Below are positions 1 to 64,000 of a stretch of DNA of 64,000 nt, one piece after another. The notes below the pieces were generated by a model. The model saw nothing but the letters and a program-made list of their open reading frames with translations. It did no database searches and was not told the origin of the DNA. Position 1 is the first letter of the stretch. The number at the start of each line of letters is the position of its first letter. The stretch lies in the NCBI GenBank assembly GCA_003994795.1, contig AP018269.1, forward strand, positions 372,001 through 436,000, in the 5' to 3' direction. Origin of the DNA: Cylindrospermum sp. NIES-4074. GTDB lineage: Bacteria > Cyanobacteriota > Cyanobacteriia > Cyanobacteriales > Nostocaceae. The position numbers and the translations under genes were made by a program.

Positions 1-142
1 TGGGCAAATCTTAGCTGGTTGTTCAATGGTACTCACACCATCTGATCATCCCCAGTTTCCTAATTTGCCAGTGGTGCTGTTTCCGGGTAATGTCGGTAAT
101 GCTGATGCCTTGGGGACAGTTTATCAAAGATTGACAAAATGA
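1..142 (+). CDS. C-terminal end of an unidentified protein (partial, 5' end outside window)
   Basis: An open frame enters from the left edge and stops at a TGA at 140-142, giving about 46 residues. The tail includes the segment FPNLPVVLFPGNVGNADALG. It lies on the same strand as minC, about 180 bp upstream. I do not recognise the family from this fragment. The reading frame is plausible because it is open to the edge and has ordinary composition, but there is too little to assign a function. Confidence 0.5.
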   Translation, partial: GQILAGCSMVLTPSDHPQFPNLPVVLFPGNVGNADALGTVYQRLTK

Positions 143-147
143 GTGTT

Positions 148-245
148 GAGGAGCCAGCCGCGTGGTGAGGCAGCGCGGTCTTGGGGGTTTCCCCCATGAG
201 CGACTGCCGAAAGGGTTTCCCGACTTGAGCGGACTGGCGTTGTTG
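148..245. repeat. Dispersed intergenic repeat upstream of minC
   Basis: This GC-richer stretch contains short nested inverted repeats such as GGGGGTTTCCCCC and GGTTTCCCGACTTGAGCGG. It resembles the short dispersed repeats commonly seen between genes in Nostoc-type genomes. It lies between the upstream partial gene and minC. The assignment to a repeat family is from memory of the style of sequence, not from a comparison. Confidence 0.4.
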
Positions 246-322
246 AGGAAGTTTTTGGAGAAGAGAACAAATCTAATTATTGGTAATTGCTTAGTGCGTT
301 GGTGTCTTTTGGCTAGTGCTGC

Positions 323-1381
323 ATGACTTTTGATGCGGATATCCCAGATTTAGAGTCAAATTCTGTACCTCCTGATGCAGAATCAATCTCTACTCTTGCT
401 GATTTAGAAGTAAATAAATCTACTGTTTCTCAAGCAGATTCTATCCTTCCGGATGCTGAACTGAATTCTGTTCTCCTGTTTCTACAACAAGCTAATTCTG
501 ACTCTCAGGATGGAGAGTCAAATCCTACTAACCCAGATTTAGAGTCAAATTCTGCTAACCCAGATTTAGAGTCTAATCCTGTTCTGCCTGATTTAAATAC
601 TCTAGAGTTAGTATTACCAGAACAGAAGGTAAATAATAATCTCCAAGTCCAGCTGAAGACTGAGGAGGGCAGACTGTTATTAATTTTGCCAACAGAATCT
701 CAAGTACCTGTATCAGAAATGAGTTGGTCGGAGATTTGGCAACAGATGAGGCAGCGTCTCAATGCAGGCGATCGCTTGCGGACTCCTAATACGAGTGTAC
801 ATCTAGTAGCCAAAGACCGCTTGTTAGATGCAAGACAACTGCAAGAACTGGCGGAAATTTTAACTGAAGTTCAGCTGCAACTCAAATCTGTAGCCACTAG
901 TCGCAGACAAACTGCGATCGCTGCTGTCACATCAGGTTATTCTGTAGAACAGCTACAACCAGAAACTTCTCTCAATTCTGAGTCCAAAGCTACCCCCGCA
1001 CCCCTAGCAGATGCCCTTTATCTAGAAATGACAGTCCGTTCTGGTGCAGAAATTCGCCATGCTGGTACAGTAATTATTTTGGGAGATTTAAATCCAGGTG
1101 GTATTGTAGTCGCAGATGGAGATATTTTAGTTTGGGGGCGTTTACGAGGAGTTGCTCATGCTGGTGCTGGTGGTAATCGCGAGTGTCTAATTATGGCCTT
1201 GCAAATGGAACCAACCCAATTACGGATCGCCGATGTTGTAGCCAGGGCACCAGAAAAATCACCAATGCAGTTTTCTGCGGAAGTGGCACACATTACGCCC
1301 CAAGGAATTCGCATTGCTAGGGCTAGTGATTTTTCCCGCAGCCAATTAACTAAAATCAATCAAGAGCCGATAAATCTTTAA
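323..1381 (+). CDS. minC: Septum site-determining protein MinC
   Basis: MinC inhibits FtsZ ring assembly away from midcell and is recruited to the membrane by MinD. The C-terminal MinC domain is clear at about residues 230-330, with GDLNPGGIVVADGDILVWG followed by LRGVAHAGAGGN and a QLRIADV segment, the beta-helix that dimerises and binds MinD. The first ~100 residues are acidic and low-complexity, with near-repeats of PDLESN(S/P), and look disordered. This extension is longer than in enteric MinC (about 230 residues). minD follows 36 bp downstream and minE after that, so the three form one operon. The ATG at 323 has no strong ribosome-binding site; a later start within the repeats is possible. 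Confidence 0.93.
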   Translation: MTFDADIPDLESNSVPPDAESISTLADLEVNKSTVSQADSILPDAELNSVLLFLQQANSDSQDGESNPTNPDLESNSANPDLESNPVLPDLNTLELVLPEQKVNNNLQVQLKTEEGRLLLILPTESQVPVSEMSWSEIWQQMRQRLNAGDRLRTPNTSVHLVAKDRLLDARQLQELAEILTEVQLQLKSVATSRRQTAIAAVTSGYSVEQLQPETSLNSESKATPAPLADALYLEMTVRSGAEIRHAGTVIILGDLNPGGIVVADGDILVWGRLRGVAHAGAGGNRECLIMALQMEPTQLRIADVVARAPEKSPMQFSAEVAHITPQGIRIARASDFSRSQLTKINQEPINL

Positions 1382-1417
1382 TATATTTCCTGAACTCCAA
1401 TCGAGCGCATTTTTATC

Positions 1418-2224
1418 ATGACTCGCATTATTGTGATTACCTCCGGTAAAGGAGGGGTGGGTAAAACCACAGTTTCCGCAAATTTAGGTATGGCTTTAGC
1501 CAAAATAGGGCGTCAAGTTGCCTTAGTTGATGCAGATTTTGGGCTGAGAAATTTGGATTTGTTGTTAGGGCTAGAAAACCGCATTGTTTATACAGCGGTA
1601 GAAGTCTTATCCAGAGAGTGCCGTTTAGAACAAGCTTTGGTGAAAGATAAGCGACAGCCAAACCTGGTGCTTTTACCAGCTGCCCAAAATCGCACCAAAG
1701 AGGCTGTAACTCCTGACCAAATGAAAATTTTGGTGAATGCACTGGCGCAAAAATATCAGTATGTGGTCATTGATAGCCCCGCAGGGATTGAAATGGGGTT
1801 TAAAAATGCGATCGCCCCAGCTAAAGAAGCCTTAATTGTCACCACACCGGAAATTTCCGCAGTTCGTGACGCTGACAGAGTAGTAGGGTTACTAGAAGCA
1901 CAAGGCGTTAAGCAAATTCATTTAATAATTAACAGAATCAGGCCCGCAATGGTCAGGGCAAATGATATGATGTCTGTGCAAGATGTTCAGGAACTTCTCG
2001 CCATCCCCTTGATCGGGGTGATCCCTGACGATGAGCGTGTTATTGTCTCTACTAATCGCGGCGAACCTTTAGTATTATCGGAAACTCCCTCTATAGCTGC
2101 CATCGCCTTTGAGAACATTGCTCGTAGATTGGAAGGGGAAACTGTCGAATTTCTTGAGCTTGACTCACCTAACGACAATATCTTCTCCAGGCTGCGAAAG
2201 TTGTTGTGGACAAAGATTGTTTAA
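1418..2224 (+). CDS. minD: Septum site-determining protein MinD (membrane ATPase)
   Basis: MinD is a ParA/MinD-family ATPase that binds the membrane as an ATP dimer, carries MinC, and is released by MinE. The deviant Walker A motif GKGGVGKT is at residues 10-17, with VDADFGLRNLDLLLG just after it. The C-terminus ends in FSRLRKLLWTKIV, the amphipathic membrane-targeting helix expected for MinD. The length of 268 residues is typical. It sits between minC and minE with short gaps (36 bp and 35 bp), consistent with co-transcription. Confidence 0.97.
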   Translation: MTRIIVITSGKGGVGKTTVSANLGMALAKIGRQVALVDADFGLRNLDLLLGLENRIVYTAVEVLSRECRLEQALVKDKRQPNLVLLPAAQNRTKEAVTPDQMKILVNALAQKYQYVVIDSPAGIEMGFKNAIAPAKEALIVTTPEISAVRDADRVVGLLEAQGVKQIHLIINRIRPAMVRANDMMSVQDVQELLAIPLIGVIPDDERVIVSTNRGEPLVLSETPSIAAIAFENIARRLEGETVEFLELDSPNDNIFSRLRKLLWTKIV

Positions 2225-2259
2225 CTCATTTTCCAGTCTCCGCCTAAGACCTAGCTGCA

Positions 2260-2559
2260 ATGATTCTTGAAATTCTAGAAAAACTTTTTTCACGTACTCC
2301 TGACACCAGTCGCACTCAAGTTAAACGTCGCCTACAATTTGTGATAGCCCACGACCGCGCCGACTTAGACCCCCAAACCTTGGAAAAAATGCGCCAAGAA
2401 ATCCTCGCCATAGTCTGTCGCTATGTAGAAATTGAGACAGATGGCTTGGAGTTCTCCCTAGAAAGCAATCAACGCACAACAGCTTTGATTGCTAATTTAC
2501 CCATCCGCCGAGTTAAGGAAACTCCATCTGAATTAGAAAGCAGCGAAAAATCAGAGTAA
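2260..2559 (+). CDS. minE: Cell division topological specificity factor MinE
   Basis: MinE stimulates MinD ATPase activity and drives Min pattern formation. The 99-residue protein begins [12 protein letters not shown], matching the N-terminal membrane-binding/MinD-interacting segment, and has the [15 protein letters not shown] segment typical of the family, followed by the topological specificity domain ([13 protein letters not shown]). It closes the minCDE operon. Length and order match other cyanobacterial MinE proteins. Confidence 0.96.
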
Positions 2560-2685
2560 GTCGTAAATTAAGTAACAGTACAGAATTAATTACACAAAAT
2601 CTGGGCTGCAATTCTTGCTTGCTAAAGAATCAGTAATGTAATTAATTCTGTCGGGGTAGATATAAGTTGTTTTTCACATTAACTC

Positions 2686-2801
2686 AGAACAGCGATATAG
2701 CGGTATGCACTTGGATGAGATACATCATAGTCCCCTCATCGCTTGCGGGGAGGGGGTTGGGGGTGGGGTTCTTGTATCTCACTCAACCGAGAACAGCGAT
2801 A
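2686..2801. repeat. G-rich dispersed repeat bounded by a perfect inverted repeat
   Basis: Perfect 9-bp arms TGAGATACA (2716-2724) and TGTATCTCA (2773-2781) enclose a run of the form cttgcggggaggggg-ttgggggtgggg. A direct copy of AGAACAGCGATA lies on each side (2686 and 2790). A similar G-rich core recurs at about 12265-12295. This is a typical mobile-like intergenic repeat. It could also serve as the transcription end for both minE and the convergent Uma2 gene. Confidence 0.5.
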
Positions 2802-2817
2802 ATTCAGCCTGATTAAA

Positions 2818-3471
2818 TTATTTTATTTCAGGCTCAACACCCAACGCCTTTAACTGTTCCTTCAACTTTTCTACCTCTGACTCAGCTTGTTTTAACGCCT
2901 GGGCTAACTCTCCTGGAGCCAACAATTTCTCCCCCGTATCTTCACGATAAAAAGCAATCAATTGATCGTCAACTTCCAATCGCAGTTTTAAAGGCTCACA
3001 TCGTCCATCTGTAATTGGTTCATATTCTTCTCTATGCAGACGATAGCCTTGTAATTTCTCAGTAATCCACTCTCCCTTGGGGTCAAATAACCAATATTCC
3101 TGCACCCCTAATTGCTCATAAAGCGTTTTCTTGAAACTCATATCCTGATTTTTAGTACCTGGAGAAGTCATTTCAAAAATGACTACAGGTACTTGTCCTT
3201 CTTCCCAAATTTTGTAATTATCCCGATCCCCAGGTGCAACATTAAAAATAACCATTACATCTGGAGCTACTCTTAATTTAGGAAACCCTTGAGCATAGTA
3301 GAGAAATTGATTCGCCAGTACAATAGCTGACTGTCCTTCAATATACTGACGTAAAACAATAACCGTATTAATGATTGCATCCGCATGAATAGACGTTTCA
3401 GCTAAGGGTTCACCATCCGAACTAGGATAAAAAATTTCTGTTGATTGAGGAGTGTTTACGAGGGTAGTCAT
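2818..3471 (-). CDS. Uma2-family putative restriction endonuclease (DUF820)
   Basis: The 217-residue protein has the Uma2 core: PDVMVIFN (residues ~75-82), VVIFEMTSPGTKNQD (~96-110) and QLGVQEYWLFDPKGEW (~120-135). This is the PD-(D/E)XK nuclease-like fold that is greatly expanded in cyanobacteria. The biological role of the family is not known. The C-terminus is a charged coiled-coil-like segment (EQAESEVEKLKEQLKALG in outline). It is convergent with minE and adjoins a decayed second Uma2 copy at 3522-3676. Confidence 0.85.
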   Translation of the reverse strand: MTTLVNTPQSTEIFYPSSDGEPLAETSIHADAIINTVIVLRQYIEGQSAIVLANQFLYYAQGFPKLRVAPDVMVIFNVAPGDRDNYKIWEEGQVPVVIFEMTSPGTKNQDMSFKKTLYEQLGVQEYWLFDPKGEWITEKLQGYRLHREEYEPITDGRCEPLKLRLEVDDQLIAFYREDTGEKLLAPGELAQALKQAESEVEKLKEQLKALGVEPEIK

Positions 3472-3521
3472 AATTAGCCACCTGTGGTTAGGTGATAATT
3501 GGGTGCTTCTATTATTTTAGC

Positions 3522-3676
3522 GACTATGTAGAAGTTTTCCGTCGTAACCCAGAGGGGCAATGGGTGCTTTATCCTTAGAAGGGGATACAATACATTTAGC
3601 GAGTGTAGATTTTCGCTGTGCTATTACAGATGTCTATGAAGACGTTACTTTTGAACCTCCTCAATTGACAGAGTAA
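3522..3676 (+). pseudogene. Frameshifted C-terminal relic of a Uma2-family gene
   Basis: Reading from 3522 gives DYVEVFRRNPEGQWVLYP and then a stop. Shifting one base at about 3574 restores LEGDTIHLASVDFR and then CAITDVYEDVTFEPPQLTE, ending at a TAA at 3674-3676. The pattern RNPEGQWVLYP...LEGDTIHLASVDF is the usual C-terminal region of Uma2 proteins. One missing base in the TTT/CCTT run explains the frame change. No start or N-terminal half is present. It is a gene remnant on the opposite strand to its intact relative. Confidence 0.75.
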
Positions 3677-3740
3677 ATATCGGGCGATTTGGATTAGCTA
3701 CACTAGAAAATTATCTAGCGACTTCCCTATATAAACTGCC

Positions 3741-4193
3741 ATGTCTCCTCTAAAAATTGATTCCCAAACTCTTTATGAAGTAGATTATTTACAATGGCTA
3801 GAAACTACTGTAGAAAAACTACGAAGTCAGGAATATTCAACTGTGGATTGGGGGAATCTGATTGAGGAAATTGAGGACATGGGAAGGAGTGAGAGAAGAA
3901 GTTTAGAAAGCAATTTGATTGTAATTATCTTGCATTTGCTCAAATGGCAATTTCAACCAGAGCAGAGAACTGGCAGATGGGAAGGAAGCATTATTGAGCA
4001 TCGCAGAAGAGTTAAGAAACTTCTCAAGGAATCTCCTAGCCTCAAGCCTTATCTAGAAAGTATATTTGTCGAGTCTTACACAGAAGCAGTTAAACAAGCA
4101 AAAGCTGAAACTAGACTACCGTTGGAAACATTTCCTATGGAATGCTCATATACTTTAGCAAATGTAATTGATGATGAGTTTTTACCTGAGTGA
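3741..4193 (+). CDS. DUF29 family protein
   Basis: The 150-residue protein begins SPLKIDSQTLYEVDYLQWLE and contains WGNLIEEIEDMGRSERRSLES and LLKWQFQPEQR, the conserved layout of DUF29 proteins, which are abundant in cyanobacteria and of unknown function. The fold is mostly helical with no membrane segment. It is preceded by the Uma2 relic, and Uma2 and DUF29 genes are often near each other in accessory regions. No partner is evident that would give it a role. Confidence 0.85.
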   Translation: MSPLKIDSQTLYEVDYLQWLETTVEKLRSQEYSTVDWGNLIEEIEDMGRSERRSLESNLIVIILHLLKWQFQPEQRTGRWEGSIIEHRRRVKKLLKESPSLKPYLESIFVESYTEAVKQAKAETRLPLETFPMECSYTLANVIDDEFLPE

Positions 4194-4236
4194 GTTTTAG
4201 TAAGAGCGTAGTTTATTTGATTAAATGCAACCTCGT

Positions 4237-4959
4237 TTAGTAAGCACCAAGAGCATACTCTATAGTTCTCCAACCAAGTTGTTTAATGCGGAAAGAAGCA
4301 GGCTCATCAGAGATTGTAAAGTCCGTTAAACGGTTGAAATTTCCTACCATAGGATCATGAGCAAGACCTAATTGCAGGAGTCCTTGACAAGCAACAAGCA
4401 CATCTACATATTCCCATTTCAGTTTTGCAGCAATCTCAGCTACGGGAACAACAGGAATAGCCTTTTGCCCTGGTTGACCTTGATTTTCAGAAAAGTGCAT
4501 TTCTTCTTTATATAATATTCGTAAAACCTGCATCTCCTCATCTGACATTTGAGCCAACACCCGAATCAGCATCTGTTTGCCAATATAAAGACTTGTTGGT
4601 GTAACAGACGCAGCCAACAACGCATTAGCTAAAGCATTACATCTCTCTTCAGATGAGGTTTTCATTGCTGCTTCTACTGCTTGAACAAAAATGTCTATGC
4701 ACTCAGCAGAATTTAAAAATTTTTTATCAAGTTTTGATTTATCAAGAGAGTCAAATTTTTGTTCAACAATTAGAATGAACTTATTCAAATTGCGATTCTG
4801 CCATGCAACCATACCTGCGGCAAGGGGCACATTAATTATAGTGCCAAAAACTGGAATAGTATTAATCAGCGCAAGAACACCAGCAATTGATGGTTCAAGG
4901 AATGGGTTTGTTTTTGACAATGCAAGATTGTCATCTTGACCTTGACAATTTTCAGACAT
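4237..4959 (-). CDS. Hypothetical protein with N-terminal hydrophobic segment
   Basis: This 240-residue protein is not recognised. Residues ~22-52 are hydrophobic (PSIAGVLALINTIPVFGTII) and could form a membrane hairpin. A helical middle follows with SSEERCNALANALLAA at ~108-125. The C-terminal half reads like a small winged-helix or helical domain (EIAAKLKWEYVDVLVACQGLLQ). The combination of hydrophobic N-terminus and a KxSSEERCNALANAL segment is loosely reminiscent of DUF4393/abortive-infection-like proteins, but this is only a suspicion. It is convergent with the DUF29 gene, 43 bp away. Confidence 0.65.
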   Translation of the reverse strand: MSENCQGQDDNLALSKTNPFLEPSIAGVLALINTIPVFGTIINVPLAAGMVAWQNRNLNKFILIVEQKFDSLDKSKLDKKFLNSAECIDIFVQAVEAAMKTSSEERCNALANALLAASVTPTSLYIGKQMLIRVLAQMSDEEMQVLRILYKEEMHFSENQGQPGQKAIPVVPVAEIAAKLKWEYVDVLVACQGLLQLGLAHDPMVGNFNRLTDFTISDEPASFRIKQLGWRTIEYALGAY

Positions 4960-5089
4960 AAAGAACCCGCACGAAAAATAGTAAAACTACAAATTTTAGT
5001 CTCAATGTAACATCAAATATGATTGTTGACAAATTAAATTATTTATGCTTCGTAAAGCACCATTTGCAGCAGTGCGCTAGACTTCGTTA

Positions 5090-5137
5090 ACTGATATCTT
5101 GTAACATTCTCAATTAGCCCCCTCACACGCTTGGGAA
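5090..5137. repeat. Dispersed repeat, first copy (second at 58509-58557)
   Basis: The stretch CTGATATCTTG..CATTCTCAATTAGCCCCCTCA..GGGAAT occurs here and again at 58509-58557 with a few differences. It directly abuts the palindromic element at 5135-5230. It is likely part of a dispersed intergenic repeat family. Confidence 0.6.
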
Positions 5138-5230
5138 TGAATTAAAAGGCTAATAGCTAAATAGACTAAAAACCTTTCTCAGTCGTCTTTAGACGACTTT
5201 TGTTATTAGCCTCAGAATTCATTCTGAGGC
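5135..5230. repeat. Nested palindromic (MITE/REP-like) element A
   Basis: Outer imperfect arms GAATGAATTAAAAGGCTAATAGC (5135-5157) and its near-complement at 5202-5224 enclose a perfect inner hairpin AGTCGTCT-TT-AGACGACT at 5181-5198; a third palindrome, GCCTCAGAATTCATTCTGAGGC, is at 5209-5230. Element B at 54341-54513 has the same inner AGTCRTCT hairpin inside larger arms. Such structures suggest a non-autonomous mobile element; no transposase is linked. The remaining bases 4960-5089 and 5231-5341 hold nothing I recognise. Confidence 0.6.
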
Positions 5231-5341
5231 GGTTGTGGGAACTGATGCAAGATGGGAACAAAACAAAAAAACAAAAAAACTTCCCGTTATCACCTGTAGC
5301 AACAACGGGAATTAATAATATTTTTTATAACCTATGAAAAA

Positions 5342-6631
5342 CTATCGGGAAGCAACTTGTGGTTCTCCCCAAACTGGGGTAACTCGTTCACCAAAAGTAA
5401 TAGGTTGATCAGTTGTGACATTGACAGTCTTACCATCACTACTAACTTTCACCAAGGGCCAATCTTCATCACCTAGTTCACCAGTACGGAACAGCACATG
5501 ATCGGGTTGATTTTTACTCCAACCTAACAAGATTGATATTTTTTCATGGTCACTTTCTTCTTGAGCCGGAGCAACTGTGTTGATATTATTTTGTTGGCGA
5601 TCCCAAATTACTGCCTGATCTGTAGAATCGGCTGTGTTGAAAATCCCTTCAAACCTTCTTGCTAAAAAGCGATCGCCTTTTTCTGACCAACTAACCGGAA
5701 CTAATACCCCAATTGTCCCATTAGTATCAGGTTGTTCTGCTGACTCTACTGATGCTTGTAATAGGGGATCACTAACAGCAGAAGTTGTAGCCATCACCCG
5801 CAACCTTTTGGTTTGCATATCTTGGACAAACAAAACGCTGGAGACTCGGCTGTTGTACATTTCCGGTTTGACTTCCAGTTGCACCCGACTATAAACAGCG
5901 TACTTCCGATCTGGAGAAACTACAGGTACACTGCGATAATGACGCACTCCAGAACCACCGTTACCACCAACGGTCTCTTGAGTCACCAGAATCCATTTCC
6001 AGGGAATTGGATGAGGACTGCCTATGGGATCTGCTGCTGTTTGGGATTCGTCGATTTGTCCACCCGTAGGTATTTCTTGAACGGAGGTAGGTTGTGATTC
6101 TTTCAGAATTGGTGCGACTTTAGATGTTGCCAAAGGAAGAACCACATCCTTACTAGAGAGGGAAAGATTATTTCCTTGCAAAGACTTGATTTTAGCGTCC
6201 TTTAATTTTTGGATTAAATCACTTTGACTGGCTGGCATCTCCGCTAAAGGTGCGACTTGAGATGTTGCCGGAGAATCAGCCACATTGCTGCGATCCTGAG
6301 AATTATCTTCTCCTGTCAAAGGCTTAATTTGGTCAGCTGGTAATACTTGCGATCCCCCAATCTTTGCCATTTCCACTGGCATAGAGACAGATTCTTCTCT
6401 CCAAGAGTGGACTTGATTTGCTTTTAAATTAGGTTCCCCATTCGTAGCAATTTTCTTAGGTATGGAGTCAGATTCTCCCGCCCCTGAGGCAATTTTTGCT
6501 ACTTCTAATCGGTTCGCTGAAATAGCATTACTTGATGGCCCTACTAAGGGGGCAATTAGTGTAAGAGCAACACAGTATTTGGCAAATGGTTGTACGCGGA
6601 ACCATCCTGACAGCAAAAGGGGTTTAAGCAT
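5342..6631 (-). CDS. Hypothetical exported protein
   Basis: This 429-residue protein is not recognised. The N-terminus (KPLLLSGWFRVQPFAKYC, then VALTLIAPLVG) looks like a signal peptide or anchor. Residues ~45-200 are low-complexity, polar and probably disordered. The C-terminal ~220 residues form a compact domain: HPIPWKWILVTQETV, VSPDRKYAVYSRVQLEV and VIWDRQQN look like beta-strands of a propeller or WD-like repeat set. The domain seems to be a cyanobacterial conserved hypothetical type. The gene stands alone between two gene-poor stretches. A run of nine or more G lies just upstream of the start (about 6646-6655). Confidence 0.7.
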   Translation of the reverse strand: MLKPLLLSGWFRVQPFAKYCVALTLIAPLVGPSSNAISANRLEVAKIASGAGESDSIPKKIATNGEPNLKANQVHSWREESVSMPVEMAKIGGSQVLPADQIKPLTGEDNSQDRSNVADSPATSQVAPLAEMPASQSDLIQKLKDAKIKSLQGNNLSLSSKDVVLPLATSKVAPILKESQPTSVQEIPTGGQIDESQTAADPIGSPHPIPWKWILVTQETVGGNGGSGVRHYRSVPVVSPDRKYAVYSRVQLEVKPEMYNSRVSSVLFVQDMQTKRLRVMATTSAVSDPLLQASVESAEQPDTNGTIGVLVPVSWSEKGDRFLARRFEGIFNTADSTDQAVIWDRQQNNINTVAPAQEESDHEKISILLGWSKNQPDHVLFRTGELGDEDWPLVKVSSDGKTVNVTTDQPITFGERVTPVWGEPQVASR

Positions 6632-7569
6632 GGTGGACTCTCTAGGGGGGGGGCGGTTGCTGTGTGAGGAGCAATGTCTATGCAGGAAGAGGAAAAGCTA
6701 TGATTATATGTATAACAAGAAACTAAAAGCTTTAACGAGATAATTGCTTCAAATTTTGCATGGCTTTACAAAAGTTTCAGTAACATTCTGCACTGTGTTG
6801 ATAAACGTAAACTACTGCTTTTTTTTAGGAAATTTAGCAATAATTACTATTATCAAAAAGCACTTTGAACTACTATGTAACTGATGACAAATACACTACC
6901 CCTATACCCAACCGCACCGGAAACTAAGTGTCGGTAAAGGGTATTAAACGTATCTTTAAGCTACTGTTCTACTGTTATTAGTAGCCAGCAGTTAGCCAGG
7001 TAGACTGTTAGGAATGGCATTAGGTAAAGCTAACCCGTATTAGGGTTGGCTATTTTTGCCTTGCTATAACAGTGCTGACCGTGATAACGGTTAAAGTGAG
7101 GCGTTACTTGAAAATTTGGCATAGCGATCGCACAACACATAATAACCGAAAAATCCCAGTGTTAACTACCCAGAGGCGGAAATTACAATGGAATCTATAA
7201 CAATTGTGAGAACGCAATACTATATCTTGGAGACGCAACTACACTAAAGCCGAAGGGGAGGGAATTATCAAACAAGTCGAGTTGGTAGATGCTCTAACGG
7301 CTTGTCACGAGACACAGCCCAATAACTAGGTTCACCAATGGCAAATGCAGTTAATACTAGCTGCTCTGCTCGCCAGGATACGTTGAATTTATCAAGGAAC
7401 CTTTTGTTTAGCCAATGATAAACCACTCTACCACTAAAAAACCAAATTTAGTTACACACATCAAGATTGCTTGGCACCATCCTCTAAATATTGTGATTGT
7501 GTCAACAGTCGGTTGTCAGCGATTCAGGACGCACTTACTATTGACTAATAACTATTAACTAAATAACTA
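6632..7569. other. Gene-free stretch of 938 bp upstream of fmt
   Basis: No convincing reading frame is present on either strand. Two structured spots stand out: an imperfect hairpin at about 6909-6950 (ATACCC arm pairing with GGGTAT, inner ACCG/CGGT) and a terminator-like hairpin at 7028-7057. Both could belong to an unannotated small RNA. The rest shows no repeat that I can name. Confidence 0.5.
7028..7057 (+). terminator. Rho-independent terminator-like hairpin with no gene in front of it
   Basis: Arms AGCTAACCC (7028-7036) and GGGTTGGCT (7043-7051) form a 9-bp stem with one G-U pair and a 6-base loop, followed by ATTTTTG. No coding region ends just upstream on the plus strand; the nearest gene upstream is on the minus strand. 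The signal therefore suggests a short non-coding transcript running rightward from about 6.9 kb. Confidence 0.5.
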
Positions 7570-8574
7570 ATGAAAATTGTATTTTTTGGTACTCCTGAGT
7601 TTTCCGTCCCTACTTTAGAAAAATTACTGCATCACCCAGAATTTGAAGTGTTGGGAGTTGTTACCCAACCAGATAAACGCCGGGAACGCGGGAATAAATT
7701 GACACCTTCACCAGTAAAAACTTTTGCTATTACTCATAACCTCCCAGTATGGCAACCCGAACGGGTGAAAAAGGACAAGGAAACTTTAACCCAACTCCAA
7801 GAATTAGACGCAGATGTGTTTGTAGTTGTTGCCTATGGACAGATTTTGTCTCGAAAAATCTTAAATATGCCCAAATTGGGATGTGTCAACGTACATGGTT
7901 CGATTTTACCTAAGTATCGGGGTGCTGCGCCGATTCAGTGGTGTCTGTATAACGGTGAGTTGGAAACGGGGATCACAACGATGTTAATGGATGCGGGGAT
8001 GGATACAGGGGCCATGCTACTCAAAGCAATTACACCCATTGACTTATTGGATAATGCTCAAGTTTTAGCTGACTCTTTAGCCGCAACTGGTGCAGATTTG
8101 TTGGTGGAAACTCTGTTAAAGCTAGAACGGCAAGAAATTGTGCCTATTCCTCAAGATAATTCAGCAGCGACTTATGCGTCTTTAATTCAAAAGCAGGATT
8201 ATGGCTTAGATTGGTCAAAAAGCGCTATCCAATTACACAATCAAATCCGAGGCTTTTATCCTAACTGCACTGCTACCTTTCGCAACCAACCCCTGAAAAT
8301 CACCGCTACTGCTCCCCTTGGTGCTGCTTATGTTCAGGAGCTACCACCAAAATTGCAAGAAGTAATGCATAAACTGCCTGATTTGTCAACTGTATCAGCC
8401 AAACCAGGGGAAGTGGTGAGTATAATTAAGGGAGTTGGGGCGATCGCACAAACTGGGGATGGTTTGTTGCTATTGCGAGAAGTTCAGCTAGCTGGAAAAC
8501 GTCCCCAGTCGGGATGGGATTTTGTTAATGGCACCCGCTTAACTGTAGGTGAGGTGTTTGGTAACGGGAATTAA
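7570..8574 (+). CDS. fmt: Methionyl-tRNA formyltransferase
   Basis: Fmt transfers a formyl group from 10-formyltetrahydrofolate to initiator Met-tRNA in the cytoplasm. The protein begins [20 protein letters not shown], has the loop [21 protein letters not shown] (residues ~35-56), and carries the active-site signature [19 protein letters not shown] (~111-130) including the catalytic Asn/His/Asp set (MDAGMDTG follows). The C-terminal tRNA-binding OB-like domain covers ~210-330. Length 334 is normal. It is a single-gene unit followed by a convergent DUF6464 gene. Confidence 0.96.
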
Positions 8575-8588
8575 TAACTTTTAGTTTC

Positions 8589-8960
8589 TCACTCCTCACT
8601 TCTAAGTTCTAGGTTTTCATAAAAACGGCATGACGCACAAGGCCCCTCTGGGTTAACTGCACAACGAATAAGCTCTGAATTAGCATTGTAGCGGCAGGTG
8701 GCATCACCAATTACCCAGCATCCTTTGACTAAACTTTTTTCGTCCGGTCTTTTAGCGGTCTGCACGTAAATGGCTATATTATGTAAACGGTAGCGCCCTG
8801 CTTTTAATTGGTATCTGTGGCGGCGCTCTAAAATTGCATAGGTGTCACCCTGAAAATCGAGATAATTTCCTGGTTGGGGTGTCCAATCAAGTTGCACTTT
8901 ACCGAGAGACTGGCGCGGGTGCGTCAGAATCACCTCTGTTGGTATAGCGTCTGACTCCAT
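8589..8960 (-). CDS. DUF6464 family cyanobacterial protein
   Basis: The 123-residue protein has PTEVILTHPRQSLGKVQLDW, then GNYLDFQGDTYAILERRHRYQ and a C-terminal Cys-rich part GCWVIGDATCRYN, RCAVNPEGPCASCRFYE. The Cys spacing suggests metal binding, or redox activity. This layout matches a cyanobacterial conserved family (DUF6464) of unknown role. It ends 14 bp from the convergent fmt stop. Confidence 0.75.
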   Translation of the reverse strand: MESDAIPTEVILTHPRQSLGKVQLDWTPQPGNYLDFQGDTYAILERRHRYQLKAGRYRLHNIAIYVQTAKRPDEKSLVKGCWVIGDATCRYNANSELIRCAVNPEGPCASCRFYENLELRSEE

Positions 8961-9212
8961 AAAGCTTTAATGTTATTTGGTTTACAGTATAAAGAATGGT
9001 ATCGCAATAATCTACTCCTTGTGAGCGGATTTAGATTATGATTGTTGATTTACTGTATTTACTAAAATTCTGCACAGTGGCAAATAATTAGGACACAGGT
9101 TCCGGGATACTGTGTTTCTAGGCTAATCTGTGGTTCATTTACTTGAAACGCCGAAATTAGGATATTTTGTCTTGATTAAGACTGATAGCCCCTCATCTTG
9201 ACTTCTGCCGGC

Positions 9213-12086
9213 ATGAGTAATAATTACAGAAAGCGATCGCTAACTGATAGAAATCGCGCGTTAAACTTATTTACAGACCGCCACGACTTAACACGCGTTT
9301 TTGCTGGCTACTTGAATGATGCACAACCAGCAGAAAACATCTTGTGTTTTTATGGTGATGGCGGTAATGGTAAATCTTTGCTACTGAGGTTTTTAGAGAC
9401 TCGCTGTTGTAAACGCTTGCGGTGGGAGAGTTGGCAGGGATTACAATCTAAAAGTGATCAGGAAGTCACAGACTATATTGAAGATTTGGCGGATAGTTGG
9501 GAATTTGCCCAAGTACCAGCGATTTCACAGGATTTTGGACTTAGCCCCAATGGCGATGATCAACCCCAAGATCCATTTTATGGGTTGTTGATGTTGAGGA
9601 GAAAACTTTCTCGTGCAGCAACAGAATTAAACTACCGTTTGCGGTTTCCGTTGTATGACTTCGCTTGCATTTGGTATCTTAAACAAAAAAACCGCCTCAC
9701 CCCCGAAAAATTAACAGAACTGTTTCCCGCAGAAGAACTTGATTTACTCATAGAAATTGGTAACGCTGTCAGCGAAACATCTTGGGGAACTATTGGTAAA
9801 GCAGTATTGGGGATTTTTAACAAGCATTTAGGGGAAAACTTTGTATTGTATTTGCAACAGCGGGGAATTAAAGCAGAAGATTTGCAAGAAATTCGCCAGA
9901 TGGATGCAGAAACGGAATTAATTAACGAACTTCCGCGATATCTTGCTCAAGATTTAAATGCGGCGATGTCCCAAAAGAAAGCACCACAAAGAATTGTACT
10001 ATTTTTTGATACTCATGAGGCTTTTTGGGGTTATCAGCGCAACTTACCAGATACGCTATTTTTTCAAAAAGATGAATGGCTAAGATATTTTTTAGCAGAA
10101 TTGGAACTGAAAGCGGGGATAATCGCAGTAGTCGCAGGTAGAGAAGCACCACGCTGGAATCAAGCTGAGAATTTCCCCATTCATAACTTAGATACTCACT
10201 TGGTAAATCATCTTTCACCAGTTGATGCAGACGAATATTTACGACGTGCTGAAGTTACGAATGAGGAATTAAGAAAAAGTGTCATTGCCTATGGTAGTGT
10301 GGCAGTAAATCAAGTGCATCCGTTTTTGTTAGGTTTGTGTGCAGATGTGGTACTGCAAGCAAAAGAGCAAAAAGTTAATATTACCCCTGCGGACTTTCCC
10401 AAAACCCCAGAAACAGCAAATAAAGCGAAGCTACTGATTGAACTATTACTGAAACATGCAGACCGAGAAATTCGTCGTGCTGTTCATGCTTTAAGTGCTT
10501 GTCGAGCATTTAACTTTGATATTTATCGAGTTTTGGGTGAGAACTTGCATTTTCAAACCACTAAAGTAGCTTTTGAAATCCTCACAGAATTTTCTTTTGT
10601 TTGGGATATGCAGGAGTTGGGTAAAGACTGGTATCGCATCCACGACTTACTGCGTCGCTTAGACAATGAGGGGGATAACGAAATTACCCAACAAGCGCAT
10701 GAGGTGTTAGAAAAATATCACCGCCAACAAGGGAAAGTAGCAGAAGCAATTTATCACGCTAACCGCTTGGACTGGTTGCGGGGTGTAATTGAGTGGGTAG
10801 ATTTGTTTGAGCAAGCATTGAAAAAGAGTCGGTATCAACAATGCCGTTCACTATTAGAAATCAGAAATGAACTAGTGATAGAGAGCGATTTTCAATTGGG
10901 TAGTGTATCCCAATGTGAAGGCAATTATTTGGCTATCTTAGCTCGATATCAAGAAGCACAAGAAGAATATGGTGAAGCTGTTGCGGCTTATAAACAAGAC
11001 CTAAAATTTACTCCTGATGATACTGCTACCCTTAACAACTTGGGGGTTGTGTTAAAAAGTTTGGGTGATTTGCAGATTCGACTTTCTCTATATTCCCAAG
11101 CGCTACAATCCTACAATGATGCTATAGCTGCTTGCGACTCTCTTCTTACTTTTGCACCAAATGATAATAAAGTTCTCAGTAACAAGGGAAATGCTCTACA
11201 AGGTTTGGGGGAACTGCAAACTCGGCTTGCCCAACATTCTCAAGCATTACAGCTATATTCTGATGCGATAACAGCTTACAACTCTGCCCTTACTTTAGCC
11301 CCTGATGAAATCTATACTCTCAACAATAAGGGAGCAACTTTAACAAGCTTGGGGGAATTACAAACTCAGTTTGCCCAACATAATGCAGCATTAAAATCTT
11401 ACAGCGAGGCGATTACTGCTTTAAAAAACGCACTTATCCTAGATCCAGATTATATTACTGCTATTAATAACTTAGCGAATACGCTGCAAAGCTTAGGTGA
11501 TTTACGAATTATTCTTTCCCAACATACAGAAGCATTACAATGCTACATTGATGCGATTTCTAATTACAAAACTGCTCTTAACTTAGCTCCAAGTTACGTA
11601 AATGCTCTCAACAATCAGGGGGCAGTGTTATCAAAAATGGGTGATTTGCTAACTAAGCTTGACAACTATCAAGAAGCATTACAGTCATACAGTGACGCAA
11701 TTGCAGTTTATGACACTGTACTTTCTCTGGCTCCAGATTACATTGATGGTCTAAATAACAAGGGCTTAATGTTGCAAATGTTAGGTAATTTACAAACTCA
11801 GCTTGACTTGCGTAGCGAAGCATTACAGTCATACAGTGATGCAATGGTGGCTTACAACACTGCCCTTGTCTTGGCTCCAAATTACACAAAAATCCTCAAC
11901 AATAAGGGGTTAGGATTAGTCAGGTTAAGTAAATTACTTTTAGAAGTATCTCAAAAGCAAGAAGCAATTCAGAGTTTACAGGAAGCATTAGTGGTGTTTA
12001 ATCGCTCTTTAGCAATAGCTCCCAGTAGTGAGTATATTCGGAATTTGAGAGATGAATTCCAAGAATATCTGGATAATTTGGACTAA
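9213..12086 (+). CDS. P-loop (STAND-like) ATPase with C-terminal 48-residue TPR-like repeats
   Basis: The N-terminal half is an NTPase: P-loop GDGGNGKS at about residues 48-55 counted from the ATG at 9213, and a Walker B-like VLFFDTHEAFW at ~262. A helical region follows, then from ~600 to the end come about seven near-identical repeats with the pattern ALQSYSDAI..Y..AL.LAP......LNNKG. The repeat period is 48 residues, longer than the standard 34 of TPR. The architecture fits signal-transduction ATPases in which repeats sense a partner. An upstream TTG at 9198 is also in frame; I prefer the ATG. Neither has a clear ribosome-binding site. Its ligand and output are unknown, and no effector domain is visible. 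Confidence 0.8.
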   Translation: MSNNYRKRSLTDRNRALNLFTDRHDLTRVFAGYLNDAQPAENILCFYGDGGNGKSLLLRFLETRCCKRLRWESWQGLQSKSDQEVTDYIEDLADSWEFAQVPAISQDFGLSPNGDDQPQDPFYGLLMLRRKLSRAATELNYRLRFPLYDFACIWYLKQKNRLTPEKLTELFPAEELDLLIEIGNAVSETSWGTIGKAVLGIFNKHLGENFVLYLQQRGIKAEDLQEIRQMDAETELINELPRYLAQDLNAAMSQKKAPQRIVLFFDTHEAFWGYQRNLPDTLFFQKDEWLRYFLAELELKAGIIAVVAGREAPRWNQAENFPIHNLDTHLVNHLSPVDADEYLRRAEVTNEELRKSVIAYGSVAVNQVHPFLLGLCADVVLQAKEQKVNITPADFPKTPETANKAKLLIELLLKHADREIRRAVHALSACRAFNFDIYRVLGENLHFQTTKVAFEILTEFSFVWDMQELGKDWYRIHDLLRRLDNEGDNEITQQAHEVLEKYHRQQGKVAEAIYHANRLDWLRGVIEWVDLFEQALKKSRYQQCRSLLEIRNELVIESDFQLGSVSQCEGNYLAILARYQEAQEEYGEAVAAYKQDLKFTPDDTATLNNLGVVLKSLGDLQIRLSLYSQALQSYNDAIAACDSLLTFAPNDNKVLSNKGNALQGLGELQTRLAQHSQALQLYSDAITAYNSALTLAPDEIYTLNNKGATLTSLGELQTQFAQHNAALKSYSEAITALKNALILDPDYITAINNLANTLQSLGDLRIILSQHTEALQCYIDAISNYKTALNLAPSYVNALNNQGAVLSKMGDLLTKLDNYQEALQSYSDAIAVYDTVLSLAPDYIDGLNNKGLMLQMLGNLQTQLDLRSEALQSYSDAMVAYNTALVLAPNYTKILNNKGLGLVRLSKLLLEVSQKQEAIQSLQEALVVFNRSLAIAPSSEYIRNLRDEFQEYLDNLD

Positions 12087-12222
12087 TGAAAAAATGGCGA
12101 TTATTCTTCTAGAAGATAAAGTAAAAGCGCTCTCAATACGATTCGGTTAGGTTATGTTTATCCTTCAAATCTATAGCGCTTCTCGTTTCTATGCAATACA
12201 CTTTGACCTCTCTTTTGCGAAA

Positions 12223-12250
12223 GTAGAGACGTTGCATGGAACGTCTCTAC
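12223..12250. repeat. Short palindromic dispersed repeat (GAGACGTT type)
   Basis: Perfect 11-bp arms GTAGAGACGTT (12223-12233) and AACGTCTCTAC (12240-12250) with loop GCATGG. This hairpin type is frequent between genes in filamentous cyanobacteria. A G-rich stretch (GGGAAGGGGTTGGGGGTTAGG) follows at about 12278-12298, like the one near 2740-2770. Both lie between the ATPase and a convergent small gene. Confidence 0.65.
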
Positions 12251-12314
12251 ATTGAATATTGCTCCCCTTCCTTTCTAGGGAAGGGGTTGGGGGTTAGGTC
12301 TGTTATAAAAGTCT

Positions 12315-12518
12315 TTAAGCTTGTAATTCAGCCTCAAGTTCTGGTTTTAAATCAGCATTGAACATCACCATAAATTGAGAGTGAGGTTGCAGACGACGGA
12401 TAATTTGCAAATAACCGTCCGCATCAGCACGAGAACGGAACTTAGCAACCGTTACCCGCTGCATATTTGCTAACAAGCGCACAACTACCCATCTCTTAAG
12501 GTCATCTTTGTAAGGCAT
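12315..12518 (-). CDS. Small conserved hypothetical protein (67 aa)
   Basis: The protein begins MPYKDDLKRWVVVRLLANMQ and continues with FRSRADADGYLQIIRRLQP, an alpha/beta pattern with no transmembrane segment or Cys. The frame has ordinary codon use, and the ATG is preceded by GGAGACAAATTC-like sequence on the minus strand, which supplies a ribosome-binding site. I believe similar short proteins occur in many cyanobacteria but I cannot assign a role. It is divergent from the XRE regulator gene. Confidence 0.65.
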   Translation of the reverse strand: MPYKDDLKRWVVVRLLANMQRVTVAKFRSRADADGYLQIIRRLQPHSQFMVMFNADLKPELEAELQA

Positions 12519-12630
12519 AATGAATTTGTCTCCATTGTATTTTGGAGTCAGAGCCAGTCCATTGCTTGTCTAGGGCGGGGCTGGCTTTCTGACTGTGCGA
12601 TTAAGCACAATACTAGAATATAACATTAAC

Positions 12631-12656
12631 TATATATAGTCAACTGACTATATATA
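12631..12656. promoter_or_regulatory. Perfect palindrome, probable operator of the XRE gene
   Basis: Two perfect 12-bp arms, TATATATAGTCA (12631-12642) and TGACTATATATA (12645-12656), are separated by AC. The site ends 31 bp before the XRE start codon, the usual place for autoregulation by a small helix-turn-helix dimer. The TATATAAT-like tail (12650-12657) can also serve as the -10 element, so binding would block transcription. Confidence 0.7.
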
Positions 12657-12687
12657 ATATTTTATTGCAAAATAAACAGGATATTGT

Positions 12688-12900
12688 ATGACGCTGGGAC
12701 AAAAGTTAAGAGAAAGACGGGAAAGTTTAGGTTTAACTCGCTTACAAATTGCTAAAGCCTGTGATGTTGTCGAGTCAACGGTAATTAATTGGGAGACAGA
12801 TAGACACGTTCCCAAACTCTACCCAGCAAAGATGAAAGCATTGTGTGACACATTGAATTTCACACTAGAGGAATTAGCAGCAGCATCAATAAATGAGTAG
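12688..12900 (+). CDS. XRE-family helix-turn-helix regulator (70 aa)
   Basis: The whole protein is one Cro/C1-type domain: LGQKLRERRESLGLTRLQIA, KACDVVESTVINWETDRHVP, then a fourth and fifth helix (AKMKALCDTLNFTLEELA). It is a stand-alone DNA-binding protein. A perfect palindrome lies 31 bp upstream. The XisH/XisI pair starts 55 bp downstream on the same strand, so the three may be co-transcribed and XRE may control them. No toxin partner is fused to it. Confidence 0.88.
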   Translation: MTLGQKLRERRESLGLTRLQIAKACDVVESTVINWETDRHVPKLYPAKMKALCDTLNFTLEELAAASINE

Positions 12901-12955
12901 AGATGATGTATTTTACAGTTTCTACACTGGTCTATGCTTTTGAAGAATTGATAAA

Positions 12956-13372
12956 ATGTCTAGTAAAGATGTCTTTCACACTGTTGTCAAAAATGCCCTA
13001 CAAAAAAACAACTGGCATATTACTCATGACCCCCTGTTTATTCGCTCAGGCAAAGTAGAGTTCTATATTGATTTGGGTGCAGAGAGGGTAATTGCTGCTG
13101 ATAAAGATGGACAAAAAATAGCAGTTGAGGTGAAAAGTTTTATAGGACAATCAGCTATTTCTGAATTTCACACAGCGCTGGGACAGTTTCTCAATTATCG
13201 TCTAGCATTGGAAGCACAAGAAGCAGACAGAGCTTTATATTTAGCAGTACCTTTGGATACATACGAGACATTCTTTACCCTACCTTTTACCGAAATGGCA
13301 ATCCAGCGGTATCAGATAAAATTAATTGTTTATAGCATCAAAGATGAGGTGATTGTGAAATGGCAAGAGTAG
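12956..13372 (+). CDS. XisH-family protein (PD-(D/E)XK-like)
   Basis: XisH was first described as a factor needed with XisI and the recombinase XisF for excision of the Anabaena fdxN element; homologues are very widespread in cyanobacteria away from that element. This 138-residue copy has the family motifs VFHTVVKNALQKNNWHITHD and FYIDLGAER (Asp39), with VEVKSF (Glu58, Lys60), the PD-(D/E)XK catalytic arrangement. The C-terminus YSIKDEVIVKWQE is typical. Its stop overlaps the xisI start by 13 bp. No fdxN gene, XisF or excision site is in the window, so a role in DNA excision cannot be inferred. Confidence 0.9.
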   Translation: MSSKDVFHTVVKNALQKNNWHITHDPLFIRSGKVEFYIDLGAERVIAADKDGQKIAVEVKSFIGQSAISEFHTALGQFLNYRLALEAQEADRALYLAVPLDTYETFFTLPFTEMAIQRYQIKLIVYSIKDEVIVKWQE

Positions 13373-13695
13373 AAGACTATCGCCAATACATTCAACAAAT
13401 ACTCAAAAACCATGCTAGTTATCAAGGATTAGTTAAGGAAATTGAAACTCAAACTATTTTTGATACAGAATCTGACCATTATCAATTAGTTTATGTCGGC
13501 TGGAATGATGAACATCGCGAATATGCTTGTATGGTGCATATAGATATTAAGAATAACAAAATTTGGATTCAACACGATAGTACAGAAATAGGCATAGCGA
13601 ATGAGTTAATTGCTTTAGGTGTACCAAAGGAAGATATTGTATTGGCTTTTCAATCTCCCTACAAAAGACAATTTTCAGGGTTTGCAGTAGGATAA
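13360..13695 (+). CDS. XisI-family protein
   Basis: The 111-residue protein has the XisI pattern: VEDYRQYIQQILKNHA, DHYQLVYVGWNDEHREY, HIDIKNNKIWIQHDSTE, and the C-terminal ALGVPKEDIVLAFQSPYKR. It always pairs with XisH, and here overlaps it by 13 bp, implying translational coupling. The two-gene arrangement resembles a toxin-antitoxin unit, but that is inference. Confidence 0.9.
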   Translation: MARVEDYRQYIQQILKNHASYQGLVKEIETQTIFDTESDHYQLVYVGWNDEHREYACMVHIDIKNNKIWIQHDSTEIGIANELIALGVPKEDIVLAFQSPYKRQFSGFAVG

Positions 13696-13783
13696 ATTCA
13701 CCCTTGTATCGGGGAAATTTATTTTGTTAATTTAAATCCTGGTTCGATATTGTTAGGATTTATGAAAGATAGGAGTAGAGGTT

Positions 13784-14017
13784 ATGAGTTTACAAGAATT
13801 AAAAAGTCAAATATATAAGTTATCGGTGAGCGATCGCTTAGAATTACTCCAGGCGATCGCTAACTCGGTACAAAACGACCTCAGACCCCGCCCAAGCGTT
13901 CCAAAAGATATAGTAGATCGGATGATTGGGCTAGGTAAAACCGATGCCCCACCCCCGACTGATGCTGAAGTTGAGGTGATGTTAGAAGAACGTTTGGCGG
14001 AGAAATACCTGAAATGA
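13784..14017 (+). CDS. Antitoxin-like protein of a VapBC-type pair
   Basis: The 77-residue protein starts MSLQELKSQIYKLSVSDRLE, a small helical N-terminus common to antitoxins paired with PIN-domain toxins in cyanobacteria, and ends in an acidic tail (PPPTDAEVEVMLEERLAEKY) expected to wrap the toxin. Its stop overlaps the toxin start (ATGA at 14014-14017). A good ribosome-binding site AGGAG lies about 12 bases upstream of the ATG. DNA-binding by the N-terminus and autoregulation are family expectations. Confidence 0.78.
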   Translation: MSLQELKSQIYKLSVSDRLELLQAIANSVQNDLRPRPSVPKDIVDRMIGLGKTDAPPPTDAEVEVMLEERLAEKYLK

Positions 14018-14424
14018 AGGTATTAGTAGACACCAACATCATTTTAGATATTTTTCTCGGGCGAGAACCATTTGTTGAAGATGCCAGAGTTTTATTGGAA
14101 GCTATCCAACAAGGGCGAATAAAGGGATATGTTACAGCGACGACATTAACTAATATCTTCTACATTGTTAGAAGACAAACAAAAAGCATTGAAACTGCTA
14201 GAGAAGCTGTCTTAATGACACTGACATTAATGGAAGTCTGTAATGTTGACCGTTCTGCACTGGAAGCAGCATTCGCATCCAATTTAAGAGATTTTGAAGA
14301 TGCTGTGCAGTTGGCTTGTGCGAACGCTGAGAGTCTTGATGCTATTATCACACGCAACCCTCAAGATTTTGTTGGGGCAACAATACCCATTTTGTCACCA
14401 AAAGAGTTATTGACGAATCTGTAA
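14014..14424 (+). CDS. PIN-domain ribonuclease toxin (VapC-like)
   Basis: The 136-residue PIN domain starts MKVLVDTNIILDIFLGREPF with acidic Asp6, continues with TTLTNIFYIVRR, and has NLRDFEDAVQLACANAESLD (Asp96) and IITRNPQDF (Asp118). These residues are the magnesium-binding site of PIN RNases. The canonical second acidic residue (often Glu near position 43) is not obvious; this matches the PIN_3 subfamily. It is translationally coupled to the antitoxin by a 4-base overlap. Such toxins usually cleave tRNA or rRNA. Confidence 0.87.
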   Translation: MKVLVDTNIILDIFLGREPFVEDARVLLEAIQQGRIKGYVTATTLTNIFYIVRRQTKSIETAREAVLMTLTLMEVCNVDRSALEAAFASNLRDFEDAVQLACANAESLDAIITRNPQDFVGATIPILSPKELLTNL

Positions 14425-14555
14425 TGCGATTAAATTTTAATAAAGATTTGCCTCTCACTGCCTATTATACCAACTACTGGAAAAGCCGCGTAAAAATAGC
14501 AGCAAATGCTGAAGCTATCGAGAAATTTTTGCATCGACAGCAGATTTATCTTTGA
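14424..14555 (+). CDS. Possible 43-residue protein overlapping the toxin stop
   Basis: An ATG at 14424 shares one base with the toxin stop (TAATG) and opens a 43-codon frame ending at a TGA at 14553. The product would begin MRLNFNKDLPLTAYYTNYWK and be basic. I do not recognise it. The one-base overlap suggests translational coupling, but a chance frame is equally possible. Confidence 0.3.
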   Translation: MRLNFNKDLPLTAYYTNYWKSRVKIAANAEAIEKFLHRQQIYL

Positions 14556-14579
14556 GATTAAAACTGGGAATAGGCGTTC

Positions 14580-15241
<662 letters not shown>

Positions 15242-15460
15242 GTTTGTTAAAATTCTCAGTAATTTAATGCTGAGGGCTGAGAATGAAGAAACAAGAAATT
15301 CGATAAAACCATTTCTTGACTCTTCACTCAGCACTCAAAAATTTTTGGGATTGTAACCATAGAAAACACCTTTAGCCTTGTGGGGTGGGCGTTGTCTCCC
15401 CAACGAAGTTATCTTTTTTTCTGTAAAATCTGGAAATTTATAACAATACCTAGTGGTGAA

Positions 15461-15486
15461 AGGGGCAATTAGCTCCTTTTTTTTTT
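15461..15486 (+). terminator. Rho-independent terminator in the psaC-glmS gap
   Basis: Stem AGGGGC (15461-15466) and GCTCCT (15472-15477), one G-U pair, 5-base loop, followed by a run of T to 15486. It lies 61 bp before the glmS start, about 220 bp after the psaC stop. It may end psaC transcripts or attenuate glmS. An imperfect GC-rich hairpin at about 15379-15402 is also present. Confidence 0.7.
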
Positions 15487-15547
15487 GCTAAAATTTCACG
15501 TTTATGCTAATAACTTTAATCATCCTGAAACCGGAGTAGTGTAAGCA

Positions 15548-17443
15548 ATGTGTGGAATCGTTGGATATATTGGCACTCAAGCGGCGACAGACATTCTACT
15601 CGCTGGGTTGGAAAAATTGGAGTATAGAGGTTACGATTCAGCGGGAATTGCCACTATTTGGGAAGGAGCGGTTCATTGTGTGCGGGCTAAGGGCAAACTG
15701 CTTAACCTGCGTTCTAAACTTGAACAAATAGAAAATCCTGCCCAACTGGGTATTGGTCATACTCGCTGGGCTACTCATGGTAAACCAGAAGAACACAACG
15801 CCCATCCCCACATGGATACAGCAAGACGGGTGGCGGTGGTGCAAAATGGGATTATTGAAAATTACCGCGAGTTGCGGGAACAACTCAAAGCGAAAGGACA
15901 CGAATTTCGTTCAGAAACCGACACTGAAGTGATTCCCCACCTCATCGCGGAGTTTTTAAAGCATTCTCCTGTAAATCCGCTTTCTACCTCTCCCTTGCTG
16001 GAGGCGGTGTGCCAAGTTGTCAAGAATTTAGAGGGAGCATTTGCGATCGCAGTTATTTCCGCTGACTACCCCGATGAATTGATTGTAGTCCGGCAACAAG
16101 CCCCTTTAGTAATTGGTTTTGGACAAGGCGAGTTTTTCTGCGCCTCCGATACCCCAGCAATTGTCCCCTATACCCGCGCTGTGTTACCCCTAGAGAACGG
16201 CGAAATTGCCCGTTTGACACCTTTAGGCGTTGAGGTTTACAACTTTGCTGGGCAGCGCTTGAAAAAACACCCCCGCACTCTCAACTGGAATCCTGTGATG
16301 GTAGAAAAGCAGGGATTCAAGCATTTTATGCTCAAAGAAATCTATGAGCAACCGGGAGTAGTTAGGGCTTGTTTAGAAGCTTATTTGCAAGCTGAAGAAA
16401 ATACACAATTAACTGATCAGTCACCTTTTAAACTCGATTTACCAGCGGAAATTTACGCAGATTTAGAACAAATTCAAATCTTGGCTTGTGGTACTAGCTG
16501 GCACGCGGCTTTGGTGGGTAAATACTTGCTTGAACAATTAGCAGAAATTCCTACACAGGTACAATATGCTTCTGAGTTTCGCTATGCACCATCACCCCTA
16601 ACGCCCAATACACTTACCATTGGCGTCACCCAATCTGGTGAAACTGCCGATACTCTAGCAGCTTTGGCGATGGAAAAAGAACGTCGTCTTGGGAAAGAAG
16701 CCAAGTATCAGCCGCGACTTTTGGGAATTACCAATCGCCCAGAAAGTACCTTGGGTAATATGGTAGCTAATATTATCGATACCCACGGGGGAATAGAAAT
16801 TGGCGTCGCTGCAACGAAAACTTTTGTTGCTCAATTGATGGCGTTTTATGCTTTGGCGTTGGATTTAGCTTATCGTCGCCAGACAATTTCCGCCGAAAGA
16901 TTAGAGGAAATTATTACAGGTTTACGCCAGTTACCGGGGGAAATTGAAGCGATTTTAGAAACCCAAGAACGTTATATTGAGCATTTGGTACATGATTTCG
17001 CCGAAACCAAAGATTTTATCTTTGTGGGTAGAGGCATTAATTTCCCGATCGCGTTGGAAGGGGCGTTAAAGTTAAAGGAAATCAGCTATATTCACGCAGA
17101 AGGCTATCCAGCAGGGGAAATGAAGCATGGGCCGATTGCTTTATTGGATGCTAAAGTGCCAGTAGTGGCGATCGCTATTCCGGGAACTGTCTACGAAAAA
17201 GTTATTTCTAACGCCCAGGAAGCAAAAGCCAGAGATTCCCGCTTAATTGGTGTTACTTCTGTTAATCATGGCGAAGCAGCGGAAATCTTTAACGATTTAA
17301 TCCCCGTTTCTGATGTGGAAGAGTTACTTTCCCCCATCCTCACAGTTATACCTCTGCAATTATTGGCTTATCATATTGCAGCGCGGCGCGGTTTAGATGT
17401 CGATCAGCCGAGGAATTTAGCGAAGTCTGTAACGGTGGAATAA
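15548..17443 (+). CDS. glmS: Glutamine--fructose-6-phosphate aminotransferase
   Basis: GlmS makes glucosamine-6-phosphate from fructose-6-phosphate and glutamine, the entry to peptidoglycan and LPS sugars. The nucleophile is Cys2 (MCGIVGYIG after Met removal). The glutaminase domain spans about 2-230, with the signature HTRWATHGKPEEHNAHPH. The two SIS sugar domains follow, including CGTSWHAALVGKYLLEQ (~315), VTQSGETADTLAAL, and the C-terminus LDVDQPRNLAKSVTVE. Length 631 is normal. It follows psaC on the same strand but with a terminator between. Confidence 0.97.
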   Translation: MCGIVGYIGTQAATDILLAGLEKLEYRGYDSAGIATIWEGAVHCVRAKGKLLNLRSKLEQIENPAQLGIGHTRWATHGKPEEHNAHPHMDTARRVAVVQNGIIENYRELREQLKAKGHEFRSETDTEVIPHLIAEFLKHSPVNPLSTSPLLEAVCQVVKNLEGAFAIAVISADYPDELIVVRQQAPLVIGFGQGEFFCASDTPAIVPYTRAVLPLENGEIARLTPLGVEVYNFAGQRLKKHPRTLNWNPVMVEKQGFKHFMLKEIYEQPGVVRACLEAYLQAEENTQLTDQSPFKLDLPAEIYADLEQIQILACGTSWHAALVGKYLLEQLAEIPTQVQYASEFRYAPSPLTPNTLTIGVTQSGETADTLAALAMEKERRLGKEAKYQPRLLGITNRPESTLGNMVANIIDTHGGIEIGVAATKTFVAQLMAFYALALDLAYRRQTISAERLEEIITGLRQLPGEIEAILETQERYIEHLVHDFAETKDFIFVGRGINFPIALEGALKLKEISYIHAEGYPAGEMKHGPIALLDAKVPVVAIAIPGTVYEKVISNAQEAKARDSRLIGVTSVNHGEAAEIFNDLIPVSDVEELLSPILTVIPLQLLAYHIAARRGLDVDQPRNLAKSVTVE

Positions 17444-17467
17444 GCTTGATAGTAGGGTTTTTGGGTA

Positions 17468-17504
17468 GCGATCGCTCATATTATAGAGGTGAGTGAGCGA
17501 TCGC
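17468..17504. terminator. Hairpin made of two inverted HIP1 sites after glmS
   Basis: Perfect 11-bp arms GCGATCGCTCA (17468-17478) and TGAGCGATCGC (17494-17504) lie 25 bp after the glmS stop. Each arm contains the HIP1 octamer. There is no T-run, so it might stabilise the 3' end rather than terminate. Confidence 0.5.
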
Positions 17505-17557
17505 CTAATTTATCCCAAAAGACCCAGAAATTAGCGGTGAGATCAGGCTTTGAGGTT

Positions 17558-17705
17558 GGTAGTGGTGCGATGGCGTACCCGCCCGCCGGATACCGTTGGC
17601 GAATTCAAAAATAATGAATATTTAGCCCCTGGAGTTGGTTTACAGTAATGACAGCACAAGGCTTTTAGAGCTTTGTAGTACATTCGCCAACAGTATCCCG
17701 CCGGA
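17558..17705. repeat. Inverted-repeat-bounded intergenic element (MITE-like)
   Basis: Arms GGATACCGTTGGCGAAT (17588-17604) and ATTCGCCAACAGTATCC (17682-17698) match at 16 of 17 positions and enclose 77 bp. Just outside the left arm, GCGATGGCGTACCCGCCCGC (within 17563-17587) recurs in the opposite orientation at about 25645-25670. The right end adds GCCGGAGGCGATCGC. No reading frame is inside. The rest of 17505-17913 shows nothing further. Confidence 0.55.
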
Positions 17706-17913
17706 GGCGATCGCGCGTTCATCTCAACTGAGCTACCTGAGACAATTTCAGCTTCTTTGCGAACAAGCAAAACTTTCTCTTTAATATTGTACAAAATTAC
17801 ACAGATTTAGGAACTTATCGTTGTGACATCCCGTCGTCTAGATGAGAACTAAGTAGATAGTTTTACTTAGAGTTCAGATATCACTACATAAGTCTAGTTA
17901 TACAGGGGTTTCC

Positions 17914-19104
17914 ATGACGCTCAAGTCTTCATTCACTTTGTTTTCTAAAGGTGCTTTGACGGTAACAAGCCTCTCTGTCCTAACAGCCGTGCTTCTTCCT
18001 TCTCAAGTTCTCTCTTTAACAACCCAAATAGAGGCTATACAAGGCAAGACTCTTGAGCAACACAAGCAAGGAACTCATTCACTTTCAAACCAGTTGAATG
18101 CAATTGAGAAATCAACTTTGTTGATTGCCGATAAAGACGACGATGACGATCGCAAACGTGGAGAGAGAAGACGTAATGGTGATGACGACGATGATGATCG
18201 TAAACGTGGATATGGTAGACAAGAACGTCGTTATTCATCAAAGAATTTTCGGATAAAAAACTGGAATACCTCACTTAAATTAGGGCGGCTAGTTAATTAC
18301 AATAAAAAAGCTTTGGTTGTATATCTGGATATTCTGGAAAAACCAGTTACCAGGTACGCAAATGCGGTCTATACTGTTTACGCTCGCAAAAACAACCGTT
18401 GGGTGCAAGTTTACACCAGCACAGGAGCAAGACTGATTGACAAGAACGCAGGCAGATTCTACTTACAACCAGAGGTAATTGAATTAAATCGACTGGGACT
18501 AGATAATATTGACTTGTCGAGGTCAGAACTGAAATTTGTTACTCAAGTTCGTTATGATTCAGCCAGCACACGTGACGAAACATTAGTATTTGAAGATATC
18601 TGGAACTACGGAGAGATTACTGAAATAAGCAGCGTCAGCCAGGTTACTACTATCAGTTCTACAACAACAACTACCACAACCACTCAAACAGGTGGTACAT
18701 CAACAGTTGGTACATCGACAGGTGGTACATCAACAAGCGGTCAATCAGTCACACTTGCAAATGGCTTCCGTATTACCTATCTGGGGGTATCCTACAGCGG
18801 CAACACCTCCACTTGGCGTTATTATTTGGAGGAATTGCCGAGAGCCAGAGATTTGAGCAACTGGGTACTAGGCTTACCAAGCTGCGTTAGAGTCGCGGGT
18901 GCAAGTCCCAGAGGAGAGTTAGTTAATCCTGACCCGAATGCCAGAATAAGTGGTGTCAAATGGCAACCAGGTGGCAGCTTTCAAAAGGGAGAATTTGTAG
19001 TCAAGTTGGATAGAAGATATGCAGAAGGAAGTATTGATGTAGCTGCCAAAGGCCCTGACGTAGCCAGAGGCGTTCTTGTTGGGCCTAGTTGCAGTACTTT
19101 ATAA
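17914..19104 (+). CDS. Exported Asp-rich hypothetical protein
   Basis: The 396-residue protein starts with a signal peptide (TLKSSFTLFSKGALTVTSLS, then VLTAVLLPSQVLS). Two highly charged blocks, DKDDDDDRKRGERRRNGD and DDDDDDRKRGYGRQERRY, follow at about 73-105; they are near-repeats of each other. A folded domain covers about 110-235, a Thr/Gly/Ser linker 240-275 with a repeated GGTST unit, and a second domain 277-396 (GFRITYLGVSYSGNTSTW... ending VGPSCSTL). It is probably secreted or periplasmic. Asp-rich runs could bind calcium or other cations. I do not recognise a family. Confidence 0.75.
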   Translation: MTLKSSFTLFSKGALTVTSLSVLTAVLLPSQVLSLTTQIEAIQGKTLEQHKQGTHSLSNQLNAIEKSTLLIADKDDDDDRKRGERRRNGDDDDDDRKRGYGRQERRYSSKNFRIKNWNTSLKLGRLVNYNKKALVVYLDILEKPVTRYANAVYTVYARKNNRWVQVYTSTGARLIDKNAGRFYLQPEVIELNRLGLDNIDLSRSELKFVTQVRYDSASTRDETLVFEDIWNYGEITEISSVSQVTTISSTTTTTTTTQTGGTSTVGTSTGGTSTSGQSVTLANGFRITYLGVSYSGNTSTWRYYLEELPRARDLSNWVLGLPSCVRVAGASPRGELVNPDPNARISGVKWQPGGSFQKGEFVVKLDRRYAEGSIDVAAKGPDVARGVLVGPSCSTL

Positions 19105-19213
19105 GTGAGGATGACTACTGCGGCAAAGTGTAGCATTCAGTTATTTCTTCACAACTGGAGTTTAGACTCATCCAACAAGACTGCCTAGAGAATAGGTTTA
19201 TAGCCAGAATAAC

Positions 19214-19261
19214 CAGAATAAAAGGTAAGAATTCTGAGTGAGATTTTTACCTTTTATTCTG
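19214..19261. terminator. Bidirectional terminator between convergent genes
   Basis: Perfect 15-bp arms CAGAATAAAAGGTAA (19214-19228) and TTACCTTTTATTCTG (19247-19261) lie between convergent genes. A-rich and T-rich flanks allow use in both directions. A closely similar hairpin occurs at 20761-20800, on the other side of the same gene. Confidence 0.7.
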
Positions 19262-19392
19262 ACGTGGGAAAACAACGCAGCAAAGAATTTTTTAGCGATC
19301 GGCAATAACAAGCGTTTTACAGCAGTTTTCAGTTCAATGCACTACATACTCTTCATTCAAATCCATGTAGAGACATTACATGCAAATTTAAC

Positions 19393-20529
19393 CTATGGTA
19401 AGCACTTTTTCTTAGTAGCCATAGAGAATGCACCAACTGCCAAAAGCCCCCCTAAAATGCTGTAATTTTCTGGTATAGGTACAGCAGTGATGCCGATAGA
19501 ACGCACTAAGCTACTGTTAGAAAATTGACTACCAGTAAAACTTGTAGAACTGCCCGTAGCCCCGTTGAAAGCTAAGACTGAGCCAAGGTTGTTATTAGTA
19601 AAGTCAAACCCAGCTGCATAGAGATTATTGCTAGAACTACCAGCCCCGAAAGTTAAGTTGCCAATAAAATTGTTACTGGGGATAGTATCTGTGTAATTAG
19701 TCGATAACGCCTCAACTAACACACCATCTGAGTTATAACGCCGGATACCTCCAGCAAAGTCACTAACTAAAATATCATTGTTGGGTGCGATCGCTAAACC
19801 CAGTAAACTCACAAATCCAAAACTTTCTGGTAATGGGGTAGGTTGAGAGATAAACACAGTAGGAGTTGTCGTTGGTTCAATACCAGCTACCTGAGCCGGA
19901 CTGTAGCGCAAAACTTGGCTTTCATAAGCAAATGCGAGATTACCATTAGCATCATTAGCCGTACCCTCTGTAGTCACATAAAGACTACCATCTGGCCCAA
20001 ACGCCAGCCCATTGGGGCCATTCAACCCGTTAAGTGACCCTTGACCGTTATTATTATCCGAAGCAAAGACACCTAAAAAAGCTCCTGTTACAGGGTTAAA
20101 TTTCAATATTTGGTTACTGCGGAAACTAGCGACATAGAGAGTCCCATCGGGGCCAAATGCATTACCATAGGGGCGAGCTAATCCGTTACCAGCAGCAGCT
20201 ACACCCAGAAATTCCCCACTTGGGCTATAGCGCAGCACCGCCGAATCAGTTGGATACAAGGAGTCAAGTAAGTTAAGATTGGAGTCACCCCCACTGCTGA
20301 CATAGAGATTACCATCTGGGCCAAAAGTCAAGTCATCGGGAGCGCGTAACCCACCGTTACCAGGGGTTGTAAAGTCACCCAAAAATTTGCCAGTCTGTTC
20401 ATCAAAAAGAATTATATTGTTACTGCCACTATTGCCAACTAAAAGGACTGCATTAGCCTGGGGTACACCAATACACAGGGCTGAGAGAGTCCCCAGAACT
20501 ACTGAAGCTTTAAAACCTATTGAAATCAT
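19393..20529 (-). CDS. NHL-type beta-propeller protein with PEP-CTERM-like sorting tail
   Basis: The 378-residue protein has a signal peptide (VVLGTLSALCIGVPQANA) and repeats of the type LTFGPDGNLYVSS, NAFGPDGTLYVAS and LAFGPDGSLYVTT, each a propeller blade. The C-terminus reads VPIPENYSILGGLLAVGAFS followed by a basic end: a short proline-containing motif, a hydrophobic helix and Lys residues, the layout of PEP-CTERM sorting signals. It is then an exported, probably envelope- or exopolysaccharide-linked protein. The PEP triad is replaced by PEN. Hairpin terminators lie on both sides of the gene. Confidence 0.82.
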   Translation of the reverse strand: MISIGFKASVVLGTLSALCIGVPQANAVLLVGNSGSNNIILFDEQTGKFLGDFTTPGNGGLRAPDDLTFGPDGNLYVSSGGDSNLNLLDSLYPTDSAVLRYSPSGEFLGVAAAGNGLARPYGNAFGPDGTLYVASFRSNQILKFNPVTGAFLGVFASDNNNGQGSLNGLNGPNGLAFGPDGSLYVTTEGTANDANGNLAFAYESQVLRYSPAQVAGIEPTTTPTVFISQPTPLPESFGFVSLLGLAIAPNNDILVSDFAGGIRRYNSDGVLVEALSTNYTDTIPSNNFIGNLTFGAGSSSNNLYAAGFDFTNNNLGSVLAFNGATGSSTSFTGSQFSNSSLVRSIGITAVPIPENYSILGGLLAVGAFSMATKKKCLP

Positions 20530-20760
20530 GTTTTTAACCAGTTTTTTTTGTGTATTTAAATGTTATTAGCTACTCATGCAGATAAGCTTTTTATTTACAC
20601 GGAAGCCAACCATATATAAGTAAAAACATAAAACTAGCCGGAAATATTCTTAGACCCTATAATTCACAAAATCTTCATTGATTTCTGTCAATATTTGCTG
20701 TGTTTTGCTTTAGACCTTCATATTCATCTTTCGGGGAATGCCCTTAAAAGGTCATAAAAA

Positions 20761-20800
20761 ATAAAAGGTAAAATTCCTGGCTAGGAACCTTACCTTTTAT
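20761..20800. terminator. Hairpin terminator after the glutamate dehydrogenase gene
   Basis: Outer arms ATAAAAGGTAA (20761-20771) and TTACCTTTTAT (20790-20800) with an inner stem TTCCT/AGGAA. It lies about 130 bp past the gdhA stop (minus strand) and shares the AAAAGGTAA/TTACCTTTT core with the 19214-19261 hairpin. Bases 20530-20760 otherwise hold the upstream region of the propeller gene, with nothing else recognised. Confidence 0.6.
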
Positions 20801-20929
20801 ATCAAATCCGGTTAATTACTGGTAATAAGTTTAGTCTTGTTGGTAATTGCTGTTTCCCAATTACCACAGATATGAGAAGTATTCAACCGGACATGATGTT
20901 ATATACTTAGATTTTGAATATTAAGAAAA

Positions 20930-22219
20930 TCAAGGATAAAGCCCGCGATCAGTTAGCGCTTGAGCCACACGACCCACCCCCAAGGTATAAGCTGCTAATC
21001 GCAAATTAATTTGTCGCGCCTTTGACTGTTGTATCACCCGATGATAAGCGGCTACCATCAAGTGTTCCATTTCCCGGTTGACCCGTTCTTCATCCCAAAA
21101 GACATAAGAAAGACCCTGTACCCATTCCAGGTAACTCACCACTACACCACCAGCATTTGCCAAAATATCTGGTAAAACTGTTACACCCCGCGCTTCTAGG
21201 ACTTGGTTAGCCTCCAGGGTGACAGGGCCGTTAGCGGCTTCGGCGATAATTTGCGCCTGTACCTGATGGACATTTTCCTCCGTAATTTGGTTTTCCAAAG
21301 CTGCGGGAATCAGTACATCACAAGGTAAAGTTAGCAAGTCTGCATTGCTAATTGGTGTCCCTTGGGGAAAACCCACAATACTTTTACGGTTGTTGGCGGC
21401 ATAGGCTTTCAACGCTGGAATATCAAGGCCATTTTGGGAAAACACACCCCCAGCACCCGTGGAAACGGCGATAATCTTCGCTCCTGCTTCGTGTAATAAT
21501 TCAGCAGCAGCACCGCCAACATTACCGAAACCTTGAATGGCAACGCGCACTCCAGCCAGAGATTTACCTTGATCTGCCAATGCTTCACGGACAATAATCA
21601 TCACACCGCGTCCGGTAGCCATGTCTCTTCCCCTCGAACCGCCAATGGAAAGCGGTTTACCTGTCACTACCCCAGGTACGGCATGACCGACATTTACAGA
21701 GTAAGTATCCATCATCCAAGCCATTTCACGGGCAGATGTACCCATGTCTGGGGCGGGAATGTCTACAGAGGGGCCGATATCTTTGATTAATTCACTGATA
21801 TAACGACGGCTAATTCTTTCTAATTCCCCAACGCTGTACTTTTTGGGATCTATAGGAATACCTCCTTTAGCGCCACCGTAGGGAATACCTAACAACGCAC
21901 ATTTCCAAGTCATTAGCATTGCGAGGGCTGACACTTCTCGGAGTGTTACAGCCTGATGGTAACGAATTCCTCCCTTGTAGGGGCCTAAGACATCAGAGTG
22001 CTGTACCCGATGTCCAGCGAGAACCTGCACTTCACCATCATCCAGTTTCACGGGAATGGAAACAGTCACCACCTTGCGCGGGTGGCTGAGGATTTCTAGC
22101 AAACCTTGGTCTAGTTTTAATTCCTTAGCTGCCCATTCTAAGTAGCTACAAGCTTGATCGAATGGACAAATATGCGCTGGAGAATGAGTTTCTAGCGATC
22201 GCACAGAGGTTGAAACCAT
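20930..22219 (-). CDS. gdhA: Glutamate dehydrogenase (Glu/Leu/Phe/Val family)
   Basis: The enzyme interconverts glutamate with 2-oxoglutarate and ammonia using NAD(P)H. The substrate domain shows GPYKGGIRYH and YGGAKGGI, including the conserved lysines, then DIPAPDMGTSAREMAWMMD. The Rossmann domain begins at about 205 with VAIQGFGNVGGAAAELLHEAG. The C-terminal NAGGVVVSYLEWVQ is typical. The 429-residue length fits the hexameric bacterial/archaeal type. Cofactor preference cannot be read reliably. It is monocistronic, with a terminator downstream. Confidence 0.93.
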   Translation of the reverse strand: MVSTSVRSLETHSPAHICPFDQACSYLEWAAKELKLDQGLLEILSHPRKVVTVSIPVKLDDGEVQVLAGHRVQHSDVLGPYKGGIRYHQAVTLREVSALAMLMTWKCALLGIPYGGAKGGIPIDPKKYSVGELERISRRYISELIKDIGPSVDIPAPDMGTSAREMAWMMDTYSVNVGHAVPGVVTGKPLSIGGSRGRDMATGRGVMIIVREALADQGKSLAGVRVAIQGFGNVGGAAAELLHEAGAKIIAVSTGAGGVFSQNGLDIPALKAYAANNRKSIVGFPQGTPISNADLLTLPCDVLIPAALENQITEENVHQVQAQIIAEAANGPVTLEANQVLEARGVTVLPDILANAGGVVVSYLEWVQGLSYVFWDEERVNREMEHLMVAAYHRVIQQSKARQINLRLAAYTLGVGRVAQALTDRGLYP

Positions 22220-22383
22220 AAAATTTTCTCCTCATCACGTTATCTTCGTGAACCGGATTTATGTATGGCTAGTTTATCCCTTTTTTTCTGAAAATGGGGA
22301 TTTTGTAGTTTTCGTTACATTTTTTTTGCACTTCTTGTTATAGGCTTCCTTCTACTCGATAGCTGATGCAGAAAATGAGCAGG

Positions 22384-23871
22384 TTAATCGATGAACACGT
22401 TGGAAATAAAGTTTCCGTGCAGACCATAGGGAATATGATGTTTGAGATGCAGCCTGGCTACTGGGCCTTTCTGCAAATCACTAGCATCTAAAATCACCAC
22501 ATCTGAGCGCTGATGGACAGCATCATAAACCAAAAGCAACACCCAGCCATTATCTTCCTGTTGGGAATCGGGGCGGGGGACAAAAATCGGTTCACCCACA
22601 AAACCACGGGGTGCAGCACTCCAAAGTTGTCTTTCTCCTGACTCTAAATCAATTTTCAGAATTGCTTGTAAGGGAGCATTACCAGTCGCTGCATGAGCCG
22701 CACCCATGTATAAATAACGATAAGGGCGTCCCACATTATCTGGATGGATACTGGGAAACTCACAACAGCGGTTTTCAATCAATTCTTTCTGCACTGTATT
22801 CTCTTTCAGGTTGAGATCAAACCGCCACAGTTGTCCTGGGGAAAGTGCATCAAAATCAACTTGCCGAAAATCACTTTGGGGTTCGGTTTCTGTTAAAGAT
22901 TCATAGCAGATGGAGTCAATCACAACTTTATCTCCCACCTCAAAAGCATTAACGTGGTGAAAAATAAAACCGGCTTGAGTCTCCAGAATTTGTATTCCTG
23001 TTTCGGGTTGGCGAGGAATAACTATAATGCGAGTTGGCTGATTTGACTGCAATTTAATACATTCCCCTGCACTACGTATTCCCAAAGCGAAAGGTATGGG
23101 ATTGAAAGAGACAGGATTTTGAAAGAAGATGCAGTAATTGGGGGTAATCACAAAATCGTGAATGAAACAGAAACCACGAACACTATGAGCGTGCTTTCTA
23201 ACAACTTCACCCGCTAGATTTAGCTCAAAAATTGTAATTTTAGTTTTTAATCCCGGCTTAATTGAAAAGTTAACTAAGCAAGGTTCACCGCTATCTTGAG
23301 TACAACTGGGGTCAAAGCGGGGATGGGCGCTAAAAGCTTCACCTGCTGACAAAACACCGTTGAAATATTCTTTGCCTAAGGTTTCTAATGTGTAAGGGTC
23401 AAGGCGATGGGGTTCAGCAGCTTCCCACAATGCTAAAAGTTTACCACCCCAGTAAATCACATTTGTATTGGCGATATTTTTGATTTTGAAGTTGAAGGCA
23501 TTAGCCAGCCAACCGCCTGGTTTTTGCGTACCAAATACGCCACGATAAAGAATCTTTCCGGCTTTTTTTTCTTCTAAATAGCCAGTGGTTTTAACAAAAC
23601 TGTTACGGAAATGGGCACGACCTTTTGTAAATGTTATTCTGCTAATCATCCCATCACCATCAAAGGGATGATGTAGGCGTTGCCCGTTGACATCTAACAA
23701 ACCAGGGCCATTTCTCAACAGTGTACCTTGCAGTTCTAAAGGAATTTCTCCTTCTATTTCATCAATCCAATAATCAAATTCTTGGGTTAGGGATTGATAT
23801 CCTCCCTGCCAGTCGGCACGGGTATAAGATTTTTCTGAATTTGGTTGTTCTGGAATTTTTAGTGTCTGCAT
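22384..23871 (-). CDS. Carotenoid cleavage oxygenase (RPE65/ACO family)
   Basis: These non-heme iron dioxygenases cleave carotenoids or apocarotenoids. Four candidate iron ligands are in the expected order: His183 (SAHPRFD), His238 (FCFIHDF), His306 (GFIFHHVNAFE) and His485 (YGLHGNFI). Other family marks are LQGTLLRNGPG and HPFDGDGM near the N-terminus. Length is 495 residues. Filamentous cyanobacteria carry several paralogues with different substrates, so the substrate is not assignable here. It lies between gdhA and a BT1 transporter, all minus strand, without overlap. Confidence 0.92.
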   Translation of the reverse strand: MQTLKIPEQPNSEKSYTRADWQGGYQSLTQEFDYWIDEIEGEIPLELQGTLLRNGPGLLDVNGQRLHHPFDGDGMISRITFTKGRAHFRNSFVKTTGYLEEKKAGKILYRGVFGTQKPGGWLANAFNFKIKNIANTNVIYWGGKLLALWEAAEPHRLDPYTLETLGKEYFNGVLSAGEAFSAHPRFDPSCTQDSGEPCLVNFSIKPGLKTKITIFELNLAGEVVRKHAHSVRGFCFIHDFVITPNYCIFFQNPVSFNPIPFALGIRSAGECIKLQSNQPTRIIVIPRQPETGIQILETQAGFIFHHVNAFEVGDKVVIDSICYESLTETEPQSDFRQVDFDALSPGQLWRFDLNLKENTVQKELIENRCCEFPSIHPDNVGRPYRYLYMGAAHAATGNAPLQAILKIDLESGERQLWSAAPRGFVGEPIFVPRPDSQQEDNGWVLLLVYDAVHQRSDVVILDASDLQKGPVARLHLKHHIPYGLHGNFISNVFID

Positions 23872-24025
23872 ATATTTAGATATTTTTAAATTTCTCTAGT
23901 TCTTAAATTGTGGAAATCTGCACAGACATTTTTTGCGAATTCCTGGAGAATCAATCTTGACTATTCAACTGTTTTGTTTCTGATTTTTGCAGCCTTAATT
24001 TAGACATTAAGTCAGGTAAAAAGGG

Positions 24026-25390
24026 TTAATTATTGACTGATGCTGCTGATAATATTTTGTGTTCAATTGGCTCCTGAGTATCTGGTAGCCAGTTGATAAA
24101 TGGTAGAGGTAACAGGGTACTAAGGTTAGTAATCAAAACTAATAGCCAAAGCGACTCAAAGTTCGTAGCAGTTATCCCCAGCCAATGCATGATTAATGCC
24201 CCAAATCCCTGAGAAACCATTCCTCCTAAATTATGTACTGACATTAATAAGGCAAAGAATGTCGCTTCTACACCAGAGGGACAGAGTTTTGCTGCTAATA
24301 CCAACACTGGCATAAGTGCAATTTTCCCCATCATGCTGAGAATCAAACTATCACCTAAACTAAACCAGTGGTCATCAATACCCAAAAGTCGGTTGGTATG
24401 AGTCACCAATAACAGCATCGTCATTCCCAGAGATGCTGATATAACCATACTCCAACCAAAAATTACCCGAAAGGGGACGCTTTTGAGGAAACGTTGAAAA
24501 ATCCATACCCCAACTAAGGAAGCAAAACTTGTCACTAGGCGCACCCGCCCTAAAAATTCTGGTTCAAAGTGCAGTTCGTTGGTGGTAAAAAAGAAAAAGG
24601 CTGCGTCGGCGCTGGGAGTAGCTTGCCAAATCAAGATAAACGCTGTTGGTAGCAAAATTGATTTTTGGGTGATGGCTTGGCGTAGTTGTCCCAGTTGATG
24701 TTTGATGGTGAGGAAGTTGCTTTTATTCTGATCTTGGTCATTTTTGCTGATGGGAGTTTCAGCAATTAACCAAGCTACTCCTGAGACAATCAGAGGAAAT
24801 AAAGCGGTAATCCAAAATACAGTGCGGGTAGTAAAATTTTCTAATAACAGACCACTCAAGTAAGCTGTGAGCAAACCTCCGATTGCAGAAGCAGCCCAGC
24901 AAAGGGATTGTAGGGAACCTGTTTTTGCTGTTGATTCTGTTTTTGCCCGTTCGACAACTAAGGAGTCAACGATGACATCACTGACGGTGATGGATAGAGT
25001 ACCAAAGGCGATCGCTATTGCAGCCCCCCAGCTAGTATGGACTATTGTGGCCAAACTCGCCCAGGAAGCCGTCCCCAGTATGCCGGAAAATACAAGGTAT
25101 GGCCGTCTGCGGTAGCCAAATATAGGCAACCCATCGGAGACAAATCCAAACACTGGCTTGATTATCCAAGGTAGGGCAGCAATTCCCAATAGCGCTGACA
25201 CCTGAACTGGACTCAGTAGCAATTCATCTTTGAGGAAAAAGCCGACGGCTAGCTGTGCTAACCCAAGGATGCCTTGGACAAAGTAAACACTAAGAATGGC
25301 GATTAACTCCGGAGTTGGTTCATTGCCGAAGAAAATCTTTTCCTTTACTGAGTTTATGACCTTGGACAAGCCAGAGGAGTGAACTAGCAT
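24026..25390 (-). CDS. Folate/biopterin (BT1) family transporter
   Basis: This 454-residue protein has about 12 membrane segments. The first block VYFVQGILGLAQLAVGFFLK, then LLGIAALPWIIKPVFGFVSD and GLPIFGYRRRPYLV is the signature of the BT1/FBT branch of the major facilitator superfamily. Cyanobacterial members include a folate transporter, and others are uncharacterised, so the substrate is uncertain. It is on the inner membrane. A gap of 154 bp separates it from the carotenoid oxygenase gene downstream; joint transcription is possible. Confidence 0.9.
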   Translation of the reverse strand: MLVHSSGLSKVINSVKEKIFFGNEPTPELIAILSVYFVQGILGLAQLAVGFFLKDELLLSPVQVSALLGIAALPWIIKPVFGFVSDGLPIFGYRRRPYLVFSGILGTASWASLATIVHTSWGAAIAIAFGTLSITVSDVIVDSLVVERAKTESTAKTGSLQSLCWAASAIGGLLTAYLSGLLLENFTTRTVFWITALFPLIVSGVAWLIAETPISKNDQDQNKSNFLTIKHQLGQLRQAITQKSILLPTAFILIWQATPSADAAFFFFTTNELHFEPEFLGRVRLVTSFASLVGVWIFQRFLKSVPFRVIFGWSMVISASLGMTMLLLVTHTNRLLGIDDHWFSLGDSLILSMMGKIALMPVLVLAAKLCPSGVEATFFALLMSVHNLGGMVSQGFGALIMHWLGITATNFESLWLLVLITNLSTLLPLPFINWLPDTQEPIEHKILSAASVNN

Positions 25391-25523
25391 TCGGTAAATA
25401 TTCGTTAATTTTTATCCACTTTCCTATCATATCCATATTTCAGGTTTGGGGATCGACTCACCCAAGAATCTACTTTTATGCAGTGGAGAAAATGTAACAG
25501 GACTTACACAACTGGCATATTTA

Positions 25524-25670
25524 GTAGGGTGCGTCAGACTGGATAATTCGGTAAAAATCAACAGCTTTTTGGCATCTGACGCACCCTACAATCTCACATT
25601 GAGTGTGACTTATGCTTGGATGCGGTAAATAATAAAGTGGTAGTTGGCGGGCGGGTACGCCATCGCACCA
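25524..25670. repeat. Intergenic repeats: TAGGGTGCGTCAG hairpin and an inverted copy of the 17.57 kb repeat
   Basis: Perfect 15-bp arms GTAGGGTGCGTCAGA (25524-25538) and TCTGACGCACCCTAC (25575-25589) form a long hairpin of a type common in cyanobacterial genomes. At about 25645-25670 lies GCGGGCGGGTACGCCATCGC in reverse orientation to the copy at 17563-17587. Between 25671 and 25884 an open frame of about 70 codons is present, with no recognised family. Confidence 0.6.
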
Positions 25671-25884
25671 AAGGAACTGAGTCAGAATGTCCTGTAAATC
25701 GGGTAAATTCGGTTTCTATTGCCCAACCATCAGCCCCAATTCTCTCCGAAGTGCAAATCCGCTATTGTTCCACCCCCGTACTCATAACGGTCATTCCTCT
25801 GGAAGACTCCCGTGTGCGGTTGGTGTTTGATGAACATAGTAGCTTTTTCTTTTCAGATTTTTTGATATTCTTAATACCTTTTTA

Positions 25885-26217
25885 TTACGCTTCATTATCT
25901 CCCAACTCTTCATCCAAGATGGTTTCAATATCTCGTCCGCCATAAATGACTCTGAGAATCTCTACACCTGAATCTGAATAAATATAAAAAATCAAATATT
26001 TTTTAAATCCTTGTATTACTTGCTGTCGAATTCCTGCTAAATTGGGATTAGAAAATTGACAAAGTTTTCCAATTCCTGGCATTTTTCCCAATTGCCTAAA
26101 AGTTGCTTCTGCTGCTGCAAGAAAACGGTCTAAAGCATCTAGGTTATCTTCTGCAATATAAGTAGCCAATTCTATCAAGTCGCGAATGACTTGTGGCCGC
26201 TTGCTTACCTTATTCAT
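25885..26217 (-). CDS. ParE/RelE-type toxin
   Basis: I place the start at the ATG at 26217, which shares one base with the antitoxin stop (TAATG), giving 110 residues. The body has DLIELATYIAEDNLDALDRF, FRQLGKMPGIG, IRQQVIQGFKKYLIFYIY and VEILRVIYGGRDIETIL, the fold of RelE/ParE toxins. A longer frame to 26283 runs over the antitoxin gene and is unlikely. ParE toxins poison DNA gyrase, while RelE types cut mRNA on ribosomes; the sequence does not separate these. Confidence 0.88.
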   Translation of the reverse strand: MNKVSKRPQVIRDLIELATYIAEDNLDALDRFLAAAEATFRQLGKMPGIGKLCQFSNPNLAGIRQQVIQGFKKYLIFYIYSDSGVEILRVIYGGRDIETILDEELGDNEA

Positions 26218-26486
26218 TAACCTTGATTTGACCCTTTGTGCTTGGCGATTTTTTCCCGCACAGCTTGACGGATGTCTTCCCAATCATGAGAAGTCATTTC
26301 AGTTGCATTTCCAGAATTCAAACCTTCTAAAAGCATCGCTTCCAAATGTTCAGCGGCTTGACGCTTTTGGTCTTGACGCACTAACTCCCGGAAATACTCA
26401 CTAACACTGCTGTAACCCCCAGCCGCTACCTTCTCTTCTACATAAGTTCGCATCGCGTCAGGGAGAGATATATTTATGCTTTTCAC
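26217..26486 (-). CDS. ParD-like (CopG/RHH) antitoxin
   Basis: The N-terminus VKSINISLPDAMRTYVEEKV is a ribbon-helix-helix DNA-binding segment, followed by AAGGYSSVSEYFRELVRQDQ and a C-terminal toxin-binding helix. I choose the GTG at 26486 because the family starts at K(S)INISLP. In-frame ATG codons at 26519 and 26540 lie in or right beside a palindrome (26524-26550) that looks like the operator. The toxin gene is coupled by a one-base overlap. Confidence 0.85.
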   Translation of the reverse strand: MKSINISLPDAMRTYVEEKVAAGGYSSVSEYFRELVRQDQKRQAAEHLEAMLLEGLNSGNATEMTSHDWEDIRQAVREKIAKHKGSNQG

Positions 26487-26523
26487 TGGTAATACTTTTG
26501 TTAATTGACCCTTGATCATAATT

Positions 26524-26550
26524 ATGGCAATATTTGCCATTTATTGCCAT
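26524..26550. promoter_or_regulatory. Palindromic operator of the ParD/ParE-like pair
   Basis: Perfect 9-bp arms ATGGCAATA (26524-26532) and TATTGCCAT (26542-26550) flank a middle TTTGCCATT, giving three TTGCCA/TGGCAA units in 27 bp. The site lies 38 bp upstream of the preferred antitoxin start, as expected for autorepression by a ribbon-helix-helix antitoxin. Confidence 0.7.
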
Positions 26551-26736
26551 GATATATCCTTAGCTCTCGTGACGCCCGCCCTACTGATGCAAAATATTAC
26601 AACTCTTCCTAATCCCGCCATTTCCGACCGGCAATTACTAAAAACTGCTAAACTCTTTGTTCTCTGTGTACCTACCTGATAAGTTAGTACATACATAGTT
26701 TGCAATAATTGTCGTTAAAGCAAAGAAGGGATTACA

Positions 26737-27903
26737 TTGACTTACCATCTAGATGCTATTACCCCCCACGGTGGAGAGTTGGTTAACCGGGTTGCTACAC
26801 CGGAACAAAAAGCAGAATTTCTCTCAAAAGCTGACTTTTTGCCGCAAGTGTCACTTGACGATCGCGCCGTTTCTGATTTAGAAATGATTGCGATCGGCGG
26901 TTTTAGTCCACTCACAGGTTTTTTGAACCAAGAAGACTATGATCGCGTGGTGACAGAAATGCGCCTGGCTAATGGTGTACCTTGGTCAATACCAATTACA
27001 CTATCAGTCACAGAAGAAGTTGCAGCCCCCCTCAAGGAAGGCGGTTTAATTCGTCTAGATAACTCCAGAGGTGAGTTTATCGGGGTATTGCACCTTGAAC
27101 AAAAGTATCGCTATCAAAAAAGCCGCGAAGCTATCAATGTCTATCGCACTGATGACGTCAAACATCCCGGAGTGCAAGTAGTCTATGGTCAAGGGCCCAT
27201 AAATCTTGCAGGAGATATCTGGCTATTGCAACGCGACGCCCATCCTCTGTTTCCCAGTTACCAAATTGATCCCATTGCCTCACGGCAAATGTTTAGAGAA
27301 AAGGGCTGGAAAACAATCGTTGGTTTTCAAACTCGCAACCCCATCCACCGCGCCCATGAATATATCCAAAAGTGCGCTTTAGAAACTGTGGATGGTCTAT
27401 TTTTACACCCGTTAGTCGGGGCTACTAAAGATGACGACATCCCCGCCGACGTACGGATGCGTTGCTACGAAATTTTGCTGGAGCATTACTACCCTTTAGA
27501 CAGAGTGATTTTGGCAATTAATCCGGCGGCAATGCGTTATGCTGGGCCACGGGAAGCAATTTTTCACGCTTTAGTCCGCAAAAACTATGGCTGTACTCAC
27601 TTTATCGTCGGACGAGATCATGCTGGCGTGGGTGACTACTACGGCACTTATGATGCTCAATACATTTTTGATGACTTTGCCCCCGGTGAATTGGGTATCG
27701 TGCCCATGAAATTTGAACACGCTTTTTATTGCACTCGCACCAAACAAATGGCAACAACAAAAAGCAGTCCCAGTAAGCCAGAGGAACGTGTTCACCTGTC
27801 GGGAACCAAAGTCCGGGAAATGCTGCGCCGGGGTGAGTTACCCCCACCAGAATTCTCTCGTCCTGAGGTAGCTGCGGAGTTAGCACGGGCAATGCATGAC
27901 TAA
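26737..27903 (+). CDS. sat: Sulfate adenylyltransferase (ATP sulfurylase)
   Basis: The enzyme forms adenosine 5'-phosphosulfate from sulfate and ATP, the first step of sulfate assimilation. Nucleotide-binding motifs are [15 protein letters not shown] (about 194-208) and [13 protein letters not shown] (about 290-302). Length 388 fits the bacterial homo-oligomeric type without a fused APS kinase domain. The start is a TTG at 26737, supported by GAAGGG about 9 bases before and by the family N-terminus [17 protein letters not shown]. The gene stands alone. Confidence 0.95.
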
Positions 27904-28025
27904 TTGTTGCCTGAAAACTAACGGTAAACCAGCAGACGAGATAAAACGTATAAACTGTAACTTTACATTACAGACTTCAGCCTTATAAGCTGATAGCTGA
28001 ACGGCTGAGGACTGATGGCTAATTT

Positions 28026-30164
28026 ATGAAACGGCGGACGTTTTTACAACGGATTGGCTCAATATTGGCGGTGTTGGGGGTGACTGAGGCTGAGTGGTTG
28101 ACACTGGGAAATCGCTATTACCAAGCTTTGGCACAGCCCAGCCCGCGCAAATTGGCGTTATTAGTGGGCATCAATCAATACTCACAAAGTCCAGCCCTTG
28201 GTGGTTGTTTGACTGATGTGGAGTTGCAAAAAGAACTCTTGATTCACCGCTTTGGCTTCTTGCCTTCAGATATTCTCACCTTAACTGAGGAGCAAGCTAG
28301 CAGGGAATTTATTGAGGCGGCGTTTTGGAATCACCTTGGTAAGCAAGCTAAACCCGATGATTTAGTGGTTTTCCACTTTAGCGGCTATGGTAGCCGCGTT
28401 AAATTGGGAACTTCTCCAGATACGGTGCAAAATGCTTTTGTGCCAGCTGATGGGCAAGATGCAAAAAATAAACAATTTGTCAATTATTTATTAGAAGAAA
28501 CCCTGTTGCTGTTATTGCGATCGCTTCCTACCGACAGAGTAACAGCGGTTTTAGATAGCAGTTACTATGCGCCTAGCACCTTCCAGCCCGCATGGTTGCG
28601 AATCCGCGCCCTGCCAGAATTGCCAGAAGCAAAGCTAGCAACAGGGGAAGTTGAATTTCTGACACAACTGAAAACTCAGAACCTAAAACTGAATAATGCT
28701 GTTGTATTAACAGCTACATCAGAGCCACAGCAATTGGCGCGGGAATTGCTATTGCCTGGTTTGAGTGCCGGGTTTTTTACCTATGCCTTAACACAGTACC
28801 TCTGGGAAGCTACGCCAGCAACCACAACTCAAGTTATCTTCTCTCATGTGGGTGGTACCATGTACAAGCTAGGTAGCAAACAGCAGCCAGCTTTGTTGAG
28901 TGAGCAAAAAAATCTCCCAGCTAAGTTAATTGTTGATAATTTACTCCTGAACGATACCGGGGGAGAAGGAGTGGTGACAGCAATTGATGAGGATGGTAAA
29001 ACAGTCCAGTTATGGTTGGCAGGATTACCCCCGCAAGTTCTGGCTTACTACGGTGCGAATTCTCGACTAACTGTAGTTACGGGAGAACAGTTAGTATTGC
29101 GATCGCGCACTGGATTAACAGCAAAAGCTAATATCGCTAACCCAGAAAATTCTCCTCCCCCACAAGTCGGGCAACTTGTTCAAGAAGCAGTACGGGTATT
29201 ACCCCGGAATATTCCTTTATATGTTGCTCTTGATACCGGACTAGAAAGAATTGAGAAAGTAGACGCCACCAGCGCTTTTGCTGCATTTGTCGGCGTGTAC
29301 AGCGTAGCAACAACAGAACAACCAGCAGATTACGTATTTGGGAAGTTACAGGAAACCCCTAGCCGCTATGGTTTATTTACTGTGGGTGGTGAGCTAATTC
29401 CTAACAGTGCTGGGGAAGCAGGGGAAGCTGTCAAAGTCGGAGTGCAGCGGTTAACGCCGAAATTTGAGACTTTGCTAGCCACAAAATTATGGCGACTGAC
29501 AGAAAATGCAGGTTCTTCCCGCTTGGCTTTCAAGGCCAGCCTAGAGATTATTAATAGTATATCGTCTCGGTTGGTTATGGAACGGGAAACAGTGCGATTG
29601 CCATTCGCCCCAACTTTAACTAGTAAGTCCTCCAGCACGCCATTAGAACCGATTCCCAAAGTACCTGTAGGTAGTCGATTGCAGTATCGGGTGCAAAATT
29701 TGAGCGATCGCCCATTATATTTAATGTTGGTGGGATTAAATAACAATCGGGCGGCGATCGCATTTTACCCTTGGCAAATTCCCCAAGTACCCAGTACTTC
29801 CGAAACTAAACCCCATCTCGAAGAAGTAGTTATCTCCCCAACAGAAACTCTCATCTTCCCGCAAACTGCGGCTGCTACTGGATGGACGATATCGACACCA
29901 GTTTTATTTTGTGAATACCAATTAATCGTTAGCACTGCCCCCTTCAGCAAAACCCTGGCAGCCTTAGCAAGCGCTAAATATCCCACAGCTGATCTACAGC
30001 CAATTAGCACATTAGTCAACCCATTAGAGGTTGTCCAAGCCTTGCTACAAGACTTACATGATGCCAGTGCAGTCAAAGTTGAGAAGAACGGCACCGCTAG
30101 CGACTTCTATATCTGGGATGTGAATAATTGGGCAAGTCTCAGCTTTAGTTTTCAAGTGGAGTGA
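28026..30164 (+). CDS. Tat-exported pseudo-orthocaspase (catalytic dyad replaced by Tyr-Ser)
   Basis: The p20-like caspase (C14) domain begins at about 41 with RKLALLVGINQYSQSPALGG and CLTDVELQKELLIHRFGF. The usual catalytic His in SGHG is Tyr121 (FHFSGYGSR), and the usual Cys in DxCxSG is Ser179 (VLDSSYYAP). Cyanobacterial YS-type, presumably non-proteolytic, orthocaspase homologues have been described. The N-terminus MKRRTFLQRIGSILAVLGVT is a twin-arginine signal. The 712-residue protein continues with an unassigned C-terminal region of about 400 residues, possibly binding or beta-rich. A TPR membrane protein follows on the same strand. Function is likely scaffold or sensor (inference). Confidence 0.88.
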   Translation: MKRRTFLQRIGSILAVLGVTEAEWLTLGNRYYQALAQPSPRKLALLVGINQYSQSPALGGCLTDVELQKELLIHRFGFLPSDILTLTEEQASREFIEAAFWNHLGKQAKPDDLVVFHFSGYGSRVKLGTSPDTVQNAFVPADGQDAKNKQFVNYLLEETLLLLLRSLPTDRVTAVLDSSYYAPSTFQPAWLRIRALPELPEAKLATGEVEFLTQLKTQNLKLNNAVVLTATSEPQQLARELLLPGLSAGFFTYALTQYLWEATPATTTQVIFSHVGGTMYKLGSKQQPALLSEQKNLPAKLIVDNLLLNDTGGEGVVTAIDEDGKTVQLWLAGLPPQVLAYYGANSRLTVVTGEQLVLRSRTGLTAKANIANPENSPPPQVGQLVQEAVRVLPRNIPLYVALDTGLERIEKVDATSAFAAFVGVYSVATTEQPADYVFGKLQETPSRYGLFTVGGELIPNSAGEAGEAVKVGVQRLTPKFETLLATKLWRLTENAGSSRLAFKASLEIINSISSRLVMERETVRLPFAPTLTSKSSSTPLEPIPKVPVGSRLQYRVQNLSDRPLYLMLVGLNNNRAAIAFYPWQIPQVPSTSETKPHLEEVVISPTETLIFPQTAAATGWTISTPVLFCEYQLIVSTAPFSKTLAALASAKYPTADLQPISTLVNPLEVVQALLQDLHDASAVKVEKNGTASDFYIWDVNNWASLSFSFQVE

Positions 30165-30165
30165 A

Positions 30166-30200
30166 GGAGGCAGGAGGCAGGAGGCAGGAGGCAGGAGGCA
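30166..30200 (+). repeat. Heptanucleotide tandem repeat (STRR), five copies of GGAGGCA
   Basis: Five perfect copies of GGAGGCA follow the orthocaspase stop within one base. Short tandemly repeated repetitive sequences of seven bases are a known feature of filamentous cyanobacteria. Each unit contains the ribosome-binding core GGAGG, though the array ends 80 bases before the preferred start of the next gene. Confidence 0.9.
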
Positions 30201-30280
30201 AGAGGTAATGAGGAAGCAGAGAGGTGGAGGTGAAGCTTGAGATGTATGGTGTTTTTTCAAAAATCAAACAGGAATCCCAT

Positions 30281-32416
30281 ATGAAGATGAAGAATCCGGT
30301 TGGTTTAGGGTTTCTCCTCGTCCTATTATCTGCCAGTATTGCCACTGCTCAACCAGTTTCCACACAGCAGCAAAGCGAACTACAAAAACTACAGCAAGAG
30401 AAACAAATACGCGATCGCGTCGAATCTGAAGTTGATCGCGCTTTTGCTCACAACACAACCATGCTCAATATTTTGCTACTTGTGTTGATTCTCTTGCCAT
30501 TCAGCACAGCTTTTATGGTTTGGTGGCTGCGTCGGACTATTATTAATCAGCTAGTAACTGATACTAAAAAATCACTAGAACAGGAAATATTAAAAACCCA
30601 ATTTCAAGCCTTAGCTCAATTAGAAAATGTGATTGCTCAGGCTGAAAACATATCTACCAAGCTACAGCAACAGGTAGAAAATACCGTGCAGGAAATTGAG
30701 GTTGTTAAAATTAATCCTACATCAGAAATTGAGAATATTGTCCTAGATATCCAAAAAGAAAAAGACCGAATTATCCAAGAAATTTCTCAAATTACACCTC
30801 AACCTTCACTAGCACAAATATCTGTATCACCAGAGATTCAGCAAAAAATCCAAGAACTTACAGCAGCACTAGAAGACTTAGAATCTGCTAATTTTCAATT
30901 AGCTTTTACTGCTGATGATTATTTAACTCAAGGAAAGGCGCTATTCTTTTTAGGTGACTATATAGAGGCACTTGCTTGTTTTGATAAAACCTTAGAACTC
31001 AAATCTGAGTTGTACAAAGTTTGGCAAAATCAGGAGGTGATGCTGAAGAAATTAGGACGACAGCAACAAGCAAACGCCTCTTATAATAAAGCTGCGGAAC
31101 TCAAACCAGAATTACACGAAGTTTGGTATAACCGAGGTGTAACACTAGATAAGTTAGAACGACATGAAGAAGCTTTTGCTGCTTATGACAAAGCCGTAGA
31201 ATTTAGACTCGATAATTACGAAGCTTGGTATCATCGGGGCATAGATTTAGGTAAATTAGAACGATATGCAGAGGCGATCGCCTCTTTTGATAAAACCCTA
31301 GAACTCCAACCCCAGTTACATCAAGCTTGGTACAACCGGGGCGTGGATTTAGGGAACTTAGGAAGATATGAGGAAGCAATTGTCTCCTACGACAAAGCAT
31401 TGAAGATCAAACCTGATAACTACGAAATTTGGTTAAATAGAGGTTTAGCTTTGGGGAATTTAAGAGAATATAAAAAAGCCCTTGTTTCCTTAGATAAAGC
31501 GATAGAAATCCAACCAGAATTGCACCAAGCTTGGTTAAATCGAGGCGTAGCCTTGGGGAACTTAGGAAGATATGAAGATGCGATCGCTTCTTTCGACAAA
31601 ACCCTAGAACTTAAACCAGACTTGTACGAAGCTTGGAAAAACAGAGGATTGGCGCTAGTTAACTTAGAAAAAAATGAAGATGCGATCGCTTGCTACGACA
31701 AAGCGATAGAAATCGCCCCCGAATTCCACGAAGCTTGGTTAAATCGGGGTGTAGCCTTGGGGAACTTAGGAAGATATGCAGATGCGATCGCATCTTTAGA
31801 CAAAGCCGTAAAAATCCGACCAGAATTGCACGAAGCTTGGTTTAACCGGGGTTTAGCCTTCGAGAACTTAGGACAATACGAAGATGCGATCGCCTCCTAC
31901 GAAGCAATCCTCAAAATCAAACCCGATGACCACGAAGCTTGGTACAACAGGGGTTTAGCCTTGGGGAACCTGAGAAGATACCCAGAAGAAATCGCATCTT
32001 ACCAAGAAGTCTTAAAAATCAAACCCGACGACCACGAAGCTGGGTATAACTTAGGTGTAGCCCTAGTCAACATCGGGAGAAACGAAGATGCGATCGCCGC
32101 ATTCGACAAAGTTGTCAACCTCAAACCCAAAGATCATCAAGCCTGGTACAACCGGGGACTGGCTTTGAGGAACTTAGGGAGATATGAAGAGGCGATCGCA
32201 TCTTATGACAAAGCCGTAGAAATCAAACCCGACTTACAACAAGCTTGGTACAATAAAGCCTGCTACAGCGCATTAACCCAAAATGTAGAACTAGCCTTAG
32301 AGAATTTGCAGCAAGCAATAAGACTTAATTCCAAATACAAAAAAATAGCCAAAACCGACTCAGACTTCGACGCAATTCGACAAAACGAGCGCTTTCAAAG
32401 ATTAATTGCAGACTAG
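30281..32416 (+). CDS. Membrane-anchored TPR protein with about 13 repeats
   Basis: I choose the ATG at 30281 (AGGA nine bases before), which leaves a clean signal-like N-terminus, MKMKNPVGLGFLLVLLSASI. A membrane segment, TTMLNILLLVLILLPFSTAF, comes at about 57-76, then a coiled-coil region (to about 200), then tandem TPRs to the end with units like EAWYNRGLALGNLGRYEDAI. Repeat DNA has a 102-bp period in which HIP1 recurs at a fixed phase. The C-terminus YKKIAKTDSDFDAIRQNERF is the usual tail of this family. It follows the pseudo-orthocaspase gene by 116 bp, and both face the envelope, so interaction is possible. Confidence 0.88.
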   Translation: MKMKNPVGLGFLLVLLSASIATAQPVSTQQQSELQKLQQEKQIRDRVESEVDRAFAHNTTMLNILLLVLILLPFSTAFMVWWLRRTIINQLVTDTKKSLEQEILKTQFQALAQLENVIAQAENISTKLQQQVENTVQEIEVVKINPTSEIENIVLDIQKEKDRIIQEISQITPQPSLAQISVSPEIQQKIQELTAALEDLESANFQLAFTADDYLTQGKALFFLGDYIEALACFDKTLELKSELYKVWQNQEVMLKKLGRQQQANASYNKAAELKPELHEVWYNRGVTLDKLERHEEAFAAYDKAVEFRLDNYEAWYHRGIDLGKLERYAEAIASFDKTLELQPQLHQAWYNRGVDLGNLGRYEEAIVSYDKALKIKPDNYEIWLNRGLALGNLREYKKALVSLDKAIEIQPELHQAWLNRGVALGNLGRYEDAIASFDKTLELKPDLYEAWKNRGLALVNLEKNEDAIACYDKAIEIAPEFHEAWLNRGVALGNLGRYADAIASLDKAVKIRPELHEAWFNRGLAFENLGQYEDAIASYEAILKIKPDDHEAWYNRGLALGNLRRYPEEIASYQEVLKIKPDDHEAGYNLGVALVNIGRNEDAIAAFDKVVNLKPKDHQAWYNRGLALRNLGRYEEAIASYDKAVEIKPDLQQAWYNKACYSALTQNVELALENLQQAIRLNSKYKKIAKTDSDFDAIRQNERFQRLIAD

Positions 32417-32589
32417 ATTTTTATTTTAAGAAATAGAGAAAACCCCACTTCTATTCCTCTCTCCTATGAGGGCAGAGGAAGGGAATTTTTTCCCCATTTC
32501 CTAGCAGGGCTAGCGCATCTAATAGTCCTGCTACCCGACCACAGTGACGCCAAGAAGCCCCTGGACTTGGTAAATATCGAATAATAGTT

Positions 32590-35556
32590 TCAATGCTGAA
32601 CTAACCCGTTCAGTTTAGATATTTTCGGAATTCGCCAATGGTATCCGGATCTCGGCGGCCACCCTAAAAGCGTAGAGATCGCCCGTATCAATCCCTCTGG
32701 TTCAATAGGTTTAGCAATATGCTGTTGAAAGCCAGCTTGTAGCGCTTGTTGGTGATTGAAATCTCCAGCGTAGGCAGTCAGGGCGATCGCGGGGATCTGT
32801 CCGCCCTGCTCTGGTGGCAAGGCTCTGATTTGCCGCATCAGCATATAGCCATCCATTCCCGGCATCCCGATATCGCTCAGGAGGACATCGGGTGGGGATT
32901 GAGTTAAGGCAGTAAATGCTTCATCAGCGGAGGCAGATGCGATCACCCTTGCCCCTGCTTGTTCCAAGAGAAAAGCAACAAAGTCTCGTGTATCGGTCTC
33001 ATCATCAACCACTAAAACCTGGATACCCTTCAAATCAAGAGATGGTTCTGACAATTGAGAATCTTGATTTACAGTTGGCACAGATGGCATCAGTGGCAGC
33101 TTAACCGTGAATGTGGCTCCCATTCCTTCACCCTGGCTGTCTGCCTCAATAGTGCCCCCGTGCAGATCAACTAAGTGACGCACGATCGCCAGACCTAAAC
33201 CCAGTCCACCAAACTTGCGAGTGGTAGTGCTATCTGCTTGACGAAAATAATCAAACACATGAGGTAGAAATTCAGGAGAAATACCTATTCCGGTGTCGCT
33301 AATGGTGATTTTAGCTTGATTGTCAACCTGTTCCAATCGCACCTCAACCCGACCCCCTGGGGGTGTAAATTTAACAGTATTAGAGAGCAAGTTCCACATC
33401 ACTTGCTGCAAGCGGGTTGAGTCACCACAAACAGGTCCGACTTCAGGATCTAGGATGGTCTCTATCTGAATAGACTTGGCTTCTGTTGCCAGTCGTACAG
33501 TTTCGATTGCCGCTTTAATAGTTGATGCTAGATTAATCGGGCTGCTTGTGAGACTGAGCTTGCCCCGCAGAATCCGGGAAACATCCAGCAAATCTTCAAT
33601 CAGTTCAGCTTGCAGTTTGGCATTCCGCTCAATAGTTGCCAGGGCTATCTTTGTCTTCACCTCGTTAAGAGAGCTGGTTTGCAGCAGCCTTGACCAACCC
33701 AAAATCGGATTCAGGGGCGATCGCAATTCATGGGACAGCACCGCTAAAAATTCATCCTTAATCCGGTTGGCGGCTTGGGCTTCTTCTCGAGACGCTTCTG
33801 CTGCCGACCGTGCTTGCTGTTCTGCTTCGTATAACCGGGCATTTTCAATGGCGACCGATGCCATCTGTGCTAATTGCACCAGGATGGCTTCGTCGGTTTC
33901 AGTAAACTCACCCTCATATTTGTCTGAAAGCTGAATCAAGCCAATGTTTTGTCCGTCTCGCTCGAAAAGGGGGGCGGCAAGCCAGCCTCGTAGGGGAGGA
34001 TGGTTTTTTGCCTCTTGGCCAAAGCCTTGCCAATCGGGATGCGCCTCCAGTTCGGCCTGGGTCATCCGCATCGGGCGATTCAGTTGATACACAGAGGCAT
34101 AGATGCCAATTCCATTTGGCTTTGGATTGTCATCCCGCCACTGAGTATACTTATCAGACAAGTAGAAAGCAGTAATTGCCTGTGCCCAGTTCTGGTTAAT
34201 AGTCATGCTGGCGACAGACTGGTGAACACCAATAATTGATGCTGCCTGATCCGTGATCACCTGCAATACTTGTTCAACAGAAATGGCAGAATTGATTGTC
34301 AGTGCGGCTGTGGTCAATCCCTGCAATTGGTTGACATAGTGGCGTTTACGGGCAAGCAAGTGTTCGAGTTCAAGTTCGGCTTGTTTGCGTTCGCTCACAT
34401 CCAATAAAACACCATGCCAGACAATATCCCCATTTTCTCGACACTCTGGACGAGCGTTTACCTGTACCCACTTGAGTTTGCCAGAGGGTGTAACTATTCG
34501 CCACTCGTGAGACAACGGTTTTAAAGTTTGAGCGCTGTGTTTGGCAGCCGCATAATATCCGGCGCGGTCATCAATATGAATTTGTGCAAAGCAAAGAGAG
34601 GCATTTTTTAAAACTTCTTCTGGTGTTAACTCTAGCAAGTCTTTACAACCAAAACTGACGTACTCAAAACCAGCAGAACTATCGGAATGCTGTACAAAGG
34701 TGTAAATCATTCCCGGTATATTAGACGCTAATGTTTGAAGTAACTTTTGGCTATGCTGTAATGCTGCTTGTGCCTGTTTAATATCAGTAATATCTGTTGC
34801 CGAACCGATGACTCCCTGCACCCCCCCCTGGGTATCAACAAAAGGTTCTACAACGGTTTTATACCAACGGACTTCCCCTTGTTTGTTAACGATCGCTTGA
34901 CAGGGATAAATTTGTCGCTGCCCAATCTGCATTACTTCTTGGTTATTGACAAGATGATGCTCCGTTTGTTCTAAGGCAACATTTGTCAAATCGTTTTCCC
35001 GCTTGCCAATGATTTCCTCTACTTTTACTCCATAGGCTAAGGCTCCTGCTTGGTTAATGGTGACAAAACGACCTTGAGTATCCTTAACAAAAATACTATT
35101 AGGCACAACATCGAAGACTTGCCGCAGGAATATTGTTTGGTTTTCTAGTTCTGCTTGGGCTTGCTTGTGCTCTGCTCGTACCTGTGCATCCCGCATTTCT
35201 CGACGCACTGCCTCTGGCAATCGGTTTAAGTTGTCTTTCATCACATAGTCATGAGCGCCCGCTTTCATCATTTCCACAGCAGGTACTTCGCCGATAATGC
35301 CAGAAATGAGAATGAAAGGAATATCTTTTTGACTCTGCTTGACTATTTCTAAAGCCGCAGGCGCATTAAATCCAGGTAATCGATAATCTGAAAGAATGAC
35401 ATCCCAGCTACAGCGATTGAGAGCTACGCTTAGTTCTTGGGCTGTTTGGACACGCTCCCAAATGGGATTGAAACCACCGCGATGCAGTTCACGGAGAACT
35501 AACATAGCATCAGCCTCTGAATCTTCCACAATCAGCACGTTCAAGGGTTGACTCAT
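32590..35556 (-). CDS. Hybrid histidine kinase: REC-PAS-PAS-GAF-HisKA-HATPase-REC
   Basis: The start chosen is the ATG at 35556 (MSQPLNVLIVEDSEADAMLV), because receiver domains begin there; an ATG 15 codons upstream is possible. Positions below count from that longer form. The first receiver has Asp72 (LSDYRLPGF). Two PAS domains (about 150-405), a GAF domain (about 420-590) and the dimerisation domain with His624 (AVLSHELRSPLNPILGW) follow. The ATPase domain has NLLSNTVKFTP, DTGIGIS and GLGLGLAIVRHL. The final receiver has Asp910 (LLSDIGMPGMDGYM). No membrane segment is seen, so it is a cytoplasmic sensor. Signal unknown. It is divergent from the kinase at 36.5 kb across 926 bp. Confidence 0.93.
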   Translation of the reverse strand: MSQPLNVLIVEDSEADAMLVLRELHRGGFNPIWERVQTAQELSVALNRCSWDVILSDYRLPGFNAPAALEIVKQSQKDIPFILISGIIGEVPAVEMMKAGAHDYVMKDNLNRLPEAVRREMRDAQVRAEHKQAQAELENQTIFLRQVFDVVPNSIFVKDTQGRFVTINQAGALAYGVKVEEIIGKRENDLTNVALEQTEHHLVNNQEVMQIGQRQIYPCQAIVNKQGEVRWYKTVVEPFVDTQGGVQGVIGSATDITDIKQAQAALQHSQKLLQTLASNIPGMIYTFVQHSDSSAGFEYVSFGCKDLLELTPEEVLKNASLCFAQIHIDDRAGYYAAAKHSAQTLKPLSHEWRIVTPSGKLKWVQVNARPECRENGDIVWHGVLLDVSERKQAELELEHLLARKRHYVNQLQGLTTAALTINSAISVEQVLQVITDQAASIIGVHQSVASMTINQNWAQAITAFYLSDKYTQWRDDNPKPNGIGIYASVYQLNRPMRMTQAELEAHPDWQGFGQEAKNHPPLRGWLAAPLFERDGQNIGLIQLSDKYEGEFTETDEAILVQLAQMASVAIENARLYEAEQQARSAAEASREEAQAANRIKDEFLAVLSHELRSPLNPILGWSRLLQTSSLNEVKTKIALATIERNAKLQAELIEDLLDVSRILRGKLSLTSSPINLASTIKAAIETVRLATEAKSIQIETILDPEVGPVCGDSTRLQQVMWNLLSNTVKFTPPGGRVEVRLEQVDNQAKITISDTGIGISPEFLPHVFDYFRQADSTTTRKFGGLGLGLAIVRHLVDLHGGTIEADSQGEGMGATFTVKLPLMPSVPTVNQDSQLSEPSLDLKGIQVLVVDDETDTRDFVAFLLEQAGARVIASASADEAFTALTQSPPDVLLSDIGMPGMDGYMLMRQIRALPPEQGGQIPAIALTAYAGDFNHQQALQAGFQQHIAKPIEPEGLIRAISTLLGWPPRSGYHWRIPKISKLNGLVQH

Positions 35557-35601
35557 CTTGATAAGCTCTTTGGTAACCTTGGAGTATCCCCCAACTAACA
35601 T

Positions 35602-36482
35602 TTTCAGGACTGACGCAACTGGTACAGCGATGCTAAAAACAAACCAGGGGAGTTAAAAATTGACGAGCTAGACAGAAATGCGGGTATAGACCTATTTGCT
35701 CATGACTTAGCCCCTATGATGAAGAAATGTTAATTTTTGATGGGAGTAGGGTAATATTTTGGTCAAAGAAAATGATTACGATACCCACATTTGTTAATCA
35801 AATAATTTAATATCTATATTAACTGATTCGCCGTAAGTCCCCCACTGAATTCTGTACTCAGAATCACCGCAGCGATTGCTTCATAAAGGATAGCTCCGCG
35901 CCATCACTATGTTTTTTTGCTCAACCCCAGATACAGTAATGGTTATGGTTGCAAAAAGGGGTGCTTTAGCATCAAGGGAGCAGTAGAGCCACAATTGACA
36001 GGTATAGAAGCTTATCAATGTCACCAGACATAGATTCAAAGAAATTTTATTAATTGTCCAATGTTTGTCTGGTCAAAGCTCAAAAATATTGCCTATGTTA
36101 CTGGAAAAACTATTTATCAACTTAAGTATACATTGCTCTCTGATTACTTAGTTAATCAGCTTAAATATCCATCAGGGTTAATAAGTCTAGCTTCAATATA
36201 AATTGCCCAGCGCTGTGCCAGTTGCCTAATTCCTGATTTTTATCGCAAATGCTAGCATATTTGTCAGATAGCACGATTTAAGCGGCGTTCAAATGGCTGG
36301 TTCACCTTCTGCCTGCGCTCAAGGGAGAGATAGTCTTTTTTGCGATATCTGCTCAGTTAACTTAACTTGACAATGCCCCCAGTGCAGATAAATGAGTTAA
36401 TCAAAAGTTCGGCTATTGTAGAATATATGTATAAAGTCAACCCGGCTTTCTGCATTAGTGTAACTATTAAAGTGGTTGAATT
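35602..36482. other. Gene-free stretch between two divergent kinase genes
   Basis: About 0.9 kb with no supported reading frame. It must hold the promoters of both the hybrid kinase (leftward) and the giant kinase (rightward). A TTGACA box occurs at about 36367-36372, but no convincing -10 element follows at the right distance. No repeat family was recognised. Confidence 0.5.
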
Positions 36483-39400
36483 ATGATTACAATTCCGGGT
36501 TATCAAATTCAGAAAAAAATCCACGAAAGTGCTAATTCACAGGTTTATCGGGGAATTCGTGAACGGGATTGTTTGCCTGTAATCTTCAAGATTTTGAAGA
36601 AAGAATACCCCACGCCAGAGCAAATAACCCGATATAAACTCGAATACGAGATTACCCGCAGCTTGTCACTGGAAGGTGTGATTAAATCTTACTGTTTGGA
36701 GCAATATCAAAGTACTTTTATCATTATTTTGGAGGATTTTGGAGGGGAATCTTTAGCAAATCTTATAGCTAAGAACAGGTTTATATTAACAGACTTTCTA
36801 AAGTTAGCTGTGCAAATTACTAAAATTTTAAGTGATATTCATAGTGCAAAAATTATTCATAAGGATATTAATCCGTCCAATATTGTTTTTAATCCAAAAA
36901 CACAACAACTTAAAATTATTGACTTTGGTATTTCAACTGCCCTAGCGCGAGAAACCTTAACCCTCAAAAGTCCAACAGTATTAGAGGGAACCCTGGCTTA
37001 CATATCTCCAGAGCAAACAGGCAGGATGAACCGTTCTCTGGACTATCGAACTGATTTTTACTCTTTGGGTGCGACCTTTTATCAATTGTTAACCCATCAA
37101 CTGCCATTTGAATCGAGGGATTCCCTAGAGTTAATTCATCATCATCTGGCTCTAGAATCGATTCCACCTCATGTTATCGATTCAGAAATTCCTGTGATGG
37201 TTTCAAAAATTATCCTGAAACTGTTAGCTAAAACTGCGGAGGATCGCTATCAAAGTGGTGGGGGAATTATCAATGATTTAGAACAATGTCTGATTCAGTT
37301 ACAACAAACAGGACGCATAGAGTCTTTCACCTTAGCACAACAAGATATTTCCGATCAGTTTTCTATCCCTGAAAAACTTTATGGCAGAGAAAAGGAGGTT
37401 GAGACCTTATTAGCAGCGTTTGACAGAGTAGCAGGTAAAGATGATGCCAAGGATGTCTCTGTGTCTTCCTCCCTAGTCGAAATGATTCTCGTTGCCGGGT
37501 ATTCCGGTATTGGCAAGTCAGTATTGGTGCAGGAAATTTATAAGCCGATTACACAACAACGGGGCTATTTTGTTTCAGGCAAATTTGACCAGTATCAGCG
37601 TGATATCCCTTACTTTGCGATCGCCCAAGCTTTGGAATCGCTGATCAAACAATTATTGAGTGAAGATGAAGGACGGTTGAGTCAGTGGCGAGAAAAACTC
37701 TTAGTGGCACTGGGATCTAACAGTCTAGTGATTACTCAGGTAATTCCAGCATTGGCATTGATTGTGGGAAATCAACCAGACGTACCTGTTCTGCCGCCAA
37801 CAGAAGCCCAAAATCGCTTTAATCAAGTCTTAGTTAATTTCATTCGCGTCTTTACTCAGTCAGAACATCCCCTCGTCATCTTTTTGGATGATCTTCAGTG
37901 GGCAGATAATGCCTCCCTGAAGCTAATTCAACTGTTAACTACCACCACGGAAAAACAATCGTTGTTGTTGATCGGGGCATACCGAGATAACGAGGTAAAT
38001 GCAGCCCATCCCTTAATCCAGACGGTAGAGGAAATCCGGCAGAGTGGAAGAATGGTAAACCAACTTTCTCTGGCGGCATTGAACTTACCTGATATCAATC
38101 AGTTGATTGCCGATACATTGCACTGCCAACCAGAGGATTCCCTGCTCTTAGCTGAACTGGTGCAACTTAAAACTGGTGGCAATCCCTTTTTCATGAATGA
38201 ATTTTTGAAATCTCTCTACACGGAAGGGCTACTGAAATTCGAGCGCCAAACCAAAAAATGGCAATGGTCGATAGAGCAAATTCAGAAGCAGGGCATTACT
38301 GATAATGTCGTTGAGTTGATGGCCAGCAAGATTCAGAAGCTCAACCCTAAGACGCAGCAAGTGTTGCGGCTATCTGCCTGCATTGGCAACTCTTTTAATC
38401 TAGAAACCCTAGCTTATGCGGCTGAACTATCCCAACGAGAAACCGCCCAGATTTTGGGAGTAGCGATCGCTCAAGGGTTGATTCTGCCCATGAGCAATGC
38501 CCACAAATCAGTGGTGTTAGATGTGCCACTCCCTGACAGCCCGACAATTGAATATAAATTTGTTCACGATCGCATTCAACAAGCAGCTTATTCTCTCCTT
38601 CCGCAAGCCGAGCAAATCAAAACCCATTGGCAAGTGGGACAGTGTTTGTTGCAAATGACTGCCCCCGAACAGCTAGAATCCAAAATTTTTGATATCACCA
38701 ACCAACTGAACCTGGGCAGAAAACTGATAAAAACTCAATCTGATCAGGATAATTTGTCCCAGTTAAACGTAATGGCAGGGGAAAAAGCCAAGGCATCAGC
38801 TGCTTATGATGCTGCCTGGCGATATTTGCAAACTGGTTTGGGTCTGCTGACAACAGATAGCTGGCAAACTAACTATGATCTGACCCTGACTCTGTATGGT
38901 GCCACGGCAGAAGCCGCCTATCTGAGCGGTAATTTCGAGCAAGTAGAGCAACTGTGCCAACAAGTACTTGATCATGCCAGAACCCTACTAGCCAGCTTAA
39001 AAGTCTACGATGTCAAGATTCAGACTTGTGTCGCTCAAAATAAATTGCTAGAGGCGATTCAAATTGGTTTACAGTTACTGGAAAAATTAGGAGTTGATCT
39101 CCCCATCCAGCCAACCTTTGAGGATGTTCAACAAGCACTCTCGGAAACTGCCACAAAATTAGCAAACAGACCCATTGAAGATTTGGTTGACTTGCCAATC
39201 ATGTCTGAGCCAGAGGTGCTGGCGGCAATGCAGCTGTTGGCAAGTATGTGTGCATCAGCTTATTTGGCAATACCTCCCCTATTTCTGCTGATTGTACTCA
39301 AGATGGTGGATTTGCTGGTTGAGTACGGAAATATGATGTTGGCTCCCTTTGCCTATGCCGCCTATGGGATTATTCTCTGCGGAGTTATATTTGAGATTGA

Positions 39401-42191
39401 TGCCGGGTATCAATTTGGTCAACTGGCCTTAAGTCTGCTAGAGCGCTTAGATGCCAAACCTATTCAAGCCAGAACCTTATTCCCGGTTAGCGACCAGATT
39501 AATGTTTGGAAGAAACACTTGAGAGAAAGTCTCAAGCCACTTCAGGATTGCTATCAAGTTGGGATTGAGCAGGGCGATTTAGAGTTTGCTGGTTACGCTG
39601 CCATGCATTTCTGTGGTTATGCATTTGCAGTAGGTCAACCCCTGGCTGAACTACAACTTCATCTGACCAGTTATGCCCAGGCAGTGAAACAAATCAAGCA
39701 TTCAGCTGGTATTCATTTTGTAGATATTTGCTGGCAAACTGTTTTGAACTTGATTCAGAAGGTTCCTGCACCTGGTATTTTATCGGGTCAAGCTTATGAT
39801 GAAGCAACCCGGCTACCCCAGATGGAACAAACCAATTTTCACGGAGGTTTGTTCTATTTTTACCTGAATAAATTATTTCTGTGTTACCTGTTTGACGATG
39901 CAAAGGGGGCGATGTCTGCGACGGGCGGCGCCTACGCAAATGCTACCCTCGCACATGCTACCCTCGCACAAGAGTATATGCGTGCCATGACCGGATCGGC
40001 GTTGGTTGCGATATTTCGGTTCTACGATTCTCTAGCCCGACTGGCGGTGTATGCAGAGACAGCTCCTTCAAAACAGTCAGAGTTGCTGCAACAGGTAGCA
40101 GAAAATCAGGCAAAAATGCAACTTTGGGCGCACCATGCCCCGATGAATTATCTACACAAGTGGCACTTGGTAGAAGCAGAAAGGTATCGGGTGTTGGGTC
40201 AGGTAGCGGCAGCAATGGATGCCTACGATCGCGCGATCGCATTGGCAAGAGAAAACGAATACCTCCAGGAAGAAGCTTTAGCCAACGAACTAGCAGCAAA
40301 GTTTCATTTAGCAAAAAACCGGATGACAATCGCCAAAGCCTATCTGCAAGAGGCGAGGTATGGTTATTTAAGGTGGGGGGCAAAAGCTAAAGTTCAGGAT
40401 TTGGAAAGACGCTATCCCCAACTGCTAGAACTGCGGTCACCAATGATCAGCAGCGGTAAAGTTGACCCTACACAATCCGCTTCAACTAAGTTAGAAGCAC
40501 TTGACCTAGAAACGGTGTTGAAAGCGTCCCAAGCGATCGCCAGTGAAATTCGGTTAGATCAACTCCTGGCAAAATTGATGACCATCTTGATTGAGAATGC
40601 CGGGGCGCAAACAGGTTACTTAATTTTGCCAACACAAGACGAATGGCGAATTGAAGCAATCGGGTCGATTGGTGATGAAAAAATAGCCGTTTTGCAATCA
40701 ATTCCCCTGGAATTAATCTCAACAGATGGCAGTACTTACTTGCCAACTGCCCTGATTAATTACGTGGCTCGCACTCAAGAAAGCATCATCCTCGATAATG
40801 CTGCTCAATCCGGCAACTTTCAATCTGACCCTTGGATTGTGCAGCACCAATCGAAATCAATTCTTTGTGCGCCCCTGTTGAACCAGGGAAAACTGACTGG
40901 AATTGTCTTTTTAGAAAACAATCTCACCACTAATGCATTTACGCAAGAGCGAATTGAAATCCTGCGTTTACTTTCTAGTCGGGCAGCTATTTCTATTGAC
41001 AATGCTCGTCTATTAAAGCATCAGGAAGAACTGAATGCCTCTTTAAGGGCTGAAATTGCCGAACGCCAAAAGGCAGAGAAAGACCGCGATCGCATGATTG
41101 CCATCCTGGAAGCATGCACCGATCATATTGGTATGGCTACCCCCGAAGGGAATGTTTTCTGGAATAACGCTCAAGCCAAGAAACTGGCAGGTATACCGCT
41201 GGATGCAGACCTCTCTAACGCGATTATCTCCCAATACCATCCCCAATGGGCATTAGAAATTGTCCAAAATCAAGGCATTCCGGCAGCTATTCGAGATGGT
41301 ACCTGGGTTGGTGAAACCGCTTTGTTGAGCAGTGATGGCAGAGAAATTCCGGTTTCGCAAATGATCATTGCTCACAAAGCAAGGGATGGCAGTGTGGAAT
41401 ATGTTTCTACTATCATGCGGGATATCAGCACCCTCAAAGCGGTAGAGGCAGAAGTCCTACAACTTAATGCAGAATTGGAAGCACGGGTCATCCAGCGGAC
41501 TGCCCAATTACAAGCTGCTAACAAAGCACTGGAGACTTTTTCCTACTCTGTTTCCCATGATTTGCGAGCGCCTTTACGGGCGATAGATGGCTTTTCGAGA
41601 ATAATCCAAGAAGACTACAGTGAGCAACTTGATGCCGAAGCCAATCGTTACTTACAAGTTGTCCGGGATAATGCTAAACGCATGGGTGAGTTGATTGATG
41701 ATTTGTTGAATTTATCCCGTTTGGATAGGAAGGAAATGTCCAAGCAGCCTGTGTTTGTCAATGAGTTGATTCAACAGGTGCTGCGTGATTTGACCCCAGA
41801 ATGGTCAGGTCGTCAGATTGAATTTGCGATCGCTGATTTACCCATCTGTCAAGCTGACCTTTCCCTCCTCACACAAGTCTGGATCAACCTGTTATCAAAT
41901 GCCATCAAGTACACCCGCTACAAATCCGTTGCCCATATTGAAGTGGGTTATGAGGTTATGGATGATGAAGGAGTGTACTTTGTCAAAGATAATGGGTCAG
42001 GATTTGATATGCAGTATGCCGATAATCTGTTTGGAGTCTTCCAGCGTCTGCACCGCGAGCAAGAATTTGAAGGTACAGGTATTGGACTAGCGATCGTTCA
42101 ACGGATTATTCAACGCCACGGTGGGCGCATTTGGGCTAAAGCAGCGGTCGATCAAGGCGCAACCTTTTATTTCACCCTTCCAATACAATAA
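36483..42191 (+). CDS. Ser/Thr kinase - AAA ATPase - GAF - PAS - histidine kinase fusion
   Basis: The 1902-residue protein starts with a Hanks-type kinase domain (about 7-270): Lys36 (VIFKILK), catalytic HKDINPSN (His126-Asn133, Asp128), DFG at 147-149. An AAA/ORC-like ATPase follows (about 300-560) with P-loop AGYSGIGKS, then a long helical predicted-ATPase region to about 1320. A GAF domain (about 1345-1500) and a PAS domain (about 1525-1650) precede the histidine kinase core with His1692 (FSYSVSHDLRAPLRAIDGFS) and ATPase motifs NLLSNAIKYT, DNGSGF and GTGIGLAIV. This is the HstK-like architecture known from Anabaena. A response regulator starts 3 bp after the stop, a likely phosphorelay partner. 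Confidence 0.95.
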   Translation: MITIPGYQIQKKIHESANSQVYRGIRERDCLPVIFKILKKEYPTPEQITRYKLEYEITRSLSLEGVIKSYCLEQYQSTFIIILEDFGGESLANLIAKNRFILTDFLKLAVQITKILSDIHSAKIIHKDINPSNIVFNPKTQQLKIIDFGISTALARETLTLKSPTVLEGTLAYISPEQTGRMNRSLDYRTDFYSLGATFYQLLTHQLPFESRDSLELIHHHLALESIPPHVIDSEIPVMVSKIILKLLAKTAEDRYQSGGGIINDLEQCLIQLQQTGRIESFTLAQQDISDQFSIPEKLYGREKEVETLLAAFDRVAGKDDAKDVSVSSSLVEMILVAGYSGIGKSVLVQEIYKPITQQRGYFVSGKFDQYQRDIPYFAIAQALESLIKQLLSEDEGRLSQWREKLLVALGSNSLVITQVIPALALIVGNQPDVPVLPPTEAQNRFNQVLVNFIRVFTQSEHPLVIFLDDLQWADNASLKLIQLLTTTTEKQSLLLIGAYRDNEVNAAHPLIQTVEEIRQSGRMVNQLSLAALNLPDINQLIADTLHCQPEDSLLLAELVQLKTGGNPFFMNEFLKSLYTEGLLKFERQTKKWQWSIEQIQKQGITDNVVELMASKIQKLNPKTQQVLRLSACIGNSFNLETLAYAAELSQRETAQILGVAIAQGLILPMSNAHKSVVLDVPLPDSPTIEYKFVHDRIQQAAYSLLPQAEQIKTHWQVGQCLLQMTAPEQLESKIFDITNQLNLGRKLIKTQSDQDNLSQLNVMAGEKAKASAAYDAAWRYLQTGLGLLTTDSWQTNYDLTLTLYGATAEAAYLSGNFEQVEQLCQQVLDHARTLLASLKVYDVKIQTCVAQNKLLEAIQIGLQLLEKLGVDLPIQPTFEDVQQALSETATKLANRPIEDLVDLPIMSEPEVLAAMQLLASMCASAYLAIPPLFLLIVLKMVDLLVEYGNMMLAPFAYAAYGIILCGVIFEIDAGYQFGQLALSLLERLDAKPIQARTLFPVSDQINVWKKHLRESLKPLQDCYQVGIEQGDLEFAGYAAMHFCGYAFAVGQPLAELQLHLTSYAQAVKQIKHSAGIHFVDICWQTVLNLIQKVPAPGILSGQAYDEATRLPQMEQTNFHGGLFYFYLNKLFLCYLFDDAKGAMSATGGAYANATLAHATLAQEYMRAMTGSALVAIFRFYDSLARLAVYAETAPSKQSELLQQVAENQAKMQLWAHHAPMNYLHKWHLVEAERYRVLGQVAAAMDAYDRAIALARENEYLQEEALANELAAKFHLAKNRMTIAKAYLQEARYGYLRWGAKAKVQDLERRYPQLLELRSPMISSGKVDPTQSASTKLEALDLETVLKASQAIASEIRLDQLLAKLMTILIENAGAQTGYLILPTQDEWRIEAIGSIGDEKIAVLQSIPLELISTDGSTYLPTALINYVARTQESIILDNAAQSGNFQSDPWIVQHQSKSILCAPLLNQGKLTGIVFLENNLTTNAFTQERIEILRLLSSRAAISIDNARLLKHQEELNASLRAEIAERQKAEKDRDRMIAILEACTDHIGMATPEGNVFWNNAQAKKLAGIPLDADLSNAIISQYHPQWALEIVQNQGIPAAIRDGTWVGETALLSSDGREIPVSQMIIAHKARDGSVEYVSTIMRDISTLKAVEAEVLQLNAELEARVIQRTAQLQAANKALETFSYSVSHDLRAPLRAIDGFSRIIQEDYSEQLDAEANRYLQVVRDNAKRMGELIDDLLNLSRLDRKEMSKQPVFVNELIQQVLRDLTPEWSGRQIEFAIADLPICQADLSLLTQVWINLLSNAIKYTRYKSVAHIEVGYEVMDDEGVYFVKDNGSGFDMQYADNLFGVFQRLHREQEFEGTGIGLAIVQRIIQRHGGRIWAKAAVDQGATFYFTLPIQ

Positions 42192-42194
42192 CAA

Positions 42195-42683
42195 ATGACT
42201 GACCAACCCATTGATCAGCCCACTGATGCATCTTTTGAGCAACCGATTTCTATTGTGTTAGTTGAAGATAATCCTGCTGATGCAGAACTAGCTATACGAG
42301 CATTACGTCGCGGCAGAATTGGAAATCAAGTCCAATGGCTCCAAGATGGAGCAGAAGCCCTCGATTTTTTCTTTTGTCGCGGAAACTATGCCCAGCGGAT
42401 GATGACAAATCAACCCAAAGTCATTTTATTAGATTTGAAACTGCCAAAGGTGAATGGATTGGAAGTTTTACGGCAACTTAAGTCTGACCCACGCACTCAA
42501 ACGATTCCAGTTGTGGTGCTGACCTCTTCTGCCGAAGATAGTGATGTGATCGAGAGTTACCAACTGGGGGTGAATAGCTACATCGTCAAACCTGTCGATT
42601 TTGAACAATTCAACCATGCAGTCCAGCAGCTTGGGTTTTATTGGGTCTTGTTTAACCGAGTACCGTTTGGCAAAATCTACTAA
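42195..42683 (+). CDS. Rcp1-like single-domain response regulator
   Basis: The 162-residue receiver domain has Asp25/Asn26 ([13 protein letters not shown]), phospho-acceptor Asp80 ([17 protein letters not shown]), Thr110 ([11 protein letters not shown]) and Lys132 ([12 protein letters not shown]). No output domain follows. The C-terminal GFYWVLFN is seen in Rcp1/phytochrome-partner regulators. The gene starts three bases after the giant kinase stop. It probably receives phosphate from that kinase, whose phytochrome-type dimerisation helix fits this class of regulator. Confidence 0.94.
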
Positions 42684-42711
42684 CTTAGAAATGTATAGAG
42701 TTTTTTGATGC

Positions 42712-42780
42712 CAATACAAGGAAATGGCAAAAACAGAACCAGACTTAGACGCAATTAGAGAAGATTAGCGCTTTAAACCT
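42712..42780 (+). pseudogene. Relic of a TPR-protein C-terminus
   Basis: Reading from 42712 gives QYKEMAKTEPDLDAIRED, a stop, then RFK. This closely resembles the C-terminal tail of the TPR protein at about 32340-32400 (YKKIAKTDSDFDAIRQNERF). No repeats remain upstream. Next to it (about 42790-42860) is a dispersed repeat of the CTTCTCTACGAGACGCTGCG type. Bases 42861-42944 show nothing more. Confidence 0.65.
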
Positions 42781-42944
42781 AACCTTGGTGTCCTTGACGC
42801 CTTCTCTACGAGACGCTGCGCGTTGGCGGAAGCCGATGCACCAGAAGGCGGTTCGTTCATCCCACCCCTTCCCAAAAACGCATTTAGCCTAAGTCGCCCA
42901 ACTTCATTCCTGTACCCCCAGACTAGAAGCCTGCGGGCATATTT

Positions 42945-43817
42945 TCACAAATACTTTTTCAACAACAACCCCAACTTCTCCTTAGTCGCCGCCGGCGCCT
43001 TCTCCAAATTCGTCAAAATTGCATACTTCAAAGCCGAATGTGCATCACTGTGCGGCGGATTTTCACTTAAACGCTTCACAGTTTCTTGAATCACCTTTTG
43101 AGCATTTACCGCATTCCGGTGCAAATTCCCAATCACCATTTCCACCGTCACACTATCGTGATCTGGGTGCCAACAATCATAATCAGTCACCAGCGCCAAA
43201 GTTGCATAAGCCATTTCCGCTTCCCTCGCTAACTTCGCTTCAGGTAAATTCGTCATCCCAATCACCGTAGCTCCCCAACTGCGGTAAAGATGAGATTCTG
43301 CCTTCGTAGAAAAAGCAGGCCCCTCCATACACACGTAAGTACCACCACGATGGAGAGTAATGTCTGGTAAATTCAAAGATGCGATCGCATCCGCCAAAAC
43401 TCCAGCCAAACCCTGACAAATCGGCTCACCAAAAGCAATGTGCGCCACAATCCCATCACCAAAAAACGTAGAAACCCGGTTCTTTGTCCTATCAATAAAC
43501 TGATCAGGTACTACCAAATCCAGCGGTTTAGCCTCTTCCTTCAAAGAACCAACCGCACTTGCAGAAATTAAATACTTCACACCCAATTGCTTCATCGCAT
43601 AGATATTGGCGCGAAACGGCAATTCCGAAGGTAACAGTGTATGATTCCGTCCATGACGCGCTAAAAACGCCACTCTTGTTCCCGCCAAAGTCCCCAAAAT
43701 CACAGCATCAGAGGGTGAACCAAAAGGCGTCTGTACTTGCACCTCTTCCACATCTGTGAGTGCATCCATTTTATATAGACCACTACCACCAATAATCCCA
43801 ATAGACGCTACTGTCAT
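42945..43817 (-). CDS. mtnP: S-methyl-5'-thioadenosine phosphorylase
   Basis: MtnP cleaves methylthioadenosine to adenine and methylthioribose-1-phosphate in methionine salvage. The 290-residue protein begins with [20 protein letters not shown] and contains the phosphate site [40 protein letters not shown] (purine/ribose site), and [20 protein letters not shown], all typical of the MTAP subfamily of purine nucleoside phosphorylases. A distinction from PNP-type relatives is supported by the full-length match in pattern, but substrate choice was not tested. It is a single gene. Confidence 0.93.
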
Positions 43818-44010
43818 GATTCTGAACCTGTTCTTTGCTATGCTGCTCAGTCATTTTACCGAAAAGGGTAGCCCAAAAGCAGGCTCAAATCCAGCCAAGG
43901 ACTAAATTTCTTTATTCCGTAGATTCACGTATGTTTATATTTATTAAATCTTGGTACAGTAAAGATATATAGACTAGTTCTCATAAATACACAATTTTTA
44001 GGTGAAGAAT

Positions 44011-44214
44011 ATGCAAGCTACTAACACCTCAACCCAAACCATGCTTGAGACAATTTTAGAGCGCATATTTGCAATCCGCCGCATTACCCGCCGGGATCAA
44101 CAGCTTTTGATGTCCACACTACTTTCTAAAGAAGGCTTAAACGAAAGCGATCGCCTACAAATTGGTAGAGTGTTTGATGCTTTACAAAGAGGATTAATCA
44201 AAGTAGTAGACTAA
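44011..44214 (+). CDS. Small conserved cyanobacterial protein (67 aa)
   Basis: The protein runs MQATNTSTQTMLETILERIF, AIRRITRRDQQLLMSTLLSK, ending RLQIGRVFDALQRGLIKVVD. I choose the ATG at 44011 because AGGTGAAG four bases before it is a good ribosome-binding site; a GTG at 44002 is also in frame. It is all-helical, with no cysteines or membrane segments. Similar short proteins recur in cyanobacteria, in my recollection, but no function is known to me. Confidence 0.7.
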   Translation: MQATNTSTQTMLETILERIFAIRRITRRDQQLLMSTLLSKEGLNESDRLQIGRVFDALQRGLIKVVD

Positions 44215-44232
44215 GTGTAGATACTTGTGCCA

Positions 44233-44261
44233 TTACAACATCTATAGTGAATATGTTGTAA
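44233..44261. terminator. Hairpin downstream of the small 67-aa gene
   Basis: Perfect 9-bp arms TTACAACAT (44233-44241) and ATGTTGTAA (44253-44261), 11-base loop, followed by AAAGG, with no T-run. It may stabilise or end the transcript of the small upstream gene; a terminator role is not certain. Confidence 0.4.
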
Positions 44262-44423
44262 AAAGGTTATGATTTTTAGATATGGGAATCAATAGGGATG
44301 TGATCGCCTATGCATCTGTATTTACTGTAGAGCTTCAGTCAAATTGTTGCTATTGGCTGCCATCACTATTTTTAGCCTACCAGCAATTTTATCTCTAACC
44401 TCATTTTTTAGCATAGCGTTAAT

Positions 44424-45053
44424 TCACAGTGAAAGAAAAACATGATGAATAACAAACTGACTAGCCAGTATATGTGTAGTTTCCTTAACTTGTGGATGGT
44501 GCGGTCTGAGAGAGGATTGACATAAACCGCTTGGAGGACTAATTCGCAGTTCTTTACACCGCGTTATTACTTGGCTATCTACTGCTTTGATAGCGGTTTT
44601 TGAATCACTATTCATAATGTAACCAATCATCCCTCCACAGATAAGCCCAGAAGAATATTGTGATGTTACATATCTCATCATTCCTTCTTTTACGTAGTCT
44701 CCTGCTAAAGATTTGCGTCCAGTTTTGAAAATTACATTGAGTCGCTTACATTCAAAAGAAAAATATACATCTTCCTTATATCCAGCCGTAAAACGCAGAT
44801 CAATACGTCCTTTTTCGGTTCCAGATTCTAAGTCATCTTCTGGGATTTCGCGGTCAATCAATACGGGTAATTTTACCAAGTTCTTTTGCTGTCTCAGAGT
44901 AGCTCTAAAACGCTTAGTTATAGGTACTTCATAGTCATCAATTTTAGGTTTACTAAAAACTTGCCATGCAGACAATACCAAATCTAAAATATCTGGAATA
45001 AGATAATCAGGAAAAGTATCCGCCCAAAGACTACTATTACCAACTATTGCCAT
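44424..45053 (-). CDS. PD-(D/E)XK-type nuclease partner of the adjacent DNA methyltransferase
   Basis: The 209-residue protein has a recognisable nuclease core: Asp85 (KGRIDLRFTAGYKEDVYFSF) and Glu101-Cys-Lys103 (ECKRLN), the D...ExK set of restriction endonucleases. The region SSGLICGGMIGYIMN follows. The family is not one I can name. The start ATG overlaps the methyltransferase stop by one base (TGATG), so translation is coupled. The combination suggests a split restriction-modification module. No separate specificity subunit is seen. Confidence 0.8.
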   Translation of the reverse strand: MAIVGNSSLWADTFPDYLIPDILDLVLSAWQVFSKPKIDDYEVPITKRFRATLRQQKNLVKLPVLIDREIPEDDLESGTEKGRIDLRFTAGYKEDVYFSFECKRLNVIFKTGRKSLAGDYVKEGMMRYVTSQYSSGLICGGMIGYIMNSDSKTAIKAVDSQVITRCKELRISPPSGLCQSSLRPHHPQVKETTHILASQFVIHHVFLSL

Positions 45054-48000
45054 CAGCTTTCCTTATAGTTGCTAGTGAGGATTGCTGCTGCTATTTCATC
45101 TGCATCGTTTAAAGCAGAGGTCTTAGTCCAAAACCGACGAGCTAATGGTTTAAAAATATATAGCTTATTTTCGTCAAAAACCTTGAGATTTCGCAATAAG
45201 CTGATACTCCCTTGCTGATTGGGTAAAAGACGAATAATCCGTTGGAGAACAATATCTAATTCCTGCATTGATTTCTGCTCAATATTCACCCAGCTTTGCT
45301 CTACATTAATTTTTCTGTCTAAAACAATAATTGCTGCACCCATGCCTAAAGAGACTATAATGTTACCGATTATAGTATACTGACTTTTACGCGCCCAAGT
45401 ATTAAGTACGTTACATAAAAGTTTTAAATACTCCTTGCGTTCTTCGGGTTCGCTCCTAACCAATGTAGGAATAGGCCAAGTACCTCGATTTGGCTGGATA
45501 CTAGATATGGAAATATTGATAGTGTCATCTATTAATATTTGCTCATATTCATCAATATCATAGTATTCATAAACATATTTAAGTAATTCGTCTTTCTCAT
45601 TTCGTACCGTCTGCTGACGATTTAATAAAAAGTTTTGATTAATCTGGTTTTTTAGATTTCTAATTTTTTCTGCAACTTGTCGAACAATTTCTTTTGACCT
45701 AGAAGGATCTTGAGTCATTTCTGGCAATAGAAATGGGAATCTAAGCAGTTCTGTAATGCGTATATCACCCCTTTCAATTCCCCAAGTAGATGCTGTATGA
45801 AATAAGAGATATCGTGCCAAATCTGAATTTAAAACAGCAGTTAAAAACATCAAAATTTCTGTATCATCATGGTTGCCGTGAATACTTCTAATAGCATGAC
45901 GAAAAACTACTTTAAAATCACAAAATGCTACTTTTAAACCTTCTTTTCCTCCTGTATTTAGGAGAATATGAGGGGCATTAAATATATCTTGATCTGACGG
46001 TATTCTGCGAAGTTCATTAAATTTTTCACCAATAGGTACACAATCGCGTTCTATAACTATAAGTTCTATACCTTTATTGTTGCTATCTAGGAATAGCTGC
46101 TCTTTTTTCCAAGGAGATAATTGAATTGTATTAGGATCATCTGTAGAACACCTTGGTTCAAACCCTCGACCCATTAACCATCTTTTTATTTTCTTATTTT
46201 TCGTCTTCCCTGGTTTTAATGTATCTACTAAATTATCTAGTCGTGGTAGTGCAGATAATCTTTCCAGAAATTTTATGTCTCTAGAGGTTCCCCAAAAAGA
46301 TTGTTTCCAAACTAGCGCAGCTTCACCATTACTAAGATCATATAGTACTTCTCTAAGCCTAACTTTTGTTTGCTCTTCTGGTGAAATAGCTAGAATTTCA
46401 GCCCTAATAGTTTCCAATTCAGTCTTAGGCGTTATATAGTCAATACTGCCAGTTTTTCTATCAGGTTTTTCTTTCCGATACCTGACAATAAGTGTAGGAC
46501 GATCAGCACCATCAAACAGGTAAAACCTCATATCGGACAGGTTAATTACCTGCTCAACCGTATATGTTGATAACCACTCTTTTTGAAAGTCTAGTGCTTT
46601 ATCTTGGTGGTTAAATAAAACTCCTGCTGGAAGTAAAAAACAAATACGTCCATCATCCCGTAAGTGTTGCGGAGCTTTCCACACAAACCCACAAGCTAAC
46701 TGTCTTTGAGCAATTGTATGATTTTCTTGTTCACACCACTGCTCCATAAGATTTCTTTGTTTTCCTGTTACTTTTGCCCAAGGTGGATTACCTATTATCA
46801 GGTCAAATCCCTCCGCAGGAATTGGTAAATCTTTTTCAAAAAAATCTTTGCAAAGGAGGTTATGACCTACTAATTTTGGAAGTGCATTCCCCTGTTTTTG
46901 AAGTTTCTGAATATTTTTAGGATCAAGTTGATCTAGAAAGGCAAGATATAAGCTAAATGCTGCAATACGACAAGCCGTTTCACTAGAATCTGCATCTATG
47001 CCAAAAAGATTATGCTGAAGAATATTAATTAGGGCTAGTGCAAGTTCATCATTGTTATTACTAACAGTTCTGTGCTTGATACACCATTCTTCAGCTAATC
47101 GGTTAAAAATTGCTACTAGGAAGATACCCGAACCACAAGCTGGGTCAAGAAAACGCTTTTCTAGTAAGGAATTCCATCCATCTAGCGCTGTATCAAGAAC
47201 TATTTCGGCTAAAAATCTTGGTGTGTAGTATGTGCCACTCTCCCGCTTTTCTTGTGTTTCAAGAAAATGTTCATAAATACTACTTATGGTTTCAATAGGA
47301 ATAACGCTAAAATCATAAGCCCAAAACCCCAGTGAAAGTTGACCACTACTTAGATCATCACCACGAAGAAAACTTTTTAATATGTTAATATGTCGGTCTT
47401 GAATTAATTTACTTTCTGATTGAATATCACCATCAAACAAGTCTCCATTAAAGTCACATTGGAGTTGTTCAAATAAAGCATATAAAAGTTGCTTTGCTTC
47501 ATAAGGTTCGTTTCTTTCCAAAAGCTCAATTAGTCTGTGACAATCTGTTGCACCTATTTTGTTAAAATAAGAAAGGTCAATAATTTTTCTATCAACGAGA
47601 TAACAGGTAAATATTGTGCGCCATAGCAGAGCATTAACAATCCTGATATCTAGTGTATTATTATTTTCTTTTTTCAATAAACTACTACGTGCTGCCGCTA
47701 AATTTTTGAGTAGATAGCGATCAACACGCAAATCTGGTTTAAAAGATTCTGGTTTTTTTCTAAACAATTCACCGAGTTCTACTGCTCTGATAAATTGCTT
47801 AAGTTCAATTTCATCAGCTACCCGATCTAAAATTTCGACAAGACGATTTTGTTGGGAAACATCTTGATCATCTTTCGCAGGAAGCGCAAGACCTGAATAA
47901 ACCTGAACTTCAGTGGGACTAATAACTACAAGTAAGGGAGCAATACCTTGATTCCATATCTGACGATGTAATCTACGCATCTGCTCAGAATCTATAGTAG

Positions 48001-48208
48001 AAACTTCTTTAAAATAAATATAGGGTGCGTTGTTGACGCATAGAATCCCATTAAGGTCTAAATCTTTCCATGCCCTACGCATTATATGTGCCTGTGGAGG
48101 GGACTGATCACCCGTGTTGATTTCTTCAAGGGTATGAAAAAACTCTGGTGAGCGTCTTCCACTCAGTTCAAGTTGTTCTCTCCAATCTAAGCTAGATGAT
48201 GTAATCAT
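45053..48208 (-). CDS. Large N6-adenine DNA methyltransferase of a two-gene restriction/defence module
   Basis: The 1051-residue protein carries motif X-like YYTP (327-330), SAM motif I DPACGSG (355-361) and catalytic NPPW (474-477), the order of gamma-type N6-adenine methyltransferases as in Eco57I/type IIG and PglX-like proteins. Residues 1-300 include WKDLDLNGILCVNNAPYIY and a degenerate-looking APLLVVISPTEVQVYSG; no ExK nuclease motif is obvious there. Residues 600-850 resemble a target-recognition region, and the rest is helical. A separate PD-(D/E)XK nuclease is coupled downstream. The product could modify DNA and direct its partner to unmodified or foreign DNA. A tRNA-Pro lies upstream. 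Confidence 0.88.
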   Translation of the reverse strand: MITSSSLDWREQLELSGRRSPEFFHTLEEINTGDQSPPQAHIMRRAWKDLDLNGILCVNNAPYIYFKEVSTIDSEQMRRLHRQIWNQGIAPLLVVISPTEVQVYSGLALPAKDDQDVSQQNRLVEILDRVADEIELKQFIRAVELGELFRKKPESFKPDLRVDRYLLKNLAAARSSLLKKENNNTLDIRIVNALLWRTIFTCYLVDRKIIDLSYFNKIGATDCHRLIELLERNEPYEAKQLLYALFEQLQCDFNGDLFDGDIQSESKLIQDRHINILKSFLRGDDLSSGQLSLGFWAYDFSVIPIETISSIYEHFLETQEKRESGTYYTPRFLAEIVLDTALDGWNSLLEKRFLDPACGSGIFLVAIFNRLAEEWCIKHRTVSNNNDELALALINILQHNLFGIDADSSETACRIAAFSLYLAFLDQLDPKNIQKLQKQGNALPKLVGHNLLCKDFFEKDLPIPAEGFDLIIGNPPWAKVTGKQRNLMEQWCEQENHTIAQRQLACGFVWKAPQHLRDDGRICFLLPAGVLFNHQDKALDFQKEWLSTYTVEQVINLSDMRFYLFDGADRPTLIVRYRKEKPDRKTGSIDYITPKTELETIRAEILAISPEEQTKVRLREVLYDLSNGEAALVWKQSFWGTSRDIKFLERLSALPRLDNLVDTLKPGKTKNKKIKRWLMGRGFEPRCSTDDPNTIQLSPWKKEQLFLDSNNKGIELIVIERDCVPIGEKFNELRRIPSDQDIFNAPHILLNTGGKEGLKVAFCDFKVVFRHAIRSIHGNHDDTEILMFLTAVLNSDLARYLLFHTASTWGIERGDIRITELLRFPFLLPEMTQDPSRSKEIVRQVAEKIRNLKNQINQNFLLNRQQTVRNEKDELLKYVYEYYDIDEYEQILIDDTINISISSIQPNRGTWPIPTLVRSEPEERKEYLKLLCNVLNTWARKSQYTIIGNIIVSLGMGAAIIVLDRKINVEQSWVNIEQKSMQELDIVLQRIIRLLPNQQGSISLLRNLKVFDENKLYIFKPLARRFWTKTSALNDADEIAAAILTSNYKES

Positions 48209-48544
48209 AGTTCTATCCCTACCAATGCTAAGGGAAGCCTAATAGTTGTTGTCAAGTACCTCCATTAATTTAGGAGCCAGTCTATCATCTTATAACAGTA
48301 GTTTCTTTCTGCAAACTATGTTAAGTGCAGACAATCTTAAAAATCGGATCTTATGACAGTAGCTACAGATTGATAGGTCAGGTGTACTATTATAATTAAT
48401 ATAGTGGAATTGCTCAAAAAATGCGATCGCATTTTCACTGTAGTTTTATTAAGCTTCGTAAGCTATTTTTTTTTGCCTAGACCTTATGAGGCAACACCTA
48501 AAAATCTTCCGCACACACAAGTAGTAGGGTTTCTTCACTAAAAA
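48209..48544. other. 336-bp gap upstream of the methyltransferase gene
   Basis: AT-rich DNA, presumably with the promoter of the methyltransferase/nuclease operon (leftward). It contains HIP1 at about 48423. No reading frame, repeat or attachment-site duplication was recognised. Confidence 0.5.
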
Positions 48545-48618
48545 TCGGGATGACTGGATTCGAACCAGCGGCCCCTTCGTCCCGAACGAAGTGCGCTACC
48601 AAGCTGCGCCACATCCCG
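48545..48618 (-). tRNA. tRNA-Pro, anticodon CGG
   Basis: The minus strand folds as a full cloverleaf: acceptor CGGGATG/CATCCCG, discriminator A, D-arm GCGCAGCTTGGTAGCGC, anticodon stem CTTCG/CGAAG with loop TTCGGGA (anticodon CGG at 48584-48582), and T-arm with GGTTCGAATCC. The 3' CCA is not encoded. Its 3' end faces the methyltransferase gene. Confidence 0.95.
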
Positions 48619-48754
48619 CCATAAAAATGGCAATCTACAACCAGCATATCACAACCAGTGCTAATTGGCAAAAATATGTTGACCCCAGATTCTTTCACCA
48701 AGAGATTTGCTTGCTACCATTAGATTTGTATAACTTAAGTGGTAAAAGCGGATT

Positions 48755-49633
48755 GTGACTGTAAAACCAGACTGGTTGCGGGTAAAAGCCCCTCAGTGGG
48801 AGCGTGTTGGTAACGTTAAAGAAATTTTGCGGGATTTAGCCCTAAATACCGTTTGCGAAGAAGCCTCCTGTCCAAATATTGGTGAGTGCTTCCAGGCTGG
48901 TACCGCCACATTTTTAATTATGGGCCCAGCTTGTACAAGAGCTTGTCCTTACTGCGATATTGATTTTGAGAAAAAACCCAAACCATTAGACCCCACCGAA
49001 CCCGCACGACTAGCAGAAGCAGTGCGGCGGATGCAACTTAAACACGTGGTAATTACTTCCGTAAATCGGGATGATTTACCAGATGGTGGTGCGTCTCAGT
49101 TTGTGGAATGTATTGCCGCAGTCCGCAGTGTATCACCCCAGACCACAATTGAAGTGCTAATTCCTGACTTGTGCGGCAATTGGGATGCTCTAGAAATAAT
49201 TCTCCAAGCTGCACCAGAAGTATTAAACCACAACACAGAAACAATTCCTCGCTTGTATCGTCGGGTGCGCCCCCAAGGTAGCTACAATCGCACAATGGAA
49301 TTATTGTTGCTATCGCGCCAAATCGCTCCCAGTATCTATACTAAATCGGGTATCATGGTGGGCTTAGGTGAAACTGATGAAGAAGTTCGCCAAGTCATCC
49401 AAGACCTACGCGCTGTAGATTGTGATATTTTGACAATTGGGCAGTACCTCCAACCCAGTCAGAAACACCTGCAAGTTAGTGAATTTATCACGCCAGAACA
49501 ATTTGCCGCCTGGAAAACATACGGTGAAGAATTAGGATTTTTACAAATTGTTTCCTCGCCATTGACAAGAAGCTCATATCATGCAGAACAGGTGAGAGAA
49601 TTAATGGAACGCTACCCCCGCAGCCAATTTTAG
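48755..49633 (+). CDS. lipA: Lipoyl synthase
   Basis: LipA is a radical-SAM enzyme that inserts two sulfurs into octanoyl groups on the lipoyl-bearing proteins. The auxiliary cluster motif [12 protein letters not shown] and the radical-SAM motif CTRACPYC are intact. The C-terminal RSSYHAEQV is the conserved RSSY serine motif. The 292-residue length is normal. The start is a GTG at 48755 giving [12 protein letters not shown]. gpsA begins 38 bp downstream and the two may be co-transcribed. Several cyanobacteria carry more than one lipA copy, so this may not be the only one. Confidence 0.95.
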
Positions 49634-49671
49634 ATTGGTGGGCAGAAATCATGGGTAAACAAGGATGACCA

Positions 49672-50601
49672 ATGACTAATGACAAATCCGTAGCTATTCT
49701 GGGTGCAGGTGCTTGGGGTACAGCTTTGGCAAATGTAGCCGCAGCCAATGGTCATCAGGTGCGGCTGTGGTCGCGTCAGGGGGCGCTCACACTAGAGGCA
49801 GTGCTACAAGACGCCCAAATAGTTGTTTCTGCTATCTCTATGAAAGGTGTGCAGGATGTTTCCTCTCAAATCAAGTCTTTTCCCCTGTCTCCAGATACTA
49901 TATTTGTCACAGCGACGAAGGGACTAGACCCCCAAACCACCTGCACACCGTCCCAAGTTTGGCAAACAGCATTCCCTCATCATCCAGTGGTCGTCCTCTC
50001 TGGGCCAAATTTATCTCAAGAAATTGAACTAGAATTGCCAGCTGCCACGGTAGTAGCCAGTAATGTCACAGATGCAGCAAAAGTGGTACAACTAGTCTTT
50101 TCATCTAGTCGGTTTCGTGTATATACTAATCCCGATCCCGTCGGAGTAGAACTAGGAGGAACACTCAAGAATATAATTGCGATCGCCGCTGGTGTATGTG
50201 ATGGTTTGCAACTGGGAACCAACGCCAAAGCCGCTTTAGTCACCCGTGGACTCACAGAAATGGTTCGCATTGGTAGTATTTGGGGTGCGAAGCCGGAAAC
50301 ATTTTACGGTTTATCCGGTCTAGGGGATTTGCTAGCAACCTGCAACAGCCCCTTAAGTCGCAATTACCAAGTCGGCTACCAGCTAGCTGGGGGTCAGACA
50401 CTTGCAGAAATCCTCGCCCATTTGCCAGGAACTGCTGAGGGGGTAAACACTTGCAGGGTGTTAGTACAAATAGCCCAGCAACAAAATATTACTATCCCTA
50501 TTACCGAGCAAGTTTATCGGCTACTTCAGGGTGAAGTCACACCCAAACAAGCACTTGATAAACTGATGTTGCGAGACATCAAGCCTGAGTATAAGGGTTA
50601 A
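49672..50601 (+). CDS. gpsA: Glycerol-3-phosphate dehydrogenase (NAD(P)+)
   Basis: GpsA reduces dihydroxyacetone phosphate to sn-glycerol-3-phosphate for phospholipid synthesis. The Rossmann motif GAGAWGTALANVAAANG is at about residues 10-26. VLSGPNLSQEIE and EIGGTLKNII-type region VELGGTLKNIIAIAAG with its catalytic lysine (Lys in LKNI) and the C-terminal AEGVNTCRVLVQIAQ are typical. The 309-residue length is slightly short, as in other cyanobacteria. It follows lipA by 38 bp. Confidence 0.95.
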   Translation: MTNDKSVAILGAGAWGTALANVAAANGHQVRLWSRQGALTLEAVLQDAQIVVSAISMKGVQDVSSQIKSFPLSPDTIFVTATKGLDPQTTCTPSQVWQTAFPHHPVVVLSGPNLSQEIELELPAATVVASNVTDAAKVVQLVFSSSRFRVYTNPDPVGVELGGTLKNIIAIAAGVCDGLQLGTNAKAALVTRGLTEMVRIGSIWGAKPETFYGLSGLGDLLATCNSPLSRNYQVGYQLAGGQTLAEILAHLPGTAEGVNTCRVLVQIAQQQNITIPITEQVYRLLQGEVTPKQALDKLMLRDIKPEYKG

Positions 50602-51100
50602 CTTTTGGGGTTGTTAATCAATAATTTGCAGGTAATAGTGCTTAGACGTTACTACTAACCCTTCGCCATCAACTAATACCTCAACTTGTTACCAAATAAT
50701 CCTGAGGAAAAAATGGTAAATCGTCAGGAAGCCACCTCAACAGCCGTGTATATATGGCTATGTAGTTTATAATCATCATATTCACCAGAATATGTTTATA
50801 CTCCGTTACAAAAGTAACAGTCAAAACCCATCAAGATTGAAATGTTGATTAAGTAATTTTTAATTAAAAGTCTAGCTGTAGATTTGAATAGCTATTGGTT
50901 CAATCAAAGATAGACAGCAGCCGATAGAAGTCGGTAATAAGTATCAGCAGAAAACAGTACATGTTTAGATTAAGAACTGTACTGAAACTCTCAACCCTGT
51001 TATTTTATCTAGAATCACGGGAACAATAGCAACAGTTGACTAGCTGATCGTATATTCTAGCTGAACGTAATCTATTGTTACCTGGAGCCATTGAAACGTT
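50602..51100. other. AT-rich upstream region of the sigma factor gene
   Basis: A 499-bp gap with no supported gene. A 19-codon frame (50713-50772) with AGGA before its ATG is noted but not called. The length suggests a long leader or several promoters for the sigma gene. Confidence 0.45.
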
Positions 51101-52351
51101 ATGCCAGCAACATCTTTCTACGCAGATGCCGCCTACGATGCCCCAAAGTCTCACCAGATATTAGACAGTGATCTCACGGTTGATGACAGTGAGTTATCAG
51201 TAGATGATCTGCAGGAGCTGGAGATGGCTTCTGTTGACCCTGCTAACTTTGCTGGTAACACTAACCGTCGCAGCACAGACTTAGTGCGTCTATATCTTCA
51301 AGAAATTGGTCGGGTTCGGCTTTTAGGGCGGGATGAAGAGGTTTCTGAAGCCCAAAAAGTCCAGCGCTATTTGCGGATGCGGACAGTACTCGCAAATGCC
51401 GCCAAGCAAGGGGATGAAGTGATTGCACCTTATCTCCGATTAATTGAAGTTCAAGAACGTTTATCTTCTGAACTAGGACATCGCCCTTCTTTAGAACGGT
51501 GGGCCACCACTGCTGGCATACAGTTAGCAGACCTCAAGCCGACTTTAGCAGATGGTAAACGTCGCTGGGCAGAAATTGCCAAGCTGACGGTGGTAGAACT
51601 AGAGCAAGTCCAAACCCAAGGACTCCAGGCGAAAGAACACATGATCAAGGCTAATCTCCGCCTAGTGGTGTCTGTAGCCAAAAAATACCAAAATCGGGGC
51701 TTGGAATTGTTGGATTTAGTTCAAGAAGGGACTTTAGGTTTAGAGCGAGCGGTGGAGAAATTTGACCCCACCAAGGGTTATCGCTTTAGTACCTATGCTT
51801 ACTGGTGGATTCGTCAGGGAATTACCAGAGCGATCGCCACTTCTAGCCGCACAATCCGCCTACCTGTTCATATTACAGAAAAACTCAACAAAATCAAAAA
51901 AGCCCAACGCAAAATTGCTCAAGAAAAAGGTCGTACTCCCACCTTGGAAGACCTGGCAGTTGAGTTAGAAATGACACCTGCTCAAGTGCGGGAAGTTTTG
52001 TTAAGGGTTCCTCGTTCTGTTTCTCTGGAAACTAAGGTAGGCAAGGATAAAGACACTGAGTTAGGGGAATTACTCGAAACTGATTGTGTCACACCTGAAG
52101 AAACATTAATGCGAGAATCCTTACAAAAGGACTTGCATAATCTGTTGGCAGATTTGACTAGCCGTGAGCGCGATGTAATTCTCATGCGGTTTGGTTTATC
52201 AGATGGCCATCCTTACTCATTGGCAGAAATTGGTCGCGCTCTTGACTTATCACGAGAAAGAGTCCGGCAAATTGAATCCAAGGCTTTGCAAAAGTTGCGT
52301 CAACCCAAGCGCCGTAACTTGATCCGCGACTATCTGGAATCCTTAAGTTAG
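51101..52351 (+). CDS. sigC: Group 2 RNA polymerase sigma factor, probably SigC
   Basis: This sigma-70 family protein of 416 residues has region 1.2 (STDLVRLYLQEIGRVRLL), region 2 (RFSTYAYWWIRQGITRAIAT, which melts and reads the -10 box), region 3, and region 4.2 (SRERVRQIESKALQKLRQPK) that reads the -35 box. The absence of the long N-terminal region of the principal factor and the sequence style place it in group 2, non-essential alternative factors. The N-terminus MPATSFYADAAYDAPKS resembles Anabaena SigC from memory. SigB, SigD or SigE is less likely. Confidence 0.85.
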   Translation: MPATSFYADAAYDAPKSHQILDSDLTVDDSELSVDDLQELEMASVDPANFAGNTNRRSTDLVRLYLQEIGRVRLLGRDEEVSEAQKVQRYLRMRTVLANAAKQGDEVIAPYLRLIEVQERLSSELGHRPSLERWATTAGIQLADLKPTLADGKRRWAEIAKLTVVELEQVQTQGLQAKEHMIKANLRLVVSVAKKYQNRGLELLDLVQEGTLGLERAVEKFDPTKGYRFSTYAYWWIRQGITRAIATSSRTIRLPVHITEKLNKIKKAQRKIAQEKGRTPTLEDLAVELEMTPAQVREVLLRVPRSVSLETKVGKDKDTELGELLETDCVTPEETLMRESLQKDLHNLLADLTSRERDVILMRFGLSDGHPYSLAEIGRALDLSRERVRQIESKALQKLRQPKRRNLIRDYLESLS

Positions 52352-52643
52352 CGATCGAATTTTGGATTTTAGATTCCACAGATAAATTCGGGGTTAATGA
52401 GAATAAAACTATTTGCTTAGTCTCCCCAAATTAATCTGAGGGTATAAAACCGATTGTTTGGATGCAAGGTTTTTTCCTCCAATCCAAAATCTAAAATTCG
52501 ATATCTAGCTGATAGCAAATGATTTGCATTTAATTTGGGGTCTTGCTCACTTTTGGTGATGCGGGGTGGATAGAGACGACTCAGAAGGGCGATCGCACAA
52601 AAAGTTCAGCAGATTTCTAGAAGTAACCTGCTCAGGAGAGTTC

Positions 52644-52930
52644 TTACACTGCCAGCAGAACCCGTTGGCTCAACAGGTCAAGCTTGGCACGACCATACAT
52701 CTGGGGTTTCAACATCTTCAGACGGTTGATCTGTCCTTCCACCTGTCCGTTACTCCACTCTAAAGTCACGCCCGCCTTGACCGCCTCACAGTCTTCGCCG
52801 AGGCGCAGGGCAAAGCCAACCAAAGCTGCCAGATCACCCTGTATTGACCCCAAGGCAGATCGGTCAAAGTGCATTCGTAGTGACTGTGAACTCGAACGGT
52901 CGGCGTTTGACCTCTACTCTGGCTGGAGTA
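52644..52930 (-). pseudogene. Internally deleted ISL3-family transposase relic
   Basis: The minus strand reads RVHSHYECTLTDLPWGQYR (52893-52838), the zinc-finger-like N-terminus of ISL3 transposases. At about 52841 a different frame takes over with GDLAALVGFALRLGEDCE and the C-terminal WSNGQVEGQINRLKMLKPQM, ending in LDLLSQRVL. A large internal deletion fused the two ends, losing the catalytic DDE core. No terminal repeats were found. Bases 52352-52643 and 52931-53094 hold no other feature. Confidence 0.75.
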
Positions 52931-53166
52931 ATCTTGCCACAGCAAGTTGAGTCTATGAATGAAGAATCTTGCCTTTAGGCTGGGGAGTGTCAAAAGTGGG
53001 AAAATAATCAACTCAAATTCCTGACATTTGTAGCATCCCCATATAAATCTTAGTAAAGTAGACTTTTCTCTATAGTTAGCAAGGGTGTGAGTCTATGCAG
53101 TATCAACTGATCCCTTTTTGTCTGATTGAACAAGATAGAATCTCAGACAATAGTGGTGATCGAGAT

Positions 53167-53361
53167 ATGCGATATAAAGTCAACTTAAATAAGACCGATA
53201 AAGGCTATGCTATTTGGTGTCCTGCTTTACCTGGATGTTGGACACAAGGTGCAACAGAAGAAGAGGCTTTAGAAAACATCAAATATGCCATTAAAGCCTA
53301 CTTAGATGCTGTTGACGAAGTGACTAAAATAGCAGAGTTTTATTATGTAGACGTGCGCTAA
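53167..53361 (+). CDS. HicB-like antitoxin-family protein without a HicA partner
   Basis: I choose the ATG at 53167 because the family starts here: MRYKVNLNKTDKGYAIWCPA, then LPGCWTQGATEEEALENIKY, AIKAYLDAVDEV. A longer in-frame start at 53095 has an extra 24 residues. This is the partial RNase-H-like fold of HicB antitoxins. No HicA toxin is adjacent on either side, so it may be an orphan or have another role. Confidence 0.8.
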   Translation: MRYKVNLNKTDKGYAIWCPALPGCWTQGATEEEALENIKYAIKAYLDAVDEVTKIAEFYYVDVR

Positions 53362-53454
53362 TTATACTCAAAATTCAGTAAATTTATCAAAACTGGTGTT
53401 TTGGCTATCTATCAAAATAATCACCATCTCACCAGCTAAATTGCTAAATGCCAA

Positions 53455-54285
53455 TTAAATTGGTGTTAACCAATAGGTAATTCCTCCAACAACTTGATTT
53501 TTCAACCCAAATTTAGATAAATTTTCTTCAGTCCAACCGATATAAGTCCAGTGTGGAACATCATGTTCTACGGTTTGAAACCAGCCATTTTGATTTAAAG
53601 CTTGTCTCTGTGCTGGACTGGATACCCTTAAATCAATTGCTAAACCCCAGAGATGTTGTGAAGTTCCAGGGGGTGCAACTGTACCAAGTATTTTAGTTTC
53701 CTTCCCCTGTTGCACTTGTTCCAAAACTTGATTATTAGCGTATTTTTGCCAAAAGTGTAAATTCGTGGTGAAATCGCGTGTACAATCACCAGCATAACCA
53801 GATTTGAGGGGAATATTTTGCAGAATTCTGGCTTTATTTAAAGCATCTGCGGCTGATTTTTGCAAATAACAGTCTTTAGTGCCGTCAACTTGTGCCATTG
53901 TCAAAGTAGCTTGGAATTCTTGCGCTTCTTGTTCAGTTGCTAAAATAACTTTTTGTGGTAGTTTAACTTCTAGTTCTTGATTGAGAAATACTGCACCGTA
54001 GGCACGCAACAAAATATATTCAAATGTATTAGGTTGGGGAACTGTTGATAACTTCTTCGCAACCGTAGATAAAAAACGCTGTTTTTCATCTAATTGCTGG
54101 TTAGGAATAAATGGTGTAGGTGGTGAGGGTAATGTTGCAGCGTTGGTACAATTACTCACACATTCCTTTACTGGTTGAAGTTTGTTAACCAGTCTATGGT
54201 GGTTAAATCCATAAATAGTAATTACGGTAAGTATCATCAAGACAACGATAATGATAAATGTTGTCTTCCTTGAAAGTCGTTTCAT
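53455..54285 (-). CDS. VanY-like D-alanyl-D-alanine carboxypeptidase, membrane-anchored
   Basis: An N-terminal membrane anchor (TTFIIIVVLMILTVITIYGF, about 8-27) is followed by an extracytoplasmic zinc peptidase domain. Metal-binding and catalytic residues are visible: His211 and Asp218 (SQHLWGLAIDLR), Glu240 and His245 (EHDVPHWTYIG). It would trim peptidoglycan stem peptides. Two Cys (41 and 46) sit in the linker, and others later could form a disulfide. It is not linked to vancomycin-resistance genes, so a housekeeping cell-wall role is likely. Confidence 0.88.
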   Translation of the reverse strand: MKRLSRKTTFIIIVVLMILTVITIYGFNHHRLVNKLQPVKECVSNCTNAATLPSPPTPFIPNQQLDEKQRFLSTVAKKLSTVPQPNTFEYILLRAYGAVFLNQELEVKLPQKVILATEQEAQEFQATLTMAQVDGTKDCYLQKSAADALNKARILQNIPLKSGYAGDCTRDFTTNLHFWQKYANNQVLEQVQQGKETKILGTVAPPGTSQHLWGLAIDLRVSSPAQRQALNQNGWFQTVEHDVPHWTYIGWTEENLSKFGLKNQVVGGITYWLTPI

Positions 54286-54861
54286 TAGAAAATAAATTAA
54301 CTTGATAACTTGGGTTTAATCATATTACAAAATTGTATAAATGGGAGCATCCCATTTTTGTAAAAAACCTGGAAATAAATTTCCGGCTTAAAGCTTAAAC
54401 CCATTAAAATGGGTGAAAAATTGAGTTTAGTCATCTTTGAGATGACTTAAGCTTTGAGCCACTAATTTATTTTAGGGCTGTATTTTATGTAAATTTGCAA
54501 ATTTGGGATGCTCACGTAAAAATACCGGGGAATTGGGAAAATGTTTAATTTAAACTTCAGTCCTTATTCATCAAGCAATTCCTTTTAAAACCTTATCTTT
54601 CTTACTTTGTGTCCTTTGCGCTCTTTGCGGTTTGTTAAAAACCATCTTCAACACCAAACCCGGATTTCTGTATATCGCAAACCAAATAAATTAATACATA
54701 CTACCTTTCGCGCTCCAGAAGACACCAGAAATATAAACTTATTCATATTTAATTTTAGGTAGTATTCATAACTGTTTAGCGTCAAGATACTACATGAAAC
54801 CACGAGAGCGGTTAAAATAGGAAATAACTCTTAAGTTTGCTAAATCCTGTTAAGTAAGACC
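54286..54861. other. Upstream region of mnmG, holding palindromic element B
   Basis: This 576-bp gap contains the long palindrome at 54341-54513. The segment 54590-54640 contains ACTTTGTGTCCTTTGCG-type dispersed repeat. No reading frame is supported. Confidence 0.5.
54341..54513. repeat. Long nested palindromic (MITE-like) element B
   Basis: Outer arms GAGCATCCCA (54345-54354) and TGGGATGCTC (54504-54513) enclose further paired arms: GGCTTAAAGCTTAA (54385-54398) with TTAAGCTTTGAGCC (54446-54459), and a near match of AATAAATT with AATTTATT. Inside are hairpins ACCCATT/AATGGGT (54399-54414) and AGTCATCT-TTG-AGATGACT (54429-54447). The last hairpin matches that of element A at 5181-5198. The whole unit of about 170 bp looks like a non-autonomous mobile element. 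No direct target duplication was resolved. Confidence 0.6.
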
Positions 54862-56799
54862 ATGCACAATTCCGTTGAATTCCAAGACGCTTTTGATGTG
54901 ATTGTCGTCGGTGCAGGTCACTCCGGTTGCGAAGCAGCACTCGCTACTGCCCGCCTCGGTTGTCGCACACTGCTATTGACGCTCAACTTAGATAGAATCG
55001 CTTGGCAACCCTGTAACCCTGCCGTGGGTGGGCCTGCTAAGTCCCAGTTGACGCATGAGGTGGATGCGCTGGGCGGGGAAATTGGTAAAATGGCCGATCG
55101 CACTTATTTGCAAAAACGCATCCTCAACTCCTCACGAGGCCCGGCTGTGTGGGCATTACGCGCCCAAACAGACAAGCGCGAATATGCAGCAGTGATGAAA
55201 ACCATTGTTGAGAACCAAGAAAACTTAACCATCCGCGAAGGGATGGCCACAGACTTAGTGCTGAATGCTAACGATGAAATTATCGGTGTTGAAACTTACT
55301 TTGGCATGGCGTTTCAATGCCAAGCAGTCATCTTAACAACTGGCACCTTCTTAGGGGGCAAAATTTGGGTTGGTAACAAATCAATGCCAGCAGGAAGGGC
55401 GGGAGAATTTGCCGCTGAGGGCATGACAGAAACCCTCAACCGCTTGGGATTTGAAACCGGCAGACTGAAAACTGGTACTCCGGCACGGGTCGATAAGCGG
55501 TCAGTGGATTACAGTAAAATGACCATCCAACCAGGGGATGAAAAAGTTAGTTGGTTTAGCTTTGACCCTGATGTGTGGGTAGAACGGGAACAGATGCCTT
55601 GCCACATCACCCGCACCACCGCCGAAACCCATCGCTTAATTCAAGAAAATTTGCACCTGTCACCGGTTTATGGCGGTTGGGTGGAAGCCAAAGGCCCCCG
55701 CTATTGCCCCAGTATTGAAGATAAGATTGTGCGCTTTGCAGATAAAGAAAGCCACCAAATCTTTATTGAACCAGAAGGGCGGGATATACCAGAACTGTAT
55801 ATCCAAGGATTTTCCACAGGGTTGCCAGAAAATTTGCAACTGCTAATGTTGCGGAGTCTACCAGGGTTGGAAAAATGTGTGATGCTCCGCCCTGCTTATG
55901 CTGTGGAATATGACTATTTACCGGCAACGCAGTGTTATCCGACGCTGATGACAAAGAAGGTGTCGGGGCTGTTTTGTGCAGGACAGGTTAACGGGACAAC
56001 AGGCTATGAAGAAGCCGCTGCTCAAGGTTTAGTGGCAGGAATTAACGCGGCTCGGTTTGTGCGTGGTCAGGAAATGATTGTTTTTCCACGTGAGCAAAGT
56101 TACGTAGGTACTTTAGTAGATGACCTGTGTACCAAAGATTTGCGGGAACCTTACCGGATGCTTACCAGCAGGTCAGAGTATAGATTATTGCTGCGTTCTG
56201 ATAATGCTGACCAGCGGTTGACACCTTTGGGGCGGGAAATTGGGTTAATTAGCGATCGCCGTTGGCAATTATTTACCAACAAACAAGAGCAGATTACTGC
56301 TGAAAAAATCCGGCTAGATGCCACACGGGTGAAGGAGTTTGAGGAAATTGGGCAAGCGATCGCCACTGATACCCAACAAGCAATTAAAGGCTCAATCACC
56401 CTAGCTGACTTACTGCGGCGTCCGGGATTCCATTATGTAGACCTTGATAGATACGGGCTAGGCAACCCCAACCTCAAACCAGCCGAAAAAGAAGGGGCAG
56501 AAATTGACATCAAATACTCTGGCTATCTTGTAAGACAACAAAATCAAATTGACCAAATCGCCCGTCAGGCACACCGTCAGTTACCTGCTGACTTGGATTA
56601 CAACTTCATTGATACCCTTTCCAAAGAAGCCAGAGAGAAGCTAACCAAGGTCAAACCCTTGACAGTTGGTCAAGCGTCCCGGATTGGTGGCGTGAACCCA
56701 GCTGATATCAACGCCCTACTGATCTATTTAGAATTGCGTAAAACGAATATCCCGCAAGATGTTCCAGCATTAACGGCAATAAAACGGCATCAAGGGTGA
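54862..56799 (+). CDS. mnmG: tRNA uridine-5-carboxymethylaminomethyl modification enzyme MnmG (GidA)
   Basis: MnmG, with MnmE, modifies the wobble uridine of certain tRNAs, using FAD. The FAD-binding motif [19 protein letters not shown] is at about 14-32. Conserved blocks [20 protein letters not shown], the HITRTT and [12 protein letters not shown] motifs, and the C-terminal helical domain ([17 protein letters not shown]) are all present. The 645-residue length is normal. It is a single gene; a GC-rich hairpin (56905-56925) follows. Confidence 0.97.
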
Positions 56800-56904
56800 G
56801 TATAGTATAAAGAAGGAAATTGGTATGATCAATGACACTAATTAAAAATTGTCATCGTCTACAATTTCACGTCGAAAGTTGAATTTAATACCACTGCTCA
56901 ATTA

Positions 56905-56925
56905 ACCCGTCCCTCCCAGACGGGT
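56905..56925. terminator. Hairpin after mnmG
   Basis: Perfect 7-bp arms ACCCGTC (56905-56911) and GACGGGT (56919-56925), loop CCTCCCA, about 105 bp past the mnmG stop, with no T-run after it. It could mark the 3' end of mnmG mRNA. Confidence 0.4.
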
Positions 56926-57093
56926 AGCTTCCCATTTCATAAAAAATCCTGATATCCAGGCAGTACAACACATTTAATTGGCAGCCAGAAGGCTCACCAT
57001 TAATGGCTTTTTCATTTTGAATTTTTCATTTTGAATTTTGAATTGCTTAGGGGTGCCGTTTCCCCGTCCCAGCAGCCACAACCTAAAACGCCT

Positions 57094-58350
57094 ATGTTAC
57101 AAGAAGCTAGCACCCATCTCATTGCTCCGGAACCATCGGAAGACTTGATCACCAACGAGCCTTGGACGATAGAAACCTATGCTGATGGCTTGATGGATGA
57201 CCTCTTTGCGGATATTGATGACATCCTCGATGGTAGTGGAAATCTCCCGCACCAAACCGTGAGGACAGAACCTGTATCGCAGCAAACAGTGACGGTGACA
57301 GTGCCACAAATCGTTGTGCCACAGACAGTGAATCGACCGCAAGCACTACCACCAATTAAAAACAAGCAGGTGAGTGCGCTGGTGGTTAAACCTGCCACCG
57401 TGACAGCGATTCAAAAGCATCAGGAAAGCAGGGGTACTTTAAACAAACTACTGCTTCTGGGCGTAATCTTAAGTGTGGCAGCGGGGATTATCTACCTGCT
57501 GAAATCTGGAATTCTCACTATATTCATCCCCCCAACTCTACCAACACCACAGCCACAGTCACAGTTACCAACAAAAAAAACACCTGAGACAGATTTGGTT
57601 GATTATATGTCGGATGCGATCGCAGTCATCGACCAGCGAGAGATGAATAACAATCAAATAGCTGCCAAACCCCGATTATCCAGTAGTGCAAATCTTAACC
57701 AAACAGCCCTGGCTCTACCCAGTGTTCAACCCGTTGGCACTCTACCCCCACCGCTGACTGCTAACAATACCCTACCAGCTACTAACCGGGCAACTAACGT
57801 TGTTGAGCGCATCTACATCCCCGTTTATCAAGCGCCATCACCCATGCGCTATGCACTACCACCAATTTCTACTCGTGTGCAGATACCTCCACCTGTTGGG
57901 GTAAAAAATGCCCCCAATCCCGTGCGGCCACAAGCCAAGCCTGTGGATAAAATGGTAGCTGCAACTGTGCGAACTGCACCAATTCCCGTCAGACCAGCTA
58001 TCAGTCCTCTGCCTGGATTGCCATCTGTACCACCAAAACGGACTGCTGCTAAAGCCCCTGCACCAGTAACTGTTGCCAAAGCCCCTACACCAAGAGCAGA
58101 GCTAGAAAAGGAACCAACTACTACCCAGCAGCAAGTATTCTTACCTAGTAATCCCACAGAATTAGAGGGGTTGTTAGAGTTAGGTAATAAATCTGCGGCT
58201 TTGTTTAAAATCGAGGGTGTGACACGTCTTGTCAACGTGGGAGAGAGCATTGGTTCCAGCGGTTGGACATTAGTAGAGGTGAGTAATGGAGAGGCGATCG
58301 TGCGTCGTAACGGCGAAGTCCGATCTATTTACACTGGGCAGAAGTTTTAA
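57094..58350 (+). CDS. Single-pass membrane protein with PilP/GspC-like C-terminal domain
   Basis: I choose the ATG at 57094 because upstream sequence is a TTTTGAA-type repeat that makes an in-frame TTG at 57031 unlikely. A cytoplasmic stretch of about 118 residues precedes one membrane segment (LNKLLLLGVILSVAAGIIYL). A long Pro/Thr-rich periplasmic linker follows, then a C-terminal domain SAALFKIEGVTRLVNVGESI, SSGWTLVEVSNGEAIVRRNG, resembling PilP/GspC homology-region domains of pilus and secretion machines. No pilus genes are adjacent. The family identity is uncertain; about 418 residues. Confidence 0.7.
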   Translation: MLQEASTHLIAPEPSEDLITNEPWTIETYADGLMDDLFADIDDILDGSGNLPHQTVRTEPVSQQTVTVTVPQIVVPQTVNRPQALPPIKNKQVSALVVKPATVTAIQKHQESRGTLNKLLLLGVILSVAAGIIYLLKSGILTIFIPPTLPTPQPQSQLPTKKTPETDLVDYMSDAIAVIDQREMNNNQIAAKPRLSSSANLNQTALALPSVQPVGTLPPPLTANNTLPATNRATNVVERIYIPVYQAPSPMRYALPPISTRVQIPPPVGVKNAPNPVRPQAKPVDKMVAATVRTAPIPVRPAISPLPGLPSVPPKRTAAKAPAPVTVAKAPTPRAELEKEPTTTQQQVFLPSNPTELEGLLELGNKSAALFKIEGVTRLVNVGESIGSSGWTLVEVSNGEAIVRRNGEVRSIYTGQKF

Positions 58351-58677
58351 CGAAATTGCCGATTTTTTAGCCCTGGTGAAATTTGTAACTTTGGTTTTGT
58401 AGCGAATTTCGCGATCGGCAAAGCCGCTTATCTTCTGGGGTGTTAACTGGGCAAACTGAGTAAAAAATGGTTTATGTGGGGGTGGAGGCGATCGCCTTCT
58501 CTGTTCCATCTGATATCTTGCACCATTCTCAATTAGCCCCCTCAGCCCCCTGGGAATTAATTCCCTCAATCAGGGGTATTGCAACGATTCGTGAAAAATC
58601 CCGCCATATCCCTTGAAACGCTTATCGAGAGATCATTTCAGTTCCTAAACCAAAACTTGTTCATGAGTTGCTGTAGT
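58351..58677. other. 327-bp gap with dispersed repeats
   Basis: The gap holds the second copy of the CATTCTCAATTAGCCCCCTC repeat at 58509-58557 and G-rich short hairpins. No gene is supported. Confidence 0.45.
58509..58557. repeat. Dispersed repeat, second copy
   Basis: CTGATATCTTGCACCATTCT and CAATTAGCCCCCTCAG match the copy at 5090-5137 at nearly all positions. After it comes GGGAATTAATTCCCTCAATCAGGG, a short hairpin. Confidence 0.6.
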
Positions 58678-59148
58678 CTAGCCCGCATTCAATACTTTAC
58701 GAAACACAATCTTATCAGCGCCCGTCGTGTAGAAGTCCCGGATGCAAGCCTCCTCCTCGTAGCCGCACTTCGAGTAGAACGTCCGTGTGCGCTCGAAGCT
58801 TGCTAAAGTTTCCACCAGTAACATTCTTCCACCGCGAGCCTTCAAGGTTTCTTCAACGTAGCGCAGCAACTTCCCACCGCGTCCTTGTCCTTGGTGGTCA
58901 GGGCGAATGGCGATCAATTGTAGGTTCCAGGTCTGATCGGTCATCCGTTCAGGCTCACAATAGGCAACCCCCACCGGCCCGTCTTTGTCATCGTCGTCGG
59001 TGATCCAGAACGGATAGCCGTCGGTGTTGCTGCTAAAGTAGTCAGCCAGCATTTTGCTGAGATACTCAAGCTCGTTCGGCTGGAAACCGATTGTGTTAGC
59101 TACGGCAATCAGTGCCGCTGCATCTTCGGGTTTTGTAGGTCGGATCAT
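58678..59148 (-). CDS. GNAT-family N-acetyltransferase
   Basis: The preferred start is the ATG at 59148 (MIRPTKPEDAAALIAVANTI), giving 156 residues; a longer frame would run over the promoter. The acetyl-CoA-binding motif is IRPDHQGQGRGGKLLRYVEE, followed by FYSKCGYEEEACIRDFYTTG. The substrate is unknown. The gene is divergent from the MarR gene, and each of the two promoters contains a palindrome, so MarR probably controls it. Confidence 0.87.
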   Translation of the reverse strand: MIRPTKPEDAAALIAVANTIGFQPNELEYLSKMLADYFSSNTDGYPFWITDDDDKDGPVGVAYCEPERMTDQTWNLQLIAIRPDHQGQGRGGKLLRYVEETLKARGGRMLLVETLASFERTRTFYSKCGYEEEACIRDFYTTGADKIVFRKVLNAG

Positions 59149-59158
59149 GAAGAATTTA

Positions 59159-59187
59159 ATTGTATGCTTGAAGCATATAATAAGCAA
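59159..59187 (-). promoter_or_regulatory. Promoter of the GNAT gene
   Basis: Read on the minus strand: -35 TTGCTT (59187-59182), 17-bp spacer, -10 TACAAT (59164-59159). The predicted start is about 3-6 bases before the ATG at 59148, so the leader is almost absent. The palindrome 59163-59177 fills most of the spacer. Confidence 0.6.
59163..59177. promoter_or_regulatory. MarR operator candidate, site 1
   Basis: TATGCTT-G-AAGCATA, a perfect 7-1-7 palindrome lying between the -35 and -10 boxes of the leftward GNAT promoter. Confidence 0.65.
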
Positions 59188-59196
59188 CAGATTTGC

Positions 59197-59225
59197 TTGA
59201 TGTCAATATGCATGACGCATATAAT
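59197..59225 (+). promoter_or_regulatory. Promoter of the MarR gene
   Basis: -35 TTGATG (59197-59202), 17-bp spacer, -10 TATAAT (59220-59225). The predicted start falls at or next to the ATG at 59232, implying a leaderless message. Confidence 0.6.
59207..59221. promoter_or_regulatory. MarR operator candidate, site 2
   Basis: TATGC-ATGAC-GCATA, arms of 5 bp matching the outer bases of site 1, within the spacer of the rightward MarR promoter. The two centres are 44 bp apart, about four helical turns. Confidence 0.6.
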
Positions 59226-59231
59226 TTAGGT

Positions 59232-59744
59232 ATGGAAAATACTAACCTGGCGAATGTAGTGGGGGCTTTGGCCCTTGCCTTGACAGATTCTGTCGCCCAG
59301 TCGGCGGAGCGAATGGTCGATGATGCAGGGCCGGCTGCGGAGGCTCTTTGCTTGGTAAGACATGCACCTGGGATATCGATTGAACAATTGCGCCGCGCCC
59401 TTGGAATGTCGCATCCAGGTGCAGTACGGCTTGTAGAGCGATTGGAGAAACAAGGATTGATTCTCCGTGAACGTTGCTCTGTTGATCGCAGAGCTGTGGA
59501 GCTGAAGTTGACCCCAGAAGGAGAAACTCTGGTGAGCAATATCCATCAAGCGCGGCTCTCGGCACTTGAGGAAGCCATTGCTTCTCTATCTTCAAGAGAC
59601 CGCCTACATTTGTGCCGCATCAGTAACCAAATCTTGTTTTCCCTGACAAAAACGAAGGATAGCGCCTTAACTATCTGCCGTTTATGTGATGAAACAAATT
59701 GTCTGAATTGTCCAGTGGGTAAACGTTACAGCGAATTAACTTAA
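59232..59744 (+). CDS. MarR-family regulator with Cys-rich C-terminus
   Basis: The 170-residue protein (start ATG 59232) has a winged helix: CLVRHAPGISIEQLRRALGM, SHPGAVRLVERLEKQGLILR and ERCSVDRRAVELKLTPEGE. Near the C-terminus, CRLCDETNCLNCPVGK holds four cysteines with CxxC spacing, suggesting metal binding or redox sensing. It probably represses itself and the divergent GNAT gene. The ligand is not apparent. A longer in-frame start at 59193 would extend over the promoter. Confidence 0.88.
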   Translation: MENTNLANVVGALALALTDSVAQSAERMVDDAGPAAEALCLVRHAPGISIEQLRRALGMSHPGAVRLVERLEKQGLILRERCSVDRRAVELKLTPEGETLVSNIHQARLSALEEAIASLSSRDRLHLCRISNQILFSLTKTKDSALTICRLCDETNCLNCPVGKRYSELT

Positions 59745-59786
59745 CGCGGGTGAATGCAGAATTCGGACATCCCTTTTGGGTAATGA

Positions 59787-59816
59787 GAAAGCCCCCCTTA
59801 AAAAGGAGGGTCTTTC
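59787..59816 (+). terminator. Terminator after the MarR gene
   Basis: Arms GAAAGCCCCCCTT (59787-59799) and AAGGAGGGTCTTTC (59803-59816), nearly complementary, with T-rich sequence TCTTTCTTTC at the end, 43 bp past the stop. Confidence 0.6.
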
Positions 59817-59833
59817 TTTCGATGGTTAAAAAA

Positions 59834-59906
59834 CGAGCGCGGAGGGATTCGAACCCCCGATCCACAGGACCGGAACCTGTTGCTCTATCCACTGAGCCAC
59901 GCGCCC
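59834..59906 (-). tRNA. tRNA-Arg, anticodon CCG
   Basis: The minus strand forms a cloverleaf: acceptor GGGCGCG/CGCGCTC with one G-U pair and discriminator G, D-arm GGCTCAGTGGATAGAGC, anticodon stem ACAGG/CCTGT with loop TTCCGGT (anticodon CCG), T-arm GGGGGTTCGAATCCCTC. CCA is not encoded. Confidence 0.95.
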
Positions 59907-59939
59907 ATATATTTTTCTAGTATAGCATACTTTTTGGCT

Positions 59940-61157
59940 TTAGAGAAAATCAGCGGGGTTTACAGGTGAGCCATCCCGCCGGACTTCAAAATGCAGGTGG
60001 GGGCCTGTGGAAAAACCTGTGGAACCGACAGCGGCGATCGCTTGTCCCCGTTGCACAGATTGTCCTTCAGAAACATACAATTCGCTGCTATGTCCATAAA
60101 GTGTAGTGATGCCTCTGCCGTGGTTGATAATTACAGCTTTGCCATAACCACCATACCAACCTGCAAAAATCACAGTTCCTGAATCTGCTGCCCGAATTGT
60201 ACTACCATAGCTAGCAGCAAAATCTAACCCTGCATGAAAGCGGCGATAACCGAGTATGGGATGTACCCGCCAACCAAAGGGACTGCTAGTGGATGCGTCG
60301 CTGGGGAATGCAAATATCCCAGTTCCCCGAATAATTACGCTTTTGCTGCTGGTTTTGGCTTGTGCTTCTTTTCTTGCTTGTGCTTCTTCTCTGGCTTTGG
60401 CTTCTGCTACCTTTTGCTGAATCAAAACTTCCAGATTTTGGGAATCTTTCTCTAGCTGGTTTTGTGCAGCTGCTAATGCGAGGCGATCGCTATTTAGGCG
60501 TTGAATCAATTCTGATTGTAACTGCCCCTGACCTTGATAATCGGCTTTTTGGGCTAATAATTGCTGACGAATCAAGGCTATTTCGTTCTTTTGCCCTTCT
60601 ACATCAGTTTTTTGTTTAATTAACAAGTCTGCGAGGGTAGCAAGTTTTGCTAAAATCTGCTGGTCTGCGCGATAAACTAGCTTTAGTTGATGACGACGGC
60701 TGATAAAATCGCTGATATTTTGGCTTTCGAGTAAAACGGCTAATCCTTGAGAAGTTGGCGATCGCTGAATAAACCGCAATCGTGCTACTGTTGCAACTTG
60801 TCGCGCTTCATAAGCACGTTCTGCTGTCACCAAATCAGCTTCTAACTGCTGGAGGCGTTCTGTGGCTAGACGTAAGCGCAACTCGCTGTCTTGAATTTGG
60901 CTAGTAGTAGTTTGGAGATTTTGCTGAATACCCGTGAGGTTCTTTTGCGCCTCTTGTTGCAGATTTTTTAGGCGATCGCGTTCCTTAACTACATTCTCAC
61001 GTTCTTGCTTAATTTGCTGCTGCTGTTGTCTCAAAGTATTAATAGCAGATGAAGGTGTTGCATATACTGGTAGCAATACCAAAACACTGCACAGCACACA
61101 GCAAAATGTCAGAAACCACCACCCAAATCTGATTTTTCGCAAAAATGCTGTTTTCAT
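59940..61157 (-). CDS. EnvC/NlpD-like M23-family peptidase (murein hydrolase activator type)
   Basis: I choose the ATG at 61157, which gives a signal anchor (MKTAFLRKIRFGWWFLTFCC). A coiled coil covers about 40-280 (many Gln/Leu/Glu). The C-terminal M23 domain has SPFGWRVHPILGYRRFHAGL and DFAASYGSTIRAADSGTV, then HGRGITTLYGHSS and GPHLHFEVRRDGSPV. Active-site residues (H, D, HxH) are present, unlike degenerate EnvC activators, so it may cut peptidoglycan itself or activate amidases. Role in cell separation is an inference. Confidence 0.9.
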   Translation of the reverse strand: MKTAFLRKIRFGWWFLTFCCVLCSVLVLLPVYATPSSAINTLRQQQQQIKQERENVVKERDRLKNLQQEAQKNLTGIQQNLQTTTSQIQDSELRLRLATERLQQLEADLVTAERAYEARQVATVARLRFIQRSPTSQGLAVLLESQNISDFISRRHQLKLVYRADQQILAKLATLADLLIKQKTDVEGQKNEIALIRQQLLAQKADYQGQGQLQSELIQRLNSDRLALAAAQNQLEKDSQNLEVLIQQKVAEAKAREEAQARKEAQAKTSSKSVIIRGTGIFAFPSDASTSSPFGWRVHPILGYRRFHAGLDFAASYGSTIRAADSGTVIFAGWYGGYGKAVIINHGRGITTLYGHSSELYVSEGQSVQRGQAIAAVGSTGFSTGPHLHFEVRRDGSPVNPADFL

Positions 61158-61314
61158 GCAGTTATATTCAGCCAAAGAAGTGCAAGCATAAGCAGGATTA
61201 TGCCCAAAACTTGGCAAAATTTAACACCGAATTAGCCGTGTTTTGACTCAAGAAAAATCAAGAAGTTACAGAAATTGCATGGTTAGCGATCGCCTTTGAA
61301 AAAAACTTTGCGAT

Positions 61315-62451
61315 TTACTGATCCTGATTGTTTTGCCTTTCAAGGTGCTTGTCACCCATCAGCTCATGACGTCTGCGCCAAAACTGACTCTGGCTCCAGC
61401 GCTGCTCTTCAGCACTATATTGCCTGTGGATCTGCCGATAATTCTCAAACTCCTGCCGCACCAAGCTAGCATACTTGGCCAGTCCGGCAGTTTCTTCTTT
61501 GGTGAGGCGATCGCCAATAGCATATCCCGCAAAAATCCCCAAACGCAAAGCCTTGGTAATACCCTGAGACGACAGAGGATCATAAGCAGAAGCCGCATCC
61601 CCCACTGCCAGCCAATGATCGCCACAAACCTGATCGAGACAGGTCGAATTGGCCGGACGCACCATCACCTCATCCGGCAGGACACCATTTTCCGCACTGG
61701 CTTGAATCCAGCGTGTTTGTTCGAGTAGTGCTAGCCAGCGATCGCGATTTTTCAACCCCAACTCACGAGCAAGATCACTATCGGTCAGGCAAGCGACTAC
61801 CCGATGATTGTCTGCCAGTGCCGTATACCACCAACCATTAGGAAAAGATTCAATCAGTGTGCCAGGGCTGGGATGATTGTCAATCGTGAAGAAACCAACA
61901 AAGGCAGTTAAATGGTCAAAAACCAACAGCCGTGCCATTTTGCGGGCAACTGTTGCTCGTCGTCCTGTGGCATCTACGAGAAAGCGAGTTTGGAGGGAGG
62001 CTCCATTGGTAAGGTGGAGATGCCAAAGATTGTTGGCGGTGAAGTTGGGTTGGGAGATCGACACCAATTTAGTCTGCGATCGCACTTCCACACCCCGTTG
62101 AGCCACTTGCTTTGCCAAAAATCGGTCAAAACGGGTTCGGTCTAAATGCCACCCCGCGCCCCGTGCTGAATAGATGAAATGATTTTCCATCAGGAAAGGT
62201 TGCCCCCAAACTGCGGCTTGACTGTGAACTGAGCGAAATTGCTCTGCCTCAAACCCCTCCCAAATGCCCAAATGGATCAGCAGTGGGCGAGCAATAGCAG
62301 GTAAAACCTCGCCCACGCGGGGCTGATCGTAGGCTGAAGCTTCCAGCAAAATGATATTGAGGCTAGGGAAATGCGATCGCAACGACAACGCCGTGGCACA
62401 GCCTGCTGCACCTCCGCCCAAAATCACAACATCATAGGTCTTCAAGGGCAA
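61315..62451 (-). CDS. LodB/GoxB-like FAD-dependent oxidoreductase
   Basis: The 378-residue flavoprotein has the FAD dinucleotide motif VVILGGGAAGCATALSLRSH and a second signature WLAVGDAASAYDPLSSQGIT. This is the tryptophan-halogenase/geranylgeranyl-reductase-like branch. LodB-type proteins are needed to mature the cysteine tryptophylquinone cofactor in LodA-type oxidases. Genes upstream encode a LodA-like protein and a small protein, on the same strand, with an 18-bp gap, so an operon is likely. Confidence 0.88.
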   Translation of the reverse strand: MPLKTYDVVILGGGAAGCATALSLRSHFPSLNIILLEASAYDQPRVGEVLPAIARPLLIHLGIWEGFEAEQFRSVHSQAAVWGQPFLMENHFIYSARGAGWHLDRTRFDRFLAKQVAQRGVEVRSQTKLVSISQPNFTANNLWHLHLTNGASLQTRFLVDATGRRATVARKMARLLVFDHLTAFVGFFTIDNHPSPGTLIESFPNGWWYTALADNHRVVACLTDSDLARELGLKNRDRWLALLEQTRWIQASAENGVLPDEVMVRPANSTCLDQVCGDHWLAVGDAASAYDPLSSQGITKALRLGIFAGYAIGDRLTKEETAGLAKYASLVRQEFENYRQIHRQYSAEEQRWSQSQFWRRRHELMGDKHLERQNNQDQ

Positions 62452-62469
62452 ACTCTCCTAATTGACACG

Positions 62470-62889
62470 TTAATTCTGTCGCACCGCGTAGAAAGAAGCG
62501 ACAACCCCCGCTGGAGAAACACCCCCCCTCGAAGAGGAATGGGGAATAGTTCGCACCACAGATCCCACCATTGCTGCCCGTTGCAACGTGGCATCGCTGT
62601 TGGGCCAGACTGGCACTAACCAGGCAATATAGTCATAGATCCACTCTTCCCCATTGACCAGCCCCTTGCCCTGAAACCGGGCCTGCATGGGAGAGCCATA
62701 AGCTCGGCTACCGTGCAACTCCAGAGACCAGCCGTCGCCGCCAATAGTGCCTTGAAGCAGGTCAAACTCTGTCTCGTGAATGGCGATCGTCCCTCGACCA
62801 AATTCCAAGTCATTAAACGCCTTCTTAATATCAGGATCATTTAACAGACTGCGATAAGTCCAAGACCCCACAAAAGGGTTATTGTTCAT
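62470..62889 (-). CDS. Hypothetical protein within a LodA/LodB-like operon
   Basis: The 139-residue protein starts MNNNPFVGSWTYRSLLNDPD and contains LEFGRGTIAIHETEFDLLQG and GDGWSLELHGSRAYGSPMQA, with beta-rich character (lipocalin-like in feel, though I cannot name a family). It has no signal peptide. Its start overlaps the LodA-like stop by 4 bases (62886-62889), and it sits between the oxidase and the flavoprotein. A role in cofactor maturation or substrate handling is inference only. Confidence 0.75.
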   Translation of the reverse strand: MNNNPFVGSWTYRSLLNDPDIKKAFNDLEFGRGTIAIHETEFDLLQGTIGGDGWSLELHGSRAYGSPMQARFQGKGLVNGEEWIYDYIAWLVPVWPNSDATLQRAAMVGSVVRTIPHSSSRGGVSPAGVVASFYAVRQN

Positions 62890-64000
62890 AAATCCTCTTT
62901 ACGTTCAACGCTAATGTATTTCTTGTCTGGAGAAGCTTTATCTTCTTCACGTGCTGGTAAAGGTAAATAGGGGTTGCGGATGATAAAGCCAAGACGAGAC
63001 CATTCCGTGACCATTTTCAGATTTCCGGCATTGGTCTGGGGTACACCACGAGACCAGTTTAAGTATTTATATTGGGGTTGTCCTCCATCAAAACCCACCA
63101 CTTCATAAGCTTGCAGGGGGCGATGGGCAGGCCACCACAGGGTTTCCCATACCTGCTGCTCTCGTTCCAGCCAAGTATCATTTCCACTGTCGGGGTTAAG
63201 TAAATTCCAATCTTTGTAGGTGATATTGATTTTGTGAGTAGTGCATTCATTAAAATCAGATTGCCAGGGTAATGCTATTTGTTTGGTCAAGTCTCCCGGC
63301 TGCAAGCCCTGATCAAAATTGCTGTCCTGACTGAGGTTAGTATCAACTGAAGAGGTGTAATCCTGGGCTGGAAGCCCGCGTTGATTAGCCTGAGCCGCAG
63401 TTTGGGGAAAGTTGGAGAAATCAGGATCAGCTTTGAGTCGGTAGGGTTCTTTATAAATGGCAGGATTACGAATCAGCCAACCCACTTCTCCCCCTGGACA
63501 AAATGCTCCACCCAAAACATTCATCAATACGCCCTGATCTAAATCTCGTCCAGTTTTATTGACCCAATTTTTATAGGGGTGGAATACATCTATCTCGTCT
63601 GGTTTAACCCAACCCTCATCAATCTCGTTATAGAATTTGCCTTCCGCCCATTGTCGCAAGATATGAAGCTGATAGTCAGTCATGCGTAGGAACTTGGATG
63701 GAGCAACATTATTGAAGGGATTATCTCCTGCCAACAGGGGCATCAAGGGCAGGTTAGAGGTGCGGTTTTTGGGTGCGCCACCCAGGCGGAACCGATTTTC
63801 TTCATCCGGTTGTCGCATGATATCGTAGAGAAATTTCCTCTCTTTGCGGAAGCGATCGTAGGTACAATCCGTCTTTGCTTTTTCAAAAGCGTCTTCCAAC
63901 AGCTTTCCAGTGTGAAACTCTTGGAGACATTGAGACAAATTAGGGCGAAAATCCTCTTTTTCATCCTCATTAGGACGACGGGAGAGCTTTCGATTCACTG
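62886..64000 (-). CDS. LodA/GoxA-family CTQ-dependent amino-acid oxidase (partial; N-terminus beyond window end)
   Basis: At least 370 residues of a LodA-type protein run to the right edge; a GTG at 63998 is probably internal, since members have about 650-720 residues. Conserved segments are LGGAFCPGGEVGWLIRNPAI and LALPWQSDF-like IALPWQSDFNEC. In LodA enzymes a Cys and a Trp crosslink to cysteine tryptophylquinone; here Cys167 and Trp245 (counting from 63998) are candidates (inference). These enzymes oxidise lysine or glycine, releasing hydrogen peroxide. The C-terminal GFIIRNPYLPLPAREE is present. It leads the three-gene operon. Confidence 0.85.
   Translation of the reverse strand, partial: VNRKLSRRPNEDEKEDFRPNLSQCLQEFHTGKLLEDAFEKAKTDCTYDRFRKERKFLYDIMRQPDEENRFRLGGAPKNRTSNLPLMPLLAGDNPFNNVAPSKFLRMTDYQLHILRQWAEGKFYNEIDEGWVKPDEIDVFHPYKNWVNKTGRDLDQGVLMNVLGGAFCPGGEVGWLIRNPAIYKEPYRLKADPDFSNFPQTAAQANQRGLPAQDYTSSVDTNLSQDSNFDQGLQPGDLTKQIALPWQSDFNECTTHKINITYKDWNLLNPDSGNDTWLEREQQVWETLWWPAHRPLQAYEVVGFDGGQPQYKYLNWSRGVPQTNAGNLKMVTEWSRLGFIIRNPYLPLPAREEDKASPDKKYISVERKEDL

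Follow-up and report, generated by a model that had tools for sequence, protein, structure and literature searches.

Do two overlapping cyanobacterial genes, one encoding a long adenine methyltransferase and the other a small protein with nuclease-like residues, make up a single restriction system in which the enzyme that marks DNA also guides the one that cuts it? The question is raised by a gene pair located in a 64,000-nucleotide stretch of the genome of Cylindrospermum sp. NIES-4074 (contig AP018269.1), hereafter the window. The reading considered probable here is that the pair represents a split Type IIG-like restriction-modification system, in which a methyltransferase subunit with its own target-recognition domain (TRD) would direct a separate nuclease that has no motor. 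This reading draws on the constant pairing of the genes, on methyltransferase motifs and apparent nuclease active-site residues carried by separate chains, and on the correlated divergence of the nuclease and the body of the methyltransferase.

The Gene Pair and Its Surroundings

Both genes are read on the minus strand, the large one from 48208 to 45053 and the small one from 45053 to 44424. Their main features are as follows.

45053..48208, minus strand: large subunit gene, predicted N6-adenine DNA methyltransferase with a probable built-in TRD, 1051 aa
47804..48208, minus strand: N-terminal domain, residues 1–135, without conserved nuclease residues
46379..47311, minus strand: N6-adenine methyltransferase domain, about residues 300–610 (Pfam N6_Mtase/Eco57I)
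47126..47146, minus strand: motif I DPACGSG, residues 355–361 (D355, G359, and S360 invariant in 42 proteins)
46778..46789, minus strand: motif IV NPPW, residues 474–477 (N474, P475, P476, and W477 invariant in 42 proteins)
45809..46222, minus strand: putative TRD, residues 663–800, delimited by divergence from the Anabaena orthologue L102
45053..45053, minus strand: base common to stop and start (TGATG), large gene upstream, small gene downstream
44424..45053, minus strand: small subunit gene, putative PD-(D/E)XK-type nuclease family, 209 aa
44799..44801, minus strand: Asp85 of the small subunit, putative catalytic residue
44745..44753, minus strand: Glu101-Cys-Lys103, ExK motif of the small subunit
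48545..48618, minus strand: tRNA-Pro (CGG) adjoining the pair

The base common to both genes makes translational coupling probable. A first-pass annotation of this DNA had described such a coupling between a 1051-residue methyltransferase bearing DPACGSG and NPPW and a 209-residue protein with an RID-x15-ECK core, and each of these elements was found in place, the two motifs within a Pfam N6_Mtase/Eco57I protein, the junction at 45053 and, in the small protein, D85 followed by 15 residues and then by E101-C-K103. It had also stated that functions fused in Type IIG enzymes are split here, without helicase and without specificity subunit. The split is borne out by the two open reading frames, which are likewise separate genes in 76 relatives, and no helicase lies beside the pair; the remark on specificity stands as far as a separate S gene is concerned (none adjoins the pair) but not beyond, since segment 663–800 of the large protein behaves as a built-in TRD.

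On one side the pair is flanked by annotated genes for a phosphorylase-superfamily protein and a response regulator, on the other by the tRNA-Pro and a radical-SAM gene of the lipoyl-synthase-like kind. The tRNA-Pro site is empty in one genome of the same genus, and in a congener restriction genes occupy the same tRNA, an observation counted in favour of the restriction-modification reading; the regulator genes that adjoin relatives of the pair are counted on the same side. Repeats at the pair are weak and short, and promoter- and terminator-like sites occur there at a frequency not above that of shuffled sequences.

Conservation of the Pair

Counting homologous pairs had been proposed as a check on the first-pass annotation, and the count upheld it from both directions. 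The small gene lies directly downstream of the large one in 76 of 80 large-protein relatives, the other four being cut by a contig edge, so that the pairing is kept in 76/76 loci with room downstream; starting from the small side, the large gene is adjacent in 25 of 26 loci, 11 of which repeat loci of the set of 80. This frequency is far above chance. With start codons chosen by rule, the genes overlap by 4 nt in 49 of the 76 relatives and by 1 nt in 11. The pair spans about 12 phyla, as judged by record titles, and is thus widespread and not a local oddity.

Within the cyanobacterial order 44 regions contain a recognisable small gene downstream in 41 cases, a contig end in one and remnants of the small gene in two (L066 and L070); the gene is present in L073 and L075. 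A profile built from the small protein of the window and those of the large-side relatives recovers a test set of 59 proteins in full (from cyanobacteria, plasmids, and distant groups, with that of the window included and L075 and L213 outside the set) at E-values of 6.6e-07 or better. In other loci the large gene is broken and the small one open (L127, L133, L163, L174, L180, L087, L092, and L081). Some of these may be assembly errors; an open small gene beside a broken large one is compatible with a guided nuclease and not with a free, self-directed lethal nuclease.

The Large Subunit

The central part of the large protein matches Pfam N6_Mtase (E = 8.6e-21, residues 306–601) and Eco57I (E = 4.9e-18, residues 399–559) and, with its invariant motifs, is of the methyltransferase kind found in Type IIG enzymes. 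The motifs were examined in two alignments, one with 22 and one with 41 relatives; in a more distant cyanobacterial clade NPPW is replaced by NAPW. The best PADLOC models for the protein are those of Type IIG (PDLC03623 matches residues 77–1041 with E = 1.1e-94). These matches are long but modest, with a maximum of 330.6 bits over some 1020 positions among nine proteins scanned, and the models are therefore treated as a sister group, membership in them being rejected. Solved relatives of the protein are mixed, comprising Type I, IIB/IIG, BREX, and Type II or solitary adenine methyltransferases.

The N-terminus, described in the first-pass annotation as degenerate-looking, is indeed so. Of 64 large proteins, 23 have the pattern D-x8-22-[DE]-x-K within the first 150 residues, where shuffling of the sequences predicts 21.9, and the N-terminal PD-(D/E)XK active site of Type IIG enzymes is not conserved across these 64. 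The domain is possibly a decayed nuclease domain; in a profile comparison (hhalign) with the nuclease domains of fused Type IIG enzymes it scored E = 0.018 with a probability of 2.5%, too weak a match to establish homology. PD-x13-EAK stands at residue 77 in five fused relatives of full length and in one N-terminal fragment; the DNA examined around them contained no gene of the small family. Split and fused large proteins separate in the tree (99/98), which gives no support to the idea that a fused cyanobacterial gene was split recently; the tree is midpoint-rooted and has long branches that may attract.

The region following the methyltransferase domain has a different history. Compared with L102, residues 663–800 show a dS of 1.29 against 0.20 for the remainder, and identity per 30-residue bin falls to 47–70% within the segment from 80–100% elsewhere. 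This bounded segment has a history separate from that of the rest of the protein, as is expected of an exchanged target-recognition domain. By its behaviour it is probably a built-in, exchangeable TRD; a sub-threshold Pfam match to TaqI_C covers residues 736–807 (E = 0.054).

The Small Subunit

Members of the PD-(D/E)XK superfamily share a conserved D...ExK signature, often with an upstream E, and this arrangement is present in the small protein. D85, E101, and K103 are kept in 77/77 small proteins and in 58/58 more, distant clades included, and E42 in 77/77 and then in 56 of the 58 further sequences. Both D85 and E42 dropped out of the invariant list in alignment A2, which includes distant clades; a larger joint alignment restored D85, which is present in every row, the exceptions for E42 being L101 and the truncated L074. 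Such conservation points to an active PD-(D/E)XK nuclease, whose fold is predicted from the motif pattern. Scans of 66 members against Pfam, NCBIfam, PADLOC, and PHROGs gave no convincing match (PDDEXK_9 of Pfam, at best E = 0.018, in two of the 66), the protein of the window has no Pfam family, and comparison with solved nucleases gave no profile match. No recognition domain is visible in the protein, and its C-terminal region is conserved, including H194 and H204.

These data bear on the idea that the pair is an epigenetic regulator, in which the methyltransferase works and the small gene is decaying toward a vestige. Loci of the expected kind exist: L066, L070, and L094, a paralogue of the large gene in the genome of the window, keep the large gene open with the small one lost or interrupted. 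Nevertheless, retention of the active-site residues (77/77 and 58/58), a dN/dS of 0.18–0.26 for the small gene and its presence in 76/76 loci with room make this explanation highly improbable.

Joint Evolution and the Proposed Guidance of Cutting

Purifying selection acts on both genes, with dN/dS values of 0.17–0.26 for the body of the large gene and for the small gene. Identity among small proteins tracks the methyltransferase domain (rho 0.69; Mantel 0/500) more than the TRD segment (0.45), although the latter still correlates with the methyltransferase domain (0.63). Between the window and L102 the small proteins are 84% identical overall, with 73% in the lowest 30-residue bin and no divergent block.

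A conventional Type II system would combine a methyltransferase acting independently with a small restriction enzyme able to recognise the same site unaided. Type II enzymes that measure about 200 aa and have a specificity of their own are known, and the conserved C-terminal region of the small protein, which includes H194 and H204, is counted in favour of this arrangement as well. Were each of the two proteins to read DNA by itself, however, an exchange in one alone would break protection, and it is only the large protein that differs between the window and L102 in a block of raised dS. The Type IIG models that rank best for the large protein also speak against this arrangement, if weakly, given its mixed solved relatives, and we regard it as unlikely.

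The preferred reading, a methyltransferase-TRD subunit directing a motor-less nuclease, implies a recognition domain common to nuclease and methyltransferase, as Type IIG requires. The large subunit would read a short, probably asymmetric DNA site by means of its C-terminal TRD and methylate adenine at that site, thereby marking self DNA. The small PD-(D/E)XK-type protein is predicted to bind the large subunit, whose recognition domain would direct the small protein to cut foreign DNA that lacks the methyl mark at or near the site, cutting that would proceed without a DNA-translocating motor. The role in restriction or defence suggested in the first-pass annotation is probable on sequence evidence, and protection of cells, presumably including phage restriction, by cutting of unmarked foreign DNA appears the most likely function.

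Comparison with Known Systems

Like the Type IIG enzymes Eco57I and MmeI (models PDLC03623 and PDLC03603), which it matches over long profile stretches, the large protein consists of an m6A core followed by a probable recognition domain in about 1000 aa, and no translocase is involved. A further trait of Type IIG enzymes is AdoMet-stimulated cleavage at a fixed distance. In Type IIG enzymes, the R domain is permanently N-terminal in the same chain, according to the sections considered of PMC3874165. Here, in contrast, nuclease and methyltransferase are two open reading frames, in the 76 relatives as well, and no active site is conserved in the N-terminal region.

Split systems of Type IIG-like design appear in the parts considered of Blow 2016 (PMC4752239) and resemble the present pair, by sequence, in having a methyltransferase/TRD chain and an endonuclease that is a peptide of its own. 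The examples described there are AchA6III (fused PLD endonuclease/translocase), OspHL35III (translocase and GIY-YIG endonuclease), and MexAMORF1192P (two translocases and HNH), and they are built differently from the present pair with its single PD-(D/E)XK-type protein and no translocase. The layouts of panels B, C, and E in S4 Fig of that study (translocase with PLD, GIY-YIG, or HNH) do not apply here, as 89 loci have no constant third gene and the small protein has E-D-ExK. The presence or absence of a translocase varies as well among the 76 systems of the same study, and one of these may have the layout of the present pair. The first-pass view of a poorly described system is supported, and the four libraries searched contain no model for the small-protein family.

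Other split enzymes differ further, as far as the portions considered of their sources go. HVO_A0006/HVO_A0237 of Haloferax volcanii, a proposed Type IIG enzyme split into nuclease and methyltransferase pieces, lie at a distance of 231 genes from each other and are presented as fragments next to transposition genes (PMC4389544), unlike the adjacent, overlapping, and conserved genes discussed here. In the heterodimeric Type IIS enzyme BtsI the small subunit is inactive alone and needs a large subunit with the recognition domain, which is the dependence proposed here, but that large subunit is a nuclease in its own right, and separate genes encode the methyltransferases (PMC2909958). In the open-access literature searched no two-gene PD-(D/E)XK system without translocase was found, nor was one in the parts considered of PMC12839542, PMC13092281, and PMC8262939.

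A related methyltransferase core occurs in BREX (PglX/BrxX) and MADS (MAD2), to whose methyltransferases the large protein shows weak matches. A BREX-like or signalling defence would use methylation to mark self and the nuclease as an effector, non-specific or abortive, that is set free once the methyltransferase complex detects phage DNA or anti-restriction proteins; the LexA-like, HTH_11-like, or MerR-like genes that some relatives have upstream would suit such a scheme. BREX methyltransferases are accompanied by core genes such as PglZ and BrxC. Pfam and PADLOC scans revealed no BREX partner among the neighbours in the window, and across 89 loci the non-pair neighbour families (those seen in at least three loci, some of them without a name) reach 19 loci at most. 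With NCBIfam scores far below cut-off, BREX membership was rejected, and a signalling defence of this kind is very unlikely. In Type III systems a Res helicase-nuclease subunit accompanies Mod; the partner here has about 210 aa and no helicase match, which sets the pair apart from Type III.

A broader proposal, to be taken as tentative and somewhat short of an even chance, is that these genes form a distinct and unnamed restriction class spread over about a dozen phyla, with a methyltransferase-TRD subunit whose nuclease-like N-terminus is inactivated and which serves as the exchangeable guide of a small PD-(D/E)XK nuclease devoid of recognition domain or motor. The inactive N-terminal domain may be a docking site or a pseudo-dimer partner for the active nuclease.

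Detection and Occurrence

In four plasmid records where the small gene adjoins the large one, its product is annotated as "hypothetical protein". With this label and no convincing library match, annotation and defence-finding tools would probably log the pair either as a methyltransferase on its own or as a fused Type IIG enzyme, so that counts of complete restriction systems would come out too low in cyanobacteria, planctomycetes, and other groups. If the proposed mechanism is true, the pair is a two-part design of natural origin, with a single exchangeable domain determining both mark and cut, and the segment that diverges between two close cyanobacteria provides a prediction open to methylome sequencing. 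Among 50,697 phage records there was one weak match of the large protein, and one viral contig (L277) carries the pair.

The gene pair in the window

The module consists of two adjoining genes:

48208 to 45053, minus strand, large gene, N6-adenine methyltransferase, 1051 aa
45053 to 44424, minus strand, small gene, putative PD-(D/E)XK nuclease, 209 aa

The first-pass annotation had described two coupled genes here and a pair of methyltransferase motifs in the large protein; position and overlap are confirmed, base 45053 being common to both genes, and DPACGSG and NPPW lie at residues 355–361 and 474–477. The large protein matches the Pfam families N6_Mtase (8.6e-21) and Eco57I (4.9e-18) and shows a sub-threshold TaqI_C match (0.054) at residues 736–807. 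Its methyltransferase motif residues do not vary among 42 large proteins, and a more distant clade carries NAPW instead of NPPW. Searches of Pfam, PADLOC and NCBIfam gave no match at E ≤ 1 for the small protein of the window.

Conservation of the pair

An alignment of 23 large proteins, the window's among them, was used to search one genome per species; this gave at least 508 large-protein relatives among 587 candidate stretches, and the best 80 of these were kept for pairing analysis. The co-occurrence of homologous pairs, proposed earlier as a check, is evident in this set: the small gene lies immediately 3' of the large gene in 76 of the 80, and the other four loci (L146, L153, L173, L179) run out at a contig edge. 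As labelled in record titles, the best 80 represent about twelve phyla (Cyanobacteria, Planctomycetes, Proteobacteria, Desulfobacterota, Acidobacteria, Verrucomicrobia, Lentisphaerae, Chloroflexi, Bacteroidetes, Nitrospinae, a Chitinispirillaceae bin and Sumerlaeota), many relatives being metagenome bins whose individual assignments may be wrong. The overlap is 4 nt in 49 of the 76 loci and 1 nt, like that of the window, in 11, counts that depend on start codons picked by our own rule. In five of the 76 (L127, L133, L163, L174, L180) the large gene is split into two ORFs and the small gene adjoins the last piece.

Searches from the small side gave the same association of neighbouring genes. 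The small gene occurs in at least 11 of 294 genomes in the phylum of Singulisphaera and at least 6 of 398 in that of Azospirillum, both lower bounds since scoring was limited to the first 10 or 7 candidates of each genome. The small-side searches together yielded 26 loci, 11 of which repeat loci of the large-side set, and in 25 of the 26 the large gene adjoins the small one; it is interrupted in L209, and L213 begins at a contig edge. Within the window's order, a single-sequence query with the small protein found 25 places in 22 of 388 genomes. Among 44 regions of this order fetched around large-protein hits (43 from the large-protein search, and L101 from the small-protein search), 41 hold a recognisable small gene (L087, L092, L073 and L075 included), truncated in L093 and interrupted in L094; the remaining three are a contig end (L072) and two loci with small-gene remnants only (L066, L070).

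The small protein

PD-(D/E)XK nucleases show the pattern E...D...ExK. Putative active-site residues of this kind, E42, D85, E101 and K103, are invariant in 77 of 77 small-family sequences (the window and 76 relatives), as are Y120, G124 and Y133, and H194 and H204 each occur in 76. Among 58 further members from distant cyanobacterial clades, plasmids and other distant loci, a few of which repeat first-set loci under other numbers, D85, E101, K103 and Y120 are present in all, E42 in 56, H204 in 57, H194 in 55, Y133 in 54 and G124 in 40; the counts for D85 and E42 rest on the larger alignment, as a smaller distant-clade alignment (A2) listed neither as invariant. Profile searches with 66 family members gave a best Pfam value of 0.0042 (one member, an unrelated hairpin family), with PDDEXK_9 at best 0.018 in two members; the best PADLOC value was 0.0012 (one member, a methyltransferase model), the best NCBIfam value 0.03, and PHROGs gave none at 0.01. 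No nuclease was matched among solved structures, the two hits under 0.001 being repeat-protein entries.

Relation to Type IIG enzymes

Type IIG enzymes are described as carrying the R domain at the N-terminus of, or within, the same chain (PMC3874165, PMC4081073). In the split large proteins, no column of residues 1–135 goes above 66% D/E, and D-x8-22-[DE]-x-K occurs in the first 150 residues of 23 of 64 sequences versus 21.9 expected from shuffled ones. With no conserved nuclease motif in the same chain, the pair is kept apart from the Type IIG enzymes, although it probably works like one. Fused relatives do occur: PD-x13-EAK is found at residue 77 in five full-length proteins (L257–L260, L271) and a fragment (L276), with no small-family gene in the surrounding DNA examined; L262 has PD-x14-DLK and L261, judged by eye, a similar stretch. 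Split and fused proteins fall apart in an 87-row tree (support 99/98), which was midpoint-rooted and carried a warning of long branches.

Blow et al. (2016; PMC4752239) already describe Type IIG-like systems whose nuclease is a separate peptide, and report 76 systems that vary in whether they have a translocase, one of which may share the present layout. The split examples described there have PLD, GIY-YIG or HNH endonucleases plus translocases, or are BREX-like, unlike the putative PD-(D/E)XK nuclease of the pair. The layout of the pair was not found described in the open-access literature searched.

The putative target-recognition domain

The large proteins of the window and of Anabaena sp. 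UHCC 0204 (L102) share 80–100% identity per 30-residue bin outside residues ~663–800, the putative target-recognition domain (TRD) segment, and 47–70% within it, where L102 and A. azotica (L103) share 70–97%. The dS values outside and inside the segment are 0.20 and 1.29 for the window versus L102, 0.50 and 1.52 versus L103, and 0.49 and 1.29 versus L060, while dN/dS stays at 0.17–0.29 throughout, inside and outside, reflecting purifying selection. The raised dS points to a different history of this exchangeable segment, by recombination, rather than to relaxed selection. The small protein shows no divergent block between the window and L102 (84% overall, bins 73–93%). Over 41 loci, rho for its identity is 0.69 with the methyltransferase domain (Mantel 0 of 500) and 0.68 with the large N-terminal domain, higher than the 0.45 with the TRD segment; TRD segment and methyltransferase domain correlate at 0.63.

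Proposed mode of action and broken copies

The large subunit would methylate an adenine within an asymmetric site and may also guide the small nuclease, which would otherwise be inert. Eight loci have an open small gene beside a broken large gene (L127, L133, L163, L174, L180, L087, L092, L081). A nuclease inert unless guided would account for them, unless they are assembly errors, as some may be. The opposite state is seen in L066, L070 and L094, where the large gene is open and the small gene has been lost or interrupted.

L087 (G284) and L092 (G276), both from the window's genus, each have a large gene divided between two ORFs and an open small gene that keeps its motif. L094 (G000:C1:6254000-6269000) is a distant second copy of the pair in the window's own genome; its large gene is open (1056 aa), its small gene has an interruption of ~450 bp, and the copy looks like an orphan methyltransferase.

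Neighbouring regulator-like genes

Three gene families recur upstream of the pair: one in 15 cyanobacterial loci (MerR-like in the two members scanned), one in 19 loci (LexA-like in the one scanned) and one in 9 loci (HTH_11-like in the one scanned). The LexA-like family includes an L103 member that is far upstream on the opposite strand and may be an ordinary LexA. These genes would fit control genes of a restriction system, and the LexA-like ones could link the pair to DNA damage; none lies directly upstream of the pair in the window. The gene at L159:4246-4866, directly upstream of the pair, has LexA_DNA_bind and Peptidase_S24 domains, and its relatives stand just upstream of the pair in many of the 19 loci.

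Locus and occurrence on plasmids

The pair in the window is flanked by two features:

48545 to 48618, tRNA-Pro(CGG), adjoining a lipoyl-synthase-like gene
ending at 44214, short conserved ORF, on the other flank

In a genome of the same genus (G1085) both flanks are contiguous, with ~0.5 kb from ORF to tRNA, representing an empty site. In the UHCC 0204 contig (G382) the pair lies beside the same tRNA-Pro and lipA2, oriented as in the window, and the short-ORF flank was not found within the 15 kb examined; the two insertions share one side, and an identical site is not proven. Another genome of the genus (G094) has a Type I HsdR-like gene and a DUF559 gene beside that tRNA-Pro. The content of this neighbourhood (44215–48545 in the window) is thus variable across G1085, G094, G382 and the window.

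Of 72,556 plasmid records, 37 match the large protein (E ≤ 1e-20) and 5 the small protein (1e-3). Four of five records opened have the large gene, annotated as N-6 DNA methylase in three and as 'type I endonuclease-methyltransferase fusion protein' in one, and the product of the next gene, a 'hypothetical protein', matches the small-protein profile; in the fifth the large gene is truncated to 372 aa and lacks the small gene. A viral-classed contig (L277, IMGVR_UViG_3300021604_000070), possibly a prophage or wrongly assigned bacterial DNA, carries the full pair. Elsewhere in the window, at 36483–42683, kinase, AAA, GAF and histidine-kinase domains are combined in one protein of 1902 aa; a response regulator comes next.
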